53,125 nt of DNA, taken from Treponema sp. (GTDB lineage: Bacteria > Spirochaetota > Spirochaetia > Treponematales > Breznakiellaceae). A model generated the notes under the pieces. The model was not told the DNA's origin and made no database searches. It was given only the letters and a program-made list of their open reading frames with translations. Below, piece by piece: positions 1 to 53,125 of this stretch. How positions within the stretch are numbered: position 1 is the stretch's first letter; each line of letters begins with the position of its first letter. Where the stretch lies: positions 1 through 53,125 of the forward strand of contig JAIRQN010000039.1 in the NCBI GenBank assembly GCA_031256445.1. The letters run 5' to 3'. The translations under genes and the position numbers were made by a program.

Positions 1-2
1 GA

Positions 3-554
3 ACAGTTTTGGAGACTGTTAAATCCGTAATGCTGAGGGGCGGGAGCCTTGTGTCGTGCATTTTTCTATACGTTCTCTGCCGTCAGGTCAGCCTTTTGAT
101 TTTGCGTTTGCCTTTCAGAAGGACAGTAACCGCTTCCTCCGGAACCGGCGCTTTTAAAACTCCTTCACATGAAAACTACACACTGGCGTTTTTTCACGTG
201 AACCCCATAATGATATGGGTCTTTTCAGCTGCTCTTCTTCTGGTTGTTCTGACAAGAATTTTAAGGATGCAAATTCCTGAAATTATCCTCTGGAATATCC
301 TGGTACTTTGCGTTATTCTGTATCTTGCTCAGGGATTGGGTATAATACAATTTTTGCTTTCCCGATCTTCGTTGTCCCCCTTCCTGAAGCTGGCTTTGAC
401 ATTATTAATGGTTTTTCTTTTATTCAGTCCTTTCCTGAATATGCTGCTTCTGGGAGGATTTTTCATTCTGGGAATCATTGAAAACTGGGTGCCTTTGCGG
501 GTACTTAAAAAGAACGCGCCGCCTTCAACTCCGGAGGCCGGTGATGACGTATAA
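3..554 (+). CDS. DUF2232 (YybS-like) integral membrane protein, 5' end cut off
   Basis: The reading frame is open from the window edge, so the true start lies upstream; an internal ATG at 30 is only a fallback start. The visible part is strongly hydrophobic with about four or five membrane segments. It ends in a short basic, polar tail (VLKKNAPP...). The pattern of an aromatic-rich helix, a helix with NILVLCVILYLAQGLGI, then a paired hydrophobic helix ending GIIENWVPLR resembles the C-terminal half of the DUF2232/YybS family. In Bacillus, yybS sits just upstream of gdpP, rplI and the replicative helicase gene; here rplI follows 17 nt after the stop, which fits that context without gdpP. Function is unknown. 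Family assignment is moderately sure. Confidence 0.6.
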   Translation, partial: TVLETVKSVMLRGGSLVSCIFLYVLCRQVSLLILRLPFRRTVTASSGTGAFKTPSHENYTLAFFHVNPIMIWVFSAALLLVVLTRILRMQIPEIILWNILVLCVILYLAQGLGIIQFLLSRSSLSPFLKLALTLLMVFLLFSPFLNMLLLGGFFILGIIENWVPLRVLKKNAPPSTPEAGDDV

Positions 555-571
555 ACATAAGGAGCTTGTGT

Positions 572-1189
572 ATGAAGGTTATTTTGAACAAGGATCTTGC
601 GACCCTCGGTGAAGAGGGAGACGTTAAAGATGTGGCTAAAGGTTATGCGCGTAATTATCTTTTCCCCAGAGGAATTGCTCTTCCCTATACGCCGGGGATG
701 ATAAAAATAATTGAAGGACGCAGGGCGGAAATTGAAGCCCGTAAAGAACAGAAGCGCAAAGACGCAATGGGGCTTAGGGAAAAACTGGAAAATCTTGAGC
801 TTTCCATTACCATGCCCGCAGGAGCAAACGGCAGGCTGTATGGCGCGGTCACAACCCAGACAATCGCCGATGAATTATCCAAAAACGGTTTCCAGGTTGA
901 ACGCAAGCGTATAGAACTTTCCGGAACAGGTTTTAAAAGCGTTGGCAAATACAGGGCGGCAATTAAACTATACGAAAATCAATCGGCGGAAATAATTATT
1001 AATATTTTGGCGCAGGTGATAAAAACTGAAACCCCCGCGCAGAGTAAACCGGCAAGGCGGAGAAGAGAAGACGCGAAACAGGATGCGGCGCATCAGGCGG
1101 ATGAAGCCGCAGGAACAGACGCGAATCCCCCTGAAACCGCAAATGCGCAACAGGACGCAATTGAAGCTGCCGTGACGCAAGACTCTTAA
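572..1189 (+). CDS. rplI: 50S ribosomal protein L9, with C-terminal extension
   Basis: L9 binds 23S rRNA near the base of the L1 stalk and protrudes from the large subunit. The N-terminal domain is unmistakable: MKVILNKDLATLGEEGDVKD, then GYARNYLFPRGIA. The long connecting helix (about residues 45-75) and the C-terminal RNA-binding domain (to about residue 150) follow. The ATG at 572 is chosen over a TTG at 566 because AAGGAG at 559-564 is correctly spaced and the family begins MKV. At 205 residues it is about 55 longer than the usual L9. The extra tail, from about residue 152, is low-complexity and rich in Ala, Gln, Glu and Asp after a basic RRRR patch. It lies just upstream of dnaB, a common bacterial pairing. 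Confidence 0.96.
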   Translation: MKVILNKDLATLGEEGDVKDVAKGYARNYLFPRGIALPYTPGMIKIIEGRRAEIEARKEQKRKDAMGLREKLENLELSITMPAGANGRLYGAVTTQTIADELSKNGFQVERKRIELSGTGFKSVGKYRAAIKLYENQSAEIIINILAQVIKTETPAQSKPARRRREDAKQDAAHQADEAAGTDANPPETANAQQDAIEAAVTQDS

Positions 1190-1212
1190 CCAGAACCGGA
1201 TTTACTGCTTAT

Positions 1213-2574
1213 ATGGCTCAAACAGTATTTGCGCGTGATAAAACTCCTCCGCATGATGATGAGCTTGAAAGAGCGACGCTCGGCAGCGTTCTGGAAGATT
1301 CTGAAGCGCTTGCCGCGGCAATTCAGGCGCATTTGCGTCCGGAAGATTTTTACTCACGCGCAAATCAAAGGATATTTGAAGCGATAAAAAGCCTTGATGA
1401 CAAAGGCGGGCTTCGTCCCGATATTCAGACAGTTGTTCAGGAGTTAAAACGCCTTGGCAAGCTGGATGAAGCCGGCGGCGCTTCGTATGTTTCAGGCCTT
1501 ACAACCGTGATTCCTTCCAGCGCCAACATTGATTATTACGCGCAAATGGTAAAAAACTACTCGCTGAAACGTTCTCTTTTAAAAGTTGCTTCCCAGATTG
1601 GCGTAAAGGCATATGACGAGTCAAAAGATTCCAGAGAGGTTTTGGAGGAAGTGCAGCAGATTATTTTTGAGCTTACAGATGATCGTCAGGTTATTTCGGC
1701 CAGAAAAATAAGCGACGTGTTGAAGGAGACAATTGATATAATCGATCACGCACGGAAAACAAAGAATCCCATTACCGGCATTTCTTCCGGTTTTGACAAG
1801 CTGGATCAATTGACATCGGGCTTTCAGCGCGATGAGTTTATAATACTGGGAGCCAGGCCGTCTGTCGGTAAAACCGCGCTTGCGCTGAATATGGCCGCTC
1901 ATATCGCTTTTCATAAAAAAATACCGGCGGCCTTTTTCTCGCTGGAAATGTCAGGTATCGCGCTTGTACAGCGCCTGATAAGCAGCGAAGCGGTAGTTCA
2001 GGCTCAGAACCTGCGAAGCGGATATTTAAGCGGCAGCGATTATAAAAAAATTGTCGACAGTATGGGTATTATTTACGATACGCCGTTTTACATTATAGAC
2101 ATGCCCAATATGAAACTATTGGATCTCCGCGCCCAGGCGCGCAAACAGCGTTCACAGCAAAATGTGGAAATCATTTTTATTGATTACCTTGGGCTGATTG
2201 CTCATGAAAACAGCTCTCTTCCCCGGTATGAGCAGATTTCTGAAATTTCCCGCTCATTGAAAAGCCTTGCAAGGGAATTGCATATTCCTGTAGTTGTTCT
2301 TTGCCAGCTTAACCGCGACGCTCAATGGGAAACGCCGACTTTGGCGAATTTAAGGGATTCGGGGTCAATAGAGCAGGATGCGGATTTGGTTTTATTCCTT
2401 AACCGGGAGCCGCCAAAAAAGAACAAGAAGGATAAAGATGAGGAAAACCAGGCGCCGCTTGATGTAGTTCCGACAGATTTAATTATTGCCAAACAGCGAA
2501 ACGGCCCGATCGGAGCTGTAAAACTGCTGTTTGAATCCAAAGTAGCCAGATTTTTGCCTGTAGCAAAAGAATAA
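1213..2574 (+). CDS. dnaB: Replicative DNA helicase DnaB
   Basis: Hexameric 5'-3' helicase that unwinds DNA at the replication fork and interacts with primase. An N-terminal DnaB domain occupies about residues 15-115 (DDELERATLGSVLED). A linker helix leads into the RecA-like ATPase core. The Walker A motif GARPSVGKTALALNMA is at about 213-228, followed by FFSLEM. The Walker B region IIFIDYLGLI is at about 322-331. The arginine-finger region LRDSGSIEQDADLVLFL is near 380-396. At 453 residues it has normal family length and shows no intein. It starts 23 nt after rplI, probably in the same transcript. No clear Shine-Dalgarno precedes the ATG. Confidence 0.97.
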   Translation: MAQTVFARDKTPPHDDELERATLGSVLEDSEALAAAIQAHLRPEDFYSRANQRIFEAIKSLDDKGGLRPDIQTVVQELKRLGKLDEAGGASYVSGLTTVIPSSANIDYYAQMVKNYSLKRSLLKVASQIGVKAYDESKDSREVLEEVQQIIFELTDDRQVISARKISDVLKETIDIIDHARKTKNPITGISSGFDKLDQLTSGFQRDEFIILGARPSVGKTALALNMAAHIAFHKKIPAAFFSLEMSGIALVQRLISSEAVVQAQNLRSGYLSGSDYKKIVDSMGIIYDTPFYIIDMPNMKLLDLRAQARKQRSQQNVEIIFIDYLGLIAHENSSLPRYEQISEISRSLKSLARELHIPVVVLCQLNRDAQWETPTLANLRDSGSIEQDADLVLFLNREPPKKNKKDKDEENQAPLDVVPTDLIIAKQRNGPIGAVKLLFESKVARFLPVAKE

Positions 2575-2604
2575 ACCAAAAATCCAATAAACCTTAAAAA
2601 CTTC

Positions 2605-2633
2605 TTGATTTTTTTTTTGGAATTTTATATAAT
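2605..2633 (+). promoter_or_regulatory. Sigma-70-type promoter for the ComFB-like gene
   Basis: TTGATT at 2605-2610, a 17-nt T-rich spacer, and a consensus TATAAT at 2628-2633. Initiation would fall near 2640, which excludes an ATG at 2638 and supports the ATG at 2653, preceded by GGGGG at 2644-2648. Confidence 0.65.
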
Positions 2634-2652
2634 AAATATGTCTGGGGGATAT

Positions 2653-2949
2653 ATGGCTTTTATTGATGAGTATAATTTTGAATTACTGAAAAACGAAGCT
2701 GAAAAACTTGTTATTAACGAAGTTGAGCAGCAGTTTGCTTCAGAATCGGAAGATGTTTGCCGGTGTAATGAATGTATAGTTGACATCGCGGCTATGGCGC
2801 TTAATTCTGTTAAGCCGTTGTACCGTTTTTCGCTATTGGGAACCCTTTACGCTTCACAGGCCATGACAGAGAATTCATACGCCGCAAGTGTCAAGCAAGC
2901 GGTGGCTCAGGCAATCAAAAAAGTAAAGCAAAATCCGGGGCATGAATAA
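2653..2949 (+). CDS. comFB: ComFB-family small protein
   Basis: A 98-residue protein with the ComFB pattern: an amphipathic helix (NFELLKNEAEKLVINEVEQQ), then a Cys cluster CRCNECIVDIAAMALN, then KPLYRFS. Cys36, Cys38 and Cys41 could bind a metal. ComFB is encoded in the Bacillus competence operon and occurs widely in spirochetes and cyanobacteria. Some cyanobacterial members are reported to bind cyclic dinucleotides, but nothing here shows the ligand. The start at 2653 rests on GGGGG just upstream and on the promoter placement. The gene is separately promoted after dnaB and converges on the next gene with an 8-nt gap and no visible terminator. Confidence 0.75.
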   Translation: MAFIDEYNFELLKNEAEKLVINEVEQQFASESEDVCRCNECIVDIAAMALNSVKPLYRFSLLGTLYASQAMTENSYAASVKQAVAQAIKKVKQNPGHE

Positions 2950-2957
2950 TTAATTTT

Positions 2958-4940
2958 CTATGAAAACCCGCCCGAGACTTCTCTTGCGCCGGTTCTCAGT
3001 ATCCACCTGTTCCCGTATGTTTTAAAGACAGCAAGTAATTTTCCTGATGTATTTTCATGCCAGCAGATGCTTCCTTCGCTGTCCAAAGATATAATATATT
3101 CCTCGCATCCAATTAACCTGACAGGCAGACCGGGCGATCTTTCAAAATTTACCGTTTCCTCAGAATAAATAGCCGCTCCCTGTCCGCCGCAGACTATTGC
3201 CGGGTTTCCTTTGGAATGAGTGATTGACAAAAGGATATCCTCTCCCGGGTATTCAAGTATTTTTCGGGGTGCTTCGCCGCCCGGTGCGGCGGAAACAGCG
3301 TATACGGCTGTTTTTGTTATTTCATTGTCCCGCTCTACTGCCGCAGCGTAAATTTCTGACGGCACGATGTGCCCTGCGGGCGCGGTATACGCCATTATTC
3401 CAGCCTGCGCGCGCGCGCCTGCCGCTACGGGAACTGTTTCTCCTGTTTTATGATTTACAATAAGAAACGGACTGTTTCCCCTCATTACGCTGCGGCAGAT
3501 TATTATCCTCTGGCTGTCAATAAAAGCCGCGTCTATGGCTCCAACCGAGGAGAATGAAAATCCTTTCTTTGCGTTTCCGTAGCTGCTGACAGATACATTG
3601 CCTGCGTTGTCAAGAACAAGAATCATTTTATCCATCATGGAAATTGAACGTATCGGGTAACGTTCAAGCAGAAAGTTCAATTTGTATTCATCAATTGAAT
3701 GATCTGAGTTGACGATTTCCGGGAAATACCTTATATTCGCGTTTTGCCATAAAATAAATTTATTTAACCGCTGCGCTCTGCCGGAATTGTCAGGCAGAAC
3801 AGGTATTGCCGTGATTTTGTTATAACCGTTTTTTATTTTCGTTGTTATATTCCGCGTTCTTTCCAGCAAACGGTAATCCAGCGGAAGAAAAAACATATTA
3901 CTTTGCTCTGTAAGAACTGCGATACTTGAATCTGATACCGCTATTTCCGTTATATGCGTCTGATGTTCATGCTCCATAACAATGATTTTTCCTGATTTGT
4001 CAATCAGATAGATATTGCCGTTTGATGCCGCAAGCGCGGCATTTTCGTTAAACGCAATTGATTTAACAGGATTTCCCGGAGGAATGTTGTACTCATTATG
4101 AATTTCCATAATGCCTGCGCTGTCAACGGAAAATTCATATAGTTCGTTTTTATCATTGTTAAAATAAAAAAATCCTTCGCCGGCGGAACATAACAGGGCG
4201 CTATTTTTTAATTCTTCAATGCAATCCAGAACCGCGCCGGAAGAGGCGTCAACCAGCAATAAACCCTCCCAGTTAATTCCTGCAATAAAACGGTTGTTTC
4301 CGAAAATAATAGGTTTTAATATGCTGCCGGGAGCCTGAAAACATCCGGTTACAGAAGCCGAATTTATATCAACATACAGAATCTGCCCCTCTGGCTGCGA
4401 AAAATCCTCATGTTCCATCTGGTAAATCAGCATATTCCGTTCAGCTCTGCCTGTAGCCGCCAATGTGACGAAACCGGCAGGAATATCGGGAACTGTTTTA
4501 ATCTCCCCGGTAACGGAATCGAGCAGCGCAAGATGCTTGCCGTCAAAGCCGGCAGCAATAATAAAGCTGCCGCCGGCGGAATAATTAATGTAGTTAACCG
4601 GTTCTTTGGAATTAACTGAAAATATTTTTTCCATGGAGATATAATTCCACACAGAAAGCCTGTAATCGTCAATGCCGGCCGCTTCTACAATGCAAAGTTC
4701 CTCTTTGGACGGGTTTTTAATCATCATTTGTATTTTGTAGGGTGTAAGCTGAAAACGCCTTGCGTTTTTTTCCGCAGGATTCCAGATTTCAATAAAACCG
4801 TCTTCCGCTGAACTTATAAATGAATTACCGCCGCTTATTAAAGACGTTATCGCCGCCCTGTGCCCGTTACCGGTATCAAGAGCAGGAAGAGACGAAGAGA
4901 ATAATGCCAAAAGAATACAATATATAAATCTCTTTATCAT
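2958..4940 (-). CDS. Secreted WD40-like beta-propeller protein
   Basis: A 660-residue protein starting with a signal peptide (MIKRFIYCILLALFSSSLPA, probable cleavage after residue 20). It has no lipobox, so it is probably periplasmic. Repeated segments of about 40 residues resemble WD40 or quinoprotein blades: GHRAAITSLISGGNSFISSAEDGFIEIW near the N terminus, then repeated phrases of the type IAGINWEGLLLVDASSGAVLDC. Two consecutive propellers are plausible for this length. No catalytic motif is visible. Its ATG overlaps the rseP stop codon as ATGA, so the two are probably translationally coupled and made together. That suggests an envelope-related role, but this is inference. The exact function is unknown. 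Confidence 0.7.
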   Translation of the reverse strand: MIKRFIYCILLALFSSSLPALDTGNGHRAAITSLISGGNSFISSAEDGFIEIWNPAEKNARRFQLTPYKIQMMIKNPSKEELCIVEAAGIDDYRLSVWNYISMEKIFSVNSKEPVNYINYSAGGSFIIAAGFDGKHLALLDSVTGEIKTVPDIPAGFVTLAATGRAERNMLIYQMEHEDFSQPEGQILYVDINSASVTGCFQAPGSILKPIIFGNNRFIAGINWEGLLLVDASSGAVLDCIEELKNSALLCSAGEGFFYFNNDKNELYEFSVDSAGIMEIHNEYNIPPGNPVKSIAFNENAALAASNGNIYLIDKSGKIIVMEHEHQTHITEIAVSDSSIAVLTEQSNMFFLPLDYRLLERTRNITTKIKNGYNKITAIPVLPDNSGRAQRLNKFILWQNANIRYFPEIVNSDHSIDEYKLNFLLERYPIRSISMMDKMILVLDNAGNVSVSSYGNAKKGFSFSSVGAIDAAFIDSQRIIICRSVMRGNSPFLIVNHKTGETVPVAAGARAQAGIMAYTAPAGHIVPSEIYAAAVERDNEITKTAVYAVSAAPGGEAPRKILEYPGEDILLSITHSKGNPAIVCGGQGAAIYSEETVNFERSPGLPVRLIGCEEYIISLDSEGSICWHENTSGKLLAVFKTYGNRWILRTGAREVSGGFS

Positions 4941-6283
4941 CGGCGGACAAAATACATTATATCTCCAAAAACCGCGAATATCATCAATCCAAAAATTATT
5001 ACCATACCGCAGGTTTGAAAAATTGAGATTGCTTTTGGATGCGCGGGTTTTCTGCGTATTAGTTCAACAAGGAAGAGGATAATCATGCCTCCGTCAAGAA
5101 TTGGAAGGGGAAGCAAATTCATCACGCAGAGGGCTATTGATATAAGTGCGATAAAATCAACAGAGGAGCGCAGTCCAATTCCGAGTCCCTGTTCAAAGCC
5201 CTGCGCTGCCATATCTCCCATCATGTATGTTATGCGCATTGGACCAGATACGGCCTGTGTCAGATCGATCCCCATAAAAAGAAGTTTGAGGCTTTTTACG
5301 GAAACAACAAGCGTTTTGTAACCTTCTTTAATGCCTTTTCCAATCGCTCCGGGAACAGAAAGATTTGGAGTGCGGTAATGAATTGAAGCCCAGGAAAAAC
5401 CGGGATCGTTTTCATAATCCGGCATTTTTATTTCTGTCTGTTTTTTAAAACCGTTTCTTTCATATTCAAGGAGAAGCGTATCTGAGCGTTCTTCCGCCGC
5501 CTTCATGAAATCCAGGCTGTAGCGGACAGGAATGCCGTTAGCTGCGGTAATTCTGTCGCCTGGCAAAAGTCCGGCAAGCTGGGCAGGACTGCCTTCCCTG
5601 ATATTGCCGATTACAGGATCAGTCCAGAAATATACGCCGATTTTTCCGGCTCCTGTCGATTTATCCAATGACGGCGTAACCGAAAGACGCATTATTTCAC
5701 CGTCACGGTCAACTGTAACAGAAAGATTTTTTTCCGGGTTTAAGGCGATATTTTCCTGTACTTCATGATAATAAGAAATATTTTTACCGGAGATTTCTAT
5801 TATTCTGTCGCCTGTTTTTAAACCGGCCGCGTCGGCGGGATATTGCCCTTCTGTTATATCTGAAGCAAGAATAATTCTGTTGCTTAAGGTGTTAATCTCA
5901 AAGCCAATACCCCATATCAAAGAGAGTAAAATAACGGCAAATAACAAATTGAAAAACGGGCCGCCGAAGGAAACAATTATTCTTGATAAAGGGCTGGAGG
6001 CAAGATAAGAGCCTTTTTCGCTCTTGATGCCGTTGCGCATATTTTCCCATGCCGCTTTGTAATCGGATTCATCCTTCATTTTGCAGTATCCGCCCACCGG
6101 GAACATCCCAAGCCTGTATTCAACTTTTCCGATTTTCTTTTTTAATATTGGATTTCCCCATCCGATTGAAAATGCTTCCACATCGATTCCAACAAGTCGC
6201 GCGGCCAAAAAATGCCCCAGTTCGTGAATAAATACGACAACCCCAAGACCGATAAGGCCGAGTAAAATTTTTAGTATTAACAT
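4937..6283 (-). CDS. rseP: Site-2 intramembrane zinc metalloprotease RseP
   Basis: Inner-membrane S2P protease that cleaves membrane-anchored anti-sigma factors and remnant signal peptides. The zinc ligands are in HELGH at residues 20-24 in the first membrane segment. The third ligand region is LLPLPILDGG near the C terminus. Two PDZ domains lie between, at about residues 125-205 and 210-290 (for example PADAAGLKTGDRIIEISG and GSPAQLAGLLPGDRITAANG). At 448 residues it matches the Escherichia coli length. AAGGA precedes the ATG. It is the distal part of the rpsB-to-dxr cluster, an arrangement conserved in many bacteria including treponemes. Confidence 0.95.
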   Translation of the reverse strand: MLILKILLGLIGLGVVVFIHELGHFLAARLVGIDVEAFSIGWGNPILKKKIGKVEYRLGMFPVGGYCKMKDESDYKAAWENMRNGIKSEKGSYLASSPLSRIIVSFGGPFFNLLFAVILLSLIWGIGFEINTLSNRIILASDITEGQYPADAAGLKTGDRIIEISGKNISYYHEVQENIALNPEKNLSVTVDRDGEIMRLSVTPSLDKSTGAGKIGVYFWTDPVIGNIREGSPAQLAGLLPGDRITAANGIPVRYSLDFMKAAEERSDTLLLEYERNGFKKQTEIKMPDYENDPGFSWASIHYRTPNLSVPGAIGKGIKEGYKTLVVSVKSLKLLFMGIDLTQAVSGPMRITYMMGDMAAQGFEQGLGIGLRSSVDFIALISIALCVMNLLPLPILDGGMIILFLVELIRRKPAHPKAISIFQTCGMVIIFGLMIFAVFGDIMYFVRR

Positions 6284-6317
6284 ATTTTTCCTTGTTTTAT
6301 TATATCATATTGGTAAT

Positions 6318-7463
6318 TCAGAGACTAGAGAGCGCGGAACAGGATTCTTTTATGAAAATATCCGCCTTTATACGGGCATCCGCGTCCGCTTTAAGGATTG
6401 TTTCAAGAGTTTGAGCCTCGTTTGCCCAATCCGCCTGAAGGACTTGTTCTGTTACGCGAGGAATATCAGTAAATCTGATTTTTTTCTCAAGAAATGCGGC
6501 TACAGCCGTTTCGTTGGCGGCATTGTAAGCACAGGGGTAAAGGCCATTTTTCCTTACAGCTTCCTCCGCGAGACGCAGCATGGGGAATTTATTAAAATCC
6601 GGTTTTTCAAATTCCAGCTTTAAACAGTCAAAATCAAGCGGCTGTAAATCTGAAGGCGCGTTTTGAGGCCAATACAAGGCATCATGAATAGGGTGGCGCA
6701 TATCCGGTCTTGATAACTGAGCGTAAATTATTCCGTTGGAAAGCCGTATCATGGAATGGACAATGCTTTGCGGATGAATTACAACTCTGATATTATCCGG
6801 TTTCATGCCGAAAAACGCGCAGGCTTCAATTATTTCCAGTCCTTTATTGGCCATTGAAGCGGAATCGATTGTTATTTTCGGCCCCATTTTCCATGTTGGA
6901 TGGCACAGAGCGTCAGAAGGTTTTACATATTCCATTTCTTCTGCGCTTAAGTTTCTGAAAGGCCCTCCGGACGCGGTCAAGAGTATTTCTTTGACTATTT
7001 TATTCTCGTTCGGGAATCCTTGCAGCAAGTGAAAAACGGCTGAATGTTCCGAATCAACCGGAATAATTTTAACGTTTTTTTCTTTTGCGAGGCGGAAAAT
7101 CAGATTTCCGGCCATCACTATTGTTTCCTTGTTCGCGAGCGCCAGAACAGAGCCGCTTTCAATTGCGGCGGCGGAAGGTTCAAGACCTGCGGCGCCGGAT
7201 ATTCCGTTTACGGTAATATCGGCATGCGCTTCTTTAATCGCGCTGATTAAAGTTTCCTTTCCGGATGCTCCGCAAGCCAAAACGCGGACTGCTTTTGGAA
7301 ATTGTCCTGAAATTTCATCAAGCCCGCCGCGATTGCTGCGGGCCGCAAGAAGGACTACTTCAAAGTCTACGCCTGTTATTTCCGGCTTGTTACGCGATAT
7401 TATATCAATTGCGCTTGCGCCGATTGAGCCTGTCGCTCCCAGGACGGCGATTCGTTTTTTCAT
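6318..7463 (-). CDS. dxr: 1-deoxy-D-xylulose 5-phosphate reductoisomerase
   Basis: Second step of the MEP isoprenoid pathway: DXP plus NADPH gives 2-C-methyl-erythritol 4-phosphate. The N-terminal nucleotide-binding motif is GATGSIGASAIDII. NKETIVMAG, PVDSEHSA (metal and substrate region), ASGGPF and MANKGLEIIEA are all present. At 381 residues it has normal length. It begins one base inside the cdsA stop codon (TGATG), indicating translational coupling. Its products feed UppS in the same cluster, so the cluster makes the prenyl carrier lipid for the envelope. Confidence 0.97.
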   Translation of the reverse strand: MKKRIAVLGATGSIGASAIDIISRNKPEITGVDFEVVLLAARSNRGGLDEISGQFPKAVRVLACGASGKETLISAIKEAHADITVNGISGAAGLEPSAAAIESGSVLALANKETIVMAGNLIFRLAKEKNVKIIPVDSEHSAVFHLLQGFPNENKIVKEILLTASGGPFRNLSAEEMEYVKPSDALCHPTWKMGPKITIDSASMANKGLEIIEACAFFGMKPDNIRVVIHPQSIVHSMIRLSNGIIYAQLSRPDMRHPIHDALYWPQNAPSDLQPLDFDCLKLEFEKPDFNKFPMLRLAEEAVRKNGLYPCAYNAANETAVAAFLEKKIRFTDIPRVTEQVLQADWANEAQTLETILKADADARIKADIFIKESCSALSSL

Positions 7464-8335
7464 CAGGGAGTAAAAAAGAGCAGGTAAAACAGCACATAGT
7501 ACACAGGAGAAGCGAAGGCAATAGAGTCAATTGAGTCCAGGATTCCCCCTCTTCCGAACATGAGTTTCCCCGAATCTTTTACGCCGCAGCTTCTTTTCAT
7601 TGCGGACTCGGCAAGGTCACCCAATGCGGAGGCGGCAGCGGTACAGACGCCGAGAACCAATGCCTTGCAGATTAGCGTTAATATTGACGCGATTTGCGCG
7701 TTATAATAAAAAATTCCAGGAACGATTAACACGGCGCCGATTGAAACAATAATTCCTCCGGCTATCTGTCCGGCAAACCCGGCGATGCTTTTGCTCGGGC
7801 TTACGGGAATTATCCCCCGGTTACTTGCGCCAAAGAGACTGCCTGAAAGCCATGCCGCGGAATCGCTGCCCATTACAATAAGGAGAAATATTAATATTGC
7901 TCCTGAATTTTCCCAGACTGACATTTTTACAAGCCAGTACGCGAAAAATCCCGGATACGCAAGAATAAAAAAACCTCCGGCAAGCCTTTTTACGGCATTT
8001 TCGATTTTATCATGTCTGGTGAAAATTACGGACATTAATATCCAAAGAGCGCCTGTCATTATCATCATCCGGATTATCCACTCCGGCAAATTAAAGCTGA
8101 CGGTCAGTGTAATGGCTGCAGGCGGCAATGCTCCGATTATAAAAGCCTCTATCTTTGTGATATTCATGAGCTTTTTTTCAAGCATCATTGATAATTCAAT
8201 CGCGCCGACAGCGGTAAAGAGAATTACAACAATGTTTAAAGGAAGATGCCGGTAAAAAGGAAGAAAGAGAACCAATGCTATAACTGCCGGAACTCCGATT
8301 AGAAATGTTAAAAGCCGTTTTGCAATTACATTCAT
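7463..8335 (-). CDS. cdsA: Phosphatidate cytidylyltransferase
   Basis: Makes CDP-diacylglycerol from phosphatidate and CTP, the branch point for phospholipids. It has about eight hydrophobic helices and 290 residues. The C-terminal family signature is present as MKRSCGVKDSGKLMFGRGGILDSIDS, shown here as the fragments MKRSCGVKDSGK and GRGGILDSIDS. The common GHGG-LDR-DS form is altered to GRGG-LDS-DS, an unusual but conservative variant. AGGAAG is well placed before the ATG at 8335. It lies between uppS and dxr in the standard order. Confidence 0.94.
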   Translation of the reverse strand: MNVIAKRLLTFLIGVPAVIALVLFLPFYRHLPLNIVVILFTAVGAIELSMMLEKKLMNITKIEAFIIGALPPAAITLTVSFNLPEWIIRMMIMTGALWILMSVIFTRHDKIENAVKRLAGGFFILAYPGFFAYWLVKMSVWENSGAILIFLLIVMGSDSAAWLSGSLFGASNRGIIPVSPSKSIAGFAGQIAGGIIVSIGAVLIVPGIFYYNAQIASILTLICKALVLGVCTAAASALGDLAESAMKRSCGVKDSGKLMFGRGGILDSIDSIAFASPVYYVLFYLLFFTP

Positions 8336-8347
8336 TTTTCTTCCTGT

Positions 8348-9103
8348 TTATGCCGCGTCAGACGCAGTTCCGCCATACCGGCGATCGCGTTTTTTAAATT
8401 CAGCAATTGCCGTATTTAAATCTTCTTTTTCCCAATCCGGCCAGTATTTTTGCGAAATATACAATTCAGAATAGGCGCCTTCCCAAAGAAGGAAATTACT
8501 TGTCCTGTATTCGCCCGCGCTCCTGATTATTAAATCGGGATCAGGGATATCTGGATTATCAAGAAACGCTGAAATATCATCTTCGCGGATATTATTAATG
8601 GTATCACAAACAGTTGAACACCCGCCGGACGCGCATTTGTCATAAGCGAACCTGCGCATCGCGCGAACGATTTCATCTCTCCCGCCGTAATTAACCGCAA
8701 GAATAACCTGCATCCCTTTAAACTCTTTTGTGTCACTGACGGTTTGGTTAAGATCTTTCTGCACTTCCTCCGGCAGTCCGTTAATGTCTCCCGCAAGGCG
8801 GACGCGGATTTTATTGCGTCTGCTGAAATCAAGTTCTGATCTCAGGTACTGTCTGATAAGTCCCATGATAAAGCTGACCTCTTCGGCCGTGCGTTTCCAG
8901 TTTTCAGTTGAGAATGTGTAAAGTGTCAGATATTTAATCCCCAGATCGCTCGCCGCCTGGGTAATCCTCTTTGCGGCTTTTAATCCTTCAAGGTGGCCCT
9001 GAGTCCGGACAAGTCCGCGCTGCTTCGCCCAGCGGCCGTTACCGTCCATTATAATGCCGATGTGAGCCGGCGCATCCTGTAAAACCCGGGGAATATTCTC
9101 CAT
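8348..9103 (-). CDS. uppS: Undecaprenyl pyrophosphate synthase (cis-prenyltransferase)
   Basis: Condenses isopentenyl pyrophosphate onto farnesyl pyrophosphate to give the C55 carrier for peptidoglycan and other surface polymers. The catalytic loop IGIIMDGNGRWAKQRG contains Asp20. The C-terminal signature RSAGEYRTSNFLLWEGAYSE carries the IPP-binding Arg residues. It has 251 residues, normal for the family. The ATG overlaps the frr stop by one base (TAATG), so it is coupled to frr. An insertion near residues 175-185 (CASGGCSTVCD) is not typical, but it is far from the active-site motifs. Confidence 0.96.
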   Translation of the reverse strand: MENIPRVLQDAPAHIGIIMDGNGRWAKQRGLVRTQGHLEGLKAAKRITQAASDLGIKYLTLYTFSTENWKRTAEEVSFIMGLIRQYLRSELDFSRRNKIRVRLAGDINGLPEEVQKDLNQTVSDTKEFKGMQVILAVNYGGRDEIVRAMRRFAYDKCASGGCSTVCDTINNIREDDISAFLDNPDIPDPDLIIRSAGEYRTSNFLLWEGAYSELYISQKYWPDWEKEDLNTAIAEFKKRDRRYGGTASDAA

Positions 9104-9657
9104 TAAACTTCCATTATCTCTTTTTCTTTCTCTTCCAGAACTTTATTCACCTGATCGATATAATTGCCGGTCAGTTTCTGCAGTTCTGTCTCTCCCTTAC
9201 CCTGATCATCTTCGGTTAGCTTTGAATCTTTTAAAAGTTTTTTCAGTTCTTCGTTACCGTCCCTTCTGATGTTTCTGATTGAGACTCTTGACTGTTCCGC
9301 CTGGTTTTTGGCGTGTTTTACAAGCTCTTTGCGCCTCTCTTCCGTAAGGGGCGGAATGGATATGCGTATTACCTTGCCGTCATTTGAAGGGTTTAATGAT
9401 AATTCAGAAGATCGAATCGTTTTTTCAATTTCGCTGATGAGGCTTTTATCATAAGGCTGAATAACGATTAACCGGGCTTCGGGGACTGAAATATTCGACA
9501 CCTGGTTTAACGGAGATTTTTCTCCGTAATAATCCACGCGTATTCTGTCAAACAGCGACGCTGACGCACGTCCGGTCCTTAATGCGGCAAACCCTTCTTT
9601 CAGGCTTGCCACTGTCTTTTTCATCCGTTCCTCATTTGAGGAAATAAATTCCTGCAT
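9103..9657 (-). CDS. frr: Ribosome recycling factor
   Basis: Splits post-termination ribosomes with EF-G. At 184 residues it is exactly family length. Conserved segments are LRTGRASASLFDRIRVDYYG, PLNQVSNISVPEARLIVIQPYDKS, NPSNDGKVIRISIPPLTEERRKEL and the C-terminal helix with DSKLTEDDQ. AGAGG lies 7 nt before the ATG. It sits 15 nt after tsf in the rpsB-tsf-frr order, so it belongs to the translation part of the operon. Confidence 0.97.
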   Translation of the reverse strand: MQEFISSNEERMKKTVASLKEGFAALRTGRASASLFDRIRVDYYGEKSPLNQVSNISVPEARLIVIQPYDKSLISEIEKTIRSSELSLNPSNDGKVIRISIPPLTEERRKELVKHAKNQAEQSRVSIRNIRRDGNEELKKLLKDSKLTEDDQGKGETELQKLTGNYIDQVNKVLEEKEKEIMEV

Positions 9658-9672
9658 GTAAACCTCTTGATT

Positions 9673-10533
9673 TTATTCCGCGCCTACTTTGTAGTAGACG
9701 TAATTGTTTATCGCAAGTTTAGCTCCCGCTTTTTTGCCGCATTCTTCAATTGCCTTTGCGACTGACAGCTTTTCATCTTTCACATAACCCTGCTCAAGAA
9801 GGCATATTTCGCTTAAGTATTTATTGACTTTACCCTGTAAAATTCCTTTTAAAACATTTTCCGGTTTGCCTTTAAGTTTTTCGTCCTTTTCCATCTGTTT
9901 GCTGAAAATGTCTTCCTGTTCCCTGAGCCAGTTCTGGTCAATTTTGCTCCGGTCAAGGGCATAAGGATTAAATGCCGCTATGTGCAATGCAAGCGAGAAA
10001 ATAAAACCCGCTACTTCTTCGTTTTTAAAAATTTCCGGCTTATCGGATTCGCATTTTACAACTACGCCGATGTTTCCGTCACCGTGAATATACTGGGTAA
10101 GGTATTCGCCGGATGCGGCTTTTACAAGGCACAGCCTTTTCAATCCCATATTTTCGCGTATCTTGGTCGCAAGATCCTGAACCATGCCGTTAAGTTCATC
10201 ATTGGGTCCGGTTAAATCATTTTCAAGCGCTTTGCGGGCTATTTCGCCTCCCAGAGTGATAAAATCGGGGTTTCTCGCGACAAAGTCAGTCTCGGAAGAG
10301 AGTTCGACCAGCACGGCCGAAGAGCCGTCTTCTTTTATTTTTACGAATATTTTACCTTCGTTGGTTGCTCTTCCTGAGCGTTTTTCAAGAGCGGCAAGCC
10401 CTTTTTCCTTTAACATTTTAGCGGCTTTATCAAAATCGCCTTCGGCGCTTACAAGCGCGTTCTTGCATTCCATCATTCCCGCGCCGGTTTTTTCACGGAG
10501 TTTTTTAACATCCGCAGCGCTAATTTCTGCCAT
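9673..10533 (-). CDS. tsf: Elongation factor Ts
   Basis: Guanine nucleotide exchange factor for EF-Tu. The N-terminal UBA-like domain has VKKLREKTGAGMMECKNAL. The exchange motif TDFVARN is present at about residues 82-88. The two core subdomains follow. At 286 residues it is normal. AAGGAG is well placed before the ATG at 10533, and the gene lies 23 nt after rpsB, the near-universal arrangement. Confidence 0.97.
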   Translation of the reverse strand: MAEISAADVKKLREKTGAGMMECKNALVSAEGDFDKAAKMLKEKGLAALEKRSGRATNEGKIFVKIKEDGSSAVLVELSSETDFVARNPDFITLGGEIARKALENDLTGPNDELNGMVQDLATKIRENMGLKRLCLVKAASGEYLTQYIHGDGNIGVVVKCESDKPEIFKNEEVAGFIFSLALHIAAFNPYALDRSKIDQNWLREQEDIFSKQMEKDEKLKGKPENVLKGILQGKVNKYLSEICLLEQGYVKDEKLSVAKAIEECGKKAGAKLAINNYVYYKVGAE

Positions 10534-10556
10534 ATTTTTTCTCCTTATAAAAATGA

Positions 10557-11465
10557 CTATTCATCATTGTAGACTTTATCAACATCAACCTGAATATGCG
10601 AACCGCTTTCTTCCTCATCTTCTTCTGTAACTTCCTCGTCTTCTTTTGCGGCTCTGATTGCCTCTTCGGTTGTGTATTTTTCAATATCGATTTCCCTGTC
10701 TTCTTCCTTAATTGACGCGTCATTAAGCAGGCCTTCCATGTCTTCGTCATCTTCGCCGAGGGTTTCGATTATCTTCAGTCCTACCTCGTTATCCGCTTCG
10801 ACAACCGCGTTGGCGATGATCTGGGTAAACAGGGTAATAGCCCTGATTGCGTCATCGTTCCCCGGAATTGGGAAGTTGATACCGTCTGGATTGCAGTTGG
10901 TATCTACAACCGCCACAATCGGAATTCCCTGCCGCTGCGCTTCTGCGACAGCGATGGCTTCCTTGCGGGTGTCAATAATGAATAAAATGCCCGGAAGTTC
11001 CTTCATTTCCTTGATGCCGCCAAGGTTTTTCTGTAGTTTGATGCGTTCTTTGCCAAGGCCGGAAATTTCCTTTTTTGTAAGGTTTTCGAAGGTGCCGTCC
11101 ACTTCCATTTTTTCCAGTTTTTTTAATCTGAGAAGGGATTTTTTAATTGTTGAAAAATTTGTAAGCATACCGCCAAGCCAGCGGTTGTTTACAAAGTACA
11201 TTCCGCAGCGTTCGGCTTCTTTTTGAACAGCCTGCTGCGCCTGTTTTTTTGTTCCTACAAAAAGCACGGTTTTTCCGGCGGCTACGGTTTTGCGCACCGC
11301 GTCATAGGCATCCTTGATTGCCTGAATTGTTTTTTGCAGGTCGATGATGTGAATACCGTTCCTTTCTGCGAAGATGTATTTCTTCATCCTCGGATCCCAG
11401 CGTTTCACCTGATGACCAAAGTGGACTCCTGATTCCAGGAGATTCTTCATGGTAACTACTGCCAA
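10557..11465 (-). CDS. rpsB: 30S ribosomal protein S2, with acidic C-terminal tail
   Basis: S2 joins the small subunit late and is needed with S1. The core includes [41 protein letters not shown] and [20 protein letters not shown]. It has 302 residues; after about residue 235 there is an acidic tail full of Glu and Asp, longer than in typical S2 proteins. The start is read as TTG at 11465 (MAVVTMKN...) because AGGAGG at 11471-11476 is spaced 5 nt from it; the in-frame ATG 15 nt downstream is too far. It is the first gene of the conserved translation and lipid cluster, preceded by a hairpin in the leader. Confidence 0.96.
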
Positions 11466-11482
11466 AGTTTCCTCCTAACATT

Positions 11483-11506
11483 AGGGTTTTAGAGACTTAA
11501 AACCCT
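11483..11506 (-). promoter_or_regulatory. Perfect hairpin in the rpsB leader
   Basis: A 9-bp perfect inverted repeat (AGGGTTTTA and TAAAACCCT around a 6-nt loop) ends 6 nt upstream of the rpsB Shine-Dalgarno. It has no downstream U-tract, so a simple terminator is unlikely. It may be part of a leader control element for rpsB-tsf. Confidence 0.5.
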
Positions 11507-11569
11507 TCCATCACTATATCTCGCTGGAATAAAATTACTTACTCCACGGAAATTCGTTTATCCCGAAGC

Positions 11570-12157
11570 TCAGGCTCCGTAAGGATAACCGTTATCTTTA
11601 AGCATGACATAAAAATCGTACAATGGCAAGCCTGTCACTGTGCCCGGACAGCCCTCTATTTTATCGATAAAACAGGCCGCAAGCCCCTGGATACGGTAAG
11701 CTCCGGCCACATCCTGCCATTCGTTTGTGTTCAGATACCATTCGATTTCCGCTTCCGATACGGGCGCGAAGCTGACATTGCAGCAAGCGCTGCGGCAGTC
11801 AATAAAATCTTTTTGCCCGTTAAAAAGCGCCATTGAGGTTATTACCTTATGCTGCCGTCCGCTTAATTCCCCAAGCATTGAAGCGGCGTCTTGGCGGGAT
11901 GACGGTTTACCGAAAATCTTTTTGTCCGCGGCGATAATGGTATCCGCGCCGAAAATCCAGCGCGGCGAAAGGGCTCTTGTCATTTCAATTACTTTTTTTA
12001 CCTTGTTTTCGGCGAGTTCTTTTGTCAATTTAAACGGATCGGTATGCGTTATAAGGCTTTCGTCAATATCCGCCGGCACAACGGAGAACGGCAATCCCAT
12101 CATTTTAAAATATTCCTGCCGCCTGGGCGAGCCGGAAGCGAGAATTATTTGTTCCAT
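11570..12157 (-). CDS. maf: Maf-family nucleoside triphosphate pyrophosphatase
   Basis: House-cleaning enzyme that hydrolyses dTTP, UTP or modified nucleotides to the monophosphate. The N-terminal motif is ILASGSPRRQEYF, followed by PADIDES, then GADTIIAADKKIFGKP with the catalytic Asp region, then GELSGRQHKVITSMAL and a C-terminal AGAYRIQGLAACFIDKIEG. It has 195 residues, normal length. The cyclic substrate preference (dTTP/UTP versus 7-methyl-GTP) cannot be decided by eye. It follows the MFS gene by 33 nt and has no clear Shine-Dalgarno. A 104-nt gap separates it from rpsB. Confidence 0.93.
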   Translation of the reverse strand: MEQIILASGSPRRQEYFKMMGLPFSVVPADIDESLITHTDPFKLTKELAENKVKKVIEMTRALSPRWIFGADTIIAADKKIFGKPSSRQDAASMLGELSGRQHKVITSMALFNGQKDFIDCRSACCNVSFAPVSEAEIEWYLNTNEWQDVAGAYRIQGLAACFIDKIEGCPGTVTGLPLYDFYVMLKDNGYPYGA

Positions 12158-12190
12158 TTGTGAATTTTAGCGCATAATAACAATACGCGG

Positions 12191-13375
12191 CTAGTAGTTA
12201 CAGGTGTTAAATGTTGAGTGTTTATCCACTTTTTTATTAAGCGTTTCAAACATGATAATTTTTATTATCAGGATAATAACCAAAAATACCGGGAAAATTT
12301 TAAAACTGATAACAGACGCCAGCGCGCCGAATAACGGCGGCATTATTGATGTTCCTATATACGCAAATGCCATTTGAAGCCCTATTACAGCCTGTGAATA
12401 TTCCCTGCCGAAATTTACAGGGGTTCCATGTATTAAAGACGGAAATATCGGGGCAAAGCCCATGCCTATCAGGAAAAAACCCGGCAATAATATTTTGTTT
12501 CCAAACGGCATAAACAGAATAACAATTCCGCAGCCTGCGATAATCTGTCCCATGCGCACCATTTGCCTGTTGTTTAATTTTATAGTTATAAAACCTGATA
12601 TAAAACGCCCGCTTGTTATTCCGAAATAATACAGCGCTATCCATTGAGCGGCAATTTCCGGTTTTATTCCCTTTTCTGTTACAAGAAAACTGGCTCCCCA
12701 TAACCCTGCGGTTGATTCTATCGCGCAATACAGGAAAAACACTGTCAGCGCTTCCTTGACTCCCGCGATTGAAAACAGTTCCTTATATGAAGCAGGTTTG
12801 TTTTTCTGCGTATTTATTGACGGGCTGTTTTTTATCCATAAGGGCAGTGAAGCAAACAATACTGCGACCAGGCAGAACTGTATTATGCCGATTGTCCTGT
12901 AACCTGATGACCAGGAGTTGGCGGATATAAGGTAAGACGACATTATCAAAGGGCCGATTGTGGTTCCTACGCCCCAGAAACTATGGAGCCAGCTCATATG
13001 TCTTGCCTTGAAATGAAGAGCGACATAGTTGTTTAAAGCCGCGTCAACGGAACCCGCGCCCAGTCCTAACGGAATTGCGCACAGGCATAAAAAGATAAAA
13101 GACGGAGAAAAAGAAAAACCCACAAGAGCCAGCGCTGTCATAAAGACGCTGACCGCGGTTACCATTCCTGTGCCAAAGCGCCTTATTACTTTTTCGCTTA
13201 ATATGCTTGAAATGACAGTTCCGCCGGAGATTGTAATGGAAATAAAGCCCGCGTAATGCAGCGGGACATTCAGTGAATTGTACATGGAAGGCCATGCGCT
13301 GCCCAAAAGCGAGTCAGGCAGTCCCAGGCTGATAAATGACAGATAAATAATAATTAAAAGTAAAATTGTTAACAT
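12191..13375 (-). CDS. Major facilitator superfamily transporter
   Basis: A 394-residue inner-membrane protein with about 12 hydrophobic helices. The opening LSFISLGLPDSLLGSAWPSM and the loop SEKVIRRFGTG between helices 2 and 3 are typical of MFS sugar-carrier-like proteins of the FucP/YfkF kind, and the second half repeats with FISGFITIKLNNRQMVRMG. Substrate cannot be inferred. AAGGAA precedes the ATG. It lies 35 nt downstream of a chemoreceptor gene and may be the tail of the chemosensory transcript, which could link it to a sensed compound, but that is only position-based. Confidence 0.85.
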   Translation of the reverse strand: MLTILLLIIIYLSFISLGLPDSLLGSAWPSMYNSLNVPLHYAGFISITISGGTVISSILSEKVIRRFGTGMVTAVSVFMTALALVGFSFSPSFIFLCLCAIPLGLGAGSVDAALNNYVALHFKARHMSWLHSFWGVGTTIGPLIMSSYLISANSWSSGYRTIGIIQFCLVAVLFASLPLWIKNSPSINTQKNKPASYKELFSIAGVKEALTVFFLYCAIESTAGLWGASFLVTEKGIKPEIAAQWIALYYFGITSGRFISGFITIKLNNRQMVRMGQIIAGCGIVILFMPFGNKILLPGFFLIGMGFAPIFPSLIHGTPVNFGREYSQAVIGLQMAFAYIGTSIMPPLFGALASVISFKIFPVFLVIILIIKIIMFETLNKKVDKHSTFNTCNY

Positions 13376-13410
13376 ATATTCCTTTTTTTAAGGCAGACGG
13401 CCCGCGGTTT

Positions 13411-14910
13411 TCAGTTTAAATACGCGTCAAGCTCCTGAATCATCTGCGAAAGATCCCCCGCGCTTGATGTCGCGACTTTTGTTGACTGGATAAAACTGGC
13501 TAGCCCTTTGGAAATATCCGATATGGCGATATTGATCTGTTCTGTTGATTTCTGCTGCTTTTGCGTAGAGACAGTTATTGTCTGCGCCTGGGACGCTGTG
13601 GTTTCGGCGCCCTGGCTTATTTCCATGAAAATATATTCAAGATCCCTGATTAAGCTGCTGCCATCGGTAATTTTTACCGTGCTTTCTTCGCTGGAAGCGA
13701 TAAGAGAGGATGAAGATCCCTGAATTTCATCGGCCTGCAGGCGTATTTGTCTTGTCAGGGAAGCGATATCATCGGCAAGGCGGTTTACCTCTCTTGAGAC
13801 TATTGAGAACCTTTTGCCCTGTTCTCCGGCGCTTGCCGCCTCCAGCGCGGCGTTAAACGCAATTACTTTTGTCTGATCGGTGATTGCCTTGATTGCCGTG
13901 ATAATGTCGTGTATTTTGGATATTTTATTCCCTAAAGAAATAATGCCGCTGATTACTTCATTATTCTTGTTTTTTATATTTTCAAACTGTTCAATATTGC
14001 GTTTAAGTGCCAGAAACCCCCGGTTTACGTCGTTTTCCATTTTGGAGGCAATGGTCCAGACATCAGCTGTTTTATCCGCTATATCAGCGGCTATCTTCAT
14101 GTTTTCCTTCATGGTCGCTTCAATTTCCTGGACGCTTGCGGCCTGGTTGTTTGCGGTGGAAAATATTTCTTTGGATGACAGGAAAATGTCGTCTGTGGAT
14201 TTTTGAAGGATTTTTGCCATACTCTGGGTTTGTTCTACCGTTTTGGACGCGGCTTCGGCGGCAGTTTCTTCATTTTCTATCATATTGTTTAAAAGGAGCT
14301 GATGGCGTTTGCATGCGACTCCTGTGACCGCGCCGGTTACAAACATTGCCAGTACGCGCAATGATTCATTGTAAAGGGGAAAGTTAACAGGTATTTTTTT
14401 ATCGTCAATAATGAAAAAATACGGCAGATCAATGGCGTTTCCGTTCATAAAGACCACAATAAGATACAAAACCCCCGCGTATATTCCGGAAAAAAACGCG
14501 CAGCGGATGCTGTTCCTGAAAGCGCCCAGAAGAATAAGAACAATGTAAAAGAGAGCCCATATTGAAAGGTAGGCGATGGGAGGATCCAGTTCCGGGTAAG
14601 TGCAGCCTACCCAGATGCTTGCGCTTATGATTGTCATATCCATAATTACGCAGAAATATTTAAATAATTTGTGGACAGCTTCTTTTTTTTGCAGATAAAA
14701 AAATAAAAAAACCGAAAAAAGCAGAAATACGCTGTTGGGGATAAATCCATAGGCCGGGAACGGCGGAAGATCTCCTGCTTTCCTGAGGACGGCGAATAAT
14801 ATAACGGTAAGCACATACAGGAACGCGATAACAAAACGGAATTTGTTGATAAGTTTTTCGCCGTCAGCTTCATCATAAATGTTTTTTTTATTTAATTCAC
14901 TTTGAATCAT
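13411..14910 (-). CDS. Chemoreceptor with six-helix membrane sensor domain (MCP 1)
   Basis: A 499-residue methyl-accepting chemotaxis protein. About residues 20-210 contain six or so membrane helices with short loops and no large periplasmic domain, so it probably senses within or near the membrane. The cytoplasmic coiled coil follows. The hairpin tip reads ITDQTKVIAFNAALEAASAG, then SREVNRLADDIASLTRQI, a variant of the usual tip with KVIAFNAALEAAS in place of NLLALNAAIEAAR. GAGGAG is well placed before the ATG. It is a close paralogue of the receptor at 19116-20642, in both sensor and signalling parts. It lies 12 nt after the cyclase gene, so the cyclase and receptor are probably made together. 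Confidence 0.9.
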   Translation of the reverse strand: MIQSELNKKNIYDEADGEKLINKFRFVIAFLYVLTVILFAVLRKAGDLPPFPAYGFIPNSVFLLFSVFLFFYLQKKEAVHKLFKYFCVIMDMTIISASIWVGCTYPELDPPIAYLSIWALFYIVLILLGAFRNSIRCAFFSGIYAGVLYLIVVFMNGNAIDLPYFFIIDDKKIPVNFPLYNESLRVLAMFVTGAVTGVACKRHQLLLNNMIENEETAAEAASKTVEQTQSMAKILQKSTDDIFLSSKEIFSTANNQAASVQEIEATMKENMKIAADIADKTADVWTIASKMENDVNRGFLALKRNIEQFENIKNKNNEVISGIISLGNKISKIHDIITAIKAITDQTKVIAFNAALEAASAGEQGKRFSIVSREVNRLADDIASLTRQIRLQADEIQGSSSSLIASSEESTVKITDGSSLIRDLEYIFMEISQGAETTASQAQTITVSTQKQQKSTEQINIAISDISKGLASFIQSTKVATSSAGDLSQMIQELDAYLN

Positions 14911-14922
14911 TTTGCTCCTCTC

Positions 14923-16821
14923 TTACTTCTCATCAAATGTAATAACGCCGTCCCAGTCATCAGGCGGCGGCGTGCGCGAATATTCAGCCGCGCGGTTAAT
15001 GTATAATTTGCAAAGATAATCGTCATTATCGGTTTCAAGCGCCTTTTCGAAATACTCCTGGGCAAGTTTCCATTCGCGCAAGTAGAAAACCTGTAATCCC
15101 TGATTATAATTTTTAAGCGTATTTCTGTTAATCATTAAAGAGGGAACAGCCATTAGTTCTGTGGTTTCTCCCGAGCGGAGTACTTTGCCCTGCGCTCCGA
15201 AAAAACCCGAGTAAACGGCGTAAATGCCGACAGGCTGCGCTTTCCCCTTTACGCGCACATTATCAATTTTTCTGTATAAAAATTTGTCCTTTGTCAGTTC
15301 GTACACATATTCAGATGCGATAAGAGGGTAGCGGTAATGTCTTGTAAGGCTTTCAATCCTTGAAGCCAGATTTACAGTGTCTCCGATTATTGTGTAATCC
15401 ATTTTATTTTTAAAGCCGATGTTTCCAAGAATACATTCGCCGTAATTTATTCCTATGCCGATTTCTATTTTGCTGCGGGACAGTTTGGTATCTGAACTGT
15501 TTATAACATCCATCGCGGCAAGCATTTTAACTGCCGCTTTTATCGCGTTTACGGGAGAATTTTCCAGGGTTTGAATCGCGCCGAATACGGCCATAATCGC
15601 GTCTCCGATAAATTTATCAATATGACCTTTTTCCGACAATATTTCTACTCCCATTTTTGCGAACCATGTGTTTAAAAAATCCACAATGCTTTGCGCGTCC
15701 GAATGTTCTGAAATGGCGGTAAAACCCTTTAAATCGCTGAAAAGAACCGTGACATTCCTGTTTTCGCTGTTATATGCTTTTTTCGCGCTTCCGTTGATTA
15801 AATCATCCATAACATCGGCCGGCACATACCGGGCAAATGCGGCGCGGGTGTTTTTCTGCAGCTCCAGCAGTTCGCGCATGGAAAGAGCGTTGGCGATAAC
15901 CGGAGAAGCGGCTCCTAGAAACACAGTGATATTTTCCATTGTGACAGGATTAAAGTATTCATTGATTGAATTGGCGATGTGCACAGAAGCGAAATTTTCT
16001 CCGTAAATTGAAAGAGGGACTGAAATATAGGACAATATCTTTTTCCGGGTGTCTTTGGCCTGAAAAAAATGCTTAACATAATTTGACGCCGCCTGAAAAT
16101 CCGGAAACAAACCGCTGAAATCCGAAGCGCAAACCTGTAAAAAATCATTGACCGCTTCATTGGTAAATCTTGCGTGATTCGCGGAATAGGTGTACATTGC
16201 CCCGCCTGAACCCCGGATTATTATTACCGCAATTTCAGCTTCGCAGACGGTATTTAAAAGTCTGAATATTCCTTCAATAACCATATCCTGAGACTGCACT
16301 TTATTGGATAGTTCATTTAACATTCCGATAACTGTTGTCTGAAAGAGTTTGCTGTCAAGAAGATTATTAACGGTCTCAATTATGGTGTTATCGTTGATTT
16401 TTTTGCTTTCCCGTTCAAGCATGGCAAAATCAATTTCATTTTCATCTGACAGAATGGTTTTTACCGCGTCTTTCAGAGGTTTAAAATTCTCCGGGGATTT
16501 TTCAATGTAAAAGTCCGCTCCCGCCTGGTTTCCCCAGAATTTATCTTTCATCTCGCCAAGGGTTGTAAACATGATTATGGGGATTGTTTTCGTGTTTTTG
16601 CGGGATTTTAAAAAACGCGTTACCTGATATCCCTTGAATAACGGCATTTCAATGTCGGTTATGATAAGGTGGGGCATAAATGAGTACACTTTTTTTATGC
16701 CTTCAAAGCCGTTTACAGCCCTTTCAATCGAATATTCGGATGACGACAGGAATCCAATGAGCATATCCGCGAAAATGTCCGAATCCTCCATAATGAGTAT
16801 CCGTTTAGGTTCGTTATTCAC
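14923..16821 (-). CDS. Response regulator with GAF-like and class III adenylate cyclase domains
   Basis: A 632-residue protein likely to make cAMP under phosphorylation control. Residues 5-125 are a receiver domain with phosphoacceptor Asp56 in TDIEMP and a conserved Lys108. Residues 165-315 look GAF-like. The cyclase domain (about 355-535) has metal-binding Asp363 (LFSDLKGF) and Asp407 (KFIGDAIMAVFG). The purine-selecting pair is Lys403 and Asp475, which favours ATP over GTP, and the transition-state pair is Asn484 and Arg488 (DTVNLASR), so the site appears intact. A TPR-like tail is at 565-615. GTG starts the gene, overlapping the cheA stop by 8 nt with GGGAG upstream. Context places it as an output of the CheA kinase. 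Confidence 0.92.
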   Translation of the reverse strand: MNNEPKRILIMEDSDIFADMLIGFLSSSEYSIERAVNGFEGIKKVYSFMPHLIITDIEMPLFKGYQVTRFLKSRKNTKTIPIIMFTTLGEMKDKFWGNQAGADFYIEKSPENFKPLKDAVKTILSDENEIDFAMLERESKKINDNTIIETVNNLLDSKLFQTTVIGMLNELSNKVQSQDMVIEGIFRLLNTVCEAEIAVIIIRGSGGAMYTYSANHARFTNEAVNDFLQVCASDFSGLFPDFQAASNYVKHFFQAKDTRKKILSYISVPLSIYGENFASVHIANSINEYFNPVTMENITVFLGAASPVIANALSMRELLELQKNTRAAFARYVPADVMDDLINGSAKKAYNSENRNVTVLFSDLKGFTAISEHSDAQSIVDFLNTWFAKMGVEILSEKGHIDKFIGDAIMAVFGAIQTLENSPVNAIKAAVKMLAAMDVINSSDTKLSRSKIEIGIGINYGECILGNIGFKNKMDYTIIGDTVNLASRIESLTRHYRYPLIASEYVYELTKDKFLYRKIDNVRVKGKAQPVGIYAVYSGFFGAQGKVLRSGETTELMAVPSLMINRNTLKNYNQGLQVFYLREWKLAQEYFEKALETDNDDYLCKLYINRAAEYSRTPPPDDWDGVITFDEK

Positions 16822-19102
16822 CTGCGCTCCCTAAAAGTTCCTTAACAGTCTCCAGTAAATTGTGATTGTTAAAGGAATTCTTGATAATAAAACGGGAAGC
16901 GCCCAGCATAGCCGCGCGTTTTTGATCTTCCTCGTTTTCCCTTGATGATATAACAATAACCGGTATATGCGAAAGTTCATCATTTTTTCTTATGTTTTCT
17001 ATTAGCATGAAACCGTCCATAACGGGCATATTCAGGTCTGTGCAGATTAAATCGTAATGTTTTGACTTTGCGGCTTTTAAAGCCTGCAATCCGTCACATG
17101 AGGTGTCAACAAGGTAGCCTTCTGATGTTAATATGTCGCTTTCAACTTCGCGCGTAGGACGCGAATCGTCAACAACCAGGATTGATTTGCGTGATTTTTC
17201 ATATTCCAGATTGCGTTTTTTTATATCAATGCTTTTTATGTGTTTTGCCATTTTTATAATAGTCGGAATGTGAAGGACGCTTACCATCTCGTAATCCTCG
17301 TTAAGCACAATGCCGGAAAATACATTCTTTTTTTCCAGAAAAGAAGGCATTTTCTTCAGGATTACAGATCTCATGCTGGAGATATTATCAACGGCAAAAG
17401 CCGCAATATCGTCGTAGGAACGGATTATAACGGCGAAAATAATATCTGAAGCGGATAGTGTTTCTTCTTTTATTTCCAGAACCTGGCTGAGGTAGTAGAG
17501 TTTAATTAACCTGTTGCCGTATTTAATTTCAGGCATGTCTACGACGGTAACAATTTCGTCCCTGTTTATCAGCAGAATGGTTTCTACAAATGTTGACGGA
17601 ATAATGAATTTCATTGAAGCGCAGACAATAGGGAAACCCATAAGAGCCGCGATTGACAGGGGAACCATGATTGTAAACGTTGTCCCTTCTCCATAAACGC
17701 TTTCGACAACGATGCTGCCTTTTAACGCTTCAACAGTGCCGCGCACTACATCCAGGCCGACGCCCCTTCCGGATACATTGCTGACACTGCCTGATGTGGA
17801 AAAGCCGCTTTGAAAAATAAAATTGGTAAGATCTTCTCTTGTTAAAGACGTAGCTGCGGCTTCTGACACAAAGCCTTCGCGCACCGCCTTTTGCCTTATC
17901 TTTTCAAAATTAATCCCCTGGCCGTCATCAGAAATGACTATTTTCATGCTGCCGCTTTCTCGCGAACAGATAATTGAAAGTTTTCCGGTTTCGTTTTTTC
18001 CCGATGCGGCGCGCTGTGAAGGCGTTTCCAGGCCGTGATCAAGGGCGTTGCGGACCATATGCATGAATACTTCGGAAAGAATTTCTATTATATTTTTATC
18101 AATTTCGTTTTCCTGTCCTTCTATGGACAGATGTACCTTTTTTCCAAGTTCGTTCGAAAGCTGATACACATAACGCGGATATGTTTTAAAAATGACAGAA
18201 AGGGGCAGTGTGCGCAATGATATTACGCTGTCATAAGCTGTTCTTATGCTATTGCCGGCGTCTGCGGAGAAATTTTTGAGCGTTGAATTAATCCGGCCGA
18301 TTAAACGCTCGACTTTCCGGAAATTCGCAGCCAGCGCCGCGGGATCGCTTATTTTTCCTTCTTTAAGCAAATTATAAAAATTTTTGCCGAGATTATTCAG
18401 CGAGGCGCTTTCATTGGAAATTGCCCTGGCGGTAATTTCAAGGGACTGAAGGGAGGCGATATTCCTGATTATTGCGTCTATTTTTTCAAGAGGCAGGCGT
18501 ATTGTGTCGTATTTGGCGTCTTTTTTTGAATCCCTGCGGCTCTTTTCAATTTGGCCTGAGTCGTCCGCTGAAACGTTCCGCCGGCCGCTGTTATCATCAT
18601 TTGCCGCATTTTCCCCAGTCATTTGATCCACGCTGTTTTCATTTAACGTTTTATCCGCCATTGCCGGCGGTTTGTCCGGGATGAGAGGATCATCAGTTTT
18701 GGGAAGAATAAAATCATCATTTGAAGCCAATAATGCCAGATTTTTTACATATTCGCCTTCTTCAATGCTGTCTTCATTAGTCTGCTGAATTACCGCAAGA
18801 CCTGATTTTAATAAATCCAGGGATGCAAGAATCAATTTAACCGCGTTATCGGAAATGCCAATGCGCTGTTCCCTGACGGCGACAAAAACGCTTTCCATGC
18901 AGTGGCATAATGCTTCGATATGTATAAATTCCAGCATGCGCGATGTGCCCTTAAGCGTATGCAAAGAACGCAGAAGCGTTGATAAATCATCTTCAACAGA
19001 AATGCCGTCTTTAATGTCAAAGATCAGGCTTTCGATTAGTGTGATATTTTCCAGTCCTTCATCAACATATTTACTGATGTATTTATTTTTATCTATAGCC
19101 AT
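16814..19102 (-). CDS. cheA: CheA-type histidine kinase with C-terminal receiver domain
   Basis: Central kinase of the chemosensory array, 762 residues. Hpt domain: His48 in SLHTLKGTSRM. No recognisable P2 response-regulator docking domain follows; residues 130-215 are low-complexity and charged. The dimerisation helices are at about 215-320. The ATPase domain has the N box HMVRNALDHGLETP, the G1 box DDGQGI and the G2 box SGRGVGLDVV. A CheW-like P5 region follows at about 490-625, then a receiver domain at 640-762 with phosphoacceptor Asp689 (TDLNMP). The ATG at 19102 is preferred to a TTG 36 nt upstream that lies inside the previous gene. It overlaps the cyclase gene. A fused receiver may act as phosphate sink or relay. 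Confidence 0.93.
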   Translation of the reverse strand: MAIDKNKYISKYVDEGLENITLIESLIFDIKDGISVEDDLSTLLRSLHTLKGTSRMLEFIHIEALCHCMESVFVAVREQRIGISDNAVKLILASLDLLKSGLAVIQQTNEDSIEEGEYVKNLALLASNDDFILPKTDDPLIPDKPPAMADKTLNENSVDQMTGENAANDDNSGRRNVSADDSGQIEKSRRDSKKDAKYDTIRLPLEKIDAIIRNIASLQSLEITARAISNESASLNNLGKNFYNLLKEGKISDPAALAANFRKVERLIGRINSTLKNFSADAGNSIRTAYDSVISLRTLPLSVIFKTYPRYVYQLSNELGKKVHLSIEGQENEIDKNIIEILSEVFMHMVRNALDHGLETPSQRAASGKNETGKLSIICSRESGSMKIVISDDGQGINFEKIRQKAVREGFVSEAAATSLTREDLTNFIFQSGFSTSGSVSNVSGRGVGLDVVRGTVEALKGSIVVESVYGEGTTFTIMVPLSIAALMGFPIVCASMKFIIPSTFVETILLINRDEIVTVVDMPEIKYGNRLIKLYYLSQVLEIKEETLSASDIIFAVIIRSYDDIAAFAVDNISSMRSVILKKMPSFLEKKNVFSGIVLNEDYEMVSVLHIPTIIKMAKHIKSIDIKKRNLEYEKSRKSILVVDDSRPTREVESDILTSEGYLVDTSCDGLQALKAAKSKHYDLICTDLNMPVMDGFMLIENIRKNDELSHIPVIVISSRENEEDQKRAAMLGASRFIIKNSFNNHNLLETVKELLGSAGE

Positions 19103-19115
19103 AGCTTTTCTCTGG

Positions 19116-20642
19116 TTATACACTCTCCCTGTTTTCAATATTTTCCGTCAACAGAGCGTCCAGTTTCTGAATTAACTGCGTAAGCTCTTCAGCCGATGAT
19201 GTGGCGACTCTTGTCGAGTTAATAAAATTGGAAAGCCCGCTTGAAATGTCCGTTATGGCGATATTGATCTGTTCTGTTGATTTTTGCTGTTTTTCCGTGG
19301 ATACTGTTATTGTCTGCGCCTGATTTGACGTTATTTCCGCGCCGCTGCGGATTTGCCGGAATGTGTCTTCCAGCTCTTTTATAAGGTTATTGCCCTCTGT
19401 AATTTTATCAGCTCCTTCCTCGCTGGAAATAATTAAAGTGGAGGATGAACTTTGAATTTCTTCCGCCTGATCGTGTATTTGCCTGGTAAGTGAAGCGATA
19501 TCATCCGCAAGGCGGTTTACTTCGCTTGCGACAACCGAGAATCGTTTTCCCTTTTCGCCGGCGCTTGCCGCTTCAAGGGCGGCGTTAAACGCTATTACCT
19601 TTGTTTGATCCGTTATGGCGTTAATTGACTTTATTATATTGCGTATTTTAAAAATCTTGTTTCCAAGAGCGATAATCCCCGACATTACGCTGTCATTTTT
19701 CTTTTTAATGTCATCTATTTGATCTACATTCCGCTGCAGAATGGAAAATCCATTAATGACGTCATTCTCCATTTTTTGCGCGATAGTCGCGACACTGGAT
19801 GTTTTTTCGGCAATTTCAACGGCAATTTGCGCGTTATCCCTTATGGTTGCTTCAATTTCCTGAACGCTTGCGGCCTGATTATTCGCGGTTAAAAAAATAT
19901 TTTTGGAAGACAGGAATATATCGTCTGTTGATTTTTTAATCGTAAGCGCCATATTGCGGGTTTGTTCCATGGTTTTTACAGCTGTCCTGGAGGACGCCGA
20001 CTGGGATTCAATCATATTGTAAAAAAGAAGGAAATTCAGCTTGCTTGTAAGTCCTGTAACCCAGCCTGTTATGATCATTCCGAAAAATTTAAAAAGTTCA
20101 TTGTATAACGGGAATCTTATGTCTATTGTTTTGTTGTCAAGAACGAAATAATACGCCAGATCAAGAGAATTTCTGTTAATGATAACGACAAGCAAAAAAC
20201 AGACGGCTCCGTAAATTCCGGAAAAATACGCGCATGGAGTGCTTAACCTGAATGCGCCGGCAAGAATTAGAATGCTGAAAAACAGCGCGCGGGAAGAAAG
20301 GAACGGGAGGGGAGGGGATATTTCAGGATATGTGCAGCTGACCCAGATGCTCGCGCCCAGAATTGTCATGTCAAAAAAGACGCAGATATATTTAAAAAAG
20401 TCGTGGAATGTTTCTTTCTTTCTGATATAAAAAAACAGGAAAACCGAATACAGCAAAAAGATGCCGGTAACAAAATGAGAACGCCACGGAATAATGCCGG
20501 AACCCTCCGTGCTTTTGATTATGGCGATTCCCGTTGTGCTCACGGTATAAATAATCGCAAGCACAAGGCGTATTATCGATATCCGCTTCTCTCCCTTATG
20601 TTCATGCTGTTTTATTTTTTCTTTTATATCATCGTTTATCAT
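19116..20642 (-). CDS. Chemoreceptor with six-helix membrane sensor domain (MCP 2)
   Basis: A 508-residue chemoreceptor built like the receptor at 13411-14910: an N-terminal membrane domain with about six helices (residues 25-210; shared phrases LFKYFCVIMDMTI versus FFKYICVFFDMTI, and a following ASIWV.CTYPE), then coiled coil and the tip ITDQTKVIAFNAALEAASAG with SEVNRLADDIASLTRQI. The pair flanks cheA and the cyclase, which suggests a duplication within the operon. The 2-nt gap from the next upstream receptor and the 13-nt gap to cheA indicate one transcript. A ligand cannot be named. Confidence 0.9.
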   Translation of the reverse strand: MINDDIKEKIKQHEHKGEKRISIIRLVLAIIYTVSTTGIAIIKSTEGSGIIPWRSHFVTGIFLLYSVFLFFYIRKKETFHDFFKYICVFFDMTILGASIWVSCTYPEISPPLPFLSSRALFFSILILAGAFRLSTPCAYFSGIYGAVCFLLVVIINRNSLDLAYYFVLDNKTIDIRFPLYNELFKFFGMIITGWVTGLTSKLNFLLFYNMIESQSASSRTAVKTMEQTRNMALTIKKSTDDIFLSSKNIFLTANNQAASVQEIEATIRDNAQIAVEIAEKTSSVATIAQKMENDVINGFSILQRNVDQIDDIKKKNDSVMSGIIALGNKIFKIRNIIKSINAITDQTKVIAFNAALEAASAGEKGKRFSVVASEVNRLADDIASLTRQIHDQAEEIQSSSSTLIISSEEGADKITEGNNLIKELEDTFRQIRSGAEITSNQAQTITVSTEKQQKSTEQINIAITDISSGLSNFINSTRVATSSAEELTQLIQKLDALLTENIENRESV

Positions 20643-20644
20643 GC

Positions 20645-22639
20645 TTACACTCCTGTATCCTGTATTTTGTATTTTGAAAGAATTCCCTTAAGCTCTCCTG
20701 ACATTTTGTCAAGTCTTTCCGCCGTTTGTGATGTTGTCTTTATCGCCGTAACAAACTGGTTTATTCCCGCGGATATTTCCTTTAATGCGGTAAAGACCTG
20801 CACGGAGGCCATTTCCTGCTGTTTGCTCAAGTTTGTTATCTGCTGGGTGCTTATTGCGACATTCTGGGACGCTTCCACAATATTTTCAAATACTTCCTTT
20901 TGCTCAACCATTTTGTGGTATCCCTCGTCAATTACCATGGAACCGTAATCCGCTTCGGTTATTAATTTGCCAGAAGCGTCCTGCAGGTTGGTTATTTTTT
21001 CCTTTATTTCATCCACAGACTCCACAACGTTGTCCGCAAACCGCCTTATTTCACCGGCGACCACGGAAAAGCGAAGACCCGCTTCCCCGGAAGAAGATGC
21101 TTCCAGCGCGGCGTTAAAAGCGATTAATTTTGTGTTATCTGCAATTGAATCTATCATCTGTATTGACTCGTCAATGCGGGAAAGTATATCGGCAAGGTTT
21201 TTGATTATATCGGTTATTTTGGTGTTTTGATTCCGTATATTCTGCATCATCTGTTCGTTAAAATCGCGCAGTTCGGCGCCTCTGCGGCTGAGTTCCTGTG
21301 TCCGGATAGCCAGCTGGGATACTACAACGGTTTTTTCCGCGGCCTGGGAGGAAAGATTTTTGTTGTTTTCCAGAGTGCTTACAATTTCTGACACGCTGGT
21401 TGACTGTTCATTGGCTGTGGCGGATATTTCCTTTGACGATGAAGAAAGCTCATACATGGAATTTGAAACCATGGAAACATTCTGGTTGAAAGAGGCGAAA
21501 GCGAGCCGGAGTTTCTGCAGGAAAATATTCAAAGCCGATATAAAATTTCCAAGTTCATCGCTTGAAAGGACCTGCGCGTTTGCCGTAAGATCATTTTCAT
21601 CAAGAGATTTAAACACAGCTTCCATTTCGGTTGTGGATTTTCGAATGCCGTGGATGGTAAAAAATACAATTAAAAAAGAAGCCAGAGCCGAAATACCGGC
21701 CGCAAGAATGTATAAAGTAAAAAGCAGATACCGCGATCTTATTCTTTCGGATATTATTTTTTCGAGCCGGTCAAGCGATGCCCTCTGAAGCCTGAAAGCG
21801 GAATTATTCGCGTTAATGGCGGATTCTACAAGAACAGGAATTCTCTGCGGATCTGTTATCTGATCATTCAGAAAATTTTCAACAGAATTTGAAAAATTGC
21901 CGATATTGTTATGACATATTTCCAGCTGTAATTCCAGCTCTCCCATTGATCCGCCGCTGTTTATTCCAAGATTCTTCGACGCGTTAAAACGTTCCTGTAT
22001 TCTGGCGTTATCTGAATAAATTAAAAGGTCAAGTTCGCGCGCAAGCTCGCTTTTCCTTAACAGCGTAAATGAACCGTGTATAACGGTACGGAGCAAATTG
22101 CCAATAGAAATCATTCTTACCTGCGCCTGGGGCACTTCATGAATGGCGGCGGAAACAAGATAAGAGCTTTCCAGTTCGCTGTCAAGGGCAAGTCCTGAAG
22201 TTTCGCTGATATAAATAATCAGCTTGTTTAAATCAACAATTAACTGTTTATATGCCCATAAAATCAGTACCGGCATTTTGCCGTTTGATACATGTTCCCA
22301 GTTTTCCATAAGGGAATTTAATGAAACAACCGTCGTATCTTTGCTGTAATTTTTCTGATACAGATCAATAAAATGCGAGAGGGTTGTCTGCGCGTATTGC
22401 TTTGTCAGATCAGAATCGCCTGATGCGTTATCATTGGAAAGGTATATATATTGAGGAATAACCTGCATAAGCGAAATAACGGGACGAAGGACCGCAATTC
22501 CTTTCAGTTCATTTTCATACCTGCGTATTTCCGTAAAAGACGAATTTATAATTGTTATAAGCATAATTATGATGGGGATCATAAAAACGGCGGCGCTGAT
22601 AGTCAATTTTTCTGTTATCTTTAAATTTTTACCAAACAT
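20645..22639 (-). CDS. Methyl-accepting chemotaxis protein with periplasmic sensor (MCP 3)
   Basis: A 664-residue transmembrane receptor. The first membrane helix is at about residues 12-30. A largely helical, probably periplasmic region of about 270 residues follows (it includes VIPQYIYLSNDNASGDSDL). The second helix is at about 305-328, then a HAMP-like segment, and the signalling domain with NTKLIAFNAALEASSSGEAG and SVVAGEIRRFADNVVESVDEI. The sensor domain is not one I can name; long helices suggest a helical-bimodular type. AAGGATGG precedes the ATG. It differs from the two six-helix receptors of the same cluster, so the array can combine external and membrane signals. Confidence 0.9.
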   Translation of the reverse strand: MFGKNLKITEKLTISAAVFMIPIIIMLITIINSSFTEIRRYENELKGIAVLRPVISLMQVIPQYIYLSNDNASGDSDLTKQYAQTTLSHFIDLYQKNYSKDTTVVSLNSLMENWEHVSNGKMPVLILWAYKQLIVDLNKLIIYISETSGLALDSELESSYLVSAAIHEVPQAQVRMISIGNLLRTVIHGSFTLLRKSELARELDLLIYSDNARIQERFNASKNLGINSGGSMGELELQLEICHNNIGNFSNSVENFLNDQITDPQRIPVLVESAINANNSAFRLQRASLDRLEKIISERIRSRYLLFTLYILAAGISALASFLIVFFTIHGIRKSTTEMEAVFKSLDENDLTANAQVLSSDELGNFISALNIFLQKLRLAFASFNQNVSMVSNSMYELSSSSKEISATANEQSTSVSEIVSTLENNKNLSSQAAEKTVVVSQLAIRTQELSRRGAELRDFNEQMMQNIRNQNTKITDIIKNLADILSRIDESIQMIDSIADNTKLIAFNAALEASSSGEAGLRFSVVAGEIRRFADNVVESVDEIKEKITNLQDASGKLITEADYGSMVIDEGYHKMVEQKEVFENIVEASQNVAISTQQITNLSKQQEMASVQVFTALKEISAGINQFVTAIKTTSQTAERLDKMSGELKGILSKYKIQDTGV

Positions 22640-22649
22640 GTGTCCATCC

Positions 22650-24146
22650 TTATGTCAGTTTTTTCTCAAGTATACGGATAAAATAATCGGGAGAAAACCC
22701 GCCCATAAAACATTCATATTTAAACTCTTTACTGTTACCTGCTTTTTGCGATAAATTTATGCTGTCAATTGCTTTTTTTATTTTATATTCATAGCTTGTT
22801 CTGTTTTCCTGCGAAGCCAAAGCGGTCATTCTGTAAAAGGCAGGCCAAAAAAACCTGTTTTTAACCGCCGCTTCATTGAAGTACTTCTGAGCTTCTTCCG
22901 TATTATCACGCAGAAAATAATACTCTCCGCGCAGAAATTTTGCGAATACGCAGGAATTTGTTTTTTCAAAACATGAAAGAAGCGCATCTGCGCGCGTTAA
23001 ATCCTGATGCGAAAGATAATAAAAAACGGAAGCCGCAAGTTCACTGCCGGATACCGTATTGGCGGCGGCGCAGTCTTTTTCGTTTCCCAAAAAAAATTCA
23101 TAAACCTTTTCTGCGTTTGGTTTTCCCTCATCGGTCTCCATAATGGCGGTAATTTCCGCGCAGTTTACAGACAATTCCGGAGTAACTGAAGAAGGCGCGT
23201 CATTTATTTGTTTTTCCGGCCTTGTTTTCGGTTTTTTAACGTTTATTGCAGATGATTTGCTTTCCTGCTGCGTCTTGTACGCGTTTATTGCGCCGAATGA
23301 GGTATCCGCCGCGAAAGAAGTTTTTTGAAAATAAAAAACATTTGAAGAATATTTTTCAGCAAGCAGGGGATGTTTAATTGACGATGTTTCAGAAGTACCC
23401 AAAAATAAAAGCCCGCCGTTTACAAGGGATTCTGAAAGTATGTTTATTACCGTAAATCTGTTTCTGGGCGTAAAATAAATAAGGGAGTTCCTGAAAAAAA
23501 TTATATCATACTGTTTGTCAAGTCCGCGGATGATATTGTGCGGGAAAAAATTGACTTTGCTACGTATATTCTGCGTAACGGCATATTCATCGTTTTCCTG
23601 TTTAAGGTATATATCAAGAATGTATTTCCAGCCGCTGCCGTCATTGCGCAGTGAATTTGCCGTATAACGCGCGTTTTTTGCCGTTTCAATCGCTTCCGAG
23701 TTTACATCAAACGCGTCTATTGAAAAATCAAAAGGCTGTCTGTTCCTGCTGTAATAATCAAACAGCATCGCGAGGCTGTACGCTTCGCAGCCGACAGAAG
23801 TAGCGGCCGAGCAGATACGCAGCGGGCGGTTGATTTTTATCAGTTGGGGAAGCATATTTGAAAGAAGTTCAAAGTGCGCGCTTTCCCTGAAAAAATATGT
23901 TTCATTTACAGTTATATATTTTGTGATATTGTGAATCTGTTCCCGCGAAGTAAGCAGGTACTCATAAGCCGCGGGGCTTTCCACAAAAGAAGAGCCGCAG
24001 TAGTTCTCGATATATTCATTCAGCTGAATTAAAGAGTCGCATGTCGCCCTTATTCCCAATATCTGCTCAAGACGGTAATGAAGGAATAAAAGCGCGGGAT
24101 GTGAAAGAACCTGCGCGGAAAGTTCCGTTTCATTGTTATTGTTCAT
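22650..24146 (-). CDS. cheR: CheR methyltransferase with C-terminal TPR-like region
   Basis: Uses S-adenosylmethionine to methylate glutamates on chemoreceptors. The N-terminal domain includes YITVNETYFFRESAHFELL, the CheR signature. The SAM pocket is near ICSAATSVGCEAYSLAML, then FDVNSEAIETAKNARY and IIFFRNSLIYFTPRNR, with FLGTSETS closing the domain near residue 255. About 240 residues follow: a low-complexity linker, then TPR-like helices (RADALLSCFEKTNSCVFAKF, and EEAQKYFNEAAVK). CheR proteins with C-terminal TPRs are known for myxobacterial Frz-type systems. The start codon overlaps cheB by 11 nt. Confidence 0.94.
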   Translation of the reverse strand: MNNNNETELSAQVLSHPALLFLHYRLEQILGIRATCDSLIQLNEYIENYCGSSFVESPAAYEYLLTSREQIHNITKYITVNETYFFRESAHFELLSNMLPQLIKINRPLRICSAATSVGCEAYSLAMLFDYYSRNRQPFDFSIDAFDVNSEAIETAKNARYTANSLRNDGSGWKYILDIYLKQENDEYAVTQNIRSKVNFFPHNIIRGLDKQYDIIFFRNSLIYFTPRNRFTVINILSESLVNGGLLFLGTSETSSIKHPLLAEKYSSNVFYFQKTSFAADTSFGAINAYKTQQESKSSAINVKKPKTRPEKQINDAPSSVTPELSVNCAEITAIMETDEGKPNAEKVYEFFLGNEKDCAAANTVSGSELAASVFYYLSHQDLTRADALLSCFEKTNSCVFAKFLRGEYYFLRDNTEEAQKYFNEAAVKNRFFWPAFYRMTALASQENRTSYEYKIKKAIDSINLSQKAGNSKEFKYECFMGGFSPDYFIRILEKKLT

Positions 24147-25173
24147 TTTCCCGCGTTTCCCTGATTAAAGCCAGCAATTTCTGCGAGATTTCGTTTAACG
24201 GAAGAACTATATCTACGCACCCTGTTTCAGCCGCGGCTCTCGGCATTCCGTATATCATGGACGAGGCTTCATCCTGGGCGATTGTTATCCCGCCCGATTT
24301 CCTTATGGAGCGGATTCCGTCTGCGCCGTCTGCGCCCATTCCCGTAAGAACAACTCCAATAAGGGATTGACCGTATAATGCCGCGGCGCTTTTAAACAAA
24401 AGATCCGCCGCCGGTTTTTGATTGTGAACCGGTTCGCTGTCCGTGAACGCGATGCCGCGTTCATTAATCACCAGATGTTTGTCGGTAGGAGCCACATAAA
24501 TATTCCCTTTTACCGGGATTGTTCCCGCTTCGGCAAGATGCACATCAAGAGAGGTGTACCCGTTGATCCATTGCGTAAATCCGCGGTCAAAACCGGATGT
24601 GTTATGCTGCACAAGCAGAATCGGCACTTCCATATCTTCGGGAAGAGTGGCGAATAGCTGACACAGGGCTATTGGCCCTCCCGTGGAAGCCGCTATGACT
24701 ATGCATTTTATCTGCCTTGATTTTACATGCGCCGGGTAATCAGCCGCGAAGCGCGCCTGTGTTGCGCTGGAAACAACAGCAGTTCTTTTCCTGCCAGTGA
24801 TCTGCTTGAGGGTATTTAAAACCTCTTTACGGCGGCTGTCTGTTATCTGTGAGGTGAAAATATCCTTTGCGAAAAATTCCATAGCGCCCAGTACTGTGGC
24901 ATCGTATGCTGTTTTTGCGGTATCATGCGTGCTTATAACAACAACAGGCGAATTAAACCGGTTTTTAATCTGGACAATCGCGTCAAGTCCGTTCATGACA
25001 GGCATATCAATATCCATTGTGATTAGATCAGGGTTAAGTTCCCTGGTTTTGTTAATGCCTTCAAGTCCGTTTTCCGCTTCGCCTATTATCTCAAAAGAGG
25101 CGTCGCTTTCCAGGAAATCCCTTATTATTGAGCGGACAAGAGAACTGTCATCAACAATTAATGTTCTAATCAT
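24136..25173 (-). CDS. cheB: CheB chemoreceptor methylesterase and deamidase
   Basis: Removes methyl groups from receptors to adapt signalling; activity rises when the receiver domain is phosphorylated. The receiver domain (1-125) has Asp54 in TMDIDMP. The esterase domain has catalytic Ser163 (IAASTGGP), His190 (LVQHNTSGF) and Asp282 (LTGMGADGADG). It has 345 residues, close to the family norm. An AAAGAG-like site precedes the ATG. With cheR directly downstream, the cluster has a full adaptation pair. Confidence 0.96.
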   Translation of the reverse strand: MIRTLIVDDSSLVRSIIRDFLESDASFEIIGEAENGLEGINKTRELNPDLITMDIDMPVMNGLDAIVQIKNRFNSPVVVISTHDTAKTAYDATVLGAMEFFAKDIFTSQITDSRRKEVLNTLKQITGRKRTAVVSSATQARFAADYPAHVKSRQIKCIVIAASTGGPIALCQLFATLPEDMEVPILLVQHNTSGFDRGFTQWINGYTSLDVHLAEAGTIPVKGNIYVAPTDKHLVINERGIAFTDSEPVHNQKPAADLLFKSAAALYGQSLIGVVLTGMGADGADGIRSIRKSGGITIAQDEASSMIYGMPRAAAETGCVDIVLPLNEISQKLLALIRETRENEQ

Positions 25174-25191
25174 GCTCTTTCCTTTTGGTTT

Positions 25192-25638
25192 TTATGCAAA
25201 ATATTCCGGATTTAATAACAATAAGGGAACATCTCCGCAGTCATCTGAATCATTGAGCGACATACTTCGCTGCCGGATGCGTTTATCCGTTAATCCTGAA
25301 ATAAAAAGAATACCGCTGAATAGCGCGTAAAAGCGCATAACATTAAGCGTTTTTGGAACCGGATATATCATGATATCCGGAATTTCAGTTTCATATTCAA
25401 TTTCGGTGGTTAAAAGGACGGTTCTGCTTTCCGCTGTATTCTTGCCAGTTTCTTTCAGGATTACGCAGTGGCTGGCAGCGCCGGCAGGAAGATTAAAAAG
25501 CTGCGGAAGCGAAATGTATTTTGATGATTCAGGATTATCATTATAACTGGACGATTTTTCGTTAAGGGAAAGAGACGCTACGGAATGCATGGGAATCGCG
25601 ACAGAAAAACCGCCGAATGAACAGATAAAGACGCGCAT
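25192..25638 (-). CDS. Divergent CheW-like coupling protein
   Basis: A 148-residue soluble protein between cheW and cheB. It opens like a CheW fold (MRVFICSFGGFSVAIPMHSVASL), then KYISLPQLFNLP and a second strand set (TVLLTTEIEYETEIPDIMIYPVP). It lacks a strong match to the CheW receptor-binding loop. It ends in a non-CheW tail (LNDSDDCGDVPLLLLNPEYFA). The 3-nt gap after cheW shows shared transcription. I read it as a degenerate or specialised CheW; this rests on fold pattern and position, so it could instead be an unrelated small protein. GAGGCGG is upstream of the ATG. Confidence 0.5.
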   Translation of the reverse strand: MRVFICSFGGFSVAIPMHSVASLSLNEKSSSYNDNPESSKYISLPQLFNLPAGAASHCVILKETGKNTAESRTVLLTTEIEYETEIPDIMIYPVPKTLNVMRFYALFSGILFISGLTDKRIRQRSMSLNDSDDCGDVPLLLLNPEYFA

Positions 25639-25641
25639 AAA

Positions 25642-26112
25642 TTAAACCGCCTCATCTCTGACGAGGGATAAAATTTTTTGCATATCCAAAACAAAAACAT
25701 CAGCGTCTTCCCAGTTAAAGAAAGCCGATATTGATTCGCAAGAGTCTTTTTTATCGCTTTCCACGGCGAAAAGATTATCTTCGGATATATCGGCGAATCC
25801 TTTAACATCGTCAATAATGAGCGATATTCTGTCAATTTCGTCTTTAAGCACCAGCACTTTATTGCGCTGACTTTGAACATTGAACAACAGAAGGCCGATG
25901 TCAAAAAGAGCGTAAGGAACAGAGTACCTGTTTATTACGCCCGGCACATACGGGGGCATAAGCGGCAATGGATATACTGTATCAAAAAGGGCGATTTCCC
26001 CTATGTATTTAGAAGGGAAACTGAACAGCCTGCCAATAATGGAAAAAATCAGATATTTTTCTGTATTTGCGTTTTCTTCTGTATCCGCAGTTTTTTCTGC
26101 GATATCTGACAT
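25642..26112 (-). CDS. cheW: CheW adaptor protein
   Basis: Couples chemoreceptors to CheA. After a short acidic N-terminal tail the CheW fold begins at EKYLIFSIIGRLFSFPSKYIGEI, followed by PYVPGVINRYSVPYALFDIG and KVLVLKDEIDRISLIIDDVKG, the usual CheW landmarks. It has 156 residues when started at the ATG at 26112, which follows CGGAGG at 5-nt spacing; a longer start 24 nt upstream lacks such a site. It is the first gene of the chemosensory run and lies 31 nt after dinG. Confidence 0.88.
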   Translation of the reverse strand: MSDIAEKTADTEENANTEKYLIFSIIGRLFSFPSKYIGEIALFDTVYPLPLMPPYVPGVINRYSVPYALFDIGLLLFNVQSQRNKVLVLKDEIDRISLIIDDVKGFADISEDNLFAVESDKKDSCESISAFFNWEDADVFVLDMQKILSLVRDEAV

Positions 26113-26143
26113 ATAGCCTCCGGAGTACGGCGTCATTATAGCA

Positions 26144-28273
26144 TTAAAACAGGAAATTTTCTACATCCAAAATTATTTTATCCAGATTATTAAAACTTGT
26201 TTTTGTTTCAGGCAGAGACTGAATGAACAATTGCCCGTAATTTTTTTTAAGAAGGCGGCTGTCCAGGACAATTACAACTCCGCGATCGGCGCTGCGGCGC
26301 ATCAGCCGTCCGAACCCCTGTTTGAATTTCATCGCGGCCTGGGGCAGAGAGAGCTCCAGAAACGGGCTTCCCCCGCGTTTCAAAATGGCTTCGCAGCGGG
26401 CTTCAAAGACAGGATCGCCCGGAGAGCGGAAGGGCAGCCTGCATATTATTACCATGCGCAGCGTATCGCCTGGAGCGTCAACTCCCTCCCAGAACGAGTC
26501 GGTGGCAAACAGGCATGAACTTTCATCGGATAGAAATTCCTGCAGCAGACGGGTCCTGTCGTCATCGCCCTGTTTAAGGCAGCGGATACCAAGAGGTTCA
26601 AGAATTTTTTTGGCGCAATGATACGCGCTTTTTAAAGACTGGTATGAGGTAAAAAGAATCAGCGCCGAGCCGCCGGCGGTTGCGGCAAGGCTGCCTGCGG
26701 CTTTGTCGATATATTCCTGATACGCGAATTCGTCAGGCAGCGGCGCGTCTGTCGGAGACGCGAGGAGTACCGCGCTGGAATATGGGAATGGAGAGGGAAA
26801 GCACCCTGAAAGCAGCGCCCGGTTATTGGCATCCGCAATGCCGCAGCGGCTTGCCCACCAGGAAAAATCGTCATTAATAGCCAATGTCGCCGATACGCAG
26901 ACCACCGTTTTATTGGGCAGGAAAACGCTGTCTTTGAGTTTTGGCGCCAAATCAAGCGGGCTTCTTGTAAAAACAGCCGCATTCCGTTCATTCGATGAAT
27001 CGCCCGATAACCGGTATCTTTCTATCCAGAGAACTTCATCTTCGTGTTTGCGGTAATCCATAAACGCGGCGCATATTTCCGCGATGCCTTCCAGCCTTCT
27101 GAGTATCGCTTTTATTTCCCATACGACAGGCTCGTTTGCAGTCTCTTCATCAAGGCTGCCCAACAGTTTACTGACCATACCGGTTAAAGCGTTGATGTTT
27201 TTTTTAAGGTTTTTAAAACATGGAAACAGGGCTGCCTTTAAATCCTCTTCATCCAATGCGGGCGTAAGTCTGAACATTCCCTCCGTATTGCAAAATTGAA
27301 GGGCGCGTTCATCAAGCTCATCTGCTGAGCCGCGGATTTTTTCGATAATGTCAGAAATGTCGTCTATTGGGTCTGTCTCTGGCGGCAGAAAGGAACACAG
27401 ATTTACAAGAAGGCCTTTTGCTCTGCGCGGGTTGAATAATCTTCCCAGTTGGCGGAAAATTCCGGTTCTTGTAAATTCCGAAGAGAAAAATGAAGTAGCC
27501 GCTTTTTCAATCGTATGGGCTTCGTCAATGATAAGGCGGCTGAACGGCGGAAGCACAACGGCGTTTTCATAACCCGCTCCCTGGTAACGGGCAGCCAAAT
27601 CCGCGAAAAGAAGATGATGGTTAACAACAACTATATGAGCGTTTGCCGCTTCTTTGCGCAGCGCCAGTATAAAACACTGCTCCCTCCAGGGACAGTGCAA
27701 TCCCATGCATAGATCGGATTCCGAGCAAACGCTTGACCAGACAGTATCGGAAGGAACGGACGGAAGTTCGGATTTATCTCCTGTCTTTGAGGTATTCGCC
27801 CACTGCGCGATACGTTTGAATTCATCAGAGTTAAAATCGAAAAGCGGCGGTTCCCGGAATGTTTCGTCAAGACGGCGAAGGCATATGTAATTGCCGCGCC
27901 CTTTCATAATAACGGCTTTTATCTTCGCGCCGCCCGCTGCGCATGCCACAAGAGGAATGTCCTTTTCATAAAGCTGCCTCTGCAATGTAATTGTTGCGGT
28001 TGATATTACAACCGGCTGTTTGGGAATTTTTTCCTGTTTATCATCGTTTAAAAGCGCAAAGTGAACGGCAGGAAGAAGGTACGCGAATGATTTTCCGACG
28101 CCGGTGCCGGCTTCGGCCATGCAAAGAGAGTCTTCGTTAAATGCTTTTATTATCAGCTCAAGAAGATCAATCTGCGCCTGACGCGGCTCATACGAGGGAA
28201 GTTTTTCCGCTATCGCGCCGCCTTCGCACAGAGACGCTGTTATTCTCTGTGAATCAAGTAAACAGGGTTTAAT
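26144..28273 (-). CDS. dinG: DinG/XPD-family ATP-dependent DNA helicase, probably with an AUU start
   Basis: Superfamily 2 5'-3' helicase of the iron-sulfur XPD/DinG group, for repair of replication-blocking structures. Assuming the AUU at 28273, the protein has 709 residues. The Q-motif YEPRQAQIDLLELI is at about residues 27-40. Walker A AEAGTGVGKSFAYLLP is at about 53-68. Four cysteines (CSESDLCMGLHCPWREQC) fit a 4Fe-4S cluster. The DEAH box is LIIDEAHTIE, and helicase motif VI is near QGFGRLMRRSADRG. An ATG at 28120 would start inside the protein and omit the conserved Q-motif. The gene is translationally tied to the peptidase upstream and followed by cheW. Confidence 0.9.
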   Translation of the reverse strand: MKPCLLDSQRITASLCEGGAIAEKLPSYEPRQAQIDLLELIIKAFNEDSLCMAEAGTGVGKSFAYLLPAVHFALLNDDKQEKIPKQPVVISTATITLQRQLYEKDIPLVACAAGGAKIKAVIMKGRGNYICLRRLDETFREPPLFDFNSDEFKRIAQWANTSKTGDKSELPSVPSDTVWSSVCSESDLCMGLHCPWREQCFILALRKEAANAHIVVVNHHLLFADLAARYQGAGYENAVVLPPFSRLIIDEAHTIEKAATSFFSSEFTRTGIFRQLGRLFNPRRAKGLLVNLCSFLPPETDPIDDISDIIEKIRGSADELDERALQFCNTEGMFRLTPALDEEDLKAALFPCFKNLKKNINALTGMVSKLLGSLDEETANEPVVWEIKAILRRLEGIAEICAAFMDYRKHEDEVLWIERYRLSGDSSNERNAAVFTRSPLDLAPKLKDSVFLPNKTVVCVSATLAINDDFSWWASRCGIADANNRALLSGCFPSPFPYSSAVLLASPTDAPLPDEFAYQEYIDKAAGSLAATAGGSALILFTSYQSLKSAYHCAKKILEPLGIRCLKQGDDDRTRLLQEFLSDESSCLFATDSFWEGVDAPGDTLRMVIICRLPFRSPGDPVFEARCEAILKRGGSPFLELSLPQAAMKFKQGFGRLMRRSADRGVVIVLDSRLLKKNYGQLFIQSLPETKTSFNNLDKIILDVENFLF

Positions 28274-28284
28274 TTATATCCTCA
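28271..28284 (-). promoter_or_regulatory. Ribosome binding site and putative AUU start codon of dinG
   Basis: GAGG at 28280-28283 sits 6 nt before ATT at 28271-28273. A TAA lies in frame just upstream (28274-28276), and no ATG, GTG or TTG occurs in frame until 28120, well after conserved residues. The Shine-Dalgarno overlaps the TGA of the upstream peptidase gene. Confidence 0.6.
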
Positions 28285-29529
28285 CTTGTCACTGCTGATT
28301 GCCAGCAATGCCATTACCCTGGCGTCCCCGATAATATTATCCAAAAGCGCAAATTCATCCGGCTGGTGCAATGACCCGCCAGTCTTTGTCCAGACCGCGC
28401 AGTCAATGCCGATATTGCGCAGGTAAGCCGCCATTGTGCCGCCTCCGATGCCTATAAGACGTCCTTTTACGGCGTATACTTCGGCGATTGCCCGGGTAAG
28501 TAATTTTACAACAGGCGCGTCCGCGCCTGTTGGCATGGATTTCATCATCTGAAGAATTGAATATTCGATCTTTACCCTGTGTTTTTTTTCCGTTTCCGCC
28601 CTGATAACGTCAATTTCGGCTAACACAGAATCTGGCGTGTAACGCGGAAGGACGCGCATATCCATGTAAAAAATGTCTTCTCCCGGAATGGTGTTAATGT
28701 TGGGAACATTCGCCTCTTTTTTCGTCGGGACAAAAGTGGAATAGTCAGGGTTAAACATCGGATCGCGGTCGGCGAATTTGGAAGAAAGCTCGCTGTGCAG
28801 GCGCAGGGCAAGCTCGCATGACGCGAGAAAAGCATTTGCGCCCGCATCCGGACGCGAGCCGTGAGCCTGTTTTCCCGTTGTGACAAACTTTATCCATATA
28901 ATATTTTTTTCGGCGATTTCAATATTTTCGCCTTTTTCATCGCCGCCGTCAGGAACAAGAACCATATCATTTTTCCTGAACAGCGCCTTGTGGTTATCCG
29001 CCAGCCACTTTATTCCGTAAGATGACCCCATCTCTTCATCCGCGGCAAACAGCAGTTTTATGGTACGCGCCGGTTTTAAACCCTGCGCGGTAAAAGCCAT
29101 TGCGGCAAGCGCCGAAGATACCAGCCCTTGCTGGTTGTCTTCCACCCCCCGCCCGATAAGCCTTGGCCCTGGAGCGTCATCTTTGCGCACAACAGCCCAC
29201 GGATCGCTGTTCCAGAGTTTTTCCTCTCCGGGCGGAACGACATCGGTATGGCTCATGATCCACAGCCGCCCGTTTTCTTCGCTCCCGCCATCAATGGTCG
29301 CGATCAAATTAGGGCGCACTTTGCCTTTTGCTCTCGCATCCGGCGCGTCATATCTTTCAATATCAGTGATGCCATGAGCCTTAAGCCAGTTTTCAAGGAA
29401 AAGGCACTTGTCAAGCTCTCCCTCTCCGCCTGATTCAGGCGATATGGCAGGCCTCTTCGTAAGCTCAGTCTCCAGTTCAACCGCCAGATCAACGGAATTA
29501 TCAATCCAGGAGAAAAGTTTTTCTTTCAT
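28282..29529 (-). CDS. M20-family zinc metallopeptidase (dipeptidase or deacylase)
   Basis: Cytosolic amidohydrolase, probably a dipeptidase or an N-acyl deacylase. Two-metal site residues are visible: His in MSHTDVVPPG, Asp in GRGVEDNQQG, Glu pair in FAADEEMGS, Asp in VLVPDGGD, and His near the C terminus in GGSLHQPDEF. The lid dimerisation domain runs from about residue 200 to 320 (GKQAHGSRPDAGANAF). At 415 residues it resembles the ArgE/DapE/Sapep group. The substrate cannot be assigned. It may start a transcript from a promoter at 29541-29568 and is coupled to dinG. Confidence 0.88.
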   Translation of the reverse strand: MKEKLFSWIDNSVDLAVELETELTKRPAISPESGGEGELDKCLFLENWLKAHGITDIERYDAPDARAKGKVRPNLIATIDGGSEENGRLWIMSHTDVVPPGEEKLWNSDPWAVVRKDDAPGPRLIGRGVEDNQQGLVSSALAAMAFTAQGLKPARTIKLLFAADEEMGSSYGIKWLADNHKALFRKNDMVLVPDGGDEKGENIEIAEKNIIWIKFVTTGKQAHGSRPDAGANAFLASCELALRLHSELSSKFADRDPMFNPDYSTFVPTKKEANVPNINTIPGEDIFYMDMRVLPRYTPDSVLAEIDVIRAETEKKHRVKIEYSILQMMKSMPTGADAPVVKLLTRAIAEVYAVKGRLIGIGGGTMAAYLRNIGIDCAVWTKTGGSLHQPDEFALLDNIIGDARVMALLAISSDK

Positions 29530-29540
29530 GATAATATCTT

Positions 29541-29568
29541 AATATATTTCGTATATTTATCAAAGCAA
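29541..29568 (-). promoter_or_regulatory. Possible promoter of the M20 peptidase-dinG transcript
   Basis: On the minus strand, TTGCTT (29563-29568) and TATATT (29541-29546) are separated by 16 nt in an AT-rich gap of 59 nt. The leader would be only a few bases long. Both hexamers are imperfect. Confidence 0.4.
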
Positions 29569-29588
29569 GAGTTCACTGCGGCAAAATT

Positions 29589-30575
29589 TTATTTGCTGTT
29601 AATCGTTAGTCCCTGATATGCTGCCCAGCTGGTTTTTATCAATGTTTCTATATCTGAATATTTTGCCTTCCATCCAAGAAGCTCGCGCGCCAGAGCCGAA
29701 GACGCATAGAGTTTAGCAGGGTCTCCGCTTCGCCGTCCTGTGATGTTTGCGCTGATGTTCCTGCCTGTCACCTTACGGGCTGTTTCCAGAACCTCCGTTA
29801 CTGAATAACCTTTTTCGCTTGCCAGGTTTACAGTTATGCTCCTGTCATTTTTCATGATGTAATCCAGAGCAAAAGTATGCGCGGACGCAAGATCGCCTGC
29901 GTGAACATAATCGCGTATGCATGTACCGTCGGGAGTATCGTAATCATTCCCGAAAATCTGCATTTCCTTTCGGATACCGCAGGCTGTTTCCATTATTACC
30001 GGTATTAAATTCGCGGGGTTTTGCTCAAGCCCTTTGATGCGGCCTTTAACATCGTAGCCTGCGGCGTTAAAATAGCGAAGGGCGGCGTAACGGATATTTT
30101 TTATTTTTTCATACCAGAATAAAAATTTTTCAATTTCCAGTTTTGTAAAGCCGTAGTAATTTTCAGGCATTGCGGGGTGTTTTTCATCAATGGGAAGATA
30201 CTGAGGCTCTCCGTATACCGCCGCACTTGATGAGAAGACGATATTTTTAATGCCCGCTTCGCACGCTGCGTTTAAAATATTCAGGGTTCCAATAATATTG
30301 TTACGTGAATATTTTTCCGGATTAAGCATCGATTCTCCTGCCGCTTTGGACGCGGCAAGGTGAACAAGCGCGTTAAAAGAGCCGCTTTTCATTGCATTAA
30401 GAAGCCCGGAGTAATCATGGATATCGCCGTGGATAAATCCGGCCTGCGGAAAAAGATTTTCGCGCAGCCCGCTTGACAGATTGTCAAATACGGCGCAATT
30501 GTGCCCTGAACCGAGAAATTCCGCAGTTACATGGCTTCCGATGTAGCCGGCTCCGCCAATTATTAAAATATTCAT
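29589..30575 (-). CDS. galE: UDP-glucose 4-epimerase
   Basis: Interconverts UDP-glucose and UDP-galactose using bound NAD. The N-terminal Rossmann motif is MNILIIGGAGYIGSHVTAEF, the catalytic Ser-Tyr-Lys set is FSSSAAVYGEP and YYGFTKLEIEK, and the C-terminal signature AARYFNAAGYD-like segment is present. It has 328 residues from the ATG at 30575, where the Rossmann motif begins; a TTG 18 nt further upstream is less likely. No Shine-Dalgarno is visible and AT-rich -10-like sequence (TATTAT) lies 4 nt before the ATG, so a leaderless message is possible. It may supply galactose for surface polymers; the neighbouring sugar-phosphate transferase fits this. Confidence 0.94.
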   Translation of the reverse strand: MNILIIGGAGYIGSHVTAEFLGSGHNCAVFDNLSSGLRENLFPQAGFIHGDIHDYSGLLNAMKSGSFNALVHLAASKAAGESMLNPEKYSRNNIIGTLNILNAACEAGIKNIVFSSSAAVYGEPQYLPIDEKHPAMPENYYGFTKLEIEKFLFWYEKIKNIRYAALRYFNAAGYDVKGRIKGLEQNPANLIPVIMETACGIRKEMQIFGNDYDTPDGTCIRDYVHAGDLASAHTFALDYIMKNDRSITVNLASEKGYSVTEVLETARKVTGRNISANITGRRSGDPAKLYASSALARELLGWKAKYSDIETLIKTSWAAYQGLTINSK

Positions 30576-30656
30576 ATATATAATATACAGCAAAACCGCT
30601 TTTTAAAACTACGGGCTTGTGTGTTTTACCTGATATTTTTGCAGTATCTTGCGAAA

Positions 30657-31823
30657 TTATTTTACCAGTTCATGGTTTTTTAGCGCTTCTTCAATTAACG
30701 GTTCCAGTTCAAGCGATTCGTATAATTCATTGGCTTCTGCTACGCCGCCGTGAAGGACAGGATGCGCAGGAGTAAAGAGCGTACAGCAGTCTTCGTAAGG
30801 CAGGATGGAAATTTTATACGCGCCGATGCGTTCGGATTGCCGGATTATATTTTCCTTGTTTGCGCCGATTAAAGGGCGAAGGACGGGCAACTTAACGCGG
30901 TTCTGAGCGCAGGTTAAATTTTCAATTGTCTGGCTTGCCACCTGGGAAAGACTCTCTCCCGTGATAAGGCATTTGCATTTGATTTTAACGGCTGTTTTCT
31001 CCGCGGCTTCCATCATTGCCATGCGAAGCAGAACCGTAGTCCACGGCGCCGGAGCGCGCTCTTTAATGCGCATCTGCACACCGGTAAAATTCAGTATGTA
31101 AAGCCGGATACCCATGCAGTATGAGCCGGTTATTTTCGCCAAATTGATAACCTTTTGCTTCGCTTCCAGTGATGTGTACGGATAGGAATGAAAATGAACC
31201 GCGTCAACATTCATTCCGCGGGCTGCCATCAGAAAACCGGCTACAGGAGAATCAATCCCTCCTGATAGCAGCAAAAGCCCTCTTCCGGCCGATCCTACAG
31301 GAAGACCGCCGAGGCCTTTTTTGCCGCCTGAGTATACATACGCTTTTTCCCGTATTTCAACTTTTATTACATCCTGCGGGGAATGAATATCAACTGCAAG
31401 TTCCTTTACCGCGTTTATGATCGCGTTCCCTGCCTGACAGCATATTTCATAGGAACTGATCGGAAAACTCTTGTCAGTCCTGCGGGCGTCAATCTTGAAT
31501 GTTTTAATGCCGGCGGCGGAAATTTTTTTCCCCTCTTCCACACAGGCCGCTAGCACATCATCTACCGTTTTTTTACAGGCTGCGGTTTTTGCCCATCCTG
31601 AAATGCCAATAAGTCGGGAGAGGACATCTTCAACCATTTCGGATTTTTCCTGCGGGCATTCAATGAAAAAACGGCCGTCTGTGGTTCTTAATTTGACGTT
31701 TTTTTCATTTTCATTGATTTTCAGCATCTGCAAAAGATTGCTTTTCAGAATTTTCTCAAAACTTTTGCGGTTTCCGCCTTTCAGGCTAAGCTCGGCCGGT
31801 TTTAAAAGCCATGTTACAGGAAT
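30657..31823 (-). CDS. thiI: tRNA 4-thiouridine synthetase ThiI, probably with an AUU start
   Basis: Adenylates U8 of tRNA and inserts sulfur to make 4-thiouridine; in some bacteria it also supports thiazole synthesis. Read from the AUU at 31823 it has 388 residues. The N-terminal domain begins with a family-typical stretch WLLKPAELSLKGGNRKSF. The THUMP domain is at about 60-170. The PP-loop is LLLSGGIDSPVAG, followed by PWTTVLLRMAM. There is no rhodanese domain; the length matches the short form. A Cys pair in YEDCCTLFTPAHP may take part in sulfur transfer. The gene overlaps the cysteine desulfurase by 10 nt, its likely sulfur donor. A canonical start (TTG at 31733) would remove the conserved N terminus. 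Confidence 0.92.
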   Translation of the reverse strand: MPVTWLLKPAELSLKGGNRKSFEKILKSNLLQMLKINENEKNVKLRTTDGRFFIECPQEKSEMVEDVLSRLIGISGWAKTAACKKTVDDVLAACVEEGKKISAAGIKTFKIDARRTDKSFPISSYEICCQAGNAIINAVKELAVDIHSPQDVIKVEIREKAYVYSGGKKGLGGLPVGSAGRGLLLLSGGIDSPVAGFLMAARGMNVDAVHFHSYPYTSLEAKQKVINLAKITGSYCMGIRLYILNFTGVQMRIKERAPAPWTTVLLRMAMMEAAEKTAVKIKCKCLITGESLSQVASQTIENLTCAQNRVKLPVLRPLIGANKENIIRQSERIGAYKISILPYEDCCTLFTPAHPVLHGGVAEANELYESLELEPLIEEALKNHELVK

Positions 31824-33043
31824 TTTAAAACCTCCGTAACCGCGTCAAGAAGAAGATCAATCTGTTCATCAGTTGTCGTGTAACCCTGCGAAATACGGAT
31901 GCCTTCTATTCTCAATTTTTCCTCAACGCCCATTGCGAGCAATACCGGCCTTTCAGGAGATGACGAAGAACAGGCCGAACCTGTGGAAACCGCGAAACCA
32001 AGATCGTCCAGCGCGCGCGCCATTACCTCGCCGGGAATATCATTGAAAGCCGCCTGTAATATATACGGAGAAAATCTGTCATCGTCCGCAAGGCGCTCCT
32101 TCGGGATTATTGCGCATCTTTTTATTTCTTTAAGAGAGCCGATTAATTTTTTCCACCTCGCTTTCGCGCGCGCGTAACGGCGCTCAACTGTATTTTCAGG
32201 CGGTTCTCCCTCTGCAAAGCCTGCGTTAGCTGAAACAGCGTATTTTTCCAGGCAGCCGGCAAGCGATACCGCTCCGCAAACGTTTTCTGTTCCGCCCCTG
32301 ACGCCGTTTTCCTGGCCGCCGCCGGAATAAAAAATTTCCTGCCTGAACGGTTTGCGCAGGTATAAAAGCCCGATTCCGCGCGGCCCTGAAATTTTATGGG
32401 CGCTTATCGACGCTGAATCAATTTCCCAGTCCGCGATGCGTACCGGTATTTTTCCGGCAGCCTGCACAAGATCGCAGTGAAAATGAACGGGAGCTTTGGA
32501 GATTTCCCTGTGTTTGCGTATAACATCAGCAAGACATGCTATATCCGTCACAGAACCGGTTTCGTTATTGACTGCCATAACCGACGCGAATCTCGCGTCA
32601 GGATTTTTTAAAAGCGCGTTTTGAAGAGCCGCGGCGGTTACGCATCCTGATGAATCAACGGCGATTGTTCCGACAGGCCTGCCCATTTTCGCCAGGGTTT
32701 CCACCGCTTCCCTTACAGACGGGTGTTCCGCCTCGGAAGATATAACCGTTCCCTGGCTTTTGCGCGTAAGGTTTGAAAATAACGCTATGCTGTTTGATTC
32801 AGTTCCGCCTGACGTAAAAAACAACGTTTCCGGCGGAACATTTAAAACTTTTGCGCAGCGCGCGCGCGCGTTTTCAAGTGCGTTTTTTGCCTCTTTGCCC
32901 TCGCTGTGCTGAGACGAAGGATTTGCGAAACAGGCAAAACAATCCGCGTTCATCTCCGCGCTGCTGTCAAAGATCGAAGAGGCGGCCCAGTCAAAATAAT
33001 GCCGTTTAATGTTACTGTTTTTTTTTATATCATCTGCGGGCAT
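31814..33043 (-). CDS. nifS: Cysteine desulfurase (NifS/IscS family)
   Basis: PLP enzyme that makes alanine and a protein-bound persulfide from cysteine. Motifs: FTSGGTESNSIALF, SEAEHPSV with the His that stacks on PLP, MAVNNETGSVTDI, the PLP lysine in ISAHKISGPRGIGLLYL, and the active-site Cys in AVSTGSACSSSSPE. It has 409 residues. No iscU or other scaffold gene is adjacent; instead thiI overlaps its 3' end, so tRNA thiolation is its likely local task. A slight oddity is an insertion with FAEGEPPENTVERRYARAKA near residue 270. It lies 3 nt after the sugar transferase gene, without a clear Shine-Dalgarno, so coupling is likely. Confidence 0.93.
   Translation of the reverse strand: MPADDIKKNSNIKRHYFDWAASSIFDSSAEMNADCFACFANPSSQHSEGKEAKNALENARARCAKVLNVPPETLFFTSGGTESNSIALFSNLTRKSQGTVISSEAEHPSVREAVETLAKMGRPVGTIAVDSSGCVTAAALQNALLKNPDARFASVMAVNNETGSVTDIACLADVIRKHREISKAPVHFHCDLVQAAGKIPVRIADWEIDSASISAHKISGPRGIGLLYLRKPFRQEIFYSGGGQENGVRGGTENVCGAVSLAGCLEKYAVSANAGFAEGEPPENTVERRYARAKARWKKLIGSLKEIKRCAIIPKERLADDDRFSPYILQAAFNDIPGEVMARALDDLGFAVSTGSACSSSSPERPVLLAMGVEEKLRIEGIRISQGYTTTDEQIDLLLDAVTEVLKFL
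31821..31835 (-). promoter_or_regulatory. Ribosome binding site and putative AUU start codon of thiI
   Basis: A full GGAGG (31831-31835) lies 7 nt before ATT at 31821-31823, inside the end of the cysteine desulfurase gene. The thiI frame has an upstream TGA, then no ATG, GTG or TTG before 31733, although conserved ThiI sequence extends back to the ATT. Confidence 0.65.
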
Positions 33044-33046
33044 ATT

Positions 33047-34153
33047 TTAATTTTCGGAATTATTACCGGCGTTTTCTGCCATTGGCTCTTTGGCGGTTCT
33101 TCTGTTTAAAAAATGAATTGCTATAAAAAAAGACAGAGCGATAAAGTAAGCGGCGCCAAGAACAAGCAATGAAGGAGCGCCTTCCAGACGGACAGATATG
33201 AATGTAAGCACGCCCAGAATAATCTGAAGGCCAAAGACAACCGATATAACTCCCCTGGCGTTAAGGCCAAGATTTAAAAGTTTATGATGTAAATGGGATT
33301 TATCGGGATCGTAGATTTTTTTGCCGTCACGGAGCCTGCGCCAGACAGCGGCGGTTGTGTCAAGAATCGGGATGGCGAAAAGAGCCGCTGCGTAAAAAAC
33401 CGGCAGCGAAGAAGGCTTAAACTGATCTTTCATTACGACAAGAAGCGCAAGCGTTAATCCCAGAAACTGGCTGCCTCCGTCTCCCATAAAAATTTTCGCG
33501 CGCGGGAAAGGAGCGTTAAAGGCGAGGAACCCGATCAATACTCCCAAAAGGCATGCGCAGAGAAAAACGGATTTTGAAACGCCGGCAAAATAAAAAAAGA
33601 TTAATCCAAGGAAAAATACTATCAGGGCGCTGAGCCCTCCGGCAAGACCGTCAACGCCGTCCATTAAATTTATCGCGTTTGTAAGCCCGACCACCCATAA
33701 AATTGTTATGGGATAACTGAATATACCAAGATCTGTTAAAATTCCGGTTCCCCCGTAAAGCAGTCTTTCGAAGGTAAAACCAGGTATAGTGACGCATAAT
33801 GCCGCTGCAATCTGTATTAATAATTTATAACGGGGAGACATTGGGCGGAAATCGTCATAAACGCCGGAAAGAAGGGTTATAATCATCGCTGCCGCGCAGG
33901 GAAAAAACCGTACAACATCTACGCCCGATATTTTATAAACAATACCGATAGCGGTCATTATAACGAAAAAAGCTAACGTAAAACCGATGCCGCCCATCCG
34001 CGGAATATTTCCTGAATGGATTTTCCGCTCATCAAGATGATCATACCAGCCTTTACGGTGACATATTTTCAGGATCAACGCGACAGCACAAACTGATAAC
34101 GCTATTGAAAACCCGAATACCAATAAAACAACAGACAATTTACAGTTCCCCAA
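33047..34153 (-). CDS. Undecaprenyl-phosphate sugar-1-phosphate transferase (WecA/TagO-like, GT4)
   Basis: Integral membrane enzyme that transfers a HexNAc-1-phosphate from a UDP-sugar to the C55 carrier, starting a surface polysaccharide or lipid-linked glycan. It has about 11 hydrophobic helices. Conserved loops: RKIHSGNIPRMGGIG, DDFRPMSPRYK, NAINLMDGVDGLAGG and FMGDGGSQFLG, with HLHHKLLN near the C terminus matching the WecA/TagO type rather than MraY. It has 368 residues if started at the TTG at 34153; a TTG at 34138 with GGGGA 8 nt upstream is an equally good start. It is the first gene of the long minus-strand run, divergent from thrA. Confidence 0.85.
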   Translation of the reverse strand: MGNCKLSVVLLVFGFSIALSVCAVALILKICHRKGWYDHLDERKIHSGNIPRMGGIGFTLAFFVIMTAIGIVYKISGVDVVRFFPCAAAMIITLLSGVYDDFRPMSPRYKLLIQIAAALCVTIPGFTFERLLYGGTGILTDLGIFSYPITILWVVGLTNAINLMDGVDGLAGGLSALIVFFLGLIFFYFAGVSKSVFLCACLLGVLIGFLAFNAPFPRAKIFMGDGGSQFLGLTLALLVVMKDQFKPSSLPVFYAAALFAIPILDTTAAVWRRLRDGKKIYDPDKSHLHHKLLNLGLNARGVISVVFGLQIILGVLTFISVRLEGAPSLLVLGAAYFIALSFFIAIHFLNRRTAKEPMAENAGNNSEN

Positions 34154-34234
34154 TACTTTTGCTCATATTCTACTAAACACTACTACAAATATATCAAAAA
34201 ATAAAGTAGAATTCAGCAATATTGGAGAAAATAA

Positions 34235-36730
34235 ATGCAAGTTTTGAAATTCGGAGGAACCTCCGTTGGAAGCCCCCAGGGGATTGAAAATATTATCGGG
34301 ATATTAAAAAGCAAGAAAAACCTTGATGTAAAAGCAGTGGTAGTATCCGCTTTTTCCGGAGTAACAGATGCCCTGATTGGCCTGGCGAACGTTGCGGTCA
34401 GGGGCGAATCATATAAAAACCAGATTGAAACTGTAAAAAACCGTCATTTTGACTGTGCGGCGCGCTTTTTGAAAGGTCCGCAGCGAAAAAACGCCGTGAA
34501 AACCATCGAAAATACCGTTTCTGAGCTGACTCAGATCCTTGACGGCATCTCTCTTCTGGGAGAATTGTCACAACGCAGCCTGGATTTGGTCATGAGCTTT
34601 GGAGAAAGGCTCTCTGCGGCCCTTCTTTCACTGATTTTTACTGAAAACGGCATAGAATCCGTCTATTTGGATGCCCGGCCATTGGTAAAAACAAGCTCAA
34701 ACTACGGAAAAGCCTCCGTTCTTTCAAAAGAAACAGAAGCCAATATCCGGGATTATTTCAAAACAGCGAAAAAAGTCTTGCATGTTATTACCGGTTTTAT
34801 CGGCTCCACGGCAGAAGGTCATACGACTACAGTAGGCCGGGACGGTTCAGACTTAAGCGCCTCTGTTTTTGCCGCGGCTCTAGGAGCCAAAACGCTTGAA
34901 ATATGGACCGATGTTGACGGTATTCTTACAGCCGATCCCGGACTGGTAAAAAACGCGTTCCGCATAAAGGAAATTTCCTATACCGAAGCGATGGAAATAT
35001 CCCACTTTGGCGCGAGGGTTCTTTTCCCGCCTTCTGTAAAACCCGCTCTTGAAAAGGGCATCCCTATTTTTATCCGCAATACATTTAACCCGTCATGCGA
35101 AGGGACAAAAATAGTAAAAAACGCCGCAAAGGCTGAATTTCCGATCAGGGGAATAAGTTCCATCAGCAGCGCGGCGCTTGTCAGGATTCAGGGAACCGGC
35201 ATGGTCGGCGTCGCGGGCTTTTCCGCCAGGGTATTCAGCGCGCTTGCCCGCAGAGGCATCAGCGTTATGCTGATAACGCAGAGTTCCAGCGAATACTCGA
35301 TTTGTTTCGCGGTTCTCCCCGAAGATGCGCATAACGCAGGGGCGGCGTTAAAAGAAGAGTTCGCAGCAGAGATTGGCCTTGGTTCCATAGAAAAGCCGGT
35401 TATTGAAAGTGATGTTTCGATAATCGCGGTTGTCGGCTCGGCGATGAAGAGCACTTCCGGCATTTCCGGAAAAGTCTTTCACGCGCTTGGACGCAACGGG
35501 ATCAATGTCATCGCGATTGCGCAAGGATCGTCAGAGACGAATATTTCAGCGGTTATTCCGTCGCAGGACGAAGGCAAGGCGCTTAACGCCATTCATGACG
35601 CGTTCTTCCTTGCCGGACAGCGATCTGTAAATCTTTTCCTTGTAGGCACAGGCCTTATCGGCGGCACCCTGCTGGATCAAATCGCCGGCAACCAGGAAAA
35701 ACTTGCAAACACCGATATGATCAAGATAAATCTGATAGGAGCGGCCAATTACGACAAGATGGTTTTTTCTGACATGCAAAATCCCAACGGCGGGCTGGAA
35801 CCTTTAAAAACAAAAAAAATGCTGACTGCGCCGGGTAAAGCGGAAGGCGCAGAGCAGTTGAAACTGTCAGAAATTGCGGACCGCTTTGTGGATAAAATGA
35901 TTTCACTTAACCTTCCCAATTCGTGCTTTTGCGACTGTACGGCAAGCGAGGAAACTTCCGCCCTGTACGAAAAAATTCTTCACCACGCCATCCCTATCGT
36001 TACGCCGAATAAAAAAGCAAACTCAGGCGCCCTGGACTATTACAGGCGGCTTACAACATATTCAAGGGAACGGGGGATTCCGTATCTGTACGAATGTACA
36101 GTCGGAGCGGGGCTTCCCATTATCTCCACATTAAGGGATCTTTCCCTTTCAGGAGACAAGGTGCTGCGCATAGAAGCGGTTCTTTCAGGAACGTTAAGCT
36201 ACATATTCAACAATTTTGACGGCAGTAAAACATTTTCCGCCCTTGTGCGCGAGGCAAAATCCAAAGGCTACACGGAGCCGGATCCAAGGGACGATCTTAA
36301 TGCGATGGACGCGGCGCGCAAAGTTTTAACCCTCGCGCGCGAATGCGGTCTTTCAATTGAATTCTCCAATGTAAAAATAGAGCCAATACTTCCGGCCGCC
36401 TGCTTTAAAGCGAAGGACATTGAGTCCTTCTTTACCGAGCTTGAAAAATCTGACGCCGATTATGAAAAGAAAAGGGCAAAGGCGGCCGCAGAGGGAAAGC
36501 AGCTTCGCTACATCGCCGTGATAGAGCAGGGGAAGGCGCATCTTGCGTTCCGCGCCGAAGAGGACGGCAGCCCTTTCCGTTCGCTTGTTGACAGCGACAA
36601 TATTGTCGTTATTACGACCAACCGTTATTCCAAACTCCCGATGGTTATTAAAGGCCCCGGCGCGGGCGCTCAGGTAACGGCGGGAGGAGTCTTCGCCGAC
36701 ATTGTGCGCACCGCAAGGACGCTGGTGTAA
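34235..36730 (+). CDS. thrA: Bifunctional aspartokinase / homoserine dehydrogenase
   Basis: Catalyses the first and third steps from aspartate to homoserine, feeding threonine and methionine. The kinase domain starts MQVLKFGGTSVGSPQGI and includes TVGRDGSDLSAS and the region EIWTDVDGILTADP. Two ACT-type regulatory segments are at about 315-470 (for example VSIIAVVGSAMKSTSGISGK), suggesting feedback control by threonine. The dehydrogenase domain begins LFLVGTGLIGGTLLDQI near 467 and includes ANKKA-type NPKKANS and GYTEPDPRDDLNAMDAARK, ending GAGAQVTAGGVFADIV. At 831 residues it has the length of Escherichia coli ThrA. GGAG precedes the ATG. An aminotransferase follows 12 nt on. Confidence 0.96.
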   Translation: MQVLKFGGTSVGSPQGIENIIGILKSKKNLDVKAVVVSAFSGVTDALIGLANVAVRGESYKNQIETVKNRHFDCAARFLKGPQRKNAVKTIENTVSELTQILDGISLLGELSQRSLDLVMSFGERLSAALLSLIFTENGIESVYLDARPLVKTSSNYGKASVLSKETEANIRDYFKTAKKVLHVITGFIGSTAEGHTTTVGRDGSDLSASVFAAALGAKTLEIWTDVDGILTADPGLVKNAFRIKEISYTEAMEISHFGARVLFPPSVKPALEKGIPIFIRNTFNPSCEGTKIVKNAAKAEFPIRGISSISSAALVRIQGTGMVGVAGFSARVFSALARRGISVMLITQSSSEYSICFAVLPEDAHNAGAALKEEFAAEIGLGSIEKPVIESDVSIIAVVGSAMKSTSGISGKVFHALGRNGINVIAIAQGSSETNISAVIPSQDEGKALNAIHDAFFLAGQRSVNLFLVGTGLIGGTLLDQIAGNQEKLANTDMIKINLIGAANYDKMVFSDMQNPNGGLEPLKTKKMLTAPGKAEGAEQLKLSEIADRFVDKMISLNLPNSCFCDCTASEETSALYEKILHHAIPIVTPNKKANSGALDYYRRLTTYSRERGIPYLYECTVGAGLPIISTLRDLSLSGDKVLRIEAVLSGTLSYIFNNFDGSKTFSALVREAKSKGYTEPDPRDDLNAMDAARKVLTLARECGLSIEFSNVKIEPILPAACFKAKDIESFFTELEKSDADYEKKRAKAAAEGKQLRYIAVIEQGKAHLAFRAEEDGSPFRSLVDSDNIVVITTNRYSKLPMVIKGPGAGAQVTAGGVFADIVRTARTLV

Positions 36731-36742
36731 AAGGAGATATTA

Positions 36743-37954
36743 ATGCCGATAGCTGACAATATTAAAACCGCGCTTGCCTCGTCTTCCATGATTCGAAAAA
36801 TGTTTGAAGAGGGGATGCACCTTAAAAAACAACACGGCGCGGACAGGGTTTTCGATTTTTCGCTTGGCAATCCCGATATTGAGCCGCCTCCCGCGTTTCA
36901 CGATGTTTTTGTAAAATTCGCGAGGGAAGACGAAAAGGGCTCTCACGGGTATATGCCAAACGCGGGATACGCCCATGTCAGGGAAGCCCTGGCGAAGAAA
37001 GTCCGCAAAGAGCAGAATGTCGAAGTTGACGGATCTCACATTATTATGGCCGCCGGAGCCGCCGGAGGGCTTAACACAGTTTTTAAAACAATCTGCAATC
37101 CGGGCGATGAGGTAATTGTTACCAAACCTTACTTTATGGAATACCGTCCGTATACCGCCAATCATGGGGCGAAACTTGCAGAGGTACAGGCGCTTGACGA
37201 TTTTAATTTGGACCTTGACGCGATAAAAGCCGCTCTGAATGAAAAAACCGCAGCCGTTCTTATAAACTCACCCAATAATCCCACGGGGAAAATTTATCCC
37301 GCCGCTGTCCTTGCCGGACTTGCGTCTGTTCTTTGCGAACACGGCAAAAAGACAGGGCGCTTTCCCTATCTTGTTTCCGATGAACCATACAGGGAAATCG
37401 CCTACGGATTTGATGTGCCTCCTGTATTAAGCTGTTACAGCGAATCCATAGTAGTCAGTTCCTATTCAAAGAGCCTGTCCCTTCCCGGAGAGCGCATCGG
37501 CTATATCGCGGTGAACCCGGATATTTCAGGCAGGGACGATCTTTTAAACGGTTTAACCTACGCTACAAGAATACTGGGTTTTGTAAACGCTCCCGCCTTA
37601 ATGCAGAGAATAGTCGGCAGTTTAACGGAAGAGCGCGTGGATGTTTCCATTTACGAGCGGCGCAGGGACGCGTTTACAAAAATCCTTGATGAGGCGGGAA
37701 TACAGTACGCGCAGCCGCAGGGTGCGTTTTATCTTTTCTGTAAAGTTCCCAAAAGAGGCGGACAATCAGAAGTAAACGGCGCTCAGGATGACAGGGCGTT
37801 TGTGGAACATTTAAAGAAATACCTGATATTGGGCGTTCCCGGTTCAGGTTTTGGAAAACCCGGCTGGCTGCGTTTCGCGTATTGTGTTGACGAAAAAATT
37901 ATCGGCGCGTCAGAGAATGCCTTTAAAGAAGCAGTGAAAACCTGGCGGGGATGA
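36743..37954 (+). CDS. Class I/II pyridoxal-phosphate aminotransferase
   Basis: Fold-type I aminotransferase of 403 residues. Landmarks: DFSLGNPDIEPP, GYMPNAGYAHVREAL, MAAGAAGGLNTVFK, INSPNNPTGKIYP, DEPYREIAYG and the PLP lysine in SSYSKSLSLPGERIGY. It resembles the aspartate aminotransferase group. AAGGAG lies in good position before the ATG at 36743. It forms a two-gene unit with thrA, so an aspartate or aromatic aminotransferase supplying aspartate for the same pathway is likely, but exact substrate is not determined. It converges on the cupin gene with only a 3-nt gap. Confidence 0.92.
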   Translation: MPIADNIKTALASSSMIRKMFEEGMHLKKQHGADRVFDFSLGNPDIEPPPAFHDVFVKFAREDEKGSHGYMPNAGYAHVREALAKKVRKEQNVEVDGSHIIMAAGAAGGLNTVFKTICNPGDEVIVTKPYFMEYRPYTANHGAKLAEVQALDDFNLDLDAIKAALNEKTAAVLINSPNNPTGKIYPAAVLAGLASVLCEHGKKTGRFPYLVSDEPYREIAYGFDVPPVLSCYSESIVVSSYSKSLSLPGERIGYIAVNPDISGRDDLLNGLTYATRILGFVNAPALMQRIVGSLTEERVDVSIYERRRDAFTKILDEAGIQYAQPQGAFYLFCKVPKRGGQSEVNGAQDDRAFVEHLKKYLILGVPGSGFGKPGWLRFAYCVDEKIIGASENAFKEAVKTWRG

Positions 37955-37957
37955 TCG

Positions 37958-38308
37958 TTACAATTTTGGATTTTCAGTTTCAACCTTGTCGCCGTCTTTA
38001 AAAGGCGCAAGAGCGGCGCTCATGCGCACGACAGAAGAAGATCTGTTTATCACATAATGAACCTCACCCGGTTCAATGTGTATAAACTGCCCCGCCGCAA
38101 GATCGTGCGCCTTCCCGTCCACAACAATGGTGACGTTCCCTTCCAATACAAAAAAGTTTTCTTCCATTACTTCGTGATAGTGCGCCCGGAAATCCTGTCC
38201 GGGCATGAACTGTACCAGCGCGAAATTCATGCGCGGCCCTTGCATTAAATATTTTGGGCCCCATTCGCCGAAGCGGTACTCTTTGTCTTTTTCGTTAACA
38301 ATATACAT
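37958..38308 (-). CDS. Small cupin protein next to AI-2 kinase gene
   Basis: A 116-residue single-domain cupin. The metal-binding motifs are complete: HYHEVMEENFFVLEG (motif 1) and PGEVHYVIN (motif 2). AGGAG precedes the ATG, 3 nt after the lsrK stop, so it is cotranscribed with lsrK. The canonical lsr operon places LsrG, an isomerase acting on phospho-AI-2, beside lsrF; no LsrG is present here. A cupin is a plausible replacement because cupins often isomerise small phosphorylated or keto compounds. That role is inference only. It could equally be an unrelated sensor or sugar epimerase. Confidence 0.85.
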   Translation of the reverse strand: MYIVNEKDKEYRFGEWGPKYLMQGPRMNFALVQFMPGQDFRAHYHEVMEENFFVLEGNVTIVVDGKAHDLAAGQFIHIEPGEVHYVINRSSSVVRMSAALAPFKDGDKVETENPKL

Positions 38309-38311
38309 ATT

Positions 38312-39877
38312 TTACTCCTGTAAACCTGGTGAGCACCACATATAATTTGTAATTCCATCGTCGCTTAAACGCAGAAGCGGTTTATACGCAGCCTGCCAGT
38401 TTTTATACGCTTTATCGTACACCTCGCGGTTATCCGCGTTAGGTGAAAATATTTTTTCAGTTTTCACCAGGGCGCGGGCGGCTTCTTTTTCATTTTTATA
38501 AATGCCGATTCCCTTGCCCGCCATTATCGCGGCTCCAAGGGAAGTGGCTTCTTTTACAACGGGAACTTCAACAGGAATGCCAAGCACATCGGCGAGTATC
38601 TGGGGCCATACCGCGCTCTTTGCTGCTCCGCCTGCGAATACTATTTTACCGGGCCTGCCGCCTGTCGCTTCCTCTACAAGACGAAGGTGTCCCAGAGTTA
38701 CGAGGCAGGCGTTTTCCATAATGGCGCGGTAAAAAGCGGCTTTATTGTACTTTTCCGCATCCAGCTCAAAGTTGATAAAAGCCGGAGATGCGTGTTTCCA
38801 GTTTATGTAGTTCATTACATCGGAAAAAACGCAGATAATGCCGTAACTTCCTGCGGGAACCGACAGGGCCATTTCGTCAAGAATCGCGTAAGGGTCGGTA
38901 TTTTTTTCGGCGGCAAGGCGTTTTTCCTCCGCGCAGAATGTGTCCCTGAACCAGCGCATAACAAGGCCCGGATTAAACGCAAGAGCTTCGTATTGCCACA
39001 TGTTTCCGCAGGCGTGGCAGTTAACGCGCACATCGAATTTCGGCGAACAGACGGGAGAGCCCGTATTGAATTCGTACTGCCAGAAACTGCCTCCGAAAAC
39101 GACCGCCTCTCCTTCCTCTGCAACTCCTACGCCGATTGTTCCAAGCTGGCAGTCTCCGCCCCCTGTGACAAGGACAGTGTCTTCGCAAAGCCCGCTCTGC
39201 GCCGCGCCTGTTTTTGAAACCCTTGCCGCGACAGCGCCGCATTCCTTTACATCGGGGAAAATATCATCGCGAAGGCCGCAGCGGCGCGCGATTTCCCTGT
39301 CCCAGTTACGCGATCTTAAATCCATCAGACCGGTAGTTGAGCCGTTGCTGGGTTCTACTGCAAGCACGCCGGAAAGTTTAAAAATGATCCAGTCGTTTAT
39401 CATCCCCATGCGGGAGGTTTTCCCGTACACCTGCGGCAGTTTGTTTTTTACCCATAAAAGCCGCGGGAGAGCGCCAAGCGCGAATGTCTGCCCTGATTTT
39501 AAATAAAGTTCCTTTTCAAGATTCGGATCTATCCGCTTTAACTGGGAGACTTCGTCTTTCGCGCGGGCGTCTACATTAGCGCATGCGAAAAGTTCCCTGC
39601 CTTCGCTGTCATAAAGAACAATTCCTTCTCTCATGCAGGTAGTGGAAACGGCGGCTATATTTTCCGCGCCGATCCCTGTATTGGCAAGAACCTCTTTAAT
39701 ACACGAGCAGGTTAACTCCCAATTTTCCTCCCATCGGAAATCCATGCTTCCTGGAAAACGCGGGTCTTGCGGATGTTTCCATTCTTTCTGTACGCAGCCA
39801 ATCTGGTTGCCTTTTACGTCAAAAATGACAGAACGGACGCTTCCGGTTCCAGCGTCAATAGCCATGAGATATTTCAT
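38312..39877 (-). CDS. lsrK: Autoinducer-2 kinase LsrK (FGGY family)
   Basis: Phosphorylates the AI-2 precursor DPD inside the cell. The N terminus YLMAIDAGTGSVRSVIFDV and the run IAAVSTTCMREGIVLYDSEG with FACANVDARA are characteristic of LsrK among FGGY kinases. Further matches are PSNGSTTGLMDLRSRNWD, MRWFRDTFCAEEKRLA, VFAGGAAKSAVWPQILADV and VKEATSLGAAI. It has 521 residues, about the length of the Escherichia coli enzyme. It was first compared with xylulokinase, but these LsrK-specific stretches decide. The ATG is 7 nt after a perfect -10, with no Shine-Dalgarno, so the message is probably leaderless. It is divergent from lsrF. Confidence 0.9.
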   Translation of the reverse strand: MKYLMAIDAGTGSVRSVIFDVKGNQIGCVQKEWKHPQDPRFPGSMDFRWEENWELTCSCIKEVLANTGIGAENIAAVSTTCMREGIVLYDSEGRELFACANVDARAKDEVSQLKRIDPNLEKELYLKSGQTFALGALPRLLWVKNKLPQVYGKTSRMGMINDWIIFKLSGVLAVEPSNGSTTGLMDLRSRNWDREIARRCGLRDDIFPDVKECGAVAARVSKTGAAQSGLCEDTVLVTGGGDCQLGTIGVGVAEEGEAVVFGGSFWQYEFNTGSPVCSPKFDVRVNCHACGNMWQYEALAFNPGLVMRWFRDTFCAEEKRLAAEKNTDPYAILDEMALSVPAGSYGIICVFSDVMNYINWKHASPAFINFELDAEKYNKAAFYRAIMENACLVTLGHLRLVEEATGGRPGKIVFAGGAAKSAVWPQILADVLGIPVEVPVVKEATSLGAAIMAGKGIGIYKNEKEAARALVKTEKIFSPNADNREVYDKAYKNWQAAYKPLLRLSDDGITNYMWCSPGLQE

Positions 39878-39878
39878 A

Positions 39879-39907
39879 TTGAATATTATATTATTACATA
39901 ATAAAAT
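39879..39907 (+). promoter_or_regulatory. Promoter of lsrF (plus strand)
   Basis: TTGAAT at 39879-39884, a 17-nt spacer, TAAAAT at 39902-39907. Initiation near 39914 leaves a 23-nt leader holding GGAGG at 39927-39931. It overlaps the opposite lsrK promoter almost completely. Confidence 0.65.
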
Positions 39908-39914
39908 ATGTAAA
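39885..39914 (-). promoter_or_regulatory. Promoter of lsrK (minus strand), leaderless
   Basis: On the minus strand, TTTACA (39909-39914), an 18-nt spacer and a consensus TATAAT (39885-39890). The expected initiation base coincides with the A of the lsrK ATG at 39877, and no Shine-Dalgarno exists between. Confidence 0.65.
39894..39913. promoter_or_regulatory. Inverted repeat, likely operator of the divergent lsr promoter
   Basis: TTACATA (39894-39900) and TATGTAA (39907-39913) form a perfect 7+7 bp palindrome with a 6-nt centre. It covers the -10 of lsrF and the -35 and spacer of lsrK, so one bound dimer would control both. The regulator is not in this window. Confidence 0.6.
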
Positions 39915-39936
39915 GGATTTATTATTGGAGGATAAC

Positions 39937-40818
39937 ATGGCTGATAAAGAAGGAATTAAAATTGAAAAAAATTATTATACTGATATTCCCTTTAAAACAA
40001 AAGGGGATTTTCATGTAAAGGGCGCGGCCAATCTTGACTGGGGGATGAAAAAACACCTGACCAACATTTTTAATCCCAAAAGCGGCAATACAGTCATGTT
40101 CGCCTTCGATCACGGCTACTTTATGGGTTCGGTTTCCGGCCTTGAGCGGCTGGATATACTCATCCCACAACTGATAGATCATGTGGACGTACTTATGGCG
40201 ACGCGGGGCGCGCTCAGAACATGCGTAAGACCGAATTTCAGAAAGGGCATCGCGCTTCGCGTGTCGGCGGGTTCTTCCATGATAAATGACGATCTCAGCC
40301 ATGAACTGGTTTCTGTTGACATAGAAGATTCAATCCGCATGAACGCAGACTGCCTCGCCGTACAGACCTTTATCGGCGCGGACGGGCAGCTTTCCAGCAT
40401 AGACAATCTTTCCAGAGTGATAAATTCAGGCGCGCGTTACAGCATACCTACGTTAGGTGTCATTGCCGTAGGAAAAAACATGGAGAGGACAAGCCAGTAT
40501 TTTAAACTGGCAACGCGCATAGTGGCGGAACTTGGCGCGAACATTATAAAGACATACTACTGTGATGATTTTGAAGATATAGTAGCGGCGTGCCCTGTTC
40601 CCATTGTAGTCGCGGGAGGGAAAAAACTTCCCGAAAAAGAAGCTCTTGCAATGGCGTATGAATCCATTCAGGGCGGCGCGCGCGGACTTGATATGGGCAG
40701 AAACATTTTCCAGAGTTATCATCCTGCCGCAATGGCGGACGCAATAGGAAAAATTGTGCATTACAAATACACGGATAAGGAAGCGTGGGAATATTTTCGC
40801 GAGAAAACAAAAAAATAG
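39937..40818 (+). CDS. lsrF: LsrF-type 3-hydroxy-5-phosphonooxypentane-2,4-dione thiolase
   Basis: Last step of AI-2 breakdown: transfers an acetyl group of the phosphorylated AI-2 product to CoA, giving dihydroxyacetone phosphate and acetyl-CoA. It is a DhnA-class aldolase-fold enzyme of 293 residues. LsrF landmarks: LDWGMKKHLTNIFNPKSG, VMFAFDHGYF, VDVLMATRGALR, and the Schiff-base Lys205 in ANIIKTYY, then PVPIVVAGGKKLPEKEAL and DMGRNIFQS. The ATG at 39937 is chosen because GGAGG lies 5 nt before it; a TTG at 39925 overlaps that site. It pairs with lsrK across a divergent promoter and is followed by a GH10 gene 24 nt later. Confidence 0.93.
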   Translation: MADKEGIKIEKNYYTDIPFKTKGDFHVKGAANLDWGMKKHLTNIFNPKSGNTVMFAFDHGYFMGSVSGLERLDILIPQLIDHVDVLMATRGALRTCVRPNFRKGIALRVSAGSSMINDDLSHELVSVDIEDSIRMNADCLAVQTFIGADGQLSSIDNLSRVINSGARYSIPTLGVIAVGKNMERTSQYFKLATRIVAELGANIIKTYYCDDFEDIVAACPVPIVVAGGKKLPEKEALAMAYESIQGGARGLDMGRNIFQSYHPAAMADAIGKIVHYKYTDKEAWEYFREKTKK

Positions 40819-40842
40819 TATCGGGTAACGGGAAGGTTTTTT

Positions 40843-42075
40843 ATGGAAGACAGGTTTAAATACCGCAAGGCCGCCTTAAAGCTGCGCCTTTTATCAGAAA
40901 ACGGATCTCCTGCCGCAAACCAGGAGGTAAAGATCAGCCAGAAAAGCCATCAGTTTTTATTCGGCACAGGCGGTTTTGACGCTGTTGAACTTGCCGGAGG
41001 CGGACCTGACGGAGAGGCAGTAGATGAAAAAAGAGCCGCGTTTCTGAATGATAAACTTAATAAAATATTTACTGTTAATAATTACGCTACGCTGCCTTTC
41101 TACCTTGGCAGATATGAGCCGCAGGAGGGCAAACCAGACGAAACGCGCCTTAAAGCCGGGGCGCGCTGGTTTGAACAGAGGAACATCGCAAGAAAAGGGC
41201 ATCCGCTGTGCTGGCATACAGTCTGCGCTCCCTGGCTGATGAACTACTCAAACGCGGAAATTCTGCAAAAGGTAATCGCCAGAATAGAACGCGATGTGTC
41301 TGCCTTTGCCGGGTTAATTGACATATGGGATGTCATCAATGAAGTCGTCATCATGCCGGTTTTTGACAAATACGACAATGCCGTTACGCGGATATGCAGG
41401 GAATACGGACAGATACGCATTGTTAAAGAAGTGTTTGAAGCGGCAAGAAGGGCCAATCCGAACGCTGTTTTGTTGCTCAACGATTTTGACATTTCAAAGG
41501 ATTATGAAACGCTGATAGATAAATGCCTGCAGGCAGGAATTAAAATTGACGTGATCGGAATTCAGTCGCACCAGCATCAGGGGTATTGGGGAGCCGAAAA
41601 AGTCTGCGATGTCCTTGAGCGTTTTTCACGTTTTGGGCTGCCGCTTCACTTCACGGAAAACACATTGATCTCCGGAGAAATTATGCCCTCCCATATCGTT
41701 GATTTAAACGACTGGCAGGTTGAACAATGGCCTACAACGCCGGAAGGCGAACAGAGGCAGGCGCGGGAGATGACTGAAATGTATGAAATTCTTTTCAGTC
41801 ACAGGCAGGTAGAAGCCATTACAACATGGTCATGTTCTGATAACGCATGGCTTCACGCGCCGGCCGGTTTGCTTCGGACGGACAACAGCGAAAAACCGTC
41901 ATACAAGGCATTAAAAGAAAAAATTTTGAATGAATGGCGCACGGAAATCTGCGCGCGCGCAGACTCAGACGGCTGTGTTGCCATGGAAGGCTTTAAGGGC
42001 GTTTATGAAGCGTCGTTCATGGGAAAGACTGTATCATTTAATCTGGACGGGAAAGCGGATTCGGTTACTTTATAA
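40843..42075 (+). CDS. Glycoside hydrolase family 10 protein, apparently cytosolic
   Basis: GH10 enzymes cut beta-1,4-xylan or xylo-oligosaccharides with retention. The acid/base Glu167 is in IWDVINEVV and the nucleophile Glu272 is in LHFTENT, a variant of the usual ITELD form. Substrate-cleft signature KGHPLCWHTVCAPWL is present. The TIM barrel fills residues 55-375, with an extra N-terminal segment of about 50 residues and a short C-terminal domain. There is no signal peptide, so it would act inside the cell on short xylo-oligosaccharides. AAGG is 6 nt before the ATG. It sits in the lsrF transcript and overlaps the 3' end of the next gene by 11 nt. Why it accompanies AI-2 genes is unknown. 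Confidence 0.88.
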   Translation: MEDRFKYRKAALKLRLLSENGSPAANQEVKISQKSHQFLFGTGGFDAVELAGGGPDGEAVDEKRAAFLNDKLNKIFTVNNYATLPFYLGRYEPQEGKPDETRLKAGARWFEQRNIARKGHPLCWHTVCAPWLMNYSNAEILQKVIARIERDVSAFAGLIDIWDVINEVVIMPVFDKYDNAVTRICREYGQIRIVKEVFEAARRANPNAVLLLNDFDISKDYETLIDKCLQAGIKIDVIGIQSHQHQGYWGAEKVCDVLERFSRFGLPLHFTENTLISGEIMPSHIVDLNDWQVEQWPTTPEGEQRQAREMTEMYEILFSHRQVEAITTWSCSDNAWLHAPAGLLRTDNSEKPSYKALKEKILNEWRTEICARADSDGCVAMEGFKGVYEASFMGKTVSFNLDGKADSVTL

Positions 42076-44050
42076 TTTGCAACTCGGAAGTAACCGCGTC
42101 CCATTCTTTTGTTTTTAGTTCAATTTCCGCGCCGCATTTATCCAGTTTCCGCTTTATTTCCCCTGCCTTTTCCCCGTTTGAATATACCTGCGGCTTTTCC
42201 AGTTCCGCTTCAAGGCGCTTTTTCTCTTTCTCAAGTTCTTCAAGACCGCCGAGAATTTCGCTCTCCCGCCTCTGAAGCCTGCGTATTGCCGCCTGTTTTT
42301 GCTTGTCAGCCGCCCGCCTTTGTTCGTTAGTCATTGTTAACCCATCATTAACACCGGTTAACAGCCGTGTTTCGCAGGAAGGTTTCTTTTCCTCCGTTAA
42401 AGCCTGTGTTTTAACCCTTTCCAGATAGTATGAATAATTTCCATAATAAAGTTTGGCGCCGCACCTGTTGGCTGGGAGAGTTCCCGGCGTAAGTTCAAGC
42501 GTTTTTGTAGAGAGCGCTTCCATGAAAGAACGGTCATGGGAGACGAAGATTACCGTTCCTGTGAATTTTTTCAATGCTTCGAGAAGTATGTCTTTTGAAT
42601 ATAAATCAAGGTGATTGGTAGGCTCGTCAAGGATGAGCAGGTTCGAAGGTTTTAAAAACATTTTTAAAAGCGCAAGGCGGCTTTTTTCGCCGCCTGATAA
42701 AACGGATACGCTTTTGTATATATCATCGCCGCGGAACAAAAAAGCGCCAAGCATGTCGCGTAATTTCGGAAACAGGGAAAGCGGCGCCGGTATGGATGCC
42801 GCCTCGGCTTCCATGTATTCGATAATGGACAATTTGCTGTCCAGCGTTTCAGCGGCGTCCTGCGAAAAGTATCCCGCGCGTATGCCTGTTCCGTATTTTA
42901 CATTTCCTTCGTATTCGCTGTCATTACCCGCTATGATTCGCAGCAGGGTAGTCTTGCCCGCGCCGTTGGGACCGGCCGCCACAAGGCGTTCTCCCGCTTC
43001 AAGGCAAAGGTCAAGTCCGGCAAGGACGCGGCGCTGTCCGTAACATTTGCCGATGCCTTCCAGCGTCAGCGCGATTTTTCCCGAATGCGGCGCGGGCGGA
43101 AAACTGATATTTATCTTTTTTAGCGATTCCGGTATTTCAATACGCTCCATTTTATCAAGGCGTTTTATCAGTTCCTGCGCGAATGCGGCCTTTGACGCTT
43201 TATACCGGAAACGGCGGATAAGAGACTGGGTTTTTGCGATCTCTTCCTGCTGCTCTTCATAGCGTTTAACAAGGCCCGCAATCTCTGTTTGGCGCGTTTT
43301 TTCATAAGCGCTGAAATTCCCTGCGTACTGTTTTAAATTTCCATTGAAAATTTCATATACTTCATTGACGCATACGTCAAGAAAATATCTGTCATGTGAA
43401 ACCAAAAGATACCCGCCGGGAAAGGAATTAAGCCATTCTTCCAGCCATGATCTCGCTTCTATATCGAGATAATTTGTCGGTTCATCAAGAAGCAGAATGT
43501 CAGGTTTTTCAAGAAGGGTTTTCGCAAGCGCGATTCTCATCTGCCAGCCGCCGGAAAATTCCTGTACATCGCGGTTAAAATCTTCTGTGGAAAAACCAAG
43601 ACCCGTAAGAACCATGAAAATTTCCGCTTCCCGCATATAATAGCCGCTTGCTTCAATCTGCTCCTGTAAATTGTGATGCTCTTCGATCAGGTTTTTTACT
43701 GCGCTGTCCGGGTTATCTGTTCTTTGCAGTTGCCCGCCTGTTTCTTCAAGACGCTCAAGCAAAGCATGAATGAATCCGAATGCGGTTTCCGCTTCTTCGC
43801 GCAGGGTTTTTCCGCGGTGTACAATCCCCGACTGGGGCAGATAGGATATGCGCGTTCCTTTCTGAACAGCGCGATCCCCTGAATCGGCGTTTAATTTGCC
43901 TGCGATTATCTTCATTAGCGTTGATTTTCCGCTGCCGTTTGCTCCCAAAAGACAGCTTCTGGAACCTGAAGCAAGGCGCAGACTGGCGTCTTTCAGAATG
44001 TCCCTGTCGCCGAAAGCAAGACACACCCGCGAGAACTGAACAAAGGCCAT
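42065..44050 (-). CDS. ABC-F family ATPase (Uup/YdiF-like)
   Basis: Soluble protein with two ATP-binding cassettes and no membrane domain; ABC-F members act on ribosomes in translation or antibiotic protection. Cassette 1: LLGANGSGKSTLMKII, signature EFSGGWQMRIALAKTLL, Walker B ILLLDEPTNYLD. Cassette 2: AAGPNGAGKTTLLRII, signature VLSGGEKSRLALLKMFL, Walker B LLILDEPTNHLD. The interdomain linker at about 240-320 and a C-terminal coiled coil (560-661, rich in Glu, Lys and Arg) resemble Uup. It has 661 residues. It is not clear whether it confers drug resistance. It lies 2 nt after the lipoprotein gene and converges on the GH10 gene. Confidence 0.93.
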   Translation of the reverse strand: MAFVQFSRVCLAFGDRDILKDASLRLASGSRSCLLGANGSGKSTLMKIIAGKLNADSGDRAVQKGTRISYLPQSGIVHRGKTLREEAETAFGFIHALLERLEETGGQLQRTDNPDSAVKNLIEEHHNLQEQIEASGYYMREAEIFMVLTGLGFSTEDFNRDVQEFSGGWQMRIALAKTLLEKPDILLLDEPTNYLDIEARSWLEEWLNSFPGGYLLVSHDRYFLDVCVNEVYEIFNGNLKQYAGNFSAYEKTRQTEIAGLVKRYEEQQEEIAKTQSLIRRFRYKASKAAFAQELIKRLDKMERIEIPESLKKINISFPPAPHSGKIALTLEGIGKCYGQRRVLAGLDLCLEAGERLVAAGPNGAGKTTLLRIIAGNDSEYEGNVKYGTGIRAGYFSQDAAETLDSKLSIIEYMEAEAASIPAPLSLFPKLRDMLGAFLFRGDDIYKSVSVLSGGEKSRLALLKMFLKPSNLLILDEPTNHLDLYSKDILLEALKKFTGTVIFVSHDRSFMEALSTKTLELTPGTLPANRCGAKLYYGNYSYYLERVKTQALTEEKKPSCETRLLTGVNDGLTMTNEQRRAADKQKQAAIRRLQRRESEILGGLEELEKEKKRLEAELEKPQVYSNGEKAGEIKRKLDKCGAEIELKTKEWDAVTSELQIIK

Positions 44051-44052
44051 GA

Positions 44053-45399
44053 TTAATAAACAGAGTCTTTGAAAAAGTAAAGCACCATCGGAGATTGGGA
44101 TCTTCGCGTAACGGTATTATCCTCTACGGCGTAATCCGGCGCGACTTCCAGGCGTATCCCCTGATTGTCCAGGCTGTAAATGAAACGAAGACTGATATTG
44201 GGCCTTATGTCCGTAAAACGCATTGTAAGAGCGCCTGTATTGCTCTGTTCAAATGATGGGGCAAGAAAAAGATTCATTAATACGCGGCCCTCTCCGCCGG
44301 TTTCTTCCGAAAGAAGCTGCGGAACAAGAAGATTAAAACCTGTCCATTTAAAACTGCCTGTTTGCGACAATGTTATTGTTCCGTAATTATTGCTTGTAAA
44401 AACAGGCCCTTGCCTGAAAATGGCTTTGTATTGATCTTCCCTGCGGGAGTTCTCCTGCGCGATAATATCGTTTACATCCGAGGCAAGCGAGATAAAAACA
44501 AGAGTGCGCCTTATGCCTGAATTATCCGGGTACTGCACCGCCAGTGTCACGTTGTTTCGAAGGTTCATCTTTAAATCGGCGCCTTCAAAACGCCACGCGC
44601 GTTCTCCTTCCTGGAATATTCCCTGGTAGGTAAATTCCCTTTCTACATCAGGCACTGAAATTCTGGCGGTTTTTGTTTCCATCCCGGGATCGAAGCGGTA
44701 ATTCCTTCCAAGCACGTCCGTATCAATGCGTTTTGAATTTATCATCTGAAAATACAAATCCGGAGACCAGACTTTGGCCAAAACCATTTCAAGCTCCGGA
44801 TCATCTGCGGCTTCGATTTCCAGAACGGGAGCCGCGGTCTGCAGCGTACCGTCTTCATGTTCGAATATTTTCAGCCTGAATGAAAAACAGTAACCTGTAA
44901 CTCCGTCCTGCGTTAAAACTTTGTACCAGTCTCCGGGAAGGGGGTCTCCTGTTGTGCTGATAGGCGGGATTCCGTTCGACTTGCCCAGTATTTTGACAAT
45001 TTCCCCTGTTCGCATCCTGTAAACCCTTCTTGAGTTGTTATCAGAAGTTTCACGGATAGGAAGTCCATCCTGCAAATTTTCAGCGTAAGAATGGGCAAAT
45101 TCCGCAAATTCTGCGGCTCTTTGCAATGCCTTGCGTTTACTTCCGGAGAATTCAAATCTGGGAAGCGGGATTTCCATTTTATTGGTATCGTCTTTGTCAT
45201 TTTTTATTGAGTCCGGAATGCCGACTACCCAAACCTGATTGATGTTTGATTTGATATACACCGGCAGAACGGTTCCCGATAAAACCTGCGGATCATCGAC
45301 TGACCACAGAAGAACTCCGTAACCCATTCTTGAACAGGATGACAGGACTACCGCAGCGGCAAGAGTAAAAAATATTAACAGACGATTTTTATCATGCAT
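44053..45399 (-). CDS. SH3-domain lipoprotein
   Basis: A 448-residue predicted lipoprotein: lipobox LSSC with lipid-modified Cys22 after a hydrophobic stretch. A bacterial SH3-like domain lies at about residues 115-170 (PIRETSDNNSRRVYRMRTGEIVK... VTGYCFSFRLKIF). The rest, about 190-448, has beta-rich sequence (NNVTLAVQYPDNSGIRRTL) with no recognised domain; it may be a lipid- or polymer-binding sandwich. Bacterial SH3 domains often bind cell-wall peptides, so an envelope role is likely. No Shine-Dalgarno precedes the ATG. A repeat element lies just upstream. Confidence 0.75.
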   Translation of the reverse strand: MHDKNRLLIFFTLAAAVVLSSCSRMGYGVLLWSVDDPQVLSGTVLPVYIKSNINQVWVVGIPDSIKNDKDDTNKMEIPLPRFEFSGSKRKALQRAAEFAEFAHSYAENLQDGLPIRETSDNNSRRVYRMRTGEIVKILGKSNGIPPISTTGDPLPGDWYKVLTQDGVTGYCFSFRLKIFEHEDGTLQTAAPVLEIEAADDPELEMVLAKVWSPDLYFQMINSKRIDTDVLGRNYRFDPGMETKTARISVPDVEREFTYQGIFQEGERAWRFEGADLKMNLRNNVTLAVQYPDNSGIRRTLVFISLASDVNDIIAQENSRREDQYKAIFRQGPVFTSNNYGTITLSQTGSFKWTGFNLLVPQLLSEETGGEGRVLMNLFLAPSFEQSNTGALTMRFTDIRPNISLRFIYSLDNQGIRLEVAPDYAVEDNTVTRRSQSPMVLYFFKDSVY

Positions 45400-45412
45400 T
45401 GTTAAGGAAAAA

Positions 45413-45492
45413 TGTATAGTGTGGAGTGTGTAGTGAGGAGTGTGTAGTAAATGATAAAACTTCGCTATTCACTACACACTGGTCACTATACA
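45413..45492. repeat. Inverted repeat element between groES and the lipoprotein gene
   Basis: Two 23-bp arms (45413-45435 and 45470-45492) match at 20 of 23 positions, the three mismatches being central (TGG against ACC). Each arm contains TGTATAGTG and AGTGTGTAGTG. The 34-nt loop carries a further copy of AGTGTGTAGT. No coding sequence or target duplication is evident. It may be a miniature or extragenic repeat. Confidence 0.6.
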
Positions 45493-45505
45493 ATATTCCC
45501 TTCTT

Positions 45506-45778
45506 TTACTCTACGATTGCTACTATGTCGGCCATTTTCAGGATCAGGTGTTCTACTCCGTCAACTTTTACCTGCGTTCCGGCATACTTGTCATACATTA
45601 CCTTGTCGCCGGCTTTTACTGTAATTTTTTCCTTTTCTGTGCCTGGTCCAACCTCTACAACCACTCCAATTTGGGTTTTTTCCTGGGCTGTATCGGGAAT
45701 AATAATCCCGCCCGCGGTTTTTGCTTCAGTTTTCTCCAGCTTTACAATGACCCGGTCCGCTAAAGGTTTAACTTTCAT
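45506..45778 (-). CDS. groES: 10 kDa chaperonin GroES
   Basis: Lid of the GroEL chamber. It has 90 residues: [21 protein letters not shown] with the flexible mobile loop, then [40 protein letters not shown] and the C-terminal strand [20 protein letters not shown] precedes the ATG. No groEL is next to it; treponemes, as I recall, separate the two. A good promoter stands upstream (45819-45847), and I find no CIRCE element of the form TTAGCACTC-N9-GAGTGCTAA. Confidence 0.97.
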
Positions 45779-45818
45779 CTTTTATCTCCTCTCTAATAAT
45801 GTAGTTTTGACTAGATTT

Positions 45819-45847
45819 AATATATAAAAATCGCTTTTTTCAGTCAA
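45819..45847 (-). promoter_or_regulatory. Promoter of groES
   Basis: On the minus strand, TTGACT (45842-45847), 17-nt spacer, TATATT (45819-45824); initiation near 45812. A TTGACT at 45807-45812 on the plus strand makes a 6-bp inverted repeat with the -35. Confidence 0.65.
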
Positions 45848-45879
45848 TAGGACAAATGTCAAGTTACTTATGTCAGGGT

Positions 45880-47607
45880 TTAATAAATCAAATTCATCCT
45901 GTCCAGTTCAAGACGGGCAGTGTGGTTTTCCGGATCCAAATCCAGAGCGTACTCAAGCACACGGGGCGTTTCATACCCGCGGCCAAGAGCCGAAAGGCAC
46001 CTTGCAATACGGTACTGTACCTTTGAAGCTCCTTTTTTGTTTGTATCTTCCAAAAGCAATTTTGCCGCGGCCAGTTCGTACTGTTCAAGCGCGCGGGCGG
46101 TGTAAAGCTGTGCTTCCAGAATGCGCCCAAGATTTGCGAAAACCGGCCAATCGGCGCTTTTAACGGACACGCCCCTCAGCAGGTTTTCGGCTGTTTCCAG
46201 GCGGCCTTCCTGCATGAACTGAATGGCCCTGTAAACATTTGCCCATTCCCATGCATCACCGCGCGTTTCATTGCGGTTCAGGAGTATTTTTGCCTCCCCG
46301 TAATAACGCTGCAGGAAGAACAGCCATGCCGCCCACTGGTACAGATGTTCATTATCCGGATGGCGATCCAGCAATAACCATGTTTCAGCAGCCTGCCTGC
46401 CAGGTTCCTGCAGCGAGCTGCGGCGCTTTATTGTTTCCAGATCGATATATGGATTATTCGCAGGGTTGAATTTTTGCGTGCTTTCCAGCAGGGCAATTGC
46501 CCGGTTGTAATCCAGGCTGCGGCTGTAACGAATAAGCCCGAACTCAAGACTCCGTTCATCTTTTTCTGCGGTACCTTCGGCATTTAAATTGAAGATGCCC
46601 GTATTTTCGCCGCTGCTATTATCTGACTGAAGTATGTTTTTTACCAGTCTTTCAAGCCATGCCAGGGATTCATCGGGATTCCGGGATGTTGCCGCCATAT
46701 TGTAAAGGCTGTTCCCGTTCATGTTTCTTGCCAGAATTGACCATATGGCTCTGGCGCTTTCTGTAAAACCGGCAAGGTACAGCGCGTCCGCCTGACGAAG
46801 CAATGAAGCGTCATCATCAATCCGGGAGAATAATTCCGCCGATCTGCTGAGGTCGCCGAAATCGTAGTAATACTCGGCCGCGAAACGAAAAAAAGCCGCG
46901 GATGGAAGACTGTCTTCCGTATCCGCCGTCCGGTTGTTCACCGTGTTCATGTATGTCTGTATATCCGCCGCCGCCCCTCTTATGTCCGCGCGGATTATTT
47001 TTAAAATGGTTAAATCCAGAATGACAGCTTCTGTTCCGTCAGGGAAAAGTTCCGCGGGCAGGACGTTTGCTTTTTCTGAAGTGACAAAATCGCCGAGCAG
47101 AATATATGAACTTAAACGAAGCGTGTTAAACGCGGGGTCTGTTAAAAGAGCCAGCAGTTCGCGGATATTTTCGTCCGTCCGGTTATCTCTTGACTCTTCC
47201 TTTAAAAAGGCGGCGGCGGCAACAGCGGCTAAAGGCTGCGATAAAGGATAGATTTTCAATGCGCGTCTGATTGATTTAACGTACTCGCCCTGGTACTGCG
47301 GATAGGATTGAGAGAAGGCTCTGCGGCGTTTTAATACAGACAGCCATGACTCAACGCCTATTGCTTTTTTTTCAAGACGTTCAAGTTCCGCGTCCAGTTT
47401 TTCATATTCCTCTTGAGAACCTGTAAATGACTGCGCGGAAGAATCGAAAGCGCGGAGCATTACGGCAAAATTTTCATCCTGTTTTTTTGCAGTAATGCCG
47501 CCCTGATCAAGAAAATGCACAGTGGTTAAAGCGGCGCCTGTAAAGGCAAAGAGTATCAGTCCCGCGATTAAAATTACGCGCAATGGCGCCAGATTTATTT
47601 CACGCAT
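45880..47607 (-). CDS. Membrane-anchored TPR-like protein
   Basis: A 575-residue protein with an N-terminal membrane anchor (LRVILIAGLILFAFTGAALTTVHF, residues 9-32) and no lipobox, then a mainly helical region. TPR-like pairs are seen: ADALYLAGFTESARAIW, YNRAIALLESTQKFNPANN, and near the C terminus ARALEQYELAAAKLLLEDTN and YETPRVLEYALDLDPENHTARLEL. It is probably exposed outside the inner membrane and may scaffold envelope proteins; function is unknown. Its ATG overlaps the nusB stop by 13 nt, so it is coupled to nusB. The position between nusB and groES matches the treponeme gene order I recall. Confidence 0.8.
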   Translation of the reverse strand: MREINLAPLRVILIAGLILFAFTGAALTTVHFLDQGGITAKKQDENFAVMLRAFDSSAQSFTGSQEEYEKLDAELERLEKKAIGVESWLSVLKRRRAFSQSYPQYQGEYVKSIRRALKIYPLSQPLAAVAAAAFLKEESRDNRTDENIRELLALLTDPAFNTLRLSSYILLGDFVTSEKANVLPAELFPDGTEAVILDLTILKIIRADIRGAAADIQTYMNTVNNRTADTEDSLPSAAFFRFAAEYYYDFGDLSRSAELFSRIDDDASLLRQADALYLAGFTESARAIWSILARNMNGNSLYNMAATSRNPDESLAWLERLVKNILQSDNSSGENTGIFNLNAEGTAEKDERSLEFGLIRYSRSLDYNRAIALLESTQKFNPANNPYIDLETIKRRSSLQEPGRQAAETWLLLDRHPDNEHLYQWAAWLFFLQRYYGEAKILLNRNETRGDAWEWANVYRAIQFMQEGRLETAENLLRGVSVKSADWPVFANLGRILEAQLYTARALEQYELAAAKLLLEDTNKKGASKVQYRIARCLSALGRGYETPRVLEYALDLDPENHTARLELDRMNLIY

Positions 47608-48065
47608 GTTTTTCGTATGCTGTCAAGGACGCCGTTTACGAACCTGAATGAATCGTCGGCGCCAAATTCCCTGCAAATTCCGATTGCTTCGTCAATTACA
47701 ATTGTCGGCGGAATTTCCTTCTGAAACATCAGCGTATACGCCGACATGCGCAGAATTGCAAGGTCTACGCGGTTCAGCCGCGATATGTCCCAGTTTTCCA
47801 GGTGACGTTTGATCATATTGTCAATTTCACTGATATTCTCAAGCGCGCCTGTAATAAGGACTCTGGAAAAAGTTATTATGCTTTCGTCGTATTTTTTTAA
47901 TTTTTCTTCATCTACCCAGGCAAACTTTATAAGTTCCCCGGCGGATACAACAGATTGTTTATTTGAAATTTCGCCTGAAAACGCATCCGCGCCTGTGTCC
48001 CGGCCGGCTTCCCAGAAATATAAAGCCTGAAACGCTAATATTCGGCCCTTTCTCCGGGATGCCAT
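47595..48065 (-). CDS. nusB: Transcription antitermination factor NusB
   Basis: All-helical protein that with NusE (S10) binds boxA RNA in rRNA leaders. It has 156 residues: MASRRKGRILAFQALYFWE at the N terminus, HLENWDISRLNRVDLAILRMSAYTL in the middle, and EIPPTIVIDEAIGICREFGADDSFRFVNGVLDSI, the family signature, at the C terminus. An unusual insertion of about 20 residues (RDTGADAFSGEISNKQSVVS) follows helix 1. It lies 7 nt after the PPIase stop without a clear Shine-Dalgarno, suggesting coupling. The rRNA operons are not in this window. Confidence 0.94.
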   Translation of the reverse strand: MASRRKGRILAFQALYFWEAGRDTGADAFSGEISNKQSVVSAGELIKFAWVDEEKLKKYDESIITFSRVLITGALENISEIDNMIKRHLENWDISRLNRVDLAILRMSAYTLMFQKEIPPTIVIDEAIGICREFGADDSFRFVNGVLDSIRKTCVK

Positions 48066-48072
48066 AAGCGGT

Positions 48073-49113
48073 TTACCATTTTACATTATTTTCAAAAATC
48101 TGAAATGATCTTGGCAATTTTACTTCGGCGATAAGTTCCTGGCTTGCCTGTTCAATTATAGCCTGCTGCCTCTGGTTTAACAGCGACTGTCCTATGTAAT
48201 CCCTGACAGTCCCTCTCGCGCCAAGCTGAAAAATATCATTCAAATCAAGATTCTTCATTGCGTGGTTTTCTGTAATTTTAATAATGTGATATCCCTGAAT
48301 ACCCTCTATTAACCTTGATACTTCGCTCTGTTTAAGGCTGAAAGCGACAGTTAAAAATTCCTGGCCGACTATATTCGCGGCGTCCATGTTATGCGGAAGA
48401 TACCCGAAGTCCCCTGCCTGATAACCCGAATTGGGCGCATGGCTGCGCGCGACAACTTCGTCAAATTTGGAAGGATTTGAACCGATCTCCCTGACTAGCG
48501 AATCTGCGAGCGTTTTGGCTCTTGATCTGGAAGCGGCGTCAGTGCCGTATGGAACCAGAATCATTGTGAAACGGACTGTATCCGGACGGACAAACTGCGC
48601 TCTTAAAAGATTAAACTGTGCGCGAATTTCGTCTTCTGTAGGAACCTTTACTGAATTGATTAAAGTCTCTTTCTTGAACATCAGGTATTTCTGAACAATC
48701 AACTGCCTTCGCAGCTGCTCCCTGAAAACCGTATATTCCAAACCGCTTTCGTTTCGTACCGCCTGATTGAATTCAGCATCGGTAGGCTGCCTTCCTATCT
48801 GCTGCGCCATTGTGCTGCGCAACTGTTGAATTTGCTGATTCACCTCATTTTCCGAAATGGAAACCCTGTCTCTTTCGGCGGCCTGTAATACCAGCCGTTC
48901 GTTGATCATTACATCAAGAATTTGAAGCCTTTCAGCCTGTGATAATATGCGCCCGGACGCTTTTTCCATTCGTTCAACTTCTGCACGGAGCTGGCCGACG
49001 GTAATTACCTCGGTTCTGATAAGGTTAATAGTCGCGGCGGACTGTAAACCTGACTGAGAAAAACCGCTGACCGCCGTTAAAAGCCCTAAAAATACCAAAA
49101 AAATTCGTTTCAT
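48073..49113 (-). CDS. Periplasmic SurA-like peptidyl-prolyl isomerase
   Basis: Outer-membrane-protein chaperone with a parvulin domain. A signal peptide covers residues 1-18 (MKRIFLVFLGLLTAVSGF). The SurA N-terminal chaperone domain is at about 25-165 (RLQILDVMINERLVLQAAERD, and NEVNQQIQQLRSTM). A parvulin-type segment lies at about 180-275 (VRFTMILVP, ARSHAPNSGYQAGDFGYLP, AFSLKQSEVSRLIEGIQGYHIIKI). A C-terminal helix completes it. It has 346 residues. It resembles treponemal Tpn39b/basic membrane protein, which I recall beside alaS. It has its own likely promoter. Confidence 0.9.
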   Translation of the reverse strand: MKRIFLVFLGLLTAVSGFSQSGLQSAATINLIRTEVITVGQLRAEVERMEKASGRILSQAERLQILDVMINERLVLQAAERDRVSISENEVNQQIQQLRSTMAQQIGRQPTDAEFNQAVRNESGLEYTVFREQLRRQLIVQKYLMFKKETLINSVKVPTEDEIRAQFNLLRAQFVRPDTVRFTMILVPYGTDAASRSRAKTLADSLVREIGSNPSKFDEVVARSHAPNSGYQAGDFGYLPHNMDAANIVGQEFLTVAFSLKQSEVSRLIEGIQGYHIIKITENHAMKNLDLNDIFQLGARGTVRDYIGQSLLNQRQQAIIEQASQELIAEVKLPRSFQIFENNVKW

Positions 49114-49131
49114 ATTGATCCTTCTTTATTT

Positions 49132-49160
49132 AATATATATAAATTCAAACAAATAGTAAA
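49132..49160 (-). promoter_or_regulatory. Promoter of the PPIase gene
   Basis: On the minus strand, TTTACT (49155-49160), 17-nt spacer, TATATT (49132-49137). AAGAAGGA lies between it and the ATG at 49113. Confidence 0.5.
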
Positions 49161-49168
49161 TGGGAAGG

Positions 49169-50977
49169 TTAACATAAAACAGCGCGTATCCGCCGCACTC
49201 CTGCCGAAGAAGACTGTTCTTTTTGGATTTTAAATATTCCAAGAGAGCCGGTACTTTCCGCGTGAGGGCCTCCGCAGACTTCTTTTGAAAAATAATCCTG
49301 CGGCGAGCGGCCCGCTGTATAGACTTTTACCTGCGCTTCGTATTTTTCCCCAAACAGCGCAACCGCGCCCGCCGCCTTTGCCTCTTCAATTCCCATTGTT
49401 TCCATAAAAAGGGGAAGGTCTTTTTTTATCTGCTCATTTACAATGTCTTCGGTCTTTTTAATTTCTTCTTCCGTCATGGGCGCGGTATGCGTAAAGTCAA
49501 ACCTGAGCCGCTCCGCGGTGATATTGCTGCCTTTTTGCGCCGCATGCTCTCCAAGCACTATTTTCAGCGCCTTGTGCAAAAGATGCGTCGCCGTATGGTA
49601 TTTAACAGCCATTTCCCCCTGATCGCCAAGTCCGCCCTTAAAAAGCTGTTCGCTGCCGGCGCGTGAAAGTTCCTGATGTTTTTTAAAAGCCTCGTCGAAT
49701 TCCTGTCTGTTCACCGTCATTCCCGATTCGCCTGCGAGTTCTTCGGTTAACTCAATCGGAAAGCCGTAAGTGTCGTACAGCTTGAAAGCAAGACGCCCTG
49801 ACATTATCCTGCGCGGATCTTTTAACAGGTTAGGCAGCAGTTTTTCAAACTCATGTTCTCCCTTTTGCAGGGTTTCCATGAATTTTGCCTCTTCTTTGGC
49901 AAGTTCGCCGAGTATCAGATCGCGGTTTTCGTTCAGTTCCGGGTACGGCCCTTTAAAAATTTCAATTACAACCTGTGCAATTGGAGACAGGCTGATTCCT
50001 TCGGCTTTTAATTTGCGCCCATGCCGCACGGCCCTGCGGATAAGTCTGCGCAGAACATAACCGGCTCCCACATTGGAAGGGGTTACCGCTTTGGGATCGC
50101 CCAAAATGAATGCCGCCGAGCGCACATGATCGGCGATTATTCTGATAGATCGATCTGTATCGCTGTTATGTCCGTATGAACAGCCGTTTTTTTCAATTGC
50201 GGCGATTATTGGTTCGAAAATTTCCGTGTCATAAACAGATTTTTTTCCGTTAAGAACCGTTACCGTTCTTTCTATGCCCATTCCCGTATCAACGCATTTT
50301 CTTTCAAGAGGCTCATATTCGCCCTGTGAATTCTTGTTGTACTGCATAAACACGTCGTTCCAGATTTCCAGCCATTTGCCGCATGAACAGCCGGGTTTGC
50401 AATCAGGCCCGCACGGCGTTTCCCCTGTATAGTAGAACATCTCTGAGTCCGGCCCGCACGGTCCTGTAGTTCCCGCCGGCCCCCACCAGTTGTCATCCCG
50501 GGGCAGATAGGCGATCCGGTTTTCCGGTATGCCGGTTTTTTTCCAGATTTCCGCCGATTCGTCATCGCGCGGAACGCCTTTTTCTCCTTCAAAAACAGTA
50601 ACTCCCAGTTTTTCAACCGGAATATTAAGGTATTCAGCCGAGGTAAGAAATTTGAAACTCATTCTTATCGCTTCGTCTTTAAAATAATCTCCAAGCGACC
50701 AGTTTCCCAGCATTTCAAAAAATGTAAGATGGCTTTCGTCTCCTACGCAGTCAATGTCGCTTGTGCGGATACATTTTTGATAATTCACCAGCCTGTTGCC
50801 TGCCGGATGTTTTTCTCCCAAAAGATAGGGAACCAAAGGATGCATCCCCGCCATTGTAAAAAGCGCAGTCGGGTCATTTTCGGGTAGAAGGGACTTGCCC
50901 TGCACCTGCGTGTGGCTTCTGGAAACAAAAAAATTGATATATTTGCCGCGTAATTCATCAGCAGTTAAACGATTCAT
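49169..50977 (-). CDS. alaS: Alanyl-tRNA synthetase, short form without C-Ala domain
   Basis: Charges tRNA-Ala and edits mischarged Ser and Gly. The class II catalytic core is at about 1-240 (SHTQVQGKSLLPENDPTALF, TFFEMLGNWSLGDYFK, GPCGPDSEMFY). The tRNA recognition region follows. The editing domain has HLLHK in TATHLLHKAL and the Cys and His of CGGPHAESTG near the C terminus. It has 602 residues; bacterial AlaRS usually has about 870, and here the C-Ala dimerisation region is absent. Short AlaRS is known in spirochetes, so this is a lineage trait rather than a broken gene. The ATG is at 50977 with no Shine-Dalgarno, and the leader from its promoter is about 137 nt. Confidence 0.96.
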   Translation of the reverse strand: MNRLTADELRGKYINFFVSRSHTQVQGKSLLPENDPTALFTMAGMHPLVPYLLGEKHPAGNRLVNYQKCIRTSDIDCVGDESHLTFFEMLGNWSLGDYFKDEAIRMSFKFLTSAEYLNIPVEKLGVTVFEGEKGVPRDDESAEIWKKTGIPENRIAYLPRDDNWWGPAGTTGPCGPDSEMFYYTGETPCGPDCKPGCSCGKWLEIWNDVFMQYNKNSQGEYEPLERKCVDTGMGIERTVTVLNGKKSVYDTEIFEPIIAAIEKNGCSYGHNSDTDRSIRIIADHVRSAAFILGDPKAVTPSNVGAGYVLRRLIRRAVRHGRKLKAEGISLSPIAQVVIEIFKGPYPELNENRDLILGELAKEEAKFMETLQKGEHEFEKLLPNLLKDPRRIMSGRLAFKLYDTYGFPIELTEELAGESGMTVNRQEFDEAFKKHQELSRAGSEQLFKGGLGDQGEMAVKYHTATHLLHKALKIVLGEHAAQKGSNITAERLRFDFTHTAPMTEEEIKKTEDIVNEQIKKDLPLFMETMGIEEAKAAGAVALFGEKYEAQVKVYTAGRSPQDYFSKEVCGGPHAESTGSLGIFKIQKEQSSSAGVRRIRAVLC

Positions 50978-51113
50978 GCGGGTATGGTAGCAGATTTAGT
51001 AAAGAAATGATAGACTCGTATATAGAATTCAAATAAAAATTACCGATTTTTGTGCTTAACAAAAACGACCGTTTAAATTAAGCGGCTTTACGATTGAAAA
51101 TTTTTTATATGTT
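50978..51113 (-). promoter_or_regulatory. Long alaS leader with small hairpin
   Basis: About 137 nt lie between the likely initiation site (near 51114) and the alaS ATG. It is AT-rich with TTTTTGT and ACAAAAA (51047-51053 and 51059-51065) forming a 7-bp hairpin around a 5-nt loop. No T-box specifier structure or other known riboswitch is recognised. No gene fits here. Confidence 0.4.
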
Positions 51114-51345
51114 TATCGAAATATTATAAAATTTTATTTTTTATGTCAATAAAATTTGTAAAGAAAAATCTTTTTTTTAATAAAAATTGCGGAATTTTTA
51201 TTAAAAAGCCGTATTTTACCTTGAAAACCGGAAATTTAACTAAAATTGTAAGGTTAAAGAACAAATACCAGACCAAACGCATCCCTCCGCGTTCCCCGTG
51301 CCTCCGCGAGAAAAAAATATTAGAAAAGTGCTTAATTTAAACGGT
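51068..51345. repeat. 278-bp segment bounded by 16-bp perfect inverted repeats
   Basis: ACCGTTTAAATTAAGC at 51068-51083 and its exact complement GCTTAATTTAAACGGT at 51330-51345. No transposase and no convincing target duplication. The segment is AT-rich apart from a G+C-rich patch with CCTCCGCG at 51284-51291 and 51301-51308. It contains the alaS promoter. A miniature inverted-repeat element is one reading. The stretch 51150-51329 holds no gene or other site that I can identify. Confidence 0.55.
51121..51149 (-). promoter_or_regulatory. Promoter of alaS
   Basis: On the minus strand, a consensus TTGACA (51144-51149), 17-nt spacer, TAATAT (51121-51126), pointing at alaS. Confidence 0.7.
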
Positions 51346-51374
51346 GGTATAAATATAACAAAGGGGCAGGGGAT

Positions 51375-53125
51375 ATGTTTTCAAAAAAAAGAACAGGAAA
51401 ATCGAATGTTATTAAGAAAATACTGTTAATATTGTCAGTTTGCATGATAATAACGGGGTGCAGCGACCCGTTATCAGATACGGAAACCCCAGGAACCGGC
51501 GCAAACAACGGGAACAATAACACGCCAGGGGGGCGGTACGCCAGAGAGTTATGGGGCGAATGGATAAGGATGGATACAGGGGACGCCTGGTACATCAGCA
51601 ATAACAGTGTCACGGTAAACGGGGCGGGCCAGAATATTACAAATACCATTACCAAGGAATCTGACAGGGTAATAAAAGTAACAGGTGGAACGCACGACTA
51701 CTTTCTGTACGCTTCAAGAACAGCCACATCGAATTTTACAGGGATTATATCCGACATAAGGCAGGCAGCAGGCAGGGCCGCAATAAATACCAGCCGACAG
51801 GTGCTGGTAGAAAACATAAATAACGCGGGAGACAGCCGTATAGTGCAGCCCGCTTTAACAGACGGGAACTTTGAAGTGGGAGAATCGATAGCGGGGGACG
51901 AGTACAGGATTTCATTCCCCGGTGATCCGGGCATCCCTCCTGTAACGGTAAAACCGGGATATTCCGGCGATGATATAGGAACCATAACGCTGGCAGAAGG
52001 GGTGAGTTTTAAAGTGTCGGTAAAACCGCAGAACCCGCAGACGACCGATATGACCCTGCTGTACGCTGATAACACCGTATACCCGCTGTATATAGAGATT
52101 GTAAATACCGGGACTGTAAGTTCGGCCGGGGCGTTCATAAGCGCAACGGACTTCGGGGGTTTGGAATATTCACCGAGGGATTACGACAACATAGTGGGGA
52201 CGATACTTCCCGGCGCAGCCAGGCAATTGTACTTCAGCGTTTCCTGCGCGCCGTATGAAGAAAATATTCCCAGCATAGACAGGAAAATCGGCATAACGAT
52301 AAGGGACGTCAACGGGACGGCCTGGGCGGATTCCGTGCAGCTTCAGTTCCACAAGGCGTCTGTAGAATTCAATGTAAAATCCAACAAACAGGTACAGGGA
52401 GTGGTAATAACCCCGAACCAGAAATCGTATCATTTTTTATGCAATACAGCCAACAGTTTTTCATCGTCCGTAACGCTGCCGTGGGCGGCAGAGCCGTATC
52501 TTGTTGTGTTCTCAGGGGCCGTACTGGAAAATGAAACGAGGTATTCATTCGGCGTAAACGTTGTTCCGGGTACTGATTTCTTAAGTTTAAGGGATCCTAC
52601 AGTACATGAGCCGAACAACACGGAAGCGCAGGCGTATGAAATGGATGTTCAGGAAGAGCGGCAGGTAATGTCATACCTGCACTTAAACGATATAGATTAT
52701 TACAGGGTTGATCTCGGGCCTGTGCCGCCGGAGGGGGGAGGCGTCGGCGGGGGGAACCTTACGGTAACTTTTAACGCCAGCGGCGCGGCAGGCGGGGCGG
52801 CCCCCGCCGCAATGAACGCAAACCTGAATGCGAACATTATACTTCCCGGCATAGGAAGCCTTACAAGAACCGGGTACAGTTTCGGCGGCTGGAGCGTAAA
52901 CGGTTACGGGACGACGTATGCGGCGGGTTCTTTATATAGAGTGACCGGTAACGTAACTCTTTACGCGGTATGGGATGTTGTTAATACGGTTACCTTTAGC
53001 GCAAACGGCGCGTCAGGAACGGCCCCCGCCGCGGTGATTGTTAGTCAAAACACGGACATTACATTGCCTAATGAAGGAAATCTTTCCAGAACCGGGTACA
53101 GCTTCGGCGGCTGGAATACTGCGGC
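51375..53125 (+). CDS. Lipoprotein with InlB B-type repeats, 3' end cut off
   Basis: An open frame from ATG 51375 to the end of the window, 583 codons without a stop. The signal peptide has a basic start (KKRTGKSNVIKK) and lipobox IITGC with Cys29, then a low-complexity linker. Residues 55-450 are beta-rich with no family I can name; a paralogous pattern of short strands suggests tandem Ig-like domains. From residue about 461, repeats of the Listeria-Bacteroides/InlB B type appear (NLTVTFNASGAAGGAAP... RTGYSFGGWSVNGYGTTY... VTLYAVW), and the second is cut by the window edge. Such repeats are seen in adhesins. Codon choice (many AGG, GGG and ATA) looks unlike the neighbours. A GGGGA precedes the ATG. 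Confidence 0.85.
   Translation, partial: MFSKKRTGKSNVIKKILLILSVCMIITGCSDPLSDTETPGTGANNGNNNTPGGRYARELWGEWIRMDTGDAWYISNNSVTVNGAGQNITNTITKESDRVIKVTGGTHDYFLYASRTATSNFTGIISDIRQAAGRAAINTSRQVLVENINNAGDSRIVQPALTDGNFEVGESIAGDEYRISFPGDPGIPPVTVKPGYSGDDIGTITLAEGVSFKVSVKPQNPQTTDMTLLYADNTVYPLYIEIVNTGTVSSAGAFISATDFGGLEYSPRDYDNIVGTILPGAARQLYFSVSCAPYEENIPSIDRKIGITIRDVNGTAWADSVQLQFHKASVEFNVKSNKQVQGVVITPNQKSYHFLCNTANSFSSSVTLPWAAEPYLVVFSGAVLENETRYSFGVNVVPGTDFLSLRDPTVHEPNNTEAQAYEMDVQEERQVMSYLHLNDIDYYRVDLGPVPPEGGGVGGGNLTVTFNASGAAGGAAPAAMNANLNANIILPGIGSLTRTGYSFGGWSVNGYGTTYAAGSLYRVTGNVTLYAVWDVVNTVTFSANGASGTAPAAVIVSQNTDITLPNEGNLSRTGYSFGGWNTA
52866..53115 (+). repeat. 74-residue InlB-type repeat, DNA-level direct repeat
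   Basis: A 28-nt phrase encoding RTGYSFGGW occurs at 52866-52893 and 53088-53115 with one base changed, giving a period of 222 nt. The third copy would lie past the window end. Confidence 0.75.

Follow-up and report, generated by a model that had tools for sequence, protein, structure and literature searches.

A small cupin encoded behind lsrK is a candidate component of the AI-2 pathway in a Treponema lineage

A small cupin encoded directly behind the AI-2 kinase gene lsrK in a termite-gut Treponema sp. very probably takes part in the AI-2 pathway, where it has been overlooked, and is perhaps a stand-in for LsrG. The gene lies in the window, by which we mean the whole 53,125-nucleotide stretch of DNA analyzed (contig JAIRQN010000039.1), and the genome (G000) comprises 2.79 Mb and is 97.7% complete. 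The signal AI-2 is shared widely among bacteria, and its duration is set by the removal of phospho-AI-2; studies of this removal rest on the enterobacterial LsrG/LsrF pair. Our literature search found no paper linking a cupin with LsrK or LsrG. If the cupin does LsrG's job, or an unlooked-for step, in spirochetes and gut Clostridia, then the AI-2 pathway as described is incomplete, and surveys that require LsrG or that label the gene "cupin domain-containing protein" would overlook it.

Gene content of the locus

The recognition of LsrK and LsrF from stretches of sequence in a first-pass annotation was borne out by family and structure matches. The product of lsrK (38312..39877, minus strand, 521 aa, FGGY family) scores 750.8 bits against NCBIfam NF008187, whose cutoff is 528, covering residues 1 to 519 of 521. 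It matches E. coli LsrK (PDB 5ya0) at 558 bits (E = 2e-166) and 49% identity and has the FGGY motifs, including the catalytic GGGDxQ. We consider its identity as the AI-2 kinase LsrK confirmed on sequence grounds, with phosphorylation of DPD as its predicted activity. Transcribed divergently, lsrF (39937..40818, plus strand, 293 aa) encodes a member of the 3-hydroxy-5-phosphonooxypentane-2,4-dione thiolase family that scores 397 bits against NF006081 (cutoff, 297) and 308 bits against PDB 3gkf (E = 5e-91). All of the E. coli LsrF residues D57, K203, Y205, G226, G227, D251, M252, G253, and R254 are kept, a set that includes Lys203, Asp57, Asp251, and the phosphate-binding glycines. NF006081 also accepts, over its cutoff, a protein encoded in an MtnK/MtnA operon, and therefore we infer the identity of the LsrF substrate itself.

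The third gene (37958..38308, minus strand, 116 aa) is indeed a two-motif cupin 3 nt past lsrK, as first annotated: 3 nt separate the lsrK stop from the cupin ATG, and the product matches PF07883 (Cupin_2) at 67.6 bits as a single domain with both cupin motifs. Its Shine-Dalgarno sequence, AGGAG by sequence reading (38315..38319, minus strand), lies within the 3' end of lsrK and suggests that the two genes are probably translationally coupled. A sigma-70-like sequence, TTTACA-18-TATAAT (39885..39914, minus strand, 11/12 consensus positions), sits in the 59-bp divergent intergenic region between lsrK and lsrF and is probably the promoter of lsrK and the cupin gene, with the caveat that 8 such sites occur in the region versus 5.7 expected, so that the match alone is no proof. 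By the same sequence reading, lsrF has the Shine-Dalgarno sequence GGAGG (39927..39931, plus strand). The range from 37958 to 42075 had been taken as an AI-2 locus, which holds for lsrK, the cupin gene, and lsrF but not for the GH10 xylanase gene that it also spans (40843-42075, 24 nt past lsrF). GH10 adjoins lsrF in loci L051, L056, and L060 as well; we rejected it as a member of the AI-2 pathway, since this adjacency is limited to a few close relatives.

The first-pass annotation described lsrACDB, lsrR, and lsrG as missing and named an lsrG homologue elsewhere in the genome as evidence against its proposal. Genome-wide, G000 has no member of the ABM/LsrG family, with no match to PF03992 or NF007791, and we therefore reject an LsrG hidden outside the locus. 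K-12 MG1655, E. coli LsrG itself, and Sinorhizobium served as positive controls in the searches for LsrK, LsrF, and LsrG. An LsrB orthologue was likewise undetected genome-wide (best match, 25.9 bits). LsrR was found neither in the locus nor genome-wide, the latter a weak result from one spirochete query without a positive control. The absence of lsrA, lsrC, and lsrD is a statement about the locus, the genome-wide transporter search having covered LsrB. LuxS is present in the genome.

The locus is thus minimal here, but this is not the general form: among the best 80 relatives, complete lsrACDB-F/R-K operons with the cupin account for 35 loci and transporter-less ones for 16. The minimal locus is best explained as a form derived from the widespread cupin-type lsr operons, without their transporter and regulator. 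Since the relatives mostly have a complete operon together with the cupin, the transporter has most likely been lost, or is encoded elsewhere, in this clade. lsrR is absent from other minimal loci too, and the cupin is also kept where lsrR is present. Of the residues that we take to be the AI-2 contacts of LsrB (K35, D116, D166, Q167, P220, and A222), the first four are kept in all 46 aligned LsrB sequences from cupin-type operons, and P220/A222 are replaced by N/S in 42 of the 46.

Association of the cupin with lsrK and its relation to LsrG

Co-occurrence of the cupin with lsrK in other genomes, on which the earlier proposal depended, is strong. Across 345 Spirochaetota genomes, the cupin subfamily is found in 12 of the 14 with a true LsrK and in 0 of the 331 others (Fisher p = 1.9e-20). 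We kept out of the true set the LsrK-like proteins of G068, G003, and G039, which score over the NCBIfam cutoff (545-593 bits) but form a separate branch with no lsr neighbors; counting them as LsrK positive gives 12/17 versus 0/328 (p = 1.3e-18). Two LsrK-positive genomes lack the cupin: in G138 lsrK is interrupted by an in-frame stop, and G028 is 83% complete and carries lsrK on a 4-kb contig. In a wider comparison (84,980 species), about 73 of the best 80 relatives are encoded directly 3' of lsrK and share its strand; their carriers are Spirochaetota, Clostridia, an Atopobium-labeled MAG, and Fibrimonas. The two genes share a strand in 88/88 loci compared, with gaps of 7-318 nt between the matched regions. 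At four loci (L050, L074, L089, and L101) the cupin gene is not beside an intact lsrK, but each of these genomes has an lsrK at another place, in one case a partial one; at L032 and L040 the cupin was found by tblastn, and at L033 (G295) it is on another contig. A random neighbor is rejected by the 12/14 versus 0/331 distribution, the shared strand, and the presence of lsrK elsewhere in those four genomes. The cupin is co-inherited with its neighbors, its distances tracking those of LsrK (r = 0.86) and LsrF (r = 0.88), and it is the only conserved enzyme across loci apart from the lsr genes. Its near-constant position after lsrK in these groups makes it a marker for true AI-2 operons. A survey of Bacillota found LsrK in only 2/349 genomes, too few to tabulate. 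The cupin gene also stands 3' of lsrK in Lacticaseibacillus, where it is followed by rbsD (ribose pyranase, mutarotase family), and in Deinococcus, where the 16-kb stretch read contains no lsrF.

No LsrG over the cutoff was found at the best 80 cupin loci, in 50 genomes searched whole, or in 17 spirochete genomes; a weak LsrG-like gene (81.5 bits) is encoded in G256, away from its cupin locus. In Sinorhizobium and Thalassospira, it is the LsrG gene that comes right after lsrK, at 43-54 nt, so that the cupin and LsrG occupy the same slot in different lineages and, apart from the exceptions below, are nearly complementary. In fold and sequence the cupin is unrelated to LsrG (NF007791, ABM fold), and it gave no score with any LsrG model. 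Relative to the E. coli/Salmonella lsr operon (lsrACDBFG, lsrR, lsrK), the Treponema locus has orthologous LsrK and LsrF, a divergent layout, and the same LsrF active site, but LsrG, LsrB, and LsrR were not detected in the genome, and behind lsrK lies a cupin gene that E. coli K-12 lacks at that position.

Contrary to the first-pass annotation, the arrangement is not restricted to a non-enteric lineage. The cupin gene is also found 3' of lsrK on a Salmonella plasmid and in MS 196-1, the single E. coli genome whose full context was read, in both cases together with lsrG, lsrF, and an epimerase-type gene in the lsrE position. A strict rule of cupin instead of LsrG is therefore rejected, and the cupin does not make LsrG dispensable in these two; mutants without LsrG overexpress lsr (PMC2728841). 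The cupin is carried by 125/5,426 E. coli genomes, coexistence with lsrG having been read at the MS 196-1 and Salmonella plasmid loci. Both enterobacterial cupins are divergent, with the near-invariant Glu49 changed to Cys, and the Salmonella plasmid protein is 45% identical over 88 aa, a divergence that softens the objection from coexistence but does not remove it. Cupins in some E. coli lsr loci offer an easy genetic system.

Proposed role of the cupin

LsrK would phosphorylate DPD/AI-2 to phospho-DPD, a 4-hydroxy-2,3-dione. The cupin may then carry out, with the help of a metal, the alpha-ketol (enediol) isomerization by which LsrG of E. coli makes the 3-hydroxy-2,4-dione, and LsrF would transfer the acetyl group of this product to CoA, which yields acetyl-CoA and DHAP. 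LsrG and LsrF chemistry has been described (PMC8016206). That the cupin carries out LsrG's reaction, as its nonhomologous replacement, is plausible, a judgment that we place near the balance point. Because LuxS is present and LsrB was undetected, the likeliest substrate source would be DPD made by the cell itself, or AI-2 taken up via another sugar transporter.

The protein has the features of Cupin_2 members, with two motifs, a predicted metal site of three His and one Glu, and a beta-barrel. The putative ligands H43, H45, E50, and H84 are invariant in all 74 aligned sequences, and the subfamily has the signature YR(x4)GPKYLxxGP. PuuR, ureidoglycine aminohydrolase, and other NCBIfam assignments were rejected, all being far below cutoff. 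An AlphaFold2 model (pLDDT 82.6) forms a cupin-fold barrel similar to 1v70 (TM 0.74-0.81). Its fold neighbors include the Thermococcus cupin phosphomannose isomerases 7zvm and 7zvy, which share the single-domain Cupin_2 fold and act on sugar phosphates, the same class of chemistry as that proposed here, but are about 23% identical and have another genome context. Residues and structure do not single out an isomerase over other cupin chemistry.

The main rival places the cupin in the AI-2 pathway at another step, in which AI-2 or phospho-DPD would undergo ring-opening, mutarotation, or dehydration from the cyclic or hydrated form to the linear dione, as in KdgF or the kinase-linked SqvB/SftX, with isomerization in cells lacking LsrG left to be spontaneous or due to an unlinked enzyme. 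The KdgF structures 5fpz, 5fpx, and 5fq0 are among the closest folds, DUF4867 cupins linked to FGGY kinases have been proposed as mutarotases or ring isomerases (PMC11968277), and AI-2 has cyclic, linear, and hydrated forms (PMC8016206). Like the Treponema cupin, KdgF and DUF4867/SqvB/SftX are small metal cupins encoded next to sugar catabolic genes, with keto-sugar ring opening as their chemistry, but KdgF is about 20% identical and on present evidence none belongs to the same subfamily. Coexistence with LsrG in the enterobacterial loci and rbsD behind the cupin in Lacticaseibacillus also favor a ring-opening role. Against it, the 35 full operons would then have no linked enzyme for the LsrG step, and cupin and LsrG are otherwise nearly complementary and share one slot. 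We consider this rival possible though unlikely.

It is improbable that the cluster serves not AI-2 but another deoxy-pentulose, such as 5-deoxyribose or a plant-sugar derivative. The neighboring xylanase gene would fit such a substrate, as would the lack of a detected LsrB in G000 and the company that LsrF-family proteins keep in other spirochetes (MtnK/MtnA, DhaK, and Zn-alcohol dehydrogenases). Against it, LsrK scores 220 bits above the AI-2 kinase cutoff, the genome encodes LuxS, and transporter-bearing relatives have LsrR, LsrACD, and an LsrB with 4/6 AI-2-binding residues. Sensor domains and dioxygenases that cleave diones are both known among Cupin_2 proteins, and there is a secondary Pfam match to AraC_binding, but a noncatalytic phospho-AI-2 binder or a dioxygenase-type quencher that tunes signaling rather than feeding LsrF is very doubtful: lsrR is absent from this and other minimal loci, as that reading would have it, yet the cupin persists where lsrR is present, its metal-ligand set is complete and invariant, and many carriers are, judging by their names (termite gut, Clostridia), probably anaerobes in which an O2-dependent dioxygenase is unlikely.

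Returning to the isomerase reading, a broader and tentative proposal, to which we give somewhat less than even weight, is that a whole branch of lsr systems in Spirochaetota, gut Clostridia, lactobacilli, and others handles phospho-AI-2 through a cupin isomerase that uses a metal and has no relation to LsrG. The termite-gut clade would have shrunk to cell-internal recycling of DPD fed by LuxS without import. Spirochete lsr genes have been reported in Spirochaeta smaragdinae and attributed to gene transfer (Quan and Bentley 2012, PMC3420918); the word "cupin" is absent from that paper, and the parts of it consulted describe no transporter-less form. Lineages linked to the cupin are also found outside the LsrG-linked proteobacterial group in the LsrK tree, and the cupin could therefore be ancestral; LsrG would then have replaced it later, Salmonella-type operons being an intermediate that has both.

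The lsrK-cupin locus in its genome

The window encodes LsrK (38312-39877, minus strand; 750.8 bits against a cut-off of 528 for the AI-2 kinase model) and, divergent from it across 59 bp, LsrF (39937-40818, plus strand; 397 bits, cut-off 297). Both exceed their model cut-offs and have E. coli structures as top PDB matches (5ya0 for LsrK and 3gkf for LsrF), which bears out the identities assigned in the first-pass annotation. By sequence comparison, LsrF also retains every catalytic and phosphate-binding residue named in the structure paper (PMC2728841). The LsrF family model alone does not prove substrate, since one genome (G256) encodes an over-cut-off protein (locus L182, 8579-9466) whose operon also contains S-methyl-5-thioribose kinase (MtnK), MtnA, an ABC transporter and a Zn-alcohol dehydrogenase; there the LsrF-type enzyme may serve in a 5-deoxy/methylthio-ribose aldolase route. 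Spirochete LsrF without LsrK adjoins a Zn-alcohol-dehydrogenase-like protein in loci L169, L170 (with a VOC-type protein as well) and L171, and a DhaK-type kinase in L173.

As first reported, a single-domain cupin of 116 aa (37958-38308, minus strand) starts 3 nt beyond lsrK. Because its AGGAG ribosome site sits within the 3' end of lsrK and a sigma-70-like promoter (11 of 12 consensus positions) lies on the lsrK strand within the divergent intergenic region, the two genes appear to be transcribed and translated together. A GH10 xylanase gene (40843-42075, plus strand) starts 24 nt after lsrF. GH10 also follows lsrF in loci L051, L056 and L060, and in L049 it remains near the cupin although lsrK and lsrF are gone. 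Beyond lsrF, termite-gut Treponema loci share a conserved protein of ~402 aa with no Pfam match (L061, 1134-2342, and 10 others).

The lack of lsrG noticed in the window extends to the entire assembly (97.7% complete; 2.79 Mb in 107 contigs), which has neither an ABM-family protein (PF03992) nor a match to LsrG (NF007791). The reported absence of lsrB, the transporter gene covered by the genome-wide search, and of lsrR likewise holds, with a best LsrB match of 25.9 bits and no match to a single spirochete LsrR query. LuxS is present (C73:6002-6424). In the LsrK tree the organism clusters with termite-gut Treponema MAGs, whose isolate codes suggest a termite-gut host.

Association of the cupin with lsrK

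Among 345 Spirochaetota genomes, 17 encode LsrK over the cut-off, 3 of them in a separate branch, leaving 14 with true LsrK. The cupin subfamily (at least 110 bits) occurs in 12 genomes, all among these 14 (Fisher p = 1.9e-20, or 3.3e-17 with the inclusion of four weaker matches, of 72-100 bits, from genomes lacking LsrK; the genomes are mutually related, so the p-value overstates the independent evidence). The two LsrK-positive genomes without it are G138, which has a stop codon inside lsrK, and G028, which is 83% complete. G177, from the window's genus, keeps lsrF and GH10 (L175, 8392-9294) but lacks both true lsrK and the cupin, which suggests joint gain or loss of the latter pair.

Other phyla show the same pattern. 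In a scan of 84,980 species the cupin had 265 relatives, and about 73 of the best 80 lie directly downstream of lsrK. Carriers among these 80 include Treponema and other Spirochaetota, Clostridia (Anaerotruncus colihominis, Enterocloster, Clostridium magnum, and many Lachnospiraceae and Oscillospiraceae), an Atopobium-labelled MAG and Candidatus Fibrimonas. In the other 7, which have no full lsrK at the locus, 4 genomes carry lsrK elsewhere (one partial, L089), and 3 are MAGs, 2 of which have the cupin at the end of a contig. Both genes share a strand in all 88 loci that have them, with 7-318 nt between matched regions. LsrG was in none of the 80 cupin loci by tblastn and over the cut-off in none of 50 of these genomes searched whole, with weak matches in one genome only; among these relatives the predicted co-occurrence of cupin and lsrK without lsrG is borne out. 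Cupin distances correlate with those of LsrK (r = 0.86) and LsrF (r = 0.88), as expected of co-inherited genes, a result that pathway linkage and shared ancestry would both give.

Full and minimal operons

The minimal layout described for the window is real. Of the 80 loci, 16 with at least 6 kb of upstream sequence hold no transporter or regulator gene (lsrF present in 14 of the 16), yet 35 of the 80 are full operons with lsrR, lsrA, lsrC and/or lsrD, lsrB, lsrF, lsrK and the cupin (tblastn). We aligned 46 LsrB sequences, nearly all from cupin-type loci and including those of E. coli and Sinorhizobium. Of the positions that we take to be AI-2 contact residues, K35, D116, D166 and Q167 are kept in all 46, and the P220/A222 pair reads N/S in 42 sequences and P/S in 2; clostridial LsrBs can tolerate changes of this kind. 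LuxS is encoded by 12 of the 14 genomes of minimal type, counting that of the window, versus 13 of 28 of full type (p = 0.02, taxonomically confounded), a difference no more than suggestive that would fit minimal loci recycling the cell's own DPD. A PF03547 (AEC-type) membrane transporter neighbors lsrF in 22 of 86 cupin-type loci (e.g., L082, 334-1269) and is a possible transporter of AI-2 or of the product.

Candidate roles of the cupin

Once LsrG has converted phospho-DPD, LsrF can pass an acetyl group on to CoA, with DHAP and acetyl-CoA as the products (PMC8016206). The LsrG step would shift a carbonyl/hydroxyl pair between C3 and C4, an alpha-ketol isomerization. Cupin sugar-phosphate isomerases carry out such reactions with a metal. 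The AF2 model of the cupin is a cupin barrel (pLDDT 82.6) with invariant H43, H45, E50 and H84, and Thermococcus phosphomannose isomerases and KdgF, which opens sugar rings, are among the solved folds closest to it. The slot that the cupin holds elsewhere is taken by LsrG in Sinorhizobium pSymB and Thalassospira, 43-54 nt downstream of lsrK. The Lacticaseibacillus paracasei plasmid operon (lsrF, binding protein, permeases, ATPase / regulator-lsrK-cupin-rbsD) has no lsrG in the stretch read. That the cupin replaces LsrG, as proposed from the window, has in our judgment an even chance of being right, and the 35 complete operons without any other linked isomerase favor it.

A ring opening or dehydration of AI-2 or phospho-DPD by the cupin is the other good reading, though a less probable one, and would leave those operons without a linked isomerase. 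It has a parallel in the kinase-linked cupins of sulfoglycolysis (PMC11968277) and is favored by the coexistence of cupin and LsrG in enterobacteria, where operons of a Salmonella plasmid and E. coli MS 196-1 combine lsrACDBFG, an epimerase gene, lsrR, lsrK and the cupin. The cupin is not confined to a non-enteric lineage, and a strict rule of cupin in place of LsrG does not hold for these two. This cupin is found in 125 of 5,426 E. coli genomes, one of which was inspected in context. Glu49 is present in 73 of 74 aligned cupins, the Salmonella protein being the exception, and both enterobacterial cupins read have Cys at this position.

In the LsrK tree (long branches, quick method), cupin-linked sequences occupy the main Spirochaetota/Clostridia clade and deep branches (L031/L034 and Deinococcus), with LsrG-linked proteobacteria falling between cupin-linked groups; a cupin-first history of the operon is possible on this topology. 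Recent AI-2 surveys describe LsrB in Spirochaetota and lsr operons from gut Firmicutes with no mention of LsrG, and the first of them has no mention of cupins either. Among the open-access papers searched, none has both "LsrG" and "cupin" or combines "autoinducer-2", "lsrK" and "cupin", and earlier mention elsewhere is possible; the LsrK-linked cupin is real and conserved, very probably a component of the AI-2 pathway and apparently undescribed until now, with a candidate enzymatic role. In another genome (G661; L186, 1391-1804), a Cupin_2 protein, apparently of another subfamily, comes directly after a kinase that is LsrK-like but divergent (589 bits).
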